Source: Thiohalobacter sp.
GTDB lineage: Bacteria; Pseudomonadota; Gammaproteobacteria; DSM-19610
Assembly (NCBI GenBank): GCA_026984835.1
Contig: JALSRI010000191.1
Coordinates: 1-39,889 of the forward strand
Direction of reading: 5' to 3'
DNA length: 39,889 bases
In this document: positions 1 through 39,889 of the stretch, piece by piece
Layout: every line of letters begins with the position of its first letter
Position numbering within the stretch: the stretch's first letter is position 1
The notes under the pieces: generated by a model
The model's database searches: none
What the model was told of the DNA's origin: nothing
Seen by the model: the letters and a program-made list of their open reading frames with translations, nothing else
Translations under genes and position numbers: made by a program

Positions 1-32
1 AACGCGACCCGGGCAGGGGCTGACGACCGGAC

Positions 33-797
33 CGCCTTCGCGGCCAAGGCCGCTCCTACGGCGATGGCACGCACCGCGGCGGCGCCCCCTGTAGGAGCGG
101 GCTCGCCCGCGATCCCGGTGCGGCGGCGCATGCCGGGGCGCCGCGGCCACCGTCCCCCATCGCGGCCAAGGCCGCTCCTACGGTGATGGCACGCACCGCG
201 GCGGCGCTGCCCCTGTAGGAGCGGGCTCGCCCGCGATCCCGGTGCGGCGGCGCATGCCGGGGCGCAGCGGCCACCGTCTCCCATCGCGGCCAAGGCCGCT
301 CCTACGGAGATGGCACGCACCGCGGCGGCGCCCCCTGTAGGAGCGGGCTCGCCCGCGATCCCGGTGCGGCGGCGCATGCCGGGGCGCAGTGGCCACCGTT
401 CCCCATCGCGGCCAAGGCCGCTCCTACGGCGATGGTACGCACCGCGGCGGCGCTGCCCCTGTAGGAGCGGGCTTGCCCGCGATCCCGGTGCGGCGGCGCA
501 TGCCGGGTGGGGCGGCCACCGCCCCCATCGCGGCCAAGGCCGCTCCTACGGTGATGGCACGCACCGCGGCGGCGCTGCCCCTGTAGGAGCGGGCTCGCCC
601 GCGATCCCGGTGCGGCGGCACATGCCGGGCGCGGTGGCCACCGTCCCCATCGCGGCCAAGGCCGCTCCTACGGTGATGGCACGCACCGCGGCGGCGCTGC
701 CCTTGTAGGAGCGGGCTTGCCCGCGATCCCGGTGCGGCGGCGCATGCCGGGCGCGGTGGCCACCGACCCCATCGCGGCCAAGGCCGCTCCTACAGGG
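33..797. repeat. Tandem array of paired REP-type palindromes (BIME array)
   Basis: About six units of 122-124 bp lie in tandem. The first palindrome of each unit starts at 91, 215, 337, 461, 583 and 705. Each unit holds two short palindromes in opposite orientation. One begins GTAGGAGCGGGCT and has the stem GCGGGC/GCCCGC; the other, read on the minus strand, begins GTAGGAGCGGCCT with the stem GCGGCC/GGCCGC. They are joined by a G+C-rich spacer that is nearly the same in every unit. This is the architecture of bacterial interspersed mosaic elements built from REP sequences. Short open frames across it are artefacts of the repeat. The array fills the whole space downstream of hda, so hairpin termination or mRNA 3'-end protection is possible, but that is inference. 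No RAYT transposase is visible nearby. Confidence 0.9.
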
Positions 798-818
798 ACA
801 TGCACACGGGTGGGACGA

Positions 819-1523
819 CTACGCCTCGCCCAGCACTCCCCTGACGAACGGCACCGTCAGCCGCCGTTGCGCCGCCAGCGAGGCCTCGTCGAGGCGGTCC
901 AGCAATTCGAACAGCGCCGGCATGTCGCGCGGCACGCGGCGCATGAGATAGCGGCCGGTGTCGTCGGGCAGTTCGAAACCGCGCCGCCGCGCGCGCAGTT
1001 GCAGCGCGGCCAGGCGCTGGGCGTCGTCGAGTGGCGCCAGGGCGTAGACCAGGCCCCATTCCAGCCGCGAGCGCAGGTCGGGCAGCGCCAGCGGCAGGGC
1101 CGCCGGCGCGCAGTCGGCCGTCACCGCCAGCGCGCCGCCGCGCTCGCGGAGGCGGTTGAACAGGTGGAACAGGCTCTCTTCCCAGCGCGCCTCGCCGGCC
1201 ACCGCCTGCACGTCGTCCAGGCACACCAGCGGCAGGGCCTCCAGCCCCTCCAGCATGGCCGGGTCCAGGACCGCGTGTTCGGCCAGCGGCAGGTAGGCAG
1301 CGCCGCGGCCGCGCGCGCCGGCGTGCTGGCAGGCCGCCTGCAGCAGGTGGCTGCGGCCGCTGCCGGCAGCACCCCAGCAGTACAGCGGACTCTCGCCCTG
1401 CCCTTCGGCCAGCGCCCGCAGCGCCGCCAGCGGCTCGGCGTTGGGGCCGGGCAGGAAGCTGTCGAAGCGCGCCGAGTCGCGCAGGCGGACGCCGAGCGTG
1501 AGCTGCTGGGCGGTGGCGGTCAC
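819..1523 (-). CDS. hda: Hda, regulatory inactivator of DnaA (DnaA-homologous protein)
   Basis: A 234-residue protein matching the AAA+ domain III of DnaA without its DNA-binding domain IV, the size and layout of Hda. With the DNA-loaded sliding clamp, Hda promotes hydrolysis of DnaA-bound ATP and so prevents re-initiation. The N-terminus contains AQQLTLGVRL, which fits the clamp-binding motif (QL-x-L) found at the start of Hda. A Walker A-like stretch GAAGSGRSHLLQA, a Walker B-like region VCLDDVQAV and an arginine-rich sensor region DLRSRLEWG follow. I chose the GTG at 1523 because it overlaps the stop of the upstream CDP-alcohol phosphatidyltransferase gene as GTGA, implying translational coupling; longer in-frame starts would run deep into that gene. 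It is the last gene of a three-gene leftward operon with DUF2066 and the phosphatidyltransferase. Confidence 0.9.
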   Translation of the reverse strand: MTATAQQLTLGVRLRDSARFDSFLPGPNAEPLAALRALAEGQGESPLYCWGAAGSGRSHLLQAACQHAGARGRGAAYLPLAEHAVLDPAMLEGLEALPLVCLDDVQAVAGEARWEESLFHLFNRLRERGGALAVTADCAPAALPLALPDLRSRLEWGLVYALAPLDDAQRLAALQLRARRRGFELPDDTGRYLMRRVPRDMPALFELLDRLDEASLAAQRRLTVPFVRGVLGEA

Positions 1524-2074
1524 CGGCGCCGGACCTCGCGGGCGCGGCGGCTCCAGGTGATGACGTAGTCGGTGCCGCTCCACAGCACGGTCACGCACAC
1601 GCTGTAGACCAGCAGCGTCACCGCCGCCCGGGCCTGGACGTCGAAGGCCTGGCTGACGATCACCAGCAGCACCAGCAGGATCTGCAGCAGGGTGTTGAGC
1701 TTGCTCACCCAGGTCGGCTCGGCGCGCAGGGTGGCGACGCGGAAGTGGTAGTAGGTGGCGCCGCCGACGATGATGAGATCGCGCAGCAGCACCAGCGCCA
1801 CCAGCCAGGACGGCAGCAACCCGAGCCAGGCCAGCACCAGGTAGCAGGACACCAGCAGCAGCTTGTCGGCGACCGGGTCGAGCAGTTCGCCGAGCCGGCT
1901 GGTCCAGCCGAAGTGCTTGGCCAGGAAGCCGTCCAGCCCGTCCGACACGCCGGCGACGAAGAACAGCAGCAGCGCCATGTCGAAGCGGCGCTCGGCCAGC
2001 AGCCAGGCCACCGGCAGCACCAGCACGATGCGCATGGCGGTCAGCAGGTTGGGGATGTCGCGTGCCCGCAGCAC
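1520..2074 (-). CDS. CDP-alcohol phosphatidyltransferase family protein (PgsA-like)
   Basis: A 184-residue integral membrane protein with about five hydrophobic segments and the family signature D-x2-DG-x2-A-x9-G-x3-D-x3-D, seen as DGLDGFLAK followed by GELLDPVADK. The usual arginine after the alanine of this motif is lysine here. Enzymes of this family transfer a phosphatidyl group from CDP-diacylglycerol to an alcohol; PgsA, which makes phosphatidylglycerol phosphate, is the best match. Because genomes of this group often carry a second canonical pgsA next to uvrC, the substrate stays open. The GTG start at 2074 lies 2 nt beyond the stop of the DUF2066 gene, and the protein then opens with VLRARDIPNLLTAMR, the typical N-terminal helix of the family. 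It is co-transcribed with DUF2066 and hda. Confidence 0.85.
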   Translation of the reverse strand: MLRARDIPNLLTAMRIVLVLPVAWLLAERRFDMALLLFFVAGVSDGLDGFLAKHFGWTSRLGELLDPVADKLLLVSCYLVLAWLGLLPSWLVALVLLRDLIIVGGATYYHFRVATLRAEPTWVSKLNTLLQILLVLLVIVSQAFDVQARAAVTLLVYSVCVTVLWSGTDYVITWSRRAREVRRR

Positions 2075-2076
2075 GT

Positions 2077-3138
2077 CTATTTCCGCAGCCGGTAGTGCCC
2101 CGGCCGACCGTCGCCGGCGGGCGCCAGCACGCGGCCGATGGCGATCACCTGCTGCAGGCTGCGCCGGGCACCGTTGAGACGCAGCCCGAACTCGGCGCTG
2201 TCGCCCTCGACCCGCTGCAGCTGCGCGGCCTCGACCGGCGACAGGGACTCCAGGTATTTCTGCACCCGCGCGTAGTCGGCCAGCGTCTCGACGCCGCTGA
2301 CCCGCAGCAGGCCGCTGGCGCCGCTCGAGGGACCGGCCCGGACGGCATAACGCAGCGCCAGCAGCTCGGCGCTCTCCCCGAGGCCGGCCTCGACGCTCTG
2401 CTGCAGGCCGGCGCCGCGCGACTCCCAGCCCTGCGGCCCGGCGCCGGCCTGCAGCAGCGTCCAGCGCCCCTGCCAGCCGCCGCTGGCGGTGCGGTGCAGT
2501 CGGCCGATCAGCAGTACCTGGGCCCGGTAGCGTTGCGAGGCCTGCTGCACGGGTTCCAGAAAACCGCCCCAGACGTCGGCGAACCTGACCTGGCGACGGT
2601 CTTCCAGGTCCATCAGGGGCAGCACCAGCGGCAGCCCACGGCGCCGGGCGGCGCGCCGCAGCGCCTGCGCGGCCCTGGCCTGCGACTGCTCCGACAGCAG
2701 GTAGCGGCGCCGGCCGTCGTCCACCGCCAGCCACACCAGCACGTCGGGCCGCTCCTGTCCCCATACCGGCAGGCCGGCGGCGCGCAGCGCCCGCGTCAGC
2801 GCCACGCCGTCGAAGCGCACCCGCAGCAGCAACGGCGGCTCGGCGTCGGGCTGCCCGGGCTGTCCGCGGCGGTAGCTGTACTGTTCGACGTAGCGCTGCG
2901 CCTGGCCGCTCAGCTTGCGCACCGCCGGCTCCTGCAGCAGGTCGGTGCTGCCCAGCAGCCGCAGCAACACTTCGTTCAGCGCTTCGCGCAGCGCCGCCTG
3001 GCGGTCGGCGGCGGCGCGGCCGGGCACCACCACCTCGGCTGCGTAGAGGTCGGCCAGGCGCGCCGCCGGCGCCGGCGGCGGCAGCACGGCGAGCAGGACG
3101 AACAGCAGCAACGGGGATGTGATCAGGCGTCGGTTCAT
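2077..3138 (-). CDS. DUF2066 domain-containing exported protein
   Basis: A 353-residue protein of unknown function belonging to DUF2066, a gammaproteobacterial family regularly found between purM and hda. The N-terminus carries a signal peptide: a positively charged start (NRR), the hydrophobic run LLLFVLLAVLPPP and an APAARL cleavage region. The mature part should be periplasmic. No catalytic motif is evident; the middle (about residues 120-230) has alternating hydrophobic and arginine-rich segments. The ATG at 3138 has a GGA six bases upstream; an ATG two codons earlier at 3144 is equally in frame and only adds two residues. The gene is divergent from purM and heads the operon with the phosphatidyltransferase and hda. 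Confidence 0.8.
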   Translation of the reverse strand: MNRRLITSPLLLFVLLAVLPPPAPAARLADLYAAEVVVPGRAAADRQAALREALNEVLLRLLGSTDLLQEPAVRKLSGQAQRYVEQYSYRRGQPGQPDAEPPLLLRVRFDGVALTRALRAAGLPVWGQERPDVLVWLAVDDGRRRYLLSEQSQARAAQALRRAARRRGLPLVLPLMDLEDRRQVRFADVWGGFLEPVQQASQRYRAQVLLIGRLHRTASGGWQGRWTLLQAGAGPQGWESRGAGLQQSVEAGLGESAELLALRYAVRAGPSSGASGLLRVSGVETLADYARVQKYLESLSPVEAAQLQRVEGDSAEFGLRLNGARRSLQQVIAIGRVLAPAGDGRPGHYRLRK

Positions 3139-3237
3139 GGTCATTCCAGAGCGCGGCGGATACCATAGCATACTGTCCGGGTTTACCGGGCCACGCCACC
3201 CCGATACCATTGCCGTTTTTCCGCACCCGGAGCGCCC
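3139..3237. promoter_or_regulatory. Divergent promoter region between DUF2066 and purM
   Basis: This 99-bp region is the only space between two divergent start codons, so it must hold both promoters. It is locally A+T-richer than the flanks, with TATGCT- and TATGGT-like hexamers readable on the minus strand around 3160-3175 and CATACT on the plus strand. None has a convincing -35 partner, so no exact promoter is assigned. CGGAG about nine bases before the purM GTG serves as its ribosome binding site. Confidence 0.5.
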
Positions 3238-4296
3238 GTGTCTGGCCACAAGTCCACCCCCCCGGAATCGTCTTCCATCAGCTACCGCGACGCCGGTGTC
3301 GACATCGACGCCGGCAACACCCTGGTCGAACGCATCAAGCCGCTGGTGAAGGCCACCCACCGGCCCGGTGTGATCAGCGGCCTGGGCGGCTTCGGCGCCC
3401 TGTTCGAGCTGCCGCTGGAGGACTACCGGCGGCCACTGCTGGTGTCCGGCACCGACGGCGTCGGCACCAAGCTGAAACTGGCCATCGACAGCGGCCGCCA
3501 CGACAGTATCGGCATCGACCTGGTGGCCATGTGCGCCAACGACATCGTGGTGCAGGGCGCCGAACCGCTGTTCTTCCTCGACTACTACGCCACCGCCCGT
3601 CTCGACGTGGACGTCGCCACCGACGTGGTGGCCGGCATCGCGCGCGGCTGCGAGCTGGCCGGCGCGGCCCTGATCGGGGGCGAGACCGCCGAGATGCCGG
3701 GCATGTACCAGGCCGGCGACTACGACCTGGCCGGCTTCTGCGTCGGCATCGTCGACAAGGACGAACTCATCGACGGCAGCTCGGTGCAGCCCGGCGACAG
3801 CCTGGTGGCGCTGGCCTCCAGCGGCCCGCACTCCAACGGCTATTCGCTGGTGCGCAAGGTGCTGGAAGTGACCGGTGCCGCATTCGACGATGACCTGGAC
3901 GGCACGCCGCTCATCGACCGGCTGCTGGAGCCGACGCGCATCTACGTCAAGCCGCTGCTGGCCCTGTTCAAGGACATCGAGGTGCGCAGCCTGTGCCACG
4001 TCACCGGCGGGGGGCTGCCCGAGAACCTGCCGCGGGTACTGCCCGAGGGCACGCGCGCCGTCATCGACACGGCGAGCTGGGAGTGGCCGGCGGTGTTCCG
4101 CTGGCTGCGGGCCGGCGGCAACATCGAGACGGCGGAGATGTACCGCACCTTCAACTGTGGCGTCGGCATGGTGCTGTGCGTCCCGGCGCAGCAGCAGCAG
4201 GCCTGCGTGGACCGCTTGTGCGAACTGGGCGAGAACGCCTGGGTGATCGGCCGCATCGAGGCCGGCGACGGCCCGGCGACGGTGGAGATGCGCTGA
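3238..4296 (+). CDS. purM: Phosphoribosylformylglycinamidine cyclo-ligase (AIR synthetase)
   Basis: A 352-residue cytosolic enzyme that closes the imidazole ring of formylglycinamidine ribonucleotide with ATP to give aminoimidazole ribonucleotide in de novo purine synthesis. The family is recognised from [13 protein letters not shown] near the N-terminus, GGFGALFEL, the nucleotide-binding [10 protein letters not shown], the metal/phosphate region [21 protein letters not shown] and the C-terminal [13 protein letters not shown]. Length agrees with the usual 345-350. The start is GTG with CGGAG upstream; it adds a short polar extension before the conserved ISYRDAGV. purN follows after 4 bp, the common purMN operon. 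Confidence 0.96.
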
Positions 4297-4300
4297 GAGC

Positions 4301-4951
4301 ATGACCCGCCCGCTGCCCATCGTCATCCTCGTCTCCGGCCGCGGCTCCAACATGCAGGCCATCGTCGAGGCGGCGCGTGCCGGCAACCTGCCGGTGGAGG
4401 TGCGGGCGGTGATCAGCAACCGCGCCGACGCACCCGGCCTGGCCTGGGCGCGCCGGGCCGGCATCGACGTGGCGGCGCTGGACCCGGCCGACTACCCGGA
4501 CCGCGAGGCCTACGACCGCGCCATGATGGGGCTGATCGACCGCTTCGAGCCGGCGCTGGTGGTGCTGGCCGGCTACATGCGCATCCTGTCGCCGGCCTTC
4601 GTGCACCACTACGCGGGCCGGCTGCTCAACATCCACCCGTCGCTGCTGCCGGATTTCCGCGGCCTCGACACCCACCGCCGGGCGCTGGAGGCAGGCCGCG
4701 CAGAGCACGGCGCCAGCGTCCATTTCGTCACCGAGGAACTGGACGGCGGGCCGGTGATCGCGCAGGTACGGGTGCCGGTGGAGGCCGGCGACGACGAACA
4801 GACGCTGGCGGCGCGGGTCCTGGAACAGGAGCACCGCCTGTATCCGGAGGTGCTGCGCTGGTTCGCCGCCGGCCGGCTCGGCTGGCGCGACGGCCAGGCG
4901 CTGCTGGACGGCGAGCCGCTGGACCAGCCCGTGGACCTCGGCCGCGGCTGA
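4301..4951 (+). CDS. purN: Phosphoribosylglycinamide formyltransferase (GAR transformylase)
   Basis: A 216-residue folate-dependent enzyme that transfers a formyl group from 10-formyltetrahydrofolate to glycinamide ribonucleotide, the third step of purine synthesis. The substrate phosphate loop appears as VSGRGSNMQA at the N-terminus. The catalytic triad of the family is present as N110 and H112 in NIHPSLLPDF and D148 in TEELDGGPV. The ATG lies 4 bp after the purM stop, with a purine-rich GGAG inside the end of purM as ribosome binding site, so the two genes are a transcriptional unit. Length is normal for bacterial PurN. Confidence 0.96.
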   Translation: MTRPLPIVILVSGRGSNMQAIVEAARAGNLPVEVRAVISNRADAPGLAWARRAGIDVAALDPADYPDREAYDRAMMGLIDRFEPALVVLAGYMRILSPAFVHHYAGRLLNIHPSLLPDFRGLDTHRRALEAGRAEHGASVHFVTEELDGGPVIAQVRVPVEAGDDEQTLAARVLEQEHRLYPEVLRWFAAGRLGWRDGQALLDGEPLDQPVDLGRG

Positions 4952-4957
4952 ACCGGG

Positions 4958-5740
4958 GTGACCGCGCTGCCGGCCCTGCTGCGCCTGCCCCGCCTGGCCT
5001 GGCTGGCGCTGACGCTGCCGGCGTTGGCTTCGGCTGGCGGCGGCGCCGAAGCGCCGGTGCCCACCTTCTGCGCCGACTACGAGATCCGCATCCACGGCTT
5101 CGGCGTCGGCCGCGCCACCTTCACTCTCGAGCGCATGGCGGACGGCAGCTACCTGTACCGGCAGCGCAGCCGCCCGACCGGCCTGGCCAGCTGGTTCCGC
5201 CGCCAGCGCGTGCACGAGAGCAGCCGCTGGCGCCTGGTCGGCGACACCCTCCAGCCGCTGGAATATTTCTACTCCCGCAGCGGCGCCGACGAACGCACCG
5301 TCGAGCTGTTGTTCGACTGGCCGGCCGGCCAGGTCGAGAACCGGGTGCAGGGCAAGCCCTGGCGCATGGACATTCCCCCCGGGACGCTGGACAAGCTGCT
5401 GGTGCAGATCGCCCTGCTCCTGGATCTGCGCCGCGGCGCCACCCGCTTCGACTACGCGGTGGCGGACGGCGGCCGCCTGAAACACTTCGCCTTCGAAGTG
5501 GTCGACGAAGAGACCATCGAACTGCCGGCCGGCACCTGGCGCGCCCTGCGGGTGCGGCGGCTCGACGACGGCGGCCAGCGCACCCTGGTGTGGGTGGCAC
5601 CGGCGCTGGGCTACCTGCCGGTGCGCTTCGTCAAGCATCGCAGGAACGGGCTGAAATACGAAATGCGCCTGCTCAGCCTCGACGAACACCGCCCCGCCGA
5701 CGCACCGCGTCTTGAAACCCCCGCGCCCGCCCCCCATTGA
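4958..5740 (+). CDS. DUF3108 domain-containing envelope protein
   Basis: A 260-residue protein of the DUF3108 family, function unknown. An N-terminal signal peptide (LPRLAWLALTLPALASAGG) predicts export to the periplasm. The mature part resembles other DUF3108 proteins: FCADYEIRIHGFGVGRATFTLE at its start, a central region of beta-strand-like alternation, and a C-terminal VAPALGYLPVRFVKHR motif, consistent with a lipid- or ligand-binding beta structure (inference). The GTG start lies 6 bp after purN, so it is probably the third gene of the purMN operon, a neighbourhood seen in other gammaproteobacteria. Confidence 0.85.
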   Translation: MTALPALLRLPRLAWLALTLPALASAGGGAEAPVPTFCADYEIRIHGFGVGRATFTLERMADGSYLYRQRSRPTGLASWFRRQRVHESSRWRLVGDTLQPLEYFYSRSGADERTVELLFDWPAGQVENRVQGKPWRMDIPPGTLDKLLVQIALLLDLRRGATRFDYAVADGGRLKHFAFEVVDEETIELPAGTWRALRVRRLDDGGQRTLVWVAPALGYLPVRFVKHRRNGLKYEMRLLSLDEHRPADAPRLETPAPAPH

Positions 5741-5794
5741 CCTGTAGAGCATGCCCGCCGTTCCGGCCGGGCCCGATACTGGACGAGGAGCGCC

Positions 5795-6910
5795 ATGAAC
5801 CTGAACGTCACTTTCAAGAATATCCAGGATTCCGCCCATCAGGAACTGCGCAAGCTGGTGTCCGGGTTCGCCGAGGGGCAGCTGGCGAAGCGGCTGGGTT
5901 CGCTCCGCGACGAAGCGGTGCGCCTGCACGCCGTCATCGAACGCCACCCCGGCGACGGGATGCACCGGGTGGCGCTGCGGCTGCGGCTGCCCCACCAGGT
6001 GCTGGTCAGCCGCGAGGACGACCCCGACGTGCGGCTGGCGCTGAAGGAGGCGTTCCAGGAACTGGAACGCCAAGTGGAACGCTACCTGTCGCGCCGCAAA
6101 CGCCGCGACCAGTGGAAGCGCCCGGCGCGCCGCGAGCGCCTGCGGCGCCTGAAGGCGGCGGTGCAGGTGCAGCCGCAGGAAGAGCGCCGGCTGTTCCTCG
6201 ACCTGGTGCAGCAGGAACTGGACGCCCTGCGCCGCTTCGTGCGCCACGAGATCACCTACCTGCGCGCCACCGGCGACCTGCGTCCCGACTACCCCGGTGT
6301 CGACGATGTCATCGACGAAGTGCTGGCGCGCGGCTGGCAGCGCTTCCACGAGCACCACGACCGCCTGTCGGTGCGCTCCTGGCTGTTCGGCATCGCGCTG
6401 GACTACCTGCAAGAGGAAGTCGGGCGCTACCACGCCGAGCAGGAAACGGTGCCGATCGAGGAACGCGTGTCGCCCCCGGCCGGCACCCTCGTCGACGACG
6501 AGATGATGGATTTCTGGCAACCCGACGAAGTGCTGCACATCGAGGACCTGGTGGAGGCACCCGACACCCTGACGCCGGAAGAAGCTGCGGAAAAGCAGGA
6601 GACGCTGGAACTGGCCTACCGCCTGTTGTCCCTGATGCCGCACACCTGGCGCCGCGCCCTGACCCTGAACCGCATCCAGGCGCTGGGCATGGACGAAATC
6701 GCCGAACTCATGCACGCCGAACCGGCCCGGGTCGAGCAGTGGGTCGGCTACGCCTCGGCCTTCATCGAGGCCCGCTGCCGCGAACTGGGCCGCGGGCTGG
6801 CTTCGGTGCAGGCGGTGCTGGAACTGTTCGGGGTACCGGCCGAAGACGCCGCCACGGCGGAACTGGCGCGGGACCTGGATGCGACCCTCGGCGCCGAAAC
6901 GGCCGCCTAG
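5795..6910 (+). CDS. Fusion protein: HPF/RaiA-like ribosome-binding domain plus ECF-sigma-like domain
   Basis: A 371-residue protein with two recognisable halves. Residues 1-105 read like a hibernation-promoting factor/RaiA (S30AE) domain: NVTFKNIQDSAHQELRK, then RVALRLRLPHQVLVSREDD and a final helix ALKEAFQELERQVERYLSRR. A very basic linker (about 98-125) follows. Residues 140-212 resemble sigma-70 region 2 (ALRRFVRHEI, VDDVIDEVLARGW, VRSWLFGIALDYLQEE), an acidic linker (215-265) follows, and residues 265-332 resemble sigma region 4 (LAYRLLSLMPHTWRRALTL, LGMDEIAELMHAEPARVEQW). GAGGAG sits just before the ATG. The domains are recognised by eye; the function is unknown. Possible roles are a sigma factor tethered to or sensing ribosomes, or a ribosome-binding protein that has co-opted a sigma fold. 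It may be read through from purMN-DUF3108 (54-bp gap). Confidence 0.8.
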   Translation: MNLNVTFKNIQDSAHQELRKLVSGFAEGQLAKRLGSLRDEAVRLHAVIERHPGDGMHRVALRLRLPHQVLVSREDDPDVRLALKEAFQELERQVERYLSRRKRRDQWKRPARRERLRRLKAAVQVQPQEERRLFLDLVQQELDALRRFVRHEITYLRATGDLRPDYPGVDDVIDEVLARGWQRFHEHHDRLSVRSWLFGIALDYLQEEVGRYHAEQETVPIEERVSPPAGTLVDDEMMDFWQPDEVLHIEDLVEAPDTLTPEEAAEKQETLELAYRLLSLMPHTWRRALTLNRIQALGMDEIAELMHAEPARVEQWVGYASAFIEARCRELGRGLASVQAVLELFGVPAEDAATAELARDLDATLGAETAA

Positions 6911-7157
6911 CCGGCTGCGGTGCGGCGGTCTTCGAGCGTACTGGCGCAGAAATCCGAACGAAGCGGAGGCGGAACGAAATGAAAGGCGACGCGTTCTTCG
7001 CGCCTTCGGGTCGATTCCAGCGCCGTGGATGCGGGGTGGGGTTCCCTTCGGTCACCCCACCCTACGCGGAGCCCCCCGAAATCACCCATAGGGTGGGTGA
7101 GCGCAGCGAACCCCACCACGACGCCGGTCCGGCGGGCTCAAAAGACCGGACGCGGCC
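6911..7157. repeat. Convergent intergenic space with two GGGTGGGGTT-type inverted repeats
   Basis: The space between the convergent HPF-sigma gene and dcd holds two copies of a short imperfect palindrome family, at about 7034-7064 and 7089-7117. The core reads TAGGGTGGGTGAGCGCAGCG and ends CGAACCCCACC, so GGTGGGGTT-like arms pair with AACCCCACC. The same family recurs five times between here and 8075. The position between two convergent genes suits a bidirectional hairpin terminator, although there is no T-tract. The rest (6911-7030) shows no gene. Confidence 0.75.
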
Positions 7158-7727
7158 TCACGCCTTGGGCAGGGTCACGCCGCGCTGGCCCTGGTACTTG
7201 CCGCCGCGGTCGGCGTAGGAGGTCTGGCAGACTTCGTCGGATTCCAGGAACAACACCTGGGCCACGCCCTCGTTGGCGTAGATCTTGGCCGGCAGCGGCG
7301 TGGTGTTGGAGAACTCCAGGGTCACGTGGCCTTCCCATTCCGGCTCCAGCGGCGTGACGTTGACGATGATGCCGCAGCGCGCGTAGGTGCTCTTGCCCAG
7401 GCAGATGGTCAGCACGTTGCGCGGGATGCGGAAGTATTCCACCGTGCGTGCCAGGGCGAAGGAATTGGGCGGGATGATGCAGACGTCGGACTTCACGTCC
7501 ACGAAGCTGTCGTCGTCGAAGTTCTTGGGGTCCACCACCGCCGAGTTGATGTTGGTGAAAATCTTGAATTCGTCCGCGCAGCGGATGTCGTAGCCGTAAC
7601 TCGAGGTCCCGTAGGAAATCACCCGCCCCACATCGGCGTGTTCACGCACCTGGCCGGGCTCGAACGGCTCTATCATCCCGTGCTGCTCGGCCATGCGGCG
7701 GATCCAGTTGTCGGATTTGATCGGCAT
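7158..7727 (-). CDS. dcd: dCTP deaminase
   Basis: A 189-residue enzyme that deaminates dCTP to dUTP, the main source of dUMP for thymidylate synthesis in gammaproteobacteria. The core [10 protein letters not shown] with S113 and R117, and [15 protein letters not shown] containing the catalytic glutamate E138, match the mono-functional Dcd family. The size equals that of the well-known enzyme (about 188-193). The ATG at 7727 has AGGAA seven bases upstream and gives the conserved N-terminus [10 protein letters not shown]; upstream in-frame codons only add repeat-derived residues. The gene lies near apbC and metG, a conserved gammaproteobacterial neighbourhood. Confidence 0.95.
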
Positions 7728-7802
7728 CTCGGGTTCCTGAAAAAGCGTCGCGCAAAGATACCGGGAATGGGGCGGTATGAAAAGGCGTGGCCCATCGAAG
7801 CG

Positions 7803-8074
7803 TAGGGTGGGGTGAGCGGAGCGAACCCCACCGGGACGATTCGGCGGCCATGCCCACAAGGTCACCCTGCGCTTGCCGGGCCACCGTTCAAACGAAGGGA
7901 TTCGCACCGCAGCGGGCTATGCTTCGATCAACCGGTGGCCATGGAAACATGGGCAGCCTGTCGGGGCATGGCCGCCGGACGGTTAGGGTGGGGTTCGCTC
8001 CGCTCACCCCACCCTACGCTTCGATTGGCGGTGCGGCCTTGCGTAGGGTGGCGGTGAGCGCAGCGAACCCCACC
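7803..8074. repeat. Three more GGGTGGGGTT-type inverted repeats between dcd and apbC
   Basis: Copies lie at about 7803-7832, 7984-8017 and 8043-8074. The middle copy is the most complete: TAGGGTGGGGTTCGCTCC leads into CGCTCACCCCACCCTA, a near-perfect hairpin. Copies occur in both orientations. The 355-bp gap between the two leftward genes dcd and apbC contains little else: about 150 bp of unremarkable sequence (7835-7980) with no supported gene. The copies sit directly downstream of apbC and upstream of dcd, so they could shape transcription between them. Confidence 0.8.
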
Positions 8075-8082
8075 GTTCCTCG

Positions 8083-9174
8083 TCAGTTGTTCTGGATGAC
8101 GATCTGCGGGAACTTGGCCGCGTAGTCCTTCGATTTCAGCGACAGCTTGGCCGCGGTGCGGCGGGCGATCTCCTTGTAGATCTGGGCGATGCGGCCCTCG
8201 GGATCGGCCACCACCGAGGGGCGGCCGCTGTCGACCTCCTCGCGGATGGTCTTGTCCAGCGGCAGGGCGCCGAGGAAGTCGACGTCGTAGTCCTCGGACA
8301 TGCGCTGGCCGCCGCCCTCGCCGAAGATGTGCTCCTCGTGGCCGCAGTTGCTGCAGATGTGGATGCTCATGTTCTCGATGATGCCCAGCACCGGCACCTC
8401 GACCTTCTCGAACATCTTCAGACCCTTGCGGGCGTCCAGCAGGGCGATGTCCTGGGGGGTGGTGACGATGACGGCGCCCGACACCGGCACCTGCTGGGCC
8501 AGGGTGAGCTGGATGTCGCCGGTGCCCGGCGGCAGGTCGATGACCAGGTAGTCGAGATCCTGCCAGTTGGTGTCGCCCAGCAGCTGCTGCAGGGCCTGGG
8601 TGACCATGGGGCCGCGCCAGATCATGGGCGTCTCCTCGTCGACCAGGAAGCCGATGGACATGGTCTGGATGTGGTAGCTCACCAGCGGCTCCAGGCTCTT
8701 GCCGTCCTTGGACTCGGGCTTGCCCTTGATGCCCAGCATGCGCGGCTGGCTGGGACCGTAGATGTCGGCGTCCAGCACGCCGACGTTCGCGCCCTCGGCG
8801 GACAGCGCCAGCGCCAGGTTGGTGGCGGTGGTGGACTTGCCGACGCCGCCCTTGCCGGAGGCCACGGCGATGATGTTCTTGATGCCGGGGATGGTCTTGA
8901 CGCCCTTCTGCACCGAGTGCGCCTCGACGTGGTAATTGACGTTGACGCGCGCCTGGGCGACGCCGTCCAGCGACTCGATCATGTCCTTGAGCTTCGCGGC
9001 GAGCTGCTCCCTGTAGCCCTCGGCGGGAAAGCCCAGCACCACGTCGGCCACCACCTGGTCGCCCTCCACCATCACCTTGCGCAGCGCCTTGGTGGATACC
9101 AGGTCCTTGTCCATGTAGGGGTCGATGTATTCGCGGATCTTGTCCTCGACCTGGGTCTCGGTCACTTCAGCCAT
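8083..9174 (-). CDS. apbC: Iron-sulfur cluster carrier ATPase, ApbC/Mrp family
   Basis: A 363-residue P-loop ATPase of the Mrp/NBP35 family that binds and transfers a [4Fe-4S] cluster to apo-proteins in the cytosol. Residues 1-90 form an N-terminal MIP18/DUF59 domain (KIREYIDPYMDKDLVSTKAL). The deviant Walker A SGKGGVGKSTT follows, then DADIYGPSQPRMLG, DLPPGTGDIQLTLAQ and the cluster-ligating C-x-x-C in HICSNCGHEEHIFGEGG. The length is normal for the DUF59-containing form. GAGGAAAA sits seven bases before the ATG. The gene is divergent from metG, an arrangement shared with Escherichia coli and relatives. Confidence 0.95.
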   Translation of the reverse strand: MAEVTETQVEDKIREYIDPYMDKDLVSTKALRKVMVEGDQVVADVVLGFPAEGYREQLAAKLKDMIESLDGVAQARVNVNYHVEAHSVQKGVKTIPGIKNIIAVASGKGGVGKSTTATNLALALSAEGANVGVLDADIYGPSQPRMLGIKGKPESKDGKSLEPLVSYHIQTMSIGFLVDEETPMIWRGPMVTQALQQLLGDTNWQDLDYLVIDLPPGTGDIQLTLAQQVPVSGAVIVTTPQDIALLDARKGLKMFEKVEVPVLGIIENMSIHICSNCGHEEHIFGEGGGQRMSEDYDVDFLGALPLDKTIREEVDSGRPSVVADPEGRIAQIYKEIARRTAAKLSLKSKDYAAKFPQIVIQNN

Positions 9175-9411
9175 GGCGGTTTTCCTCGTCGATCATTGGG
9201 TTACCGGCGCGCGGGGCCGGGAAATCAGCAGCGAATTGTACACAATCGGCCAAACGCGGTCTTCATCTGGGATTGTGCGGGTTTGGGAGGCCGGGAAGTC
9301 CAGCGCACAGGCGGGCGCGTTCTCCGCGCCTTTGCGCTGGGTTTCCAACCCCACCCGGCCCCCGATTCTGGCATAATGCGCCGCTAACCCGAGAACCGAT
9401 CAGGATTTTTC
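9175..9411. promoter_or_regulatory. Divergent apbC-metG promoter region
   Basis: For metG, an extended -10 element TGGCATAAT lies at 9369-9377, placing a start site around 9384, about 28 bp before the ATG; no good -35 is seen. For apbC, TACAAT on the minus strand (9240-9235) is a possible -10 and forms part of a small dyad ATTGT-AC-ACAAT at 9235-9246. The rest of the 237 bp shows no open frame with support. Confidence 0.45.
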
Positions 9412-11442
9412 ATGCCGGCCGAGAAACGCACCCTGCTGGTGACCAGCGCCCTGCCCTACGCCAACGGCTCCATCCACCTGGGACACCTGGTGGAGTACAT
9501 CCAGACGGACATCTGGGTGCGTTTCCAGAAGTCGCGCGGCCACGACTGCGTGTACGTGTGCGCCGACGACGCCCACGGCACGCCCATCATGCTGCGCGCC
9601 CGCCAGGAGGGCATCACGCCGGAGGAGCTGATCGCCCGGGTGGCGGTGGAGCACCAGGCCGACTTCGCCGACTTCCTGATCGGCTTCGACAACTACCACA
9701 GCACCCACTCGCCCGAGAACCGCGAGCTGGCCGAGCTGATCTACACCCGCAACCGCGACGCCGGCCACATCGAGACCCGCACCATCAGCCAGCTCTACGA
9801 CCCGGAAAAGGACATGTTCCTGCCGGACCGTTTCATCCGCGGCACCTGCCCGCGTTGCGGCGCGCCGGACCAGTACGGCGACGCCTGCGAGCGCTGCGGC
9901 GCCACCTACGCGCCCACCGAGCTGAAGAACCCGGTGTCGGTGCTGTCCGGGGCCACGCCGGTGGAAAAGGAATCGTTGCACTATTTCTTCAAGCTGTCCG
10001 ATTTCGAGCCCATGCTGCGCGAGTGGACGCGGGCCGGCCACCTGCAGGAAGAAGTCGTCAACAAGCTCAACGAATGGTTCGAACAGGGCCTGCGCGAGTG
10101 GGACATCTCCCGCGACGCGCCCTACTTCGGCTTCGAGATCCCGGACGCGCCGGGCAAGTACTTCTATGTCTGGCTGGACGCGCCCATCGGCTACATCGCC
10201 AGTTTCAAGAACTACTGCGCGCGCACCGGCACCGACTTCGAGCGCTACTGGAAACCCGACAGCGACACCGAACTGTACCACTTCATCGGCAAGGACATCG
10301 TCTATTTCCACGCCCTGTTCTGGCCCGCCATGCTGGAAGGCGCCGGCTTCCGCACGCCGACGGCCGTCTGGGCGCACGGCTTCCTGACCGTCGACGGCCA
10401 CAAGATGTCCAAGTCGCGCGGCACCTTCATCAACGCCCGCACCTACCTCGAACACCTGGACCCGGAATACCTGCGCTACTACTTCGCCGCCAAGCTGGGC
10501 AGCGGCGTGGACGACATCGACCTCAACCTGGACGACTTCATCCAGCGGGTGAACAGCGACCTGGTCGGCAAGGTGGTCAACATCGCCAGCCGCTGCGCCG
10601 GCTTCATCCACAAGAAGTTCGGCGGCCGGCTGGCGGCGGCCTGCGCCGAGCCGGCCCTGTACGACGAGTTCGTGGCCGCCGGCGAGCGCATCGCCGAACT
10701 CTACGAGGCACGCGAGTTCGGCCGCGCCATCCGCGACATCATGGCGCTGGCCGACCGCGCCAACCAGTACATCGACGAGAAGAAGCCCTGGGTGCTGGTC
10801 AAGGAAGCCGGCCGCGAACCGGAGGTGCAGGACGTGTGCAGCGTCGGGCTGAACCTGTTCCGGGTGCTCATGACCTACCTGGCGCCGGTGCTGCCGGCGC
10901 TGGCCGACAAGACCTGCGACTTCCTCAACCTCGGTGCACTGCACTGGGACGAACGCGGCACGCCGCTCACCGACCACCACATCGACAGGTTCAAGCCGCT
11001 CATGACCCGCGTCGAGCGCGAGGCCGTGGACGCCGTGCTGGAGGCCTCGAAGGAAGACCTGGAAAAGGCGCAGCCGGTCGCGCCCGCGGGCCCGCTGGCC
11101 GAAGAGCCGGTCGCCGAAACCATCGGCTTCGAGGATTTTGCGAAAATCGACCTGCGCGTGGCGCGCATCGTCGAGGCCGAGGCCGTGCCCGGCGCCGACA
11201 AGCTGCTGCGCCTGACCCTGGACCTGGGTGGCGAGACCCGCAACGTGTTTGCCGGCATCAAGAGCGCCTACAGACCGGAGGATCTGAAAGGCCGGCTCAC
11301 CGTCATGGTCGCCAACCTGGCGCCGCGCAAGATGCGCTTCGGCGTCTCGGAGGGCATGGTGCTGGCGGCCGGGCCGGGGGGGAAAGATCTGTTCATTCTT
11401 GAGCCGGATCAAGGCGCGCAGCCGGGGATGCGGGTTAAATGA
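9412..11442 (+). CDS. metG: Methionyl-tRNA synthetase
   Basis: A 676-residue class I aminoacyl-tRNA synthetase that charges tRNA-Met. The ATP-binding HIGH-like motif is HLGH in [10 protein letters not shown], and the second signature KMSKS is at residues 331-335. A zinc knuckle with [18 protein letters not shown] lies near residue 145-165. The anticodon-binding helical domain follows, and the C-terminal 110 residues (from [18 protein letters not shown]) are the dimerising tRNA-binding OB domain, giving the long E. coli-type form. AGGA precedes the ATG. The gene stands alone, divergent from apbC. Confidence 0.97.
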
Positions 11443-11462
11443 CGTTTTTTCGCCCATGAATC

Positions 11463-11543
11463 AACCACAAAGGCGCACAAGGGCGATCGAGGGAAACCCT
11501 TTTGCTTTGTGTCCTTTGTGCGCCTTTGCGCGCCTTTGTGGTT
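11463..11543. repeat. Inverted repeat built from CACAAAGGCGCACAAGG words
   Basis: AACCACAAAGGCGC at 11463-11476 is repeated exactly in inverse orientation as GCGCCTTTGTGGTT at 11530-11543. Inside the arms further CCTTTGTGCGCCTTTG words allow a longer imperfect hairpin. It lies between metG and rnfA, 20 bp after the metG stop, where it might terminate metG transcription or simply be a mobile repeat. Similar ACCACAAAGG-type palindromes are dispersed in many bacterial genomes (general knowledge, not verified here). The remaining 11544-11610 must contain the rnf leader; no clear promoter stands out. Confidence 0.8.
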
Positions 11544-11610
11544 ACCATGTTTCCTATGCATGACTCGGAGTTTGTAATGGATAACCGGAACCCGGGACTG
11601 TCAGACCGCC

Positions 11611-12192
11611 ATGGCTGAATACGCGCTCATCCTGGTCAGCACCGTGCTGGTGAACAACTTCGTGCTGGTGAAGTTCCTCGGCCTGTGCCCGTTCATGGGC
11701 GTGTCGCGCAAGCTGGAGACGGCCACCGGCATGTCGCTGGCGACCACCTTCGTGCTGACCATGTCCTCGGTGTGTGCCTATCTGGCCAACGAATACCTGC
11801 TGGCGCCGCTGGGGCTGGAATACCTGCGCACCATCACGTTCATCCTGGTCATCGCCGTGGTGGTGCAGTTCACCGAAATGGTGGTGCACAAGACCAGCCC
11901 GCTGCTGTACCAGGTGCTGGGCATCTTCCTGCCGCTCATCACCACCAACTGCGCGGTGCTGGGCGTGGCCCTGCTCAACGTGCAGGAGAAGCACGGCTTC
12001 CTGGCCTCGGCGCTGTACGGCTTCGGCGCTGCGGTCGGCTTCTCGCTGGCGCTGATCCTGTTCGCCGCCGTGCGCGAGCGCATCGCCGCCGCCGACGTGC
12101 CGGTGGTGTTCCGCGGCGCCTCCATCGCCCTGATCACGGCCGGCCTGATGTCGCTCGCCTTCATGGGCTTCTCCGGGCTGGTCAAGGGCTGA
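11611..12192 (+). CDS. rnfA: Rnf electron transport complex subunit A
   Basis: A 193-residue inner-membrane protein with six hydrophobic segments, the RnfA/NqrE family. Typical sequence includes [27 protein letters not shown] at the N-terminus and the mirror-image [16 protein letters not shown] in the middle; the two conserved cysteines (one in GLCPFMG, one in TTNCAV) are those that hold an intramembrane iron-sulfur centre in this family. RnfA and RnfE form the membrane core of the complex that couples electron flow between ferredoxin and NAD to ion transport. First gene of a six-gene operon; its TGA overlaps the rnfB ATG by one base. Confidence 0.96.
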
Positions 12193-12755
12193 TGCTGACC
12201 GCCATCCTGGCCATCGGCATACTGGCGGCCGCCTTCGGCGTGCTGCTCGGCTTCGCCTCGGTGCGCTTCCGGGTGGAGAGCGACCCCATCGTCGACCAGA
12301 TCGACGCCCTGCTGCCCCAGACCCAGTGCGGCCAGTGTGGCTACGCCGGCTGCCGGCCCTATGCCGAGGCCATCGCCGCCGGCGAGGCCGACATCAACCA
12401 GTGCCCGCCCGGCGGCGAGGCCACCATCCAGGCGCTGGCCGACCTGCTCGGCGTCGACCCCAAGCCGCTCAACGCCGAACACGGCGAGCACGGCGAGAAG
12501 AAGGTGGCCTTCATCCACGAGGAACTGTGCATAGGCTGCACCCTGTGCATCCAGGCCTGCCCGGTGGACGCCATCCTCGGTGCCGCCAAGCAGATGCACA
12601 CCGTCATCGCCGAGGAATGCACGGGCTGCGAACTGTGCGTACCGCCCTGCCCGGTGGACTGCATCGAGATGGTGCCGGTCAAGACCGACATCAGCACCTG
12701 GAAGTGGCCCTACCCGGAGGCCACCGACCAACACAGGCTGGTGGCCAATGGCTGA
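12192..12755 (+). CDS. rnfB: Rnf electron transport complex subunit B (ferredoxin-like)
   Basis: A 187-residue protein with one N-terminal membrane helix ([20 protein letters not shown]), a [4Fe-4S] motif [18 protein letters not shown] and then two ferredoxin-type [4Fe-4S] motifs, [16 protein letters not shown] and [16 protein letters not shown]. It is the cytoplasmic electron entry point from ferredoxin or another low-potential donor. Start is the ATG that overlaps the rnfA stop (TGATG). The length is the short gammaproteobacterial RnfB form, without the extra iron-sulfur domains of some clostridial versions. Confidence 0.96.
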
Positions 12756-12791
12756 ACAACGCAGCGAGGTGGACCGGATCGGACGGAGCGG

Positions 12792-14381
12792 GTGGCGGTG
12801 GTGAAGCTGCTCGACAAGCCGGCGCGCATCCCGGGCGGCCTGCACCTGGATGCCCACAAGCGCGAGTCGCTGCGCCAGCCGCTGCAGGCCGCGCCGGTGC
12901 CGGAACTCTTGACCGTGCCGCTGTCGCAGCACATCGGCGCGCCCGCCGAGGCGCTGGTCAAACCGGGCGACCGGGTCGGCAAGGGCCAGCCCATAGCCCG
13001 CGCCAGCGGCTATGTCAGCGCACCGGTGCACGCGCCTACCTCCGGCACCGTCACCGACGTCGGGGATTTCCCGGTGCCGCACCCATCCGGGCTGAGCGCG
13101 CCCTGCGTCCGCATCCACAGCGATGGCGAAGACCGCTGGTTCGAGGAACCGGCCGGCATCGACAACCCCTTTTCCCTCGACCCTGCGGTCATCCGCCACC
13201 GCGTACGCGCAGCCGGCATCGTCGGCCTGGGCGGCGCCGGCTTCCCCACCTCGGTGAAACTCAATGCCGGACCGGAACGCCGCGTCGAGCTGCTGGTGAT
13301 CAACGCCGCCGAGTGCGAGCCCTACATCAGTTGCGACGAGGCGCTGATGTGCGCACGGCCGCTGGAAGTGATGCAGGGCATCCGCATCGTGGCCCACGCG
13401 CTGCAGGCCGAACAGGTGGTGATCGGCATCGAGGACAACATGCCGGACGCCATGCACTGCCTGCAAAAGGCGCTGGAGGCCTGCGGCGACGACAGCATCC
13501 ACATCGCAGCGGTGCCGACCCTCTACCCCGCCGGTGGCGAAAAACAACTGATCTACGCCCTGACCGGCGAGGAAGTGCCCAGCCAGGGCCTGCCCATCGA
13601 TATCGGCGTCGTCTGCCACAACGTCGGCACCGTGGCGGCCGTATACCGTGCCGTGGTGGCGGGCGAGCCGCTGATTTCGCGGGTGGTCACCGTCAGCGGC
13701 GGCGGCATCACGGATCCGCGCAACCTGGAGGTGCGCATCGGTACGCCCATCGAGACGCTGATCGAGGCATGCGGCGGCTACACGCCGGAGGTGGACCGGC
13801 TGCTGATGGGCGGTCCCATGATGGGCTTTTCGCTGCTGTCCGACAGCCTGCCGGTGATCAAGACCACCAACTGCCTGCTGGCGACCTCGGCCGAGGAGAC
13901 GCCGCCACCGCAGCCGGCGCTGCCCTGCATCCGCTGCGGCAAGTGCAGCGAGGTGTGCCCGGCGCGGCTGCTGCCGCAGCAGTTGTACTGGTACGCCCGC
14001 GCCCGCGACTTCGACAAGGTGCAGGACTACAGCCTGTTCGACTGCATCGAGTGTGGCTGCTGCGCGCACGTGTGCCCTAGCCACATTCCCCTGGTGCAGT
14101 ACTACCGCTACGCCAAGACCGAGATCTGGGACATGGAGCGGCAGCGGCGCAAGTCGGACCTGGCGCGGCGCCGCCACGAGTTCCGGCTGGAACGGCTGGA
14201 ACGCGAGAAACGCGAGCTGGAGGCGCGCCGCGCCAAGGCCAAGAAGGCGCTGGACCGGCCCAAGGCGGGCAATGCCGACGCCAAGAAGGCCGAGATCGAA
14301 GCGGCGCTGGCGCGCGTCAAGGCGCGCAAGGCCGGCCAGGCCGGCGCCGATGCCGCCGGTGCAGAACAGGAGAAGAACTGA
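12792..14381 (+). CDS. rnfC: Rnf electron transport complex subunit C
   Basis: A 529-residue peripheral subunit that binds NAD(H), FMN and iron-sulfur clusters and joins RnfB to the cytosolic substrate. The glycine-rich loop IVGLGGAGFPTSVKL and INAAECEPYISCDEAL are typical. Two C-x2-C-x2-C-x3-C motifs, CIRCGKCSEVCPARL and CIECGCCAHVCPSHI, carry [4Fe-4S] clusters. The last 80 residues are a charged Lys/Arg/Ala coiled coil, the variable tail seen in gammaproteobacterial RnfC, here short. The GTG start has GGAGCGG upstream; 36 bp separate it from rnfB. Confidence 0.95.
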   Translation: MAVVKLLDKPARIPGGLHLDAHKRESLRQPLQAAPVPELLTVPLSQHIGAPAEALVKPGDRVGKGQPIARASGYVSAPVHAPTSGTVTDVGDFPVPHPSGLSAPCVRIHSDGEDRWFEEPAGIDNPFSLDPAVIRHRVRAAGIVGLGGAGFPTSVKLNAGPERRVELLVINAAECEPYISCDEALMCARPLEVMQGIRIVAHALQAEQVVIGIEDNMPDAMHCLQKALEACGDDSIHIAAVPTLYPAGGEKQLIYALTGEEVPSQGLPIDIGVVCHNVGTVAAVYRAVVAGEPLISRVVTVSGGGITDPRNLEVRIGTPIETLIEACGGYTPEVDRLLMGGPMMGFSLLSDSLPVIKTTNCLLATSAEETPPPQPALPCIRCGKCSEVCPARLLPQQLYWYARARDFDKVQDYSLFDCIECGCCAHVCPSHIPLVQYYRYAKTEIWDMERQRRKSDLARRRHEFRLERLEREKRELEARRAKAKKALDRPKAGNADAKKAEIEAALARVKARKAGQAGADAAGAEQEKN

Positions 14382-14384
14382 ACC

Positions 14385-15419
14385 GTGGAATTCCCCGCCC
14401 GCCCGTCTCCCCACCTGCCGGTCGTCAACGACGTGTCGCGACTCATGCGCCAGGTGATGCTGGCGCTGCTGCCGGGCATGCTGGCCATGCTCTGGTACTT
14501 CGGCTGGGGCGTGCTGTTCAACCTGCTGCTGTGCACCCTCACCGCGCTGGCCGCCGAAGCCGCCATGCTGCAGTTTCGTGGCAAGGGGGTGAGGACCGGC
14601 CTCGGCGACGGCAGCGCCCTGCTCACCGGCCTGCTGCTGGCGCTCAGCCTGCCGCCGCTGGCACCCTGGTGGATCCCGGTGATCGGCACCCTGTTCGCCA
14701 TCGTGGTGGCCAAGCAGCTGTATGGCGGACTGGGCTACAACCCCTTCAACCCGGCCATGGTCGGCTTCGTGGTGCTGATCGTATCCTTCCCCTTGCAGAT
14801 GACCCTGTGGCCGGCGCCGCGCGGTGTGGGCGAGGCGTTGCTGCCCTTCGCCGACACCCTGCGACTGGTGTTCGCCGGTGTGCTGCCGGCCGGCGAGACG
14901 CTGGATTCCATCACCGCGGCCACGCCGCTGGACGCCGCCAAGACCGGCTTCGGCCTGTTCGACACCTGGAGCGAGATCACCGCCAGCCCGCTGTTCGGCG
15001 CCCTCGGCGGCGCCGGCTGGGAGTGGATCAACGCCGCCTACCTGGCCGGCGGCCTGTGGATGCTGCGCCGCGGCGTCATCCAGTGGCAGATTCCCGTGGC
15101 CGTGCTGGGCGCCCTGTTCGTGCTCTCCAACCCGTTCTTCGCGGCCGACTCCGACGGCTTCGCCTCGCCGCTGTTCCACCTGTTCAGCGGCGCCACCATG
15201 CTGGGCGCCTTCTTCATCGCCACCGACCCGGTCTCGGCGGCCACCACGCCGAGGGGACGCCTCTGGTACGGCGCCGGCATCGGCGTGCTGGTGTACCTGA
15301 TCCGCACCTGGGGCGGCTACCCGGATGGCGTGGCCTTCGCGGTGCTGCTGATGAACATGGCCGCACCCACCATCGACTACTACACCCGGCCGCGGGTGTT
15401 CGGTCACCGGGACTCCTGA
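14385..15419 (+). CDS. rnfD: Rnf electron transport complex subunit D
   Basis: A 344-residue polytopic membrane protein of the NqrB/RnfD family. It carries FMN covalently on the threonine of the SGAT motif, present here in HLFSGATMLGAFF. Other family landmarks are SPHLPVVNDVSRLMRQV at the N-terminus and LGYNPFNPAMVGFVVL. About nine to ten hydrophobic segments are visible. The GTG start comes 3 bp after rnfC. Together with RnfG it forms the flavin path across the membrane. Confidence 0.95.
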   Translation: MEFPARPSPHLPVVNDVSRLMRQVMLALLPGMLAMLWYFGWGVLFNLLLCTLTALAAEAAMLQFRGKGVRTGLGDGSALLTGLLLALSLPPLAPWWIPVIGTLFAIVVAKQLYGGLGYNPFNPAMVGFVVLIVSFPLQMTLWPAPRGVGEALLPFADTLRLVFAGVLPAGETLDSITAATPLDAAKTGFGLFDTWSEITASPLFGALGGAGWEWINAAYLAGGLWMLRRGVIQWQIPVAVLGALFVLSNPFFAADSDGFASPLFHLFSGATMLGAFFIATDPVSAATTPRGRLWYGAGIGVLVYLIRTWGGYPDGVAFAVLLMNMAAPTIDYYTRPRVFGHRDS

Positions 15420-15420
15420 C

Positions 15421-16080
15421 ATGGTGCTGCGCCAGATCACCGTCTCGGCCCTGATGCTGTTCCTGTTCGCCGCCGTCGGCGCAGGGCTGGTGGCGCTGAC
15501 CTGGGACCGCACTGCCCACCGCATCGCCGACAACGAGCGCATGGCGCTGCTGCGCAGCATCAACGAGGTGCTGCCGAAGGACCAGTACGACAACGATGTC
15601 TTCCACGACGTCATCGAGGTGCGCGACCCCGAGCTGCTGGGTACCCCCGACCCGGTGCCGGTGTACCGGGCGCGCAGGAACGGCTGGCCGGTGGCCGCCA
15701 TCCTGACGCCGGTGGCGCCGGACGGCTACAACGGCAACATCCGCCTGCTGGTGGCCGTCCGCGTGGACGGCACCCTGGCCGGGGTGCGGGTGATCAGCCA
15801 CCACGAGACGCCGGGGCTGGGTGACGCCGTCGAGGTGGAGCGCTCCGACTGGATCAAGGGCTTTCGCGGCAAGTCGCTCGGCAACCCGCCGGAAAAACAC
15901 TGGAAAGTGAAGCGCGACGGCGGCGATTTCGACCAGTTCACCGGCGCCACCATCACCCCGCGCGCCGTCGTCAAGGCGGTGCGCAAGGCCCTGTTATACT
16001 ATCGTATGCACGGCGACGAACTGTTCGAGCAATCACCGGAACCCGATCATGAGCACGAGCTACAGAAACATCATCCGTGA
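15421..16080 (+). CDS. rnfG: Rnf electron transport complex subunit G
   Basis: A 219-residue protein with one N-terminal membrane anchor ([17 protein letters not shown]) and a periplasmic FMN-binding domain. The covalent FMN attachment motif is [12 protein letters not shown] near residue 180. [21 protein letters not shown] and [10 protein letters not shown] are also family hallmarks. It starts one base after rnfD and its 3' end overlaps rnfE by 32 bp, so translation of the two is probably coupled. Confidence 0.95.
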
Positions 16081-16735
16081 CGGTCTCTGGACCAACAACA
16101 CCGGCCTGGTGCAACTGCTGGGCCTGTGCCCGCTGCTGGCCGTCACCGGCACCCTGGTCAACGGCCTCGGCCTGGGGCTCGCCACCACCGCCACGCTGGC
16201 GGCCTCCAACACCACGGTGTCGCTGGTGCGCAAGCTGGTGCGGCCGGAAGTGCGCATCCCGGTATTCGTGCTCATCATCGCCTCCATCGTCACCATCATC
16301 GAACTGTCGATGAACGCCTTCTTCCACGACCTGTACAAGGTGCTCGGCATCTTCATCCCGCTGATCGTCACCAACTGCGTCATCATCGGCCGCGCCGAGG
16401 CCTTCGCCTCGCGGCAGCCGGTCGGCAAGGCCCTGGTCGACGGCCTGGCGATCGGCATCGGCTTCACCCTGCTGCTGGTGGTGCTGGGCGCCCTGCGCGA
16501 GATCATCGGCCACGGCACCCTGTTCGCCCAGGCGCACATGATGTTCGGCGAAGCCGCGCGCGACTGGACCCTGCACCTGACCGGCAACTACCACGGCATG
16601 CTGCTGGCAGTGCTGCCACCGGGCGCCTTCCTCGGCCTGGGCCTGCTGATCGCCCTCAAGAACCACATCGACCGGCGCATGGAGCAGCGCGCCGCGCAGG
16701 CACCGGCGGTTTCGCCCCACCCCGAAACCGCCTGA
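16049..16735 (+). CDS. rnfE: Rnf electron transport complex subunit E
   Basis: A 228-residue membrane protein, the RnfE/NqrD partner of RnfA, with six hydrophobic segments in inverted topology. Signature stretches are [18 protein letters not shown] and [20 protein letters not shown], carrying the two conserved cysteines. Final gene of the rnfABCDGE operon. A hydrophilic tail of about 25 residues ends the protein. The ATG at 16049 lies inside the end of rnfG and is preferred because it gives the standard N-terminus [14 protein letters not shown]. In E. coli the next gene is also nth. Confidence 0.95.
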
Positions 16736-16740
16736 CCCCC

Positions 16741-16976
16741 TGCAGGAGCGGCCTTGGCCGCGATGGCGGTGGCCGCCGATCCGTCATCTCCGGCTGCGCC
16801 GGGATCGCGGGCGAGCCCGCTCCTACAGCGCCAGCGGGCACGCCCCTGTAGGAGCGGCCTTGGCCGCGATAGCGGTGGCCGCCGATCCGTCATCCCCGCC
16901 TGCGCCGGGATCGCGGGCGAGCCCGCTCCTACAGCGCCAGCGGGCACGCCCCTGTAGGAGCGGCCTTGGCCGCGAT
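16741..16976. repeat. REP-type palindrome array between rnfE and nth
   Basis: Palindromes beginning G(T/C)AGGAGCGGCCTTGGCC start at 16742, 16848 and 16954, a period of 106 bp. Between them lie inverted copies of the other variant (GCGGGCGAGCCCGCTCCTAC). These are the same two palindrome types as in the array at 33-797, but the spacer (GGTGGCCGCCGATCCGTCAT) is different. The array fills most of the 306-bp space between rnfE and nth; the remainder (16977-17042) is an A-rich stretch that should hold the nth promoter, without a clear consensus. Confidence 0.9.
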
Positions 16977-17042
16977 AAACGGCGGCCACCGCCCCCCAAA
17001 AAAAAACGAACCACCACAATCGCACAAGTACAATCCACCCCC

Positions 17043-17687
<645 letters not shown>

Positions 17688-17772
17688 CGCCGATCGGCGA
17701 CAGGTAAAACTTGCACCCACCCGCGGTAAATGCTTAATTACGTCCCCTGAACGAACGGACTGGACGGCGGAC

Positions 17773-18213
17773 ATGCTGTTTGGACAGGATCGCGACCGCA
17801 TCCGCCGCTTCTGGTGCCAGGCATGGGCAGACCATCTGGCAGGCAGGTCGCTCGAGCCGCTGCAGCAGCAGATCGTGGCGGTCATCGGCCAGCACCCGGA
17901 ATACCGGCCGCTGGTGGAGGACGAGGAGCGTGCCTGCAGCCGCGACTATCCGCCGGAATCGGGTGAGACCAATCCGTTCCTGCACATGGGCATGCACCTG
18001 GCCATCCAGGAGCAGCTCGCCACCGACCGGCCGGCCGGCATACGCGCGCTGTACGCGCAATTGCTGCCGCGGTTCGGGGACGGCCACGCGCTGGAGCACC
18101 GCCTCATGGAATGCCTGGCGGAAAGCATCTGGCAGGCGCAGCGCCAGGGCGGCCTGCCGGACGAGCAGGCCTACCTGGATTGCGTACGATCGATACCCGG
18201 AGGGGACGAGTGA
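17773..18213 (+). CDS. DUF1841 family protein
   Basis: A 146-residue soluble protein of unknown function that matches DUF1841, a proteobacterial family often found next to nth. Recognisable stretches are MLFGQDRDRIRRFWCQAW at the start, NPFLHMGMHLAIQEQLATDRP in the middle (the most conserved part) and HRLMECLAESIWQAQR near the end. It has no signal peptide or membrane segment. It begins 85 bp after nth; a weak TTGCAC-N17-TTAATT pair at 17711-17739 might give it its own promoter. Confidence 0.85.
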   Translation: MLFGQDRDRIRRFWCQAWADHLAGRSLEPLQQQIVAVIGQHPEYRPLVEDEERACSRDYPPESGETNPFLHMGMHLAIQEQLATDRPAGIRALYAQLLPRFGDGHALEHRLMECLAESIWQAQRQGGLPDEQAYLDCVRSIPGGDE

Positions 18214-18285
18214 AGGAATCACAGGCAACTCCCGACACCTTGAATATACACTTGGCCATCCCCGGTGCCCGGCATGCGCCGGTAG

Positions 18286-18316
18286 CCGAAACTTTTGCGC
18301 CGCGTGCCGGTCGTAT
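18286..18316 (+). promoter_or_regulatory. Candidate ECF-type promoter of the hvf/bufferin operon
   Basis: GAAAC at 18288-18292 and GTCGTAT at 18310-18316 are separated by 17 bp, the shape of an extracytoplasmic-function sigma promoter (AAC-type -35, GTC-type -10). It lies about 90 bp before the ATG of the EGKCG-repeat gene. Bufferin operons in other bacteria are known to be under ECF sigma control. The match here is by eye in a G+C-rich region and could be chance. Confidence 0.3.
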
Positions 18317-18405
18317 CCCCTGTCGACCCGTTACCACAACCCAACGGTCCTCCCGGTACCCGGAACCGTTGCAGCAACCCCCAGCCCAGTAAGGAGGCAA
18401 TCACG

Positions 18406-18813
18406 ATGTCCAACAAAACCACGCTCAAACCCGTAGCCGTTGCCCTTGGTGCCCTGTTCGTCGGCTCCCTGACCACCGCTTCCGTCGCCAACGCGGCCGA
18501 CAACCCCTTCGGCATGGCCGAGCTGTCCAGCGGCTACATGGTCGCCGACATGAAGGAAGGCAAGTGCGGCGGAAGCATGAAAGACGACAAGATGAAAGAA
18601 GGCAAGTGCGGCGCCGAAAAGATGAAGAAGATGAAGAAGGAAGGCAAATGCGGCGAAGGCAAGTGCGGCGCCGAGAAGATGAAGAAGATGAAGAAGGAAG
18701 GCAAATGCGGCGAAGGCAAGTGCGGCGCCAACAAGATGAAGAAGATGGAGAAGGAAGGCAAGTGCGGGGAAGGCAAGATGAAAAAGGAAGGCAAGTGCGG
18801 CGGCGCCAAGTAA
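18406..18813 (+). CDS. hvfA: HvfA/BufA1-type copper-binding RiPP precursor with eight EGKCG motifs
   Basis: A 135-residue secreted precursor. A signal peptide (LGALFVGSLTTASVANA, cleavage before ADNP) is followed by the family-conserved NPFGMAELSSGYMVAD and a low-complexity Lys/Met/Gly region with eight EGKCG motifs, which contain all eight cysteines. Three near-identical 19-residue units GKCGAEKMKKMKKEGKCGE are encoded by 57-bp DNA repeats starting at 18601, 18658 and 18715. In the characterised HvfA of Haemophilus, an MNIO enzyme with its partner turns EGKCG cysteines into oxazolone-thioamide groups that bind Cu(I); the peptide protects against copper. A strong AAGGAGG lies eight bases before the ATG, which excludes the longer frame. 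It heads an operon with hvfB, hvfC and a DoxX gene. Confidence 0.93.
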   Translation: MSNKTTLKPVAVALGALFVGSLTTASVANAADNPFGMAELSSGYMVADMKEGKCGGSMKDDKMKEGKCGAEKMKKMKKEGKCGEGKCGAEKMKKMKKEGKCGEGKCGANKMKKMEKEGKCGEGKMKKEGKCGGAK

Positions 18814-18825
18814 GCCGCGTCTGTC

Positions 18826-19686
18826 ATGGCTAGTCCGCGTTACCCCGTACAAGGTGCCGGACTCGGTTTGCGGCGGACCCTCATGGGTCCGCTCGCGGAC
18901 CATCCTCCCGCCCGGGTGGGCTTCTACGAGGTCGCCCCCGAAAACTGGATCGGCGTGGGCGGCGCCTGGGGCCGCAGATTCCGCGCCTTCACCGAACGCC
19001 ATCCCTTCGTCTGCCATGGACTGTCGTTGTCCATCGGCAGCCCGGCGCCGCTGGACGAGACCTTCCTGCAGCGCGTCAAGCGCTTCCTGGACGAGCACGG
19101 CATACGCGCCTACACAGAACACCTGAGCTACTGCAGCGACGACGGCCATCTCTATGACCTGATGCCGATCCCCTTCACCGAGGAATCGGTCCGCCACGTC
19201 GCCGCCCGCATCCGCCGCACCCAGGACATCCTGGAACGTCGCATCGCCATGGAGAACGTCTCCTACTACGCCGCACCCGGCAAGGAGATGGAAGAAATCG
19301 ACTTCATCAACGCCGTACTGGAAGAGGCCGATTGCGACCTGCTGCTGGACGTCAACAACATCTACGTCAACAGCGTCAACCACGGCTACGACGCCGAACG
19401 GTTTCTCCATGCCCTGCCGTCCGAACGCGTGACCTATTTCCACGTGGCGGGGCACTACAACGAGGCCGACGACCTGATCGTCGACACCCACGGCGCCGAC
19501 ATCGTCGACCCCGTCTGGGATCTGCTGGACAAGGCCTACGCACACTGCGGCGTGGTGCCCACCCTGCTGGAGCGCGATTTCAACATCCCGCCGCTGCCGC
19601 AACTGCTGACCGAGGTCGACCACATCCTGGCCCTGCAGGACAGGTGGCAGCCCCGAACCGGTGAACGCCGTGCCGAAGACGGCTGA
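18826..19686 (+). CDS. hvfB: MNIO (DUF692) family RiPP-modifying enzyme HvfB/BufB
   Basis: A 286-residue multinuclear non-haem iron oxygenase of the DUF692 family, a TIM barrel that oxidises cysteines in precursor peptides. Candidate metal ligands by family comparison are H64 (VCHGLSLS), H99 (YTEHLSY), E143 (AMENVSYY), D175 ([10 protein letters not shown]), H206 and H210 (FHVAGHYN), D220/H222 (VDTHG) and E249 (LLERDFNIP). The gene begins 12 bp after hvfA and overlaps hvfC by 26 bp. From this context its substrate should be the EGKCG cysteines of the neighbouring precursor. The length is normal for the family. Confidence 0.94.
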
Positions 19687-20440
19687 ACGACCCGGCTTCA
19701 TGCAGCACCAGTACGCCTTTGCGGCCCACATCCGCGACCCGCAGGCCAACCCGCGGCCGGCCGACGTCGAGGACCGGCGCATGGCCATCTACCGCGAGCT
19801 GTTCTACAACAACGTGGAAGGCTTCCTGGCCAATGGCTTCCCGGTGCTGAGGGAGATCCTGGACGACACGGCCTGGCACGCCATGGCGCGTGACTTCCTG
19901 GCCCGCCACCGTTGCCACTCGCCGCTGTTCCTGGAAATCCCGCGCGAGTTTCTCGCCTACCTGGAAGAGGAGCGCGGCGAGCAGCCGGACGACCCGCCCT
20001 TCCTGCACGAACTGGCCCACTACGAGTGGGTGGAACTGGCCCTGTCGGTGGCCGACGAAGGCGAAGCACCCGCCTGTGAACCCGATGCCGACCTGCTGGT
20101 GACGCGGCCGCTGCTGTCGCCCCTGGCCTGGCCGCTCAGCTACCGCTTCGACGTGCACCACATCGGCCCGGACTACCAGCCGGCGGAACCGCCCGCGCAG
20201 CCGACCTACCTGCTGGTGTACCGCGATGCCGACGACGAAGTGGGCTTCCTGGAACTCAACCCGGTCAGCGCCCGGCTGTTCGCCCTGCTGCAGGAAGACG
20301 GCGACGAAAACGGCCGCGACGTACTCGCCCGCATCGCTGCCGAACTCGACCACCCCGACCCGCAGGTGGTGATCGACGGCGGCCTGGACATCCTCGAAGC
20401 CTGGCGCCGGCGCGGCATCGTGGCCGGCGGCCGCGCCTGA
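19661..20440 (+). CDS. hvfC: HvfC/BufC, DUF2063 partner protein of the MNIO enzyme
   Basis: A 259-residue protein whose N-terminal half is the DUF2063 putative DNA-binding domain ([56 protein letters not shown]). In MNIO systems this family acts as a partner that recruits the precursor peptide to the oxygenase, despite the domain's name. The C-terminal half ([25 protein letters not shown]) matches HvfC-type proteins and resembles a small peptide-recognition module (inference). The GTG start at 19661 overlaps hvfB by 26 bp; a later ATG at MQHQYAF is an alternative start. Confidence 0.92.
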
Positions 20441-20549
20441 CGACGACCGTCCGGCCGGAACTTGCCGGCATGCGCGGGGTCTCTGGTTGGCAAGGGACGC
20501 ACACGTCGACCCGCGAACCAAACCAAGAACCCCGACGGGAGACCCGCCC

Positions 20550-21146
20550 ATGACACTGCTGATCCGCCTGCAGGAACTGCTCGACAAGACCCGCGCCTTC
20601 GATTTTCTCGCCCCGCTGGCGCTGCGGCTCTACCTGGTGCCGATCTTCTGGATGGCCGGCACCCGCAAGCTGGCCGACATGGACAGCACCATCGCCTGGT
20701 TCGGCAACCCGGACTGGGGCCTTGGCCTGCCCTACCCCGAGATCCTGGCCTGGGCTGCGGCGCTCAGCGAGGCGGGCGGCGCGGCGCTGCTGCTGGTCGG
20801 CTTCGCGGTGCGCTGGATCTCCATTCCCCTCATGGTCACCATGGTGGTGGCCATGGTCACGGTACACTGGCCGAACGGCTGGCTGGCCATCGCCGAGGCG
20901 ACCGGACCCTTCGCCACCGAGCGAACCATCGGCGCCATCGAGCGCCTGGAGCGGGCCAAGGAGATCCTGCAGCAGTACGGCAACTACGACTGGCTGACCG
21001 AGTATGGCAACTTCGTGGTGCTCAACAACGGCATCGAGTTCGCGGCCACCTATCTCATCATGCTGCTGACCCTGTTCTTCTTCGGCGCCGGCCGCTATTT
21101 CAGCATGGACTACTGGGTGCGGCGGGCCTTCATGCCCGGACGCTGA
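20550..21146 (+). CDS. DoxX family membrane protein of the hvf operon (HvfX-like)
   Basis: A 198-residue inner-membrane protein of the DoxX family with about four hydrophobic segments. Family landmarks are [20 protein letters not shown] near the start, [16 protein letters not shown] and [13 protein letters not shown] at the end. DoxX-like proteins regularly follow hvfABC and are thought to take part in maturation or redox support of the copper peptide; the mechanism is not known to me. I chose the ATG at 20550, preceded by GGGAG, over an upstream in-frame TTG. A hydrophilic insert (about 100-150) with many Glu/Arg residues separates the last two helices, as in other long members. Confidence 0.87.
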
Positions 21147-21165
21147 ACCCGCCTGGTGGTATCCT

Positions 21166-21189
21166 GTCGCCAATCGATTTCCAGGCGAC
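21166..21189. promoter_or_regulatory. Dyad upstream of copA, possible operator
   Basis: GTCGCC at 21166-21171 is inverted as GGCGAC at 21184-21189 with a 12-bp A+T-richer spacer, 9 bp before the copA ATG. Copper-exporter genes are often controlled by MerR-type (CueR) regulators binding a dyad in the promoter, so this is a candidate, but no regulator gene is in the window and the position so close to the start would equally suit an mRNA hairpin. Confidence 0.25.
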
Positions 21190-21198
21190 CGGATCCAC

Positions 21199-23664
21199 AT
21201 GGCCCCACGACAAGACCACTGCGCCGAGCCACAGGACGACACCTATACCCTCGATATCGAGGACATGAGTTGTGCCGCCTGCGTGGCGCGCGTGGAAAAG
21301 ACCCTGCGCGGCATCGATGGTGTGCGGGACGCCAGCGTCAACCTGGTGGAAGGCAAGGCCGTGGTACGCGGCGGCGACCCGCGGGCGGTGGCGGAGACCG
21401 TCACCCGGCGCGGTTACCCGGCGCGCCTGCAGGCGGCGCCGGCGCCGCCCGCCAACCTGCAGTTGCAGTTCGAAGCCCCGCCGCCGTCGACGGCGGACAT
21501 CGAGGCGGCGCTGCGACCGCTGGATGGCGAGGTGCGGGTCCGGCAGCGGGCGCCGCAGCGCGTCGAACTGGTCACCCGGGCCCATCCCGGCGCGGTGCTG
21601 GCGGCGCTGGCCGGCCCCGGCTGGCGGCCCACCCTGCTCGAACCCCTGGAAGAGGAAGGCGAGGACCCGGCGGCCGCCGCCCGGCGCGAGATCGCCCGTT
21701 CCTGGCGCCGGGCGCTGCTGGCGGGCGGCGTCGGCTTCGGCCTGATGGCCGCCGGCATGGGCGGCCTGCTGCCGGCCTTCGACAGCGGCCCGGCGGCGCG
21801 CGCCCTGTGGAGCGGCCTGGCCGTGCTGTGCCTGTTCACCATGGCCTGGAGCGGCCGCGACTACTACGCCGGCGCCTGGAAACAGCTGCGCCACCGCAGC
21901 ACCAACATGGACACCCTGGTGGCGCTGGGCACCGGCGCCGCCTGGCTGTCGTCGGTGCTGCTGCTGGCCTGGCCGGACCTGATTCCCGGCGGCGGCCACC
22001 TGTACCTGGACACCTCGGTGCTGATCCTGGGCTTCCTGCAGTTCGGCCATGCCCTGGAGGTGCGCGCCCGCGCCCGCACCCGCGACGCCATCCGCAGCCT
22101 GGTGGAACTGGCGCCGCGGCGCGCCCGGCTGCTGTGGGAAGGGCGCGAGTTCGCGCTGCCGGTGGCGCTGCTGCGGGTCGGCGACCGGCTGCGGGTGCGG
22201 CCCGGCGAGCGCATTCCCGCCGACGGCGTGGTCGTCGAGGGCCGCTCCAGCGTCGACGAATCCATGCTCACCGGTGAATCGCGTCCCGTAGCCAGGCAGC
22301 CGGGCGACGCCCTGACCGGCGGCACCCTCAACGGCAACGGCTCGCTGCTGATGGAGGTCACGCGCCTGGGGCGGGACACCACCCTGGCCCACATCGTCGA
22401 GCTGGTGCGCCAGGCCCAGGCCGGCAAGCCGCCCATCGGCCGCCTGGTCGACCGCGTGGCGGCAGTGTTCGTGCCCGTGGTGCTGGTGATCGCCGCGCTC
22501 ACCTTCGCCGCCTGGCTGGCGCTGGGGCCGGCGCCGGCGGCGACCCACGCCCTGACCGCGGCCATCGCCGTGCTGGTCATCGCCTGCCCCTGCGCGCTGG
22601 GACTGGCCACGCCCATCGCCATCATGGTCGGCACCACCCGCGCCGCCCGGCTCGGCGTGCTGATCCGCAACGGCGACGCCCTGCAGACCGCCGCCGGCCT
22701 CACCCACCTGGTGGTGGACAAGACCGGCACCCTGACCGAGGGCCGGCCGCGCGTGACCGAGCTGCAGGTCGCGGACGGTATCGACGAACAGACGCTGCTG
22801 GCCGCCGCGGCCGGCCTCGAACAGCACTCCGAACACCCGCTGGCGGGCGCCGTGCTGGCCGCCGCCCGCGAACGCGGCATCGAACCCCTCACGGTGACCG
22901 GCTTCGAGGCGGTCACCGGCCGCGGCGTGCAGGGCGATGGACCGGATGGATACTACCGGCTCGGCAACCGCGCCTTCCTGGAACAGAGCGGCGTCACCCT
23001 GCCGCCGGCCCTGCTGCATGAGGCCGAACGCCTCGGCGCCGACGGCGCCGGCATCCTGCTCGTGGCCCGGGGAGCGCAGGCCCTCGGCCTGCTGGCCGTG
23101 CAGGACCCGCTGCGCCAGGACAGCGCCGCGGCAGTGGCGAAACTGCACGCCGCCGGTATCCGCGTGCTCATGTGCACCGGCGACGCCCGGCCGACGGCGC
23201 ACGCGGTCGCCGCCCGGCTCGGCATCGACGAAGTGCACGCCGAAGTCATGCCGGCCGACAAGCTGCGGCTGGTGGAACGCCTGCAGGCACAGGGCCACCG
23301 GGTCGGCATGGCCGGCGACGGCATCAACGACGCCCCGGCGCTGGCCGCCGCCGACGTCGGCTTCGCCATCGGCAGCGGCACCGACGTGGCCATCGAGAGC
23401 GCCGACATCACCCTGGCCGGCAGCTCCCTGCACAGCGTCATGGCCGCCATCCGCATCTCCCGCGCCACCCTGGCCAACATCCGCCAGAACCTGTTCGGCG
23501 CCTTCGTCTACAATGTGCTGGGCATCCCGCTGGCGGCCGGCGTATTCTTTCCCTTCACCGGCTGGCTGCTGAACCCGGCCTTCGCCAGCGCCGCCATGGC
23601 GTTGTCGTCGGTGACCGTGGTCAGCAACGCCAACCGGCTGCGTTTCTTCGACCCCGACCGATGA
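21199..23664 (+). CDS. copA: Copper-exporting P1B-type ATPase
   Basis: An 821-residue P-type ATPase that pumps Cu(I) out of the cytosol. It has an N-terminal metal-binding HMA domain with [12 protein letters not shown], then about 90 residues that look like a second HMA domain without its CxxC. Eight membrane helices include the CPC motif (C463-P-C465, in [15 protein letters not shown]). The actuator TGES is at 358-361, the phosphorylated aspartate is D507 in [16 protein letters not shown] is the nucleotide-binding HP motif and [10 protein letters not shown] begins at 706. All catalytic residues are present. It follows the hvf operon by 52 bp and precedes a copper chaperone gene by 7 bp. Export could serve detoxification or supply copper to periplasmic enzymes such as the nitrous oxide reductase implied downstream (inference). 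Confidence 0.95.
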
Positions 23665-23671
23665 GGACGAC

Positions 23672-23878
23672 ATGAACAACAGCATCACGCTCAAGATCGA
23701 AGGCATGACCTGCAACCACTGCGTCAAGCACGTGCTGGAGGCACTGTGGGAAGTGAACGGCGTCATCAAGGCCGAGGTGTCGCTGGAATCGGGCAGCGCC
23801 GTGGTGCGCGGCGAGGTCGCGCCGGGCGCCCTGCTCAAAGCCATCGAAGATGCCGGCTACACGGCCCGCGTCGCCTGA
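23672..23878 (+). CDS. copZ: CopZ-like copper chaperone (single HMA domain)
   Basis: A 68-residue heavy-metal-associated domain protein with the Cu(I)-binding motif GMTCNHCVKH, C14 and C17. The ferredoxin-like babbab pattern is complete (ITLKIEG, KHVLEALWEVNGV, KAEVSLESGSAVV, GALLKAIEDAGYTARVA). Its start is 7 bp after copA, so it should be translated with it and deliver Cu(I) to the ATPase. It is more similar to free CopZ chaperones than to the HMA domain of the adjacent CopA. Confidence 0.9.
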   Translation: MNNSITLKIEGMTCNHCVKHVLEALWEVNGVIKAEVSLESGSAVVRGEVAPGALLKAIEDAGYTARVA

Positions 23879-23914
23879 CACGGGGCCGGCAGGCCACGCG
23901 GCACCGCGCGCCTG

Positions 23915-24373
23915 ATGGACCGGTCCGAGACGGCCACGCTGCCTTTCGACTGCCGGCAGCTGTTCGAACTGGTGGCCGACATCGAACGCTATCCCGACTT
24001 CCTGCCCGGCTGGCTATCGGCGCGCATCCTGGCGCGCGAGGGCGGGCAGCTGCGGGTCGAACAGGTGTTGCAGGCCGGGCCGGCGAGGCTGCGCTTCCGT
24101 TCCCGGGCGCAGCTGCAGCCCTGTTCGCGCATCCACATCGAGACGCTGGACGGACCGCTGCGCGGCAGCCGGATCGAGTGGCGCTTCACGGCGCTCGACG
24201 GCGGCCGCTGCCAGCTGCAGCTGCACAGCCGCCTGGCCGCATCCAACCCGCTGCTGGAGCTGCCGCTGCAATGGCTGGCCGGCGGCACCGGCCGGCGGCT
24301 GCTCCCGTTGTTCGAGCAGCGCGCCCGGCGACTGTACGGCAATCCGCAACCCCCTGATGCAGCGCATGCCTGA
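23915..24373 (+). CDS. Coq10/RatA-like START-domain (SRPBCC) protein
   Basis: A 152-residue protein of the Coq10/RatA branch of the SRPBCC superfamily. The classic N-terminus appears as LPFDCRQLFELVADIERYPDFLPGW, followed by ARIL, beta strands and a closing helix LLPLFEQRARRLYG. Eukaryotic Coq10 and its bacterial relatives bind quinones; RatA was named for interference with ribosome association. The 3' end overlaps ubiE by 17 bp and the gene lies inside a menaquinone cluster, so a role in quinone binding or delivery is favoured here (inference). The usual second ratA-like gene near smpB, if present, would lie elsewhere in the genome. Confidence 0.82.
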   Translation: MDRSETATLPFDCRQLFELVADIERYPDFLPGWLSARILAREGGQLRVEQVLQAGPARLRFRSRAQLQPCSRIHIETLDGPLRGSRIEWRFTALDGGRCQLQLHSRLAASNPLLELPLQWLAGGTGRRLLPLFEQRARRLYGNPQPPDAAHA

Positions 24374-25100
24374 CCTCTCGCACAGTTTCGGCAGGCGCCA
24401 GGTCGACCCGCAGCAGCGCCGGCAGCTGGTGCGCAACGTGTTCGCCCGGGTGGCACCGCGCTACGACCTCATGAACGACCTCATGAGTCTGGGCGTACAC
24501 CGCTACTGGAAGCGCGTCCTGGCACGCCAGGCGCGGCAGCGACCCGCCGCCGACATCCTCGATCTGGCCGGCGGCACCGGCGACGTGGCGCGCCTGCTGC
24601 TCGGCCTGGGGCCGCGCGTGCTGGTGTGCGATCCCGGCCTGGAAATGATGCAGGTCGGACGGGCGCGCGGTGCCTCGCCCATCCACTGGCTGGCGGGCTG
24701 CGCCGAGGCGCTGCCGCTGCCCGACGCCAGCCTCGACCTGGTCACCATCGCCTTCGGCATCCGCAACGTCACCCGCATCGAGGCTGCGCTGGCGGAGATG
24801 CACCGCGTGCTGCGGCCCGGCGGCCGGCTGCTGTGCCTGGAGTTCTCGCGGCCCGCCGCCTGGCTGCGGCCGTTCTACGACGCCTACTCGCGGCTGGTGA
24901 TTCCGCGCCTGGGCGCCTGGGTGTCGGGCAACCCCGACGCCTACCACTACCTGATCGATTCCATCCGCGTGTTCCCCGACCAGCGCGAACTCTGCACCCT
25001 GTTCGAACAGGCCGGCTTCGAGACGGTCGCCTACCGCAACCTGTCGTTCGGCATCGCCTGCATCCACAGCGGCACACGCCCGTCCGCCGATGGGGGCTGA
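24357..25100 (+). CDS. ubiE: UbiE/MenG-type demethylmenaquinone methyltransferase
   Basis: A 247-residue class I SAM-dependent C-methyltransferase. NVFARVAPRYDLMNDLMSLGVHRYWK is the family signature, ILDLAGGTGDVARLL the SAM-binding loop, and FGIRNVTRIEAALAEMHRVLRPGG the second signature. UbiE enzymes methylate demethylmenaquinone and in some species also the ubiquinone precursor. Because the gene sits between a START-domain gene and menE (overlaps of 17 and 11 bp), menaquinone is the probable main product; a separate ubiE for ubiquinone may exist elsewhere. An ATG at 24366 is an alternative start that drops three residues. Confidence 0.92.
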   Translation: MQRMPDLSHSFGRRQVDPQQRRQLVRNVFARVAPRYDLMNDLMSLGVHRYWKRVLARQARQRPAADILDLAGGTGDVARLLLGLGPRVLVCDPGLEMMQVGRARGASPIHWLAGCAEALPLPDASLDLVTIAFGIRNVTRIEAALAEMHRVLRPGGRLLCLEFSRPAAWLRPFYDAYSRLVIPRLGAWVSGNPDAYHYLIDSIRVFPDQRELCTLFEQAGFETVAYRNLSFGIACIHSGTRPSADGG

Positions 25101-26553
25101 ACCGCTGTACGGCTGGCTGCAACGCGCCGTTCGCGAACGGCCGCACGAGGCGCTGCTGATCACCGACACCGAAACCCTCGACGCCCTGGCCGTACAGCAC
25201 CGCCTCGGCACCCTGGCGGCGCGCTGCCGGGCCGCCGGCCTGATCGGCGGCCGCACCCTGGCCGTACAGTCGGCCGACAACCGCCAGCTCGCCTGGGGCG
25301 CGCTGCTGGCGATGTACGCCGGCTGCCCCTTCCTGCCGCTGTCGCCCGCGCAGGAGGCCGCCCCGTTGCTGGCGGCCGCCGGCGGCGCCCGGTGGTTTGC
25401 AGCGGATGCCGGAGCCGCGGCCGGCCCCGCCCCGTGGCCGCTGGACTGGCTCGACGCCCCGGCCGACGAAGCGCCCGCCGCAGCCGCGCCGCTGCCGGCG
25501 GCCGCCGTGCAGCTCTACGTCGCCAGCAGCGGCAGTGGCGGCGCACCCCGGCTGGTGAAGCACACGGGCGCCGGCCTGGCTGCGGCGGTCGGGGCCTCCC
25601 GGCGTCGCACCGGCCTGGGTCCCGGCGACCTGTGGCTGGGCTGCCTGCCGCTGGCGCACATCGGCGGCCTGGCCATCCTGCTGCGCTGCCTGCACGCCGG
25701 CGCCACGCTGCGGCTGCTGGAGCGCTTCGACGCCGGCCGCGTGCACGACGAACTGTACGCGCGCCCCGTCACCCACCTGTCGCTGGTGCCGGCCATGCTG
25801 GCGCGGCTGCTGGAACAGGACGATGCGCCGCCACCGGCCACACTGCGTTGCGTGCTGGTCGGCGGCGGGCCGCTGTCGGCCGCGGTCGCGGAGCCGGCGC
25901 TGGCGCGCGGCTGGCCGCTGTGCCCGGTGTACGGCATGACGGAGACGGCCTCGCACGTCACCTTCTGCAACGCACGACGCGACGGCTGGAGCGAGGGCGA
26001 CGTCGGCGTGGCGCTGGACGGCTGCCACATCGACGTCGTCGATGCCCAGGGCCGGCCGGTGCAGGGCGAGGGCCTCATCCGCATCCGCGGACCGATGCTG
26101 ATGGCGGGTTATGCCGGCGACGCAGGGCCCGGCGACGGGCTGCGCGACGGCGCCTTCGTCAGCCGCGATATCGGCCGCCTCGACGCCGACGGCCGTCTGC
26201 ACCTGGCCGGCCGCGCCGATCACCTCATCGTCAGCGGCGGCGTGAACCTCGACCCCGAGCGGCTGGAGGCGCGGCTCGCCGCCTGCCCCGGCGTCGATGC
26301 CGTGGCCGTCACCGGCATCGCCGACCCGGAGTGGGGACAGCGCGTCGCGGCGCTGCTGAGCGGGCCGGTGGAGCCCGACGCCTTCCTGGCCTGGTGCCGC
26401 GAACACATCGACAGCGCGCAGCGCCCGCGGCTGGTGTTCAAGACGGAACACCTGCCCGCCACCGCACTCGGCAAACCCGACCGCCCCGCCATCGCCCGTC
26501 TGGCCCGGCGTCTGCACCCCTCGCCCGGCGACCAGGGGCGACTCCGGCCGTGA
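25090..26553 (+). CDS. menE: 2-succinylbenzoate--CoA ligase
   Basis: A 487-residue adenylate-forming enzyme that activates o-succinylbenzoate to its CoA ester. The ATP-binding P-loop-like stretch reads YVASSGSGGAPRLVKHT, with the usual T(S/T)G(T/S)xG pattern slightly altered; VYGMTETASHVT, SRDIGRLDADGRLHLAGRADHLIVSGG and the late lysine in ALGKPDRP are the other adenylation motifs. The gene overlaps ubiE by 11 bp. Its last 28 codons are the first copy of a tandem repeat that continues downstream with REP elements, so the C-terminal tail (HPSPGDQGRLRP) may be a recent alteration of the ancestral end. Confidence 0.9.
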   Translation: MGAEPLYGWLQRAVRERPHEALLITDTETLDALAVQHRLGTLAARCRAAGLIGGRTLAVQSADNRQLAWGALLAMYAGCPFLPLSPAQEAAPLLAAAGGARWFAADAGAAAGPAPWPLDWLDAPADEAPAAAAPLPAAAVQLYVASSGSGGAPRLVKHTGAGLAAAVGASRRRTGLGPGDLWLGCLPLAHIGGLAILLRCLHAGATLRLLERFDAGRVHDELYARPVTHLSLVPAMLARLLEQDDAPPPATLRCVLVGGGPLSAAVAEPALARGWPLCPVYGMTETASHVTFCNARRDGWSEGDVGVALDGCHIDVVDAQGRPVQGEGLIRIRGPMLMAGYAGDAGPGDGLRDGAFVSRDIGRLDADGRLHLAGRADHLIVSGGVNLDPERLEARLAACPGVDAVAVTGIADPEWGQRVAALLSGPVEPDAFLAWCREHIDSAQRPRLVFKTEHLPATALGKPDRPAIARLARRLHPSPGDQGRLRP

Positions 26554-27075
26554 GGCGGTGCGCGGTGGGGGCAGTGTCCGTGGGCCTATCGCGGGCAAGC
26601 CCGCTCCTACAAAGCGGGGCAAACCCGACCAGCCCGCCTGGCCCGGCGTCTGCATCCCTCGCCCGGCGGCAGGGGCGACTCCGGCCGTGAGGCGGTGCGC
26701 GGTGGGGGCGTCCGTGGGCCTGTCGCGGGCAAGCCCGCTCCTACAAAGCGGGGCAAACCCGACCGCCCACCGTCGCCCGCCTGGCCCGGCGTCTGCATCC
26801 CTCGCCCGGCGGCAGGGGCGACTCCGGCCTTGAGGCGGTGCGCGGTGGGGGCGTCCGTGGGCCTGTCGCGGGCAAGCCCGCTCCTACAAAGCGGGGCAAA
26901 CCCGACCGCCCCGCCATCGCCCGCCTGGCCCGGCGCCTGCATCCCCCCACCCCGCCACCAGGAGGGGCTCCGGCCGTGAGGCGGTGCACGGTGGGGAGAC
27001 AGCGTCCGTCGGCCTATCGCGGGCAAGCCCGCTCCTACAACATCGGCCCCTGTAGGAGCGGCCTTGGCCGCGATA
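26470..27075. repeat. Four-copy tandem array made of the menE 3' end plus a REP palindrome
   Basis: Copies start with GGCAAACCCGACC at 26470, 26618, 26752 and 26895 (spacings 148, 134 and 143 bp). Each copy carries the end of menE, its stop context CGTGAGGCGGTGC or a close variant, a G-rich linker, and a REP palindrome (TCGCGGGCAAGCCCGCTCC). REP copies are at about 26589, 26732, 26866 and 27018. The array ends with one palindrome of the other type (GTAGGAGCGGCCTTGGCC) at 27053-27075. It occupies the 532-bp space between the convergent menE and menC, with no separate gene. Open frames crossing it are by-products of the repetition. Confidence 0.92.
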
Positions 27076-27085
27076 CGGCGGCCGC

Positions 27086-28186
27086 TCAGGCCTCCACCCA
27101 ACCGGCGGCCCCCGGAGGCAAGGCGGCATCGACCGGCCCGGCGCCGGCGTCGAGCCGGCCGTCCCGCGGCAGCGGCACGCCATCGGTGTCGCGCAGCCAG
27201 GCGCCGGTGGCCAGGCCGTGGGCCCGGCCGTCGTCGAGCGCCGCGGCCAGTTGCAGCGCCGCCTGCAGGCCGGTGGCGGCTTCCAGCGTCGAGGTCACCA
27301 CCGTCTCCAGGCCGGCGGCGCGGGCCTCCTGCGCCAGCCGCCAGGCCGGCAGCAGGCCGCCCATCACCATGGGCTTGAGCACCAGCCGCCGTACCGGCGG
27401 CGCGGCCAGCAGCGCGCCGGCGTCGCGGCCGGCCAGCGACTCGTCCAGTGCCAGCGGAAAGGCGGCCTGCGACTGCAGTCGCCGCAGCACGTTGTCGTCC
27501 GCCGCCACCGGTTCCTCCAGGGATTCGACCGGCAGCTCCGCCAGGGCGCGCAACGCGGCCCCGGCCGCCTCCACCGTCCAGGCGCGGTTGGCGTCCAGCC
27601 GCAGGCGCACCCCCGCCGGCAGGCGGCCCGCCAGCACCCGCAGGCGGCACAGTTCGTCCTCCAGGGGGTGGACGCCCAGCTTGATCTTGAGCACCCGGAA
27701 ACCGGCCGCCAGCGCCGCCTCCAGGCGCGCCCCGATGTCCGCATCCAGCGCCCCCAGCGCCGCGTTCACCGCCACCATCCCCGTGGCCCCGGGCGCCAGC
27801 AGCCGGAACAGCGGCCGGCCGCGGGCGCGCGCCGCCAGCTCCAGCAGCGCGGCTTCCAGGCCACAGCGCAGCGCCGGCGTCGCGCCTGCCCCGACCAGCC
27901 GCGCCGCAAGTCGCTGCAACGCCTGGCCGCGACAACCTGCCAGCAAGCCCGGCAGGACCGCCCGGGCCGCCGCCAGGGTCTCGGTGCCGGCGGCCGGCAG
28001 CGGCGCACACTCGCCCTCGCCGACCAGGCCGGTGTCGGTCTCGATGCGGATCGAGAGGCCGCGGCGCGCATTCAGGCTGCCGGCGGCGCTGTGCCAGGCC
28101 CGTTTCAGCGGCGCGCACCAGGCGCGCCAGCGGATGCGCGACACCCGCGCCGCCGGCAGCAGGGCGTCGAGCGGCTCAGCCGCCAC
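27086..28186 (-). CDS. menC: o-Succinylbenzoate synthase
   Basis: A 366-residue enolase-superfamily enzyme that dehydrates SHCHC to o-succinylbenzoate. The expected catalytic residues are visible: lysines in VLKIKLGV, then metal-binding D in LRLDANRAW, E in SLEEPVA, D in LALDESLAG, and the second-base K in LVLKPMVMGG. The start is uncertain: the GTG at 28186 overlaps the end of menA by 11 bp and is taken here; a GTG at 28144 would remove 14 residues and begin right at the conserved VSRIRWRAW. The gene is the last of a leftward menB-menA-menC operon and its end abuts the repeat array. Confidence 0.9.
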   Translation of the reverse strand: MAAEPLDALLPAARVSRIRWRAWCAPLKRAWHSAAGSLNARRGLSIRIETDTGLVGEGECAPLPAAGTETLAAARAVLPGLLAGCRGQALQRLAARLVGAGATPALRCGLEAALLELAARARGRPLFRLLAPGATGMVAVNAALGALDADIGARLEAALAAGFRVLKIKLGVHPLEDELCRLRVLAGRLPAGVRLRLDANRAWTVEAAGAALRALAELPVESLEEPVAADDNVLRRLQSQAAFPLALDESLAGRDAGALLAAPPVRRLVLKPMVMGGLLPAWRLAQEARAAGLETVVTSTLEAATGLQAALQLAAALDDGRAHGLATGAWLRDTDGVPLPRDGRLDAGAGPVDAALPPGAAGWVEA

Positions 28187-29075
28187 CGACCGGGCCCGCC
28201 AGCAGGTCCACGGCCAGCAGCAGCGCCAGCAGCAACTGGAACAGCGCCGTCCGGCCCAGCAGCGGGTTGAAGGTACGCGGATCGGGGCTGCGCAGGAAGC
28301 GCCACACCAGCCACAGCGCCCCGGGCAGCGCCAGCCAGGGCAACCAGCCGCCGCGGCCGAGTTCGGCCTGCAACGGCGCCAGCAGCAGGAAGGGCCCCAG
28401 CAGGCAGGCCGCGTACAGGCCGCGGCTGAAGCACGGCCCGAAACGCACCGCCAGGGTGCGCTTGCCGGCGCGCGCGTCGTTGTCGCGGTCGCGGTGGTTG
28501 TTGACCACCAGCACACCGGCCGCCGGCAGGCCCAGCAGCAGGCCGAGCAGCAGGCCCGCCGGGCTGAAGCGCCCGCTCTGCAGGAAGGCGCTGCCCGCCA
28601 CCGCCGCCACGCCGAAGAAGAGGAGCACGAACAGCTCGCCGGCGCCCAGGTAGGCGAGCGGCCGCGGCCCGCCCGTGTACAGGTAGCCGGCCGCCAGCGA
28701 GGCCAGCCCCAGCAGCAGGATGGGCCAGCCGCCGACCGCCACCAGGTACAGGCCGATCACCAGCGCCAGGCCGAAAGCCGCCGCCGCCGCGCGCCGCACC
28801 TGGGCAGCGGTCAGCCAGCCCTCGGCGGTGGCGCGCGGCGGGCCGAGGCGGGTGCGGGGGTCGTCGGCGCCGCGCTCGTGGTCGGCGACGTCGTTGTGCA
28901 GGTTGGTGCCGACCTGGATCAGCAGGGCGGCGGCCAGCGCCGCCAGCGCCACTCCGACGTGCAGGCGGCCGGCCTGTGCCCAGCCCAGCGCGCTGCCGGC
29001 CAGCACCGGCGCCACCGACACGCTGAGCGTCTTCGGACGCAGGGCCAGCAGCCAGTACCTGAGGTTGGCGGGCAT
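28176..29075 (-). CDS. menA: 1,4-Dihydroxy-2-naphthoate octaprenyltransferase
   Basis: A 299-residue membrane prenyltransferase of the UbiA superfamily that attaches the polyprenyl tail to dihydroxynaphthoate. The first aspartate-rich motif is NLHNDVADHERGADD and the second NNHRDRDNDARAGKRTLAV, both characteristic of MenA rather than UbiA. The N-terminus LRYWLLALRPKTLSVSVAPVLAGSA is also typical. About eight to nine hydrophobic segments follow. The ATG at 29075 gives this N-terminus; earlier in-frame codons would run back into menB. It lies 19 bp after menB. Confidence 0.94.
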   Translation of the reverse strand: MPANLRYWLLALRPKTLSVSVAPVLAGSALGWAQAGRLHVGVALAALAAALLIQVGTNLHNDVADHERGADDPRTRLGPPRATAEGWLTAAQVRRAAAAAFGLALVIGLYLVAVGGWPILLLGLASLAAGYLYTGGPRPLAYLGAGELFVLLFFGVAAVAGSAFLQSGRFSPAGLLLGLLLGLPAAGVLVVNNHRDRDNDARAGKRTLAVRFGPCFSRGLYAACLLGPFLLLAPLQAELGRGGWLPWLALPGALWLVWRFLRSPDPRTFNPLLGRTALFQLLLALLLAVDLLAGPVGGG

Positions 29076-29094
29076 GCCGTCCCGAGCGCCCGCT

Positions 29095-29916
29095 TCAGGG
29101 CCGGCGCGGAAAACGCGAGAAGTCGGGCGCGCGTTTCTCCAGGAAGGCATCGCGTCCCTCCTGCGCTTCCTCGCTCATGTAGAAGAAGGCGGTGGCGTTG
29201 CCGGCCAGTTCCTGGATGCCGGCCAGGCCGTCGGTGTCGGCGTTGAAGGCGGCCTTCAGCGCCCGCAGCGCGCCCGGGCTCATACGCAGCATCTCGCGGC
29301 ACCAGGCGACGGTCTCGGCCTCCAGTTCCGCCAGCGGCACCACCTGGTTGATCAACCCCATCTGCAGGGCCTGCCCCGCGTCGTACTGGCGGCACAGGAA
29401 CCAGATCTCCTTGGCCTTCTTGAGACCGACGCAACGCGCCAGCAGGCCGGCGCCGAGACCGGCGTCGAAGCTGCCCACGCGCGGCCCGGCCTGACCGAAG
29501 CGGGCGTTGTCGGCGGCGATGGTGAGATCGCACACCAGGTGCAGCACCTGGCCGCCGCCGATGGCGTAGCCGGCCACCATCGCCACCACCGGCTTGGGCA
29601 GGCGGCGGATCTGCATCTGGAGGTCCAGCACGTTCAGGTGCTGCACGCCCTGGCTGTCGCGGTAACCGCCCTGTGCGCCGCGCACGCGCTGGTCGCCGCC
29701 GGAGCAGAACGCCTCGGTGCCCGCGCCGGTCAGGATCACCACGCCGATGTCGGGGTCGTGGTGGGCGTGGTCGAAGGCCTGCATCAGTTCCGTCACCGTC
29801 TCGGGCCGGAAGGCGTTGTGCACCTCCGGCCGGTTGATGGTGATCCTGGCGATGCCTTCGGTGTGATGATAGAGGATGTCCCGGTATTGCTGCCCGGGTA
29901 CGGCGGACCACTGCAT
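29095..29916 (-). CDS. menB: 1,4-Dihydroxy-2-naphthoyl-CoA synthase
   Basis: A 273-residue crotonase-fold enzyme that cyclises o-succinylbenzoyl-CoA to dihydroxynaphthoyl-CoA. Characteristic stretches are [17 protein letters not shown], the oxyanion-hole [32 protein letters not shown] and the MenB-specific [18 protein letters not shown]. The C-terminus [21 protein letters not shown] is diagnostic. The ATG at 29916 is preceded by GGGGAG; the frame upstream of it has no support. It is divergent from menF and is the first gene of menB-menA-menC. Confidence 0.96.
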
Positions 29917-30076
29917 CGATGTGTCTCCCCTGCTCGGTGACGGGCCATTGTACGCTGCCCCGGGTGACGGGCAAGCCGGCCGGCGCGGGCGCATCCGGGC
30001 CTGTATCTGCCGTGGTATACTCGCTTTTCCTTCCGCAACCGCCTACCGCTGCACCGGCACCCGGACCCGAGCCGCC
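29917..30076. promoter_or_regulatory. Divergent menB-menF promoter region
   Basis: Toward menB, TACAAT on the minus strand (29952-29947) has a TTGCCC 16 bp upstream (29974-29969), a fair sigma-70 pair about 30 bp before the ATG. Toward menF, an extended -10 TGGTATACT lies at 30013-30021, 55 bp before the ATG, with no clear -35. The two start points would be close together, allowing joint control of the two halves of the pathway. Confidence 0.45.
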
Positions 30077-31507
30077 ATGGAGACCGAACAGCTGCTGCAC
30101 CACCTGCGGCGCCGCCTGCAGACCCTGGCGGCCGCAGCGGCCGTATCCGACCACGACGGCCACCTCAGCATCAGCCTCGACATCCCCGCGCCATCCGGGC
30201 CGGCCGACATCGCCGGCTGCGAGGACTGCCTGTACTGGGCACGACCGGCCGACGGCCGGCTGCGTCTCGCCGCCGGCCGCATCGTCGTCGCCGAGGCGGC
30301 CGGCCCGCGGCGCTTCGCGGTGCTGGACGATGCCCTGCAGCGCTTTGGCCGTGGCTGGCGACGGCTGGCGCCGGACGGCCACGGCGTCGACGATGCGCTC
30401 TTCTGCGGCTTCGCCTTCGGCGAGCAGCCGCACCGGGTGCAGCAGACCGGCGGCCTGGCCAACAGCCTGCTGTTCCTGCCCGAGGCGCTGCTGGTGCGCC
30501 ATCACGGGGAGGCGCGGCTGGTGTTCAGCTGCCGCGGCGGCCAGGCCCTGGAACCGGTGCTGGAAAACTGGCTGTACCGGGCGCGCCAGTTGCTCGCCCC
30601 GGCCGGCAGCGGCGTCGGCCGGGGCGTCAGCGCGCCGGCGCCGCTGCTGCCGGTGGCCGGGGACCCCGGCGACTGGACGCCGCGGGTGGAACGGGCGCTG
30701 GCGGCCATCGCCGGCGGCCGCTTCGACAAGCTGGTGATCAGCCGGCGCCTGCGCGTAGACCTGCCCGCGGGCTTTCGCCTGCAGCGCATGCTGGACTGGC
30801 TGCAGCCACGCTACCCGCGCTGCACCCAGTTCGCCGTGCGCAACGGCGGCTACACCCTGGTCGGCGTGTCACCGGAACGGCTGGCGAGTCTGCGCGGGCG
30901 GCGGCTGCAGGTGGACGCCATCGGCGGCTCCTGCGCCCGCGGCGCCGGGGCCGCCGACGACCGGCGCCTGGCGGCCCGGTTGCTGCGCGATGCCAAGAGC
31001 CTGCGCGAACACCGGCTGGTGGTGGAACAGATCACGGCGCTGCTGCAACCCCTGTGCCGCAGCCTGGTCCGGCCGGACCGCCCCGGGCTGCTGCGCCTGC
31101 CGACGGTGCAGCACCTGCACAGCCTGATCAGCGGCCAGCTGCGCCATGAGCTGTCGCTGCTGCGACTGGCCTCGGTGCTGCACCCGACGCCGGCCGTCGG
31201 CGGCCAGCCGCGGCGCACGGCGCTGGACTGGCTGCTCGCCAACGGCGAGCAGGACCGCGGCTGGTACAGCGGCGCGCTGGGCTGGCTGGATCCGCACGGC
31301 GGCGGCGAACTGGCCGTCATCCTGCGCTGCGGGCTGCTCGGCCAGCAGCAGGCCGAATTGTACGCCGGCGCCGGCATCGTCGCCGGTTCCGAACCGCAGC
31401 AGGAGTTCGTCGAGACCGGCTGGAAACTGCACACCATGATCGAAGCACTGCAGGCCGGCGCGGCCCGGCCCGACCCGCGCCGCAGCCGGCGTCCCGGCAC
31501 CGGCTGA
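30077..31507 (+). CDS. menF: Isochorismate synthase
   Basis: A 476-residue chorismate-binding enzyme that converts chorismate to isochorismate, the entry into menaquinone synthesis. Family motifs are FDKLVISRRLRV with the general-base lysine, YTLVGVSPERLASLRG, DAIGGSCARGAGAADD (the conserved region usually read as AGT-x-RG, here GGSCARG), KSLREHRLVVEQI, and YAGAGIVAGSEPQQEFVET. The N-terminal 200 residues are weakly conserved, as usual. I start at the ATG at 30077; the frame is open further upstream but that would cross the menB start. menD begins 5 bp downstream. Confidence 0.92.
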   Translation: METEQLLHHLRRRLQTLAAAAAVSDHDGHLSISLDIPAPSGPADIAGCEDCLYWARPADGRLRLAAGRIVVAEAAGPRRFAVLDDALQRFGRGWRRLAPDGHGVDDALFCGFAFGEQPHRVQQTGGLANSLLFLPEALLVRHHGEARLVFSCRGGQALEPVLENWLYRARQLLAPAGSGVGRGVSAPAPLLPVAGDPGDWTPRVERALAAIAGGRFDKLVISRRLRVDLPAGFRLQRMLDWLQPRYPRCTQFAVRNGGYTLVGVSPERLASLRGRRLQVDAIGGSCARGAGAADDRRLAARLLRDAKSLREHRLVVEQITALLQPLCRSLVRPDRPGLLRLPTVQHLHSLISGQLRHELSLLRLASVLHPTPAVGGQPRRTALDWLLANGEQDRGWYSGALGWLDPHGGGELAVILRCGLLGQQQAELYAGAGIVAGSEPQQEFVETGWKLHTMIEALQAGAARPDPRRSRRPGTG

Positions 31508-31511
31508 CGGC

Positions 31512-33209
31512 GTGCGGCAGGGCGACATCAACCTGCGCTGGGCTTCACGCCTGGTCGCCACCCTGCAGCAGTGTGGCGTACGCCACGCCGTGATCTCGCC
31601 GGGTTCGCGCTCCACGCCGCTGGTGCTGGCGGCGGCGCGGCAGGCGGGGCTGCGCACCCACGTGCTGGCCGACGAACGCAGCGCCGCCTTCTTCGCCCTC
31701 GGCGTCGGCAGGCACAGCGGCGTGCCGGCGCTGGTCATCGGCACCTCGGGCAGCGCGCCGGCCAACTGGTATCCGGCGCTGGTGGAAGCGTCCCGGGGGC
31801 GCGTGCCGCTGCTCGCGCTGAGCGCCGACCGGCCGCCCGAACTGCACGAATGCGGCGCCAACCAGACGCTCGACCAGACGCACCTGTTCGGCCGCTTCGT
31901 GCGCGGCTTCCACGCCCTGGACGCCGACAGCGCCGAGCCGGCGCGCCTGGACGCGCTGGCCTCGCGCGCCGCCCAGGCCTTCGACCAGAGCCTGTGGCCG
32001 CTGGCCGGGCCGGTGCACCTCAACATCGCCTTCCGCGAACCGCTGCTCGGCGACGGCGACGCGCAGGCCGGCGATGCCGCGCCACCGTTTCGCATCGACC
32101 GCCCGCGGTGCGAGCCCGCGGCGCAGACCCTGACCGAACTGGCGGCGCTGATGGACGGTCGGCCGGGGCTGCTGGTGGCCGGCCCGGCGCGGCCGGACGA
32201 GGACTTCGCCGGCGCCCTGGGCGAACTGGCGGGGCGGCTCGACTGCCCGCTGCTGGCCGACCCCCTGTCGGGGCTGCGCTGCGGCGGCCACGACCGCTCG
32301 CGGGTGATCGGCGGCTACGACAGCTTCCTGCGCGACGCCGGCTTCGCTGCCGCCTGGGCGCCGGACTGGGTGCTGCAGTTCGGCGATGCGCCAGTATCGA
32401 AGGTCCTGCAGCACTACCTGGACCGGCATGCCGCCGACGCCACCCAGGTGCGCGTCGCCCCGGCTGGCCCCTGGCCCGACCCCAACCGCCGCGGCCGCTG
32501 GCTGCTGCATGCCGACCCGCTGGCGCTGGTGGAGGCGCTGAACCGCCAGCCGCCCGCGCCGGCGCCGGCCGGCTGGAGCGCCGCCTTCCTGGAACGCGAA
32601 CGAGGCGTCACCGAGGCGCTGCAGGCCCTGCCGCAGCGGCCGCTGGAGGCGGACGTGTTCGAGACCGTGGCGCGGCTGCTGCCTGCGCAGGGCCTGGTGT
32701 TCGCCGGCAACTCGATGGTCATCCGCGACTGCGACAGCTTCCTGCGCGGCCGCGACGCGCCGCTGCGGCTGCACGCCAACCGCGGCGCCAGCGGCATCGA
32801 CGGCAACGTCTCCACCGTGTTCGGGCTGGCGGCCGCGGCCGGGCGGCCGGTGCTCGGCCTGCTCGGCGACCTGGCGCTGTTCCACGACATGAACGGCCTG
32901 GCCGCGGCACGCGAGGCGGACGCCACCCTGGTGGTGTTCAACAACGGCGGCGGCGCCATCTTCGGCTACCTGCCGCAGGCGGAGCTGGCGGAATTTAAAC
33001 GCTTCTGGCTCACCGACCCGGCGCTGGACCTGGCGCTGGTGGCGCGCCTGCACGGCCTGCGCTACGCGCTGGCGGAAGACGCGGCCGGCTTCGGGCGACA
33101 CCTGGCCCGGGCGCTGGAGCGGTCCGGCAGCAGTCTCATCGAGGTGTGCGTCGACCGCGAGGACAGCCTGGCGCGGCACCGCGAGTTCTGGTCGCGGCTG
33201 GGCGGCTGA
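31512..33209 (+). CDS. menD: SEPHCHC synthase (2-succinyl-5-enolpyruvyl-6-hydroxy-3-cyclohexene-1-carboxylate synthase)
   Basis: A 565-residue thiamine-diphosphate enzyme that joins isochorismate with the succinyl semialdehyde unit from 2-oxoglutarate. The Pyr domain has VISPGSRSTPLVLAA, the conserved glutamate in LADERSAAFFALG, and TSGSAPANWYPALVEA. The PP domain has ANRGASGIDGNVST, the ThDP/Mg motif GDLALFHDMNGL and FNNGGGAIFGYLPQ. GTG start 5 bp after menF. No menH follows, unlike the E. coli menFDHBCE order; the next gene is convergent. Confidence 0.96.
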   Translation: MRQGDINLRWASRLVATLQQCGVRHAVISPGSRSTPLVLAAARQAGLRTHVLADERSAAFFALGVGRHSGVPALVIGTSGSAPANWYPALVEASRGRVPLLALSADRPPELHECGANQTLDQTHLFGRFVRGFHALDADSAEPARLDALASRAAQAFDQSLWPLAGPVHLNIAFREPLLGDGDAQAGDAAPPFRIDRPRCEPAAQTLTELAALMDGRPGLLVAGPARPDEDFAGALGELAGRLDCPLLADPLSGLRCGGHDRSRVIGGYDSFLRDAGFAAAWAPDWVLQFGDAPVSKVLQHYLDRHAADATQVRVAPAGPWPDPNRRGRWLLHADPLALVEALNRQPPAPAPAGWSAAFLERERGVTEALQALPQRPLEADVFETVARLLPAQGLVFAGNSMVIRDCDSFLRGRDAPLRLHANRGASGIDGNVSTVFGLAAAAGRPVLGLLGDLALFHDMNGLAAAREADATLVVFNNGGGAIFGYLPQAELAEFKRFWLTDPALDLALVARLHGLRYALAEDAAGFGRHLARALERSGSSLIEVCVDREDSLARHREFWSRLGG

Positions 33210-33212
33210 GGG

Positions 33213-33614
33213 TCAGCCGGCCTGCAGCCGTTGCCGCAGCGCGGCCGGCAGCGGCAGCGGCCGCCCGCCGCCCGTGTCGATGCAGACGTGCACGCTGCGG
33301 GCGCGCGCCGCGAGATCGCCGCCCGGCGTGTAGAAGGCGCAGTCGAGACGAAACGACGTGTCGCCGACGGCGCCCACGGTCACCACCGTCTCCACCTCGA
33401 CGCCGTGGCGCAGCGGCGCCAGGTAGTCGGCCTCGGCGTGCACCACCGGCAGCGCCATGGCGCCGGCCGCCAGCAGCTCGTGCAGCGGCTGGCCGATATG
33501 CGCCAGGAAGGCTTCGCAGGCATCGTGGGCGTGGCGGAACAGCTCCGGGTAGAACAGCACGCCGGCGCGGTCGACCGACGACAGGCCGAGCGCGAAGCGG
33601 TAGCGAAAATCCAC
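33213..33614 (-). CDS. 4HBT hotdog thioesterase, probable 1,4-dihydroxy-2-naphthoyl-CoA hydrolase (MenI-like)
   Basis: A 133-residue single hotdog-fold protein of the 4-hydroxybenzoyl-CoA thioesterase type. The N-terminus FRYRFALGLSSVDRAGVLFYPELFRHAHDACEAFL carries the DxxGVLFYP active-site segment of that family. Such enzymes remove CoA from dihydroxynaphthoyl-CoA before prenylation; the location among men genes makes this the likely substrate (inference). The GTG start is 10 bp after the nosY stop on the same strand, so it is the terminal gene of the nos operon and convergent with menD, whose stop is 3 bp away. Confidence 0.82.
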   Translation of the reverse strand: MDFRYRFALGLSSVDRAGVLFYPELFRHAHDACEAFLAHIGQPLHELLAAGAMALPVVHAEADYLAPLRHGVEVETVVTVGAVGDTSFRLDCAFYTPGGDLAARARSVHVCIDTGGGRPLPLPAALRQRLQAG

Positions 33615-33624
33615 GCCCGCCGTC

Positions 33625-34452
33625 TCAGGGCAGGTCGCCGCGCCGGAACACGCGGTAGCCGGCCGCGGCGCACGCCAGGCCGAGCAGGGCCGGGTAGACC
33701 AGCGCCCAGGCCAGGAAGCCGGCCTGCCCGAAGTGGTCGAGAATGACGTAGGCGGCCGGACCCAGCAGCACCAGCTGCGGGTCGAACAACATCATGGAAG
33801 CGGTGCGGAACACCTGCAGCGGATTGACCAGGGCGATGCCGATGACGCCCTCGGACGGCAGGCCATGGCGGATGAGCAGGCCCAGCAGCACCAGGTCCAT
33901 GAACATCAGCAGCGCCAGCCAGACCACGAAGGCGGTGCCGGTGGCGACGTCGGAGGAACGCGCCAGGGTCGACACCAGCATGCCGATGCCGAGGAAACAC
34001 AGCGCCAGCGACACCAGGAAGCCGGTGTAGAACAGCACCTGCGCCCAGGGGATGTCGGCGCCGCGCGCCGCCCCCCAGGCGACCGCCAGCAGCATGGCCA
34101 GGAACACCGGCAGGAACACCACGAAGAAGCGCCCCGCCAGTTTGCCCCAGAACCAGCTCGCCAGGCTCACCGGCAGCGACAGCATGTATTCGAAGATGCC
34201 GGCCTCGCGGTCGCCGGCCACCGAACGCACGGTGGTGATGAGCACGAACAGCGGCAGGATGGCCATGGTGATCTGCAGGTAGGTGACCAGCACCCGCGAC
34301 AGGCCGGTGAAGCCCATGACCCGCGACTCGGTCAGGCCGGACAGGAACAAGGCCACCACCACGCCGCCGAACACCAGGGCGTAGAGCAGGAACCAGCGCG
34401 AACGCAGCGATTCGCTGACGTCGGCGCGGGCGGTGAGCAGGAGGTGTTTCAT
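33625..34452 (-). CDS. nosY: NosY, ABC transporter permease for nitrous oxide reductase maturation
   Basis: A 275-residue membrane protein with six main hydrophobic segments, the permease of the NosFY ABC transporter that with NosD is needed to assemble the copper-sulfur CuZ site of nitrous oxide reductase. The NosY pattern is clear in SLRSRWFLLYALVFGGVVVALF, LPLFVLITTVRSVAGDREAGIFEYMLSLPVS and LVNPLQVFRTASMMLFDPQL. The ATG overlaps the nosL stop as ATGA, so translation is coupled. The MenI-like thioesterase gene follows after 10 bp. Confidence 0.93.
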   Translation of the reverse strand: MKHLLLTARADVSESLRSRWFLLYALVFGGVVVALFLSGLTESRVMGFTGLSRVLVTYLQITMAILPLFVLITTVRSVAGDREAGIFEYMLSLPVSLASWFWGKLAGRFFVVFLPVFLAMLLAVAWGAARGADIPWAQVLFYTGFLVSLALCFLGIGMLVSTLARSSDVATGTAFVVWLALLMFMDLVLLGLLIRHGLPSEGVIGIALVNPLQVFRTASMMLFDPQLVLLGPAAYVILDHFGQAGFLAWALVYPALLGLACAAAGYRVFRRGDLP

Positions 34453-34940
34453 GGCGCCGCCTCTGCGGGCGGGGCATGACGGTGGCCGCGCTGTGCATGC
34501 TCGCGCGCTTCCACCTCGCGGATGTGCGCCTGCGCCTGCGCGAAATCCAGCCCGCCCGCCGCGCCGGCCGGCACCGCGCCCAGGCCGTAGCCCATGGGCG
34601 TGATCTGTCCGGTCAGGTAACGCGCGGCGCGCGCATCCAGCCACTCGCCGCTGCGGGAATCCGCCACCCAGATCTCGGTGCGCGGGTCGTCCTTCCAGGG
34701 CCGGTCGTCCAGCCACAGCACGGCGCAGCCGATGTCGTCGAACTTGTACACCCGGGTGGGCCGACCGGCCGGGGCGCCGCGCACCTCGGCGGCATAGTGG
34801 CGGTCGCTGATGGCCATGGCGCAGCGGCTGCAGACGTCCTGGTCCCAGCGGATGTCGACCGGGCCGGTGGCGTCCTGGCGACCGCAGCCGGCCAGCAGCA
34901 CCAGCAGCACGCCCAGCAGCGCGTCAGGCCAGGCTCGCAC
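34449..34940 (-). CDS. nosL: NosL, copper-binding lipoprotein of nitrous oxide reductase assembly
   Basis: A 163-residue lipoprotein with a signal peptide (LLGVLLVLLAGC) whose lipobox cysteine anchors it in the membrane facing the periplasm. The Cu(I)-binding NosL motif C-x-x-C-x-M is VCSRCAMAISD, and YKFDDIGCAVLWL and TPMGYGLGAVP follow as usual. NosL passes copper to the Nos apparatus. The C-terminal tail is rich in His and Glu. The GTG at 34940 has a strong GAGGAGAAGG upstream and overlaps nosF by 17 bp; it gives the standard signal peptide, so longer frames are rejected. The order F-L-Y is somewhat unusual, since nosL is often last. Confidence 0.93.
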   Translation of the reverse strand: MRAWPDALLGVLLVLLAGCGRQDATGPVDIRWDQDVCSRCAMAISDRHYAAEVRGAPAGRPTRVYKFDDIGCAVLWLDDRPWKDDPRTEIWVADSRSGEWLDARAARYLTGQITPMGYGLGAVPAGAAGGLDFAQAQAHIREVEAREHAQRGHRHAPPAEAAP

Positions 34941-35811
34941 GTACCTTCTCCTCGTCTCCGACGGCCTCCTGCAACTGGATGCCCTTGAGCAGGCCGGCAT
35001 AGCGCGACAACACGCCCAGGAAACGCAGCCGGTCCGGACCGGCCACCCGGCCGTGCCAGACCCGGCCGTCGGCTTCGTCGGTGAAACCCCACTCGCGCAC
35101 GGTCTCGGCGAAGGCCGCGTCGGCGCGCGTCAGCGTCAGGTGGCAGTCGAGCAGGCCGGCCATGTCCACCTGGTCGGCGACATGGTCGTCGAGCACGATC
35201 TCGCCGCGGTCCAGTTCCAGCACCCGGTTCACCAGCGCCGCCACTTCGTCGAGGCGGTGGCTGGAGATGATCATGGCCGAGCGCGCCTGGCGTTCGGCCA
35301 GCAGGCCGAAGAAGGCATGGCGGGCCTCGGGGTCGAGGTTGGCGGCCGGCTCGTCCAGCACCAGCAGATCGCAGTCGCGGCCCAGGGCGATGCTGATCAG
35401 CAGCTTCTGCTTCTGGCCGCCGGACAGCTTGTTGAAGGGCTGGCCGGAGAAACGGCGCGCGTCCAGCCCCAGCCGCATGGAGACGTCGTACATGCGCTGC
35501 GGGTCGCTGTCGCAGACGCCGGCGGCGAAGCCGATCAGCTGGCCGACCGGCATCTTCAGGGGTGGCGCGATCTGCGGCACGAAGCCGACGTGGCGCAGCA
35601 CCTCGGTCCGGTGCCGGCGCGGGTCGAGGCCGTTCACCCTCACCTCGCCGTCACAGATGTATTCACCGAGCAGGCAGCGGATCAGGGTGGTCTTGCCGGC
35701 GCCATTGGAGCCGACCAGGGCGATGCGGTGGCCGCGGCCGACGTCCAGGTCGATGCCGCGCAGCACCTCGGCGCGGCGAAAACGCTTGCGGACGTTTTTG
35801 AAATGAATCAT
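34924..35811 (-). CDS. nosF: NosF, ABC transporter ATPase
   Basis: A 295-residue ATPase that powers the NosFY transporter for NosD-dependent maturation of nitrous oxide reductase. Walker A is GSNGAGKTT, the signature LSGGQKQKL, Walker B LLVLDEPAANLD, and the switch histidine lies in SSHRLDEV. The C-terminal 70 residues (from VDMAGLLDCHLTLTR) form the additional domain of Nos-type ATPases. The start ATG overlaps the nosH stop by one base (TGATG). Confidence 0.94.
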   Translation of the reverse strand: MIHFKNVRKRFRRAEVLRGIDLDVGRGHRIALVGSNGAGKTTLIRCLLGEYICDGEVRVNGLDPRRHRTEVLRHVGFVPQIAPPLKMPVGQLIGFAAGVCDSDPQRMYDVSMRLGLDARRFSGQPFNKLSGGQKQKLLISIALGRDCDLLVLDEPAANLDPEARHAFFGLLAERQARSAMIISSHRLDEVAALVNRVLELDRGEIVLDDHVADQVDMAGLLDCHLTLTRADAAFAETVREWGFTDEADGRVWHGRVAGPDRLRFLGVLSRYAGLLKGIQLQEAVGDEEKVRASLA

Positions 35812-36788
35812 CAGAGCAGGTCGCCAAGGCCCTTGAACCTGAAGGTCAGCGAGCCGGTCGGGCAGGTATCCACGCAGCGGCCGCAGCGCGTGCAGTCGGC
35901 GCCGATATCGACATTCAGGTCGCGGGCACGGCCCTTGATGACCGTATCCAGCACATGCGGTACCAGGCACACCTTGCGGCACTCCCCTTCGTGAAAGCAG
36001 CTCTCCAGATTATAGGTCACCCGCAGTGGTGACGTCGCCCCGACCAGACCGTAGGTGAGGCCGATGGGACAGGCGTAGCGGCACCAGGCGCGGCGCGAGT
36101 AGAAGATCTCGACCAGCAGCAGCGCCCCTACCCAGGCCAGCGCCACGCCCGGCCCGTAGATCAGCGCCCGGCTCAGAATGCCGGTCGGCGAGATGGTCTC
36201 GAACACCGTGTAGCCGGTGGCGAAGGCCAACACCGCGAACAGCAGCCACAGCAGGGTGCGGGCGCGGCGGTCGAAGGGATGGTCCTTGACCAGTCTGCGG
36301 GCGGCCAGCTTCAGGTGCAGCATCTCGGCCCATTCCGCCAGCAGGTGGTAGGGGCACACCCAGGAGCAGAAGGTGCGCCCGCCCAGCAGCCACCACAGGA
36401 CGAACACCGTCGTGGTGCCGATCAGCAGGTTGATGAGCACGTGCTTGAAGGCCAGCATGACCTGCAGCGCCGAGTTCAGGTCGGCCATGTGGAAGCCGGC
36501 GAAACGCGACGCCGTCAGCGCACCTTCCAGCAGCTGGATGTCCAGGCGATAGGACAGTACGAACAGCAGATTGACGGCCAGCAGCACCAGCCAGCGGATG
36601 CGGCGCAGTTTCTCCGGCGGCTTGTGCTTCGCCTTGTGGGCCAGCTCGATGCGTATGTTCTCGATGCGTTCCCTGTCGTTGCGCTGGCGGGCGTGCACCT
36701 CGCGTGCCGGCGGCGTGATGTCGTCGGGCGCGGGGCGCCTGGGGTCGCGCCCGAACAGTTCGGCGACGGAATCGATCAGGCGGCTCAT
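35811..36788 (-). CDS. nosH: NosH, NapH-like membrane iron-sulfur protein
   Basis: A 325-residue polytopic protein of the NapH/MauN family. About four to five membrane helices are followed by a C-terminal domain with two [4Fe-4S] motifs, CFHEGECRKVC and CTRCGRCVDTCPTGSL. Two cysteine pairs at the helix ends, in CSWVCPYHLL and CRYACPIGLTY, match the CxxxCP pattern of the family. With NosG it is believed to form a menaquinol dehydrogenase that feeds electrons to clade II nitrous oxide reductase. The first 60 residues are a charged cytoplasmic extension. The gene lies 2 bp after nosG. Confidence 0.9.
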   Translation of the reverse strand: MSRLIDSVAELFGRDPRRPAPDDITPPAREVHARQRNDRERIENIRIELAHKAKHKPPEKLRRIRWLVLLAVNLLFVLSYRLDIQLLEGALTASRFAGFHMADLNSALQVMLAFKHVLINLLIGTTTVFVLWWLLGGRTFCSWVCPYHLLAEWAEMLHLKLAARRLVKDHPFDRRARTLLWLLFAVLAFATGYTVFETISPTGILSRALIYGPGVALAWVGALLLVEIFYSRRAWCRYACPIGLTYGLVGATSPLRVTYNLESCFHEGECRKVCLVPHVLDTVIKGRARDLNVDIGADCTRCGRCVDTCPTGSLTFRFKGLGDLL

Positions 36789-36790
36789 GC

Positions 36791-37603
36791 CTACACCCCC
36801 CGGGACTCGCTGCTGTCCATGACGATGACACCCGGTTCCACCGGACAGATCATTTCACATACGCCGCAGCCGACGCAGCCATCGAGGATGACCGGCTGCA
36901 TGCGCCTGCCGCCCTCACCGTCGTCCAGCGGGCGCAGTTCGATGGCGTGCTGTGGCGGACACTGGTTGCGGTCACCGGAGGGCGGCTTGCCGGCCTCGCA
37001 CTGGGCGATGCGGATCTCGATCGGGCACTGGCGCACGCACAGGTCGCACAGCTCCAGGTCGTAGGGATGGTCGCGGACCGGGATCGGGTTCCAGCGGTCC
37101 ACTTCGTTGTAGCGCAGCTTGCCCTCGAACGCCGGGCCGCGCGCCTGGCCGTGGAAACCCTTGCCCTGTACCGCCAGGCAGCCGGCCGGGCGCGCCACCC
37201 GCGCCACCGCCATGTCGGCCTGGTGCGGGTAGTCGATCTCGTGGGTGAGCGCACCGGTCGGGCAGGCCAGCACGCACTGCAGGCCATCGCAGGAGAAATC
37301 GCAGGCCTGGTCGCGGGCGTCGATGTGGGGCGTGCCGACGCCGAAGCCGTCGCCGATGTCGGCCAGGCGGATGGCCTCCACCGGGCATACCTGCACGCAC
37401 TGGCCGCACTTGATGCAGGAGGCCAGAAACTCGTCCTCCTTCAGCGCGCCGGGCGGCCGCAGGCGCCGGTTCCAACGCGCCAGCACCGGCACGAAGCCGG
37501 CCAGCGAGACGCCGACCACGGTCGCGCCATAGGCCAGGGTGCGCAGGAACCTGCGCCTGGCACGCGATAGCATGTGCTGTGACCGTGCGCCGCCCTTTGC
37601 CAT
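36791..37603 (-). CDS. nosG: NosG, NapG-like periplasmic iron-sulfur protein
   Basis: A 270-residue ferredoxin-type protein with a twin-arginine-like signal (RARRRFLRTLAYGATVVG) for export of the folded, cluster-loaded protein. Four cysteine clusters are visible: CIKCGQCVQVCPVEAI, CDFSCDGLQCVLACPTGAL, CDLCVRQCPIEI with a later C, and CVGCGVCEMICPVEPG, enough for four [4Fe-4S] centres as in NapG. It should transfer electrons from NosH to the periplasmic reductase. ATG immediately follows the nosD TAG. Confidence 0.92.
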   Translation of the reverse strand: MAKGGARSQHMLSRARRRFLRTLAYGATVVGVSLAGFVPVLARWNRRLRPPGALKEDEFLASCIKCGQCVQVCPVEAIRLADIGDGFGVGTPHIDARDQACDFSCDGLQCVLACPTGALTHEIDYPHQADMAVARVARPAGCLAVQGKGFHGQARGPAFEGKLRYNEVDRWNPIPVRDHPYDLELCDLCVRQCPIEIRIAQCEAGKPPSGDRNQCPPQHAIELRPLDDGEGGRRMQPVILDGCVGCGVCEMICPVEPGVIVMDSSESRGV

Positions 37604-38902
37604 CTATCTGCCCAGGCTCTGCCGCAGCAGTTGCAGGGAATCCACCGGCGCGTCGGGCCGTTCGCTCTTCGCGACCACGATCTTTCCGGTCACCGGCGCG
37701 CTGTCGCTCACCACCAGGTCCGGCTTCGAGAACGGCGCCAGCCGTTCCAGGAAATCGAGCACCTCCAGCATCGGCGAGCCCTTGAAGAACTGCGCGTAGG
37801 GCTCGTCGCGCCACAACTGGTCGGCATAGGCATACAGCCGGTAGGGCCGGTCACCGATGCCGTCGCCGTTCTCGTCGAAGCCCTCGTAGTCGCTCCACTG
37901 GTTGCCCTCCCAGACATTGCGGTTGGCGGTCTTGCCGCCGGTCACCACCACCTGGGTCAGGTTGTCGAGAAACCGGTTGGCGCGGAAGACATTGCCCTGC
38001 CAGTCGTTGAGAAAGCGGATACCGATGCCGTTGTAGGCGATCAGGTTGCCGGTGAAACGGTTGGTGGTGTCGGGCTGGAAGGGCGACACGTCGATGTAGA
38101 GCCCGCTGGCACAATACAGGATCTCGTTGCCCTCGACCGTGAGGTCCGAGGTCTCCTTGAAACCGATGCCGACGCCGGTCGGTCCGGCGGCATGGGCGAT
38201 GTGGTTGTTGCGAAGCACGACGCCGTCGCTGTACATGAGAAAGATGCCGACGGTGTTGTTGGTGTAGCGGTTGTCCTCCACCAGGTTGTAGCGCGAGTAC
38301 ATGAAATGCAGTGAATAACGGCTGTTGGTCGTGGTGTTGCGCGAGATGGTGTTGTTGGCGGAATACCAGACCACCGTATCGCGGGCGTGGTCGATGCGGT
38401 TGCCGGTGATCTTGTTGTGGAAGCTGTACCACAGGCGGACGGCATCCCCGCGCTGGCCCAGCGGCAGGTCCTTGGAGCTGATGCGGTTGCGGCGCACGAT
38501 ATTGTTGTCGGACTGCTGCAGGTCGACGCCGAAGAGGCAGTCGTCGATGACATTGTCCTTGATGACGTTGAAGCGGCCCCGCACCTGCACGCCGGCGTCA
38601 ATATCGTTGGCCGATTCGCCGGAACCGGTGAGGTGCAGGTTCCGCAGGGTGGCGCCGTCCGTCTTCAGCACGATGACGCTGCCCTTGCCGCCGGCGTCGA
38701 TGGTCACCCCGTTGCGTCCATCGAGATTGATGGAGCGGGTGATGACCACCGGCCCGGCGTAGGTGCCGGCCGGCGGCGCCAGGGTCCCGCCAGCCGGCGT
38801 CTGGTCGATGAGCGGTTGCAGCGGCGGGTAGGCCGCCGCGGCCGGGCACGACGACGCCAGGCCGACGAAGACGATCCACAGCCGTTGCGACCAGCGGCCC
38901 AT
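37604..38902 (-). CDS. nosD: NosD, periplasmic copper-site assembly protein
   Basis: A 432-residue periplasmic protein with a signal peptide (LWIVFVGLASSCPAAAA) and a right-handed parallel beta helix made of repeated CASH-type units, for example NVIKDNVIDDCLFGVDLQQS, NNIVRRNRIS and NLVEDNRYTNNTVGIFLMYS. NosD works with the NosFY ABC transporter to build the copper-sulfide centre of nitrous oxide reductase. The ATG at 38902 is taken, with AGGGG about 10 bases before it; a GTG at 38911 overlapping the nosB stop is three codons longer and possible. Confidence 0.94.
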   Translation of the reverse strand: MGRWSQRLWIVFVGLASSCPAAAAYPPLQPLIDQTPAGGTLAPPAGTYAGPVVITRSINLDGRNGVTIDAGGKGSVIVLKTDGATLRNLHLTGSGESANDIDAGVQVRGRFNVIKDNVIDDCLFGVDLQQSDNNIVRRNRISSKDLPLGQRGDAVRLWYSFHNKITGNRIDHARDTVVWYSANNTISRNTTTNSRYSLHFMYSRYNLVEDNRYTNNTVGIFLMYSDGVVLRNNHIAHAAGPTGVGIGFKETSDLTVEGNEILYCASGLYIDVSPFQPDTTNRFTGNLIAYNGIGIRFLNDWQGNVFRANRFLDNLTQVVVTGGKTANRNVWEGNQWSDYEGFDENGDGIGDRPYRLYAYADQLWRDEPYAQFFKGSPMLEVLDFLERLAPFSKPDLVVSDSAPVTGKIVVAKSERPDAPVDSLQLLRQSLGR

Positions 38903-38907
38903 TCCGG

Positions 38908-39889
38908 TCACCCCTGCCCGCGGAGCTGCTTGCGCCGGATCAGGGCCGCCACCGCCAGCAGCGCCGACACCAGCAGCATCAGGCCGAAACCGATCGATGG
39001 GTAGGAATGGGTGGTGAACTGCGCCACCTTGCCGTCGCCGAACACCGTCGGCATGAAGGGCTTGACCGTGAACGCACCCATGGCGTTGAGGCGGTGACCG
39101 TACCACCACAACCAGGCCGAATAGTCGATGACGAACAGCAGCGGCAACGCCATGGCCGGCAGCACCAGCAGCCAGTACAGCAGGCCGCCGGTCCGGACGG
39201 CGCCGAACAGCAGCAGGGCCATGGCGCCGATGACGCCCCAGAACACGATGTCCGCTGCCGTCTTCATGGTCGCCACCATGGGCCGGATCTCTTCCGGGAC
39301 ATTGAAATAGCGGCCCAGCGTCTTCTCATAGTGCCAGGCCATTACCTGGGCGAGGCTGCCGTTCCACTCCTGGCGCTGGTCGGCTGGTTTGCGTTCCTGG
39401 TCCTTCAGGAAGGTGATGCGCAGGTGCTCGATGTTGTCGAGCTTCTCACTGCCCTTGCCGTGGTCGGTCCCGGCTGCCTCGCTCTTCTCCATGGAGGCCC
39501 GCAGGCGGGCGATGAGCGCCTCGCCGGACGACAGGTTCTCTTCCTCCCTGGAAGTGTCCTGGTCCAGCGCGGTCACCAGCGCCTTGATGTAGCCGGTGTT
39601 CTGGTACTCGATTCCGTTCTCACCATAGTAGGTCAGGTACATCCACGCGGCGATGGCCGAGAAACCGATGGCGAGCACCGCCACCCGCAGTGCCGGTCGG
39701 GTGAACATGAAACCGACCAGGCTCACCACCAGCATCGACACCAGGAAGGGCGAGAAGGCCCGCTCGATCACGCCACCGGCGGCGATGGGATACATGCCGA
39801 CGTAGTGATTGATGGTGTCCATCTCGTGCACGCAGTCGAGCGCTTCCTCTTCCTGGATCTCTGCCTTCTCGACCTTTCTGCAGCCGTTG
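38908..39889 (-). CDS. nosB: NosB-like membrane protein, 5' end beyond the window
   Basis: A polytopic membrane protein in the nosB position, directly before nosD, of the clade II nos operon. At least five hydrophobic segments are visible (PFLVSMLVVSLVGFMF, VAVLAIGFSAIAAWMYL, VFWGVIGAMALLLFGAV, LLYWLLVLPAMALPLLF, IGFGLMLLVSALLAVAAL), with a large Glu/Lys-rich extramembrane loop (about residues 75-170) between the second and third. Its precise function is unknown; such proteins are proposed to contact the quinone pool. Possible starts inside the window are a GTG at 39831 or an ATG at 39822, but the frame stays open to the edge and reads NGCRKVEKAEIQEEEALDC, which looks like coding sequence, so I treat the gene as partial. 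The assignment to NosB rests mainly on position. Confidence 0.7.
   Translation of the reverse strand, partial: NGCRKVEKAEIQEEEALDCVHEMDTINHYVGMYPIAAGGVIERAFSPFLVSMLVVSLVGFMFTRPALRVAVLAIGFSAIAAWMYLTYYGENGIEYQNTGYIKALVTALDQDTSREEENLSSGEALIARLRASMEKSEAAGTDHGKGSEKLDNIEHLRITFLKDQERKPADQRQEWNGSLAQVMAWHYEKTLGRYFNVPEEIRPMVATMKTAADIVFWGVIGAMALLLFGAVRTGGLLYWLLVLPAMALPLLFVIDYSAWLWWYGHRLNAMGAFTVKPFMPTVFGDGKVAQFTTHSYPSIGFGLMLLVSALLAVAALIRRKQLRGQG

Follow-up and report, generated by a model that had tools for sequence, protein, structure and literature searches.

A ribosome-hibernation domain fused to a sigma-like module without promoter-reading features in a protein family linked to bacterial stress islands

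Can one protein chain connect the state of the ribosome with the transcription machinery? The question is raised by a 39,889-nt stretch of DNA from Thiohalobacter sp. (contig JALSRI010000191.1, here called the window), in which one open reading frame joins a ribosome-hibernation domain of the HPF/RaiA type to domains resembling those of an ECF sigma factor. A preliminary description of the sequence had proposed that such a chain links translation status to promoter choice. The reading frame codes for 371 aa and starts with ATG, with a Shine-Dalgarno-like GAGGAG a few bases 5' of it. The gene, its parts and its upstream neighbours are arranged as follows.

3238–4296: purM
4301–4951: purN
4958–5740, plus strand: DUF3108 protein gene, upstream neighbour, ending 54 bases before the fusion gene
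5795–6910, plus strand: complete HPF-sigma-like fusion gene, 371 aa from ATG, with full-length homologues
5795–6109, plus strand: S30AE (HPF/RaiA) domain, residues 1–105, PF02482 above cut-off, HPF fold
6110–6169, plus strand: extension of the last S30AE helix, residues 106–125, with conserved basic residues 108, 109, 112, and 113 (predicted helix 79–123)
6170–6439, plus strand: sigma region 2-like helices, residues 126–215, without promoter-contact features
6482–6562, plus strand: acidic linker, residues 230–256, with the family signature (in the window DFWQPDEVLHIEDLV; QPD in 30/30 members)
6575–6784, plus strand: sigma region 4-like helix-turn-helix, residues 261–330, with a non-basic recognition helix

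Both halves were recognized by sequence and by fold. PF02482 (Ribosomal_S30AE) matches residues 17–102 with 29.1 bits against a cut-off of 23.7 (E = 1.6e-6), and a profile built from 30 family members matches HPF 8uu4 with E = 1e-7. In the AlphaFold model the S30AE fold occupies residues 2–123, and Foldseek aligned it to HPF with TMt up to 0.86. For the second half, TIGR02937 (sigma70-ECF) matches residues 137–320 with E = 5.3e-9, yet its 35.9 bits lie below the cut-off of 42.9, and PF08281 (region 4) has E = 4e-4 and 20.3 bits against 25.7, so that neither of these curated sigma cut-offs is reached. ECF sigma 7qh5 was found by phmmer of the PDB (residues 145–328, E = 6e-8), and the family profile matches sigma-E with E = 3e-15 overall, mostly over region 4; region 2 alone gives 13.9 bits. 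Region 2 is thus weak by sequence and is assigned mainly on its predicted fold and a short retained motif. Sigma-like helices are modelled at 128–218 and 261–330 and are similar to ECF sigmas with TMt up to 0.73, the best matches being anti-sigma-bound shapes such as CnrH-CnrY; the pTM of 0.56 means that the relative placement of the domains is not settled by the model. The joining of HPF and sigma-like domains in one chain, with the borders first drawn at 1–105, 140–212, and 265–332, is therefore upheld by the above-cut-off PF02482 match, the TIGR02937 and PDB matches, and the recovery of both folds; of the proposed Pfam assignments, the S30AE one stands above its cut-off, and no sigma match reaches a curated one.

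The fusion is not a local artefact, which is ruled out by full-length fusions at 82 loci in Gamma-, Beta-, and Alphaproteobacteria, Acidobacteriota, and Caldisericota. In the genome collection, whole-length homologues occupy 61 loci that span the Proteobacteria classes to Acidobacteriota and Caldisericota; such homologues are about 25–40% identical, including those in relatives of the source organism. In the class of the source organism, 16 of 369 sampled genomes carry the fusion. A homologue was also present on 293 plasmid records, with query coverage of at least 80% in 273. The window copy forms a long branch in the tree; its nearest relative is 41% identical, and the gene of that relative follows a thioredoxin 2 gene. 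Copies in Burkholderiaceae are under purifying selection, with dN/dS of about 0.2 and, for one pair of nearly identical copies, 0.35. Members without the S30AE half exist as well, and these retain the sigma-like part and some form of the linker motif. One such S30AE-less gene (locus L177, 6155–6889) has the variant motif FQPEDLP and no evident stress neighbour.

What the sigma-like half has lost was examined in the 30 family members on which the statistics of the recognition helix, Asn, QPD, and the profile are based. The net charge of the recognition helix is on average −1.9 and is zero or negative in 30/30 members, whereas it is on average +2.8 and at least +1 in all 19 comparison sigma factors. 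After the WLY.IA motif (region 2.3/2.4, WLYRIA.N) comes an Asn in 10/10 sigmas with this region aligned and in 0/30 of the family; WLF/WLY.IA itself is found in the window protein and in part of the family. A region 2.2-like motif, D[DE].VDE.., is partly retained; the region-2 motif is eroded in the heat-resistance island tLST and in several gammaproteobacterial lineages. The sigma-like half is descended from an ECF-type sigma factor, and its promoter-reading features are gone from the whole family. The protein is probably not a usual sigma factor, and the idea of promoter choice is not supported, as the residues for it are missing throughout.

The best-conserved segment is instead the linker between regions 2 and 4, with a column entropy of 1.28 compared with 1.9–2.3 elsewhere across the 30 members. 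The acidic character noticed earlier is real: the net charge is −13 in the window and −8 to −18 across the family. QPD is invariant there, residues 224–243 are predicted to be disordered, and the signature is common to Proteobacteria, Acidobacteriota, and Caldisericota. The highest conservation of all segments indicates that the linker, for which a putative role as internal inhibitor had been proposed, probably matters, and its combination with predicted disorder suggests that it acts as a binding motif.

HPF and RaiA idle or protect the ribosome, with the S30AE domain seated in the channel for mRNA and tRNA on the 30S subunit. A tie of the fusion protein to translation is plausible. Of eight columns that are basic in canonical HPFs, three (positions 28, 92, and 96) remain so in 83% or more of the members, although the window protein itself has Gly at 28, one is basic in about half, and four (residues 19, 25, 36, and 89) are mostly not retained, so that the protein may bind ribosomes differently or no longer at all. 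The domain is followed by the conserved basic helix extension. The dimerisation domain of long HPF (PF16321) gave no match in the window protein or the 30 members, where the sigma-like part is found instead. The family resembles HPF/RaiA (YfiA) in the S30AE fold, its N-terminal placement, and several basic positions, but differs in the loss of others and in having a sigma-like module where those proteins have nothing or the dimerisation domain. From ECF sigma factors (sigma-E, TIGR02937), with which it shares the folds of regions 2 and 4, correctly ordered, and the region 2.2-like motif, it differs in the missing promoter-reading residues, the long, strongly acidic conserved linker, and the S30AE domain in front. 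A hibernation domain joined to a regulatory module is also known from archaeal HibA, an HPF/RaiA-CBS protein whose ribosome binding was seen by cryo-EM (PMC13324472); the bacterial fusion differs in its partner domain, which is sigma-like and not CBS.

Gene neighbourhoods point to stress. When homologues were grouped into 31 clusters at 70% identity, a quality-control neighbour (Hsp20, ClpK, GroEL/DnaK, YfdX, HdeD, or DegP) was found in 17/31 and at least two kinds in 15/31, compared with 1/20 and 0/20 of control stretches, a contrast that somewhat favours the claim because family loci supplied the reference proteins, and the genome of one relative all 20 controls. Copies in Burkholderiaceae sit among Hsp20 genes, groES, groEL, and dnaK; in Alphaproteobacteria the fusion gene stands after ClpK and before hdeD; and other gammaproteobacterial copies adjoin cbpA, htpX, yfdX, psiE, hsp20, or degP. 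On the tree the stress-gene context needs five changes, at least three of them on well-supported branches, and by the tree this neighbourhood was acquired at least three times. Such repeated independent uptake by chaperone islands, as it seems, suggests that ribosome idling is part of the island function. The neighbours overlap strongly with those reported for Balon genes, i.e., Hsp20, DnaK, HdeD, RtcB, RaiA, and sigma70 in stress operons (PMC10901736); the Balon fold itself is aeRF1/Pelota-like and unrelated to the fusion.

Several single loci have further neighbours. Archease and RtcB, an RNA-repair pair, are coded on the same strand downstream of one homologue (L128, 1524–4520). In two gammaproteobacterial genomes a thioredoxin-like plus HEAT-repeat protein gene lies downstream of the fusion (L005, 2592–3248; L130, near 6329). 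At a stress locus on an Azospirillum plasmid (L015, 4932–6829), an S30AE-less sigma-like gene overlaps by a few bases a gene of baeRF family 10, a release-factor-like family. A general rule that S30AE-less members pair with Balon-type genes is kept as a lead only, as this is the one case and no baeRF is annotated beside the Phenylobacterium copy.

In E. coli and Klebsiella the family is represented by orf11 of the heat-resistance island tLST, a full-length member with 26% identity to the window protein, as shown by homology over the full length, the QPD linker signature, and its place in the tree. It has the same domain order and predicted folds (S30AE fold with TMt 0.88 to V. cholerae HPF, sigma fold weaker), but its sequence is divergent, its S30AE domain falls below detection in a Pfam search, and it is located between hdeD and trx on a mobile island. 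The counterpart in TLPQC of aeruginosa was assigned by its position between hdeD and thioredoxin. Among 5426 complete E. coli genomes, 152 carry orf11. Seven tLST genes are reported as needed for heat or chlorine resistance in E. coli, and orf11 is neither one of them nor among the deletions reported to lower resistance (PMC8407380); in LHR2 it is interrupted (PMC5383660). The dN/dS of 0.34–0.78 in tLST orf11, a weaker purifying selection, agrees with this dispensability and disruption, and in tLST the protein may be on the way to losing its function. For orf11, hitherto unexplained, the family supplies a domain composition and a possible function that can be tested.

The explanation we prefer, with chances that we judge about evenly balanced, is a stress-linked protein of the ribosome-hibernation type whose sigma-derived part would work as an adaptor or decoy rather than as a promoter-specific sigma factor. 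By analogy with HPF and RaiA, the S30AE domain would be expected to occupy the 30S channel for mRNA and tRNA when cells are under proteotoxic or oxidative stress, and the ribosome would be idled or protected. The C-terminal half, ECF-sigma-derived and apparently no longer reading promoters, would bind a partner through its sigma fold and the acidic linker. Core RNA polymerase or an anti-sigma factor is the most likely partner, and ribosome idling would in this way be coupled to transcription. We infer ribosome binding, the partner, and the direction of regulation; the domain make-up, the conservation of the fusion, the loss of promoter contacts, and the link to chaperone islands are computational results. 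The lost promoter-reading features and the conserved, disordered acidic linker argue for an adaptor or decoy rather than a promoter-specific sigma. The Balon-like neighbours, the archease-RtcB pair, and the baeRF overlap count for it, as do the dN/dS in Burkholderiaceae and the kept positions 28, 92, and 96. The missing chaperone neighbour of the window copy and of many gammaproteobacterial copies counts against it, and the dispensability of orf11 and its disruption in LHR2 count against a role in stress survival. The region 2.2 motif of sigma factors docks on RNA polymerase, and the partly retained docking helix speaks against a pure decoy, which would not need it. If the preferred explanation is right, the protein would physically connect the transcription machinery with the idling of ribosomes during stress. 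A doubtful variant is an island-spread joint storage factor for the ribosome and core RNA polymerase in heat or oxidative stress, with sigma-like docking and the linker in the polymerase cleft.

Three other readings have to be weighed. A divergent but genuine ECF sigma, whose S30AE domain is a sensor held on idle ribosomes and whose release leads to stress promoters, would fit the ECF superfamily match (E = 5e-9), the region 4 fold and sigma-E profile match, the retained region 2.2-like motif, and neighbouring stress genes as natural targets; we consider it unlikely, for the recognition helix is non-basic and the region-2 Asn lost in every member, the region-2 motif is eroded in tLST and elsewhere, and the window protein is below every curated sigma cut-off. 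In PhyR, counterparts of sigma regions 2 and 4 are present but do not recognize promoters, and a similar mimic could titrate an anti-sigma and free a separate stress sigma, with S30AE as the ribosome-state input. Its sigma-like domain PF22233 is weak in the window (14.2 of 27 bits) but matches 8/30 members (best 3.6e-8), PhyR structures are among the profile matches, and Foldseek favours anti-sigma-bound sigmas (CnrH-CnrY, SigW-RsiW, RpoE-NepR). Such a mimic is nevertheless quite unlikely: a receiver domain gave no match in the window protein and the 30 members, S30AE being in its place, no anti-sigma gene was seen adjoining the fusion gene (as already noted in the preliminary description), the domain arrangement of the model is unsure, and the family extends beyond Alphaproteobacteria to phyla that are not known to have NepR. 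Least probable is a hibernation or RNA-binding protein whose sigma-derived part is a structural relic, e.g., for dimerisation or solubility, with no role in transcription. The degenerate sigma part beside a well-kept S30AE fold, even in orf11, and the tolerated loss of orf11 agree with it, but the linker signature is conserved across three groups of bacteria, and the sigma-like part persists, together with some form of the linker motif, in members that lack S30AE.

Among the papers that could be searched, none was found that describes the fusion; within that literature, a conserved protein that joins HPF and sigma-like domains and is tied to stress islands appears to be new.

In the window, the fusion gene is flanked by the DUF3108 gene and dcd. 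A shared transcript with purM, purN, and the DUF3108 gene is possible, but this context is not conserved; the suggested response to nucleotide supply was rejected, since purM and purN match no homologue locus and chaperone or stress islands are found there instead. A scan limited to the sigma-70 type gave no dedicated promoter before the gene in 5400–7200, and no known RNA element was found in the window. No quality-control gene was present near this copy within the first 13 kb, and the hdeD-orf11-trx arrangement is absent. A tLST ClpK in the same genome was ruled out, the best matches being just 41–54% identical. Dispersed intergenic repeats of REP-like look with the core GGTGAGCGCAGCGAACCCCACC surround dcd (7034–7123, 7810–7838, and 7986–8080), and about seven units of 122–124 bp with the core CCCCATCGCGGCCAAGGCCGCTCCTACGG form a tandem array at 33–798. 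Another contig of the same genome codes for a second S30AE fusion (L002, 1456–2055), in which S30AE is joined to a cold-shock domain (E = 4.5e-6, 26.9 of 27 bits).
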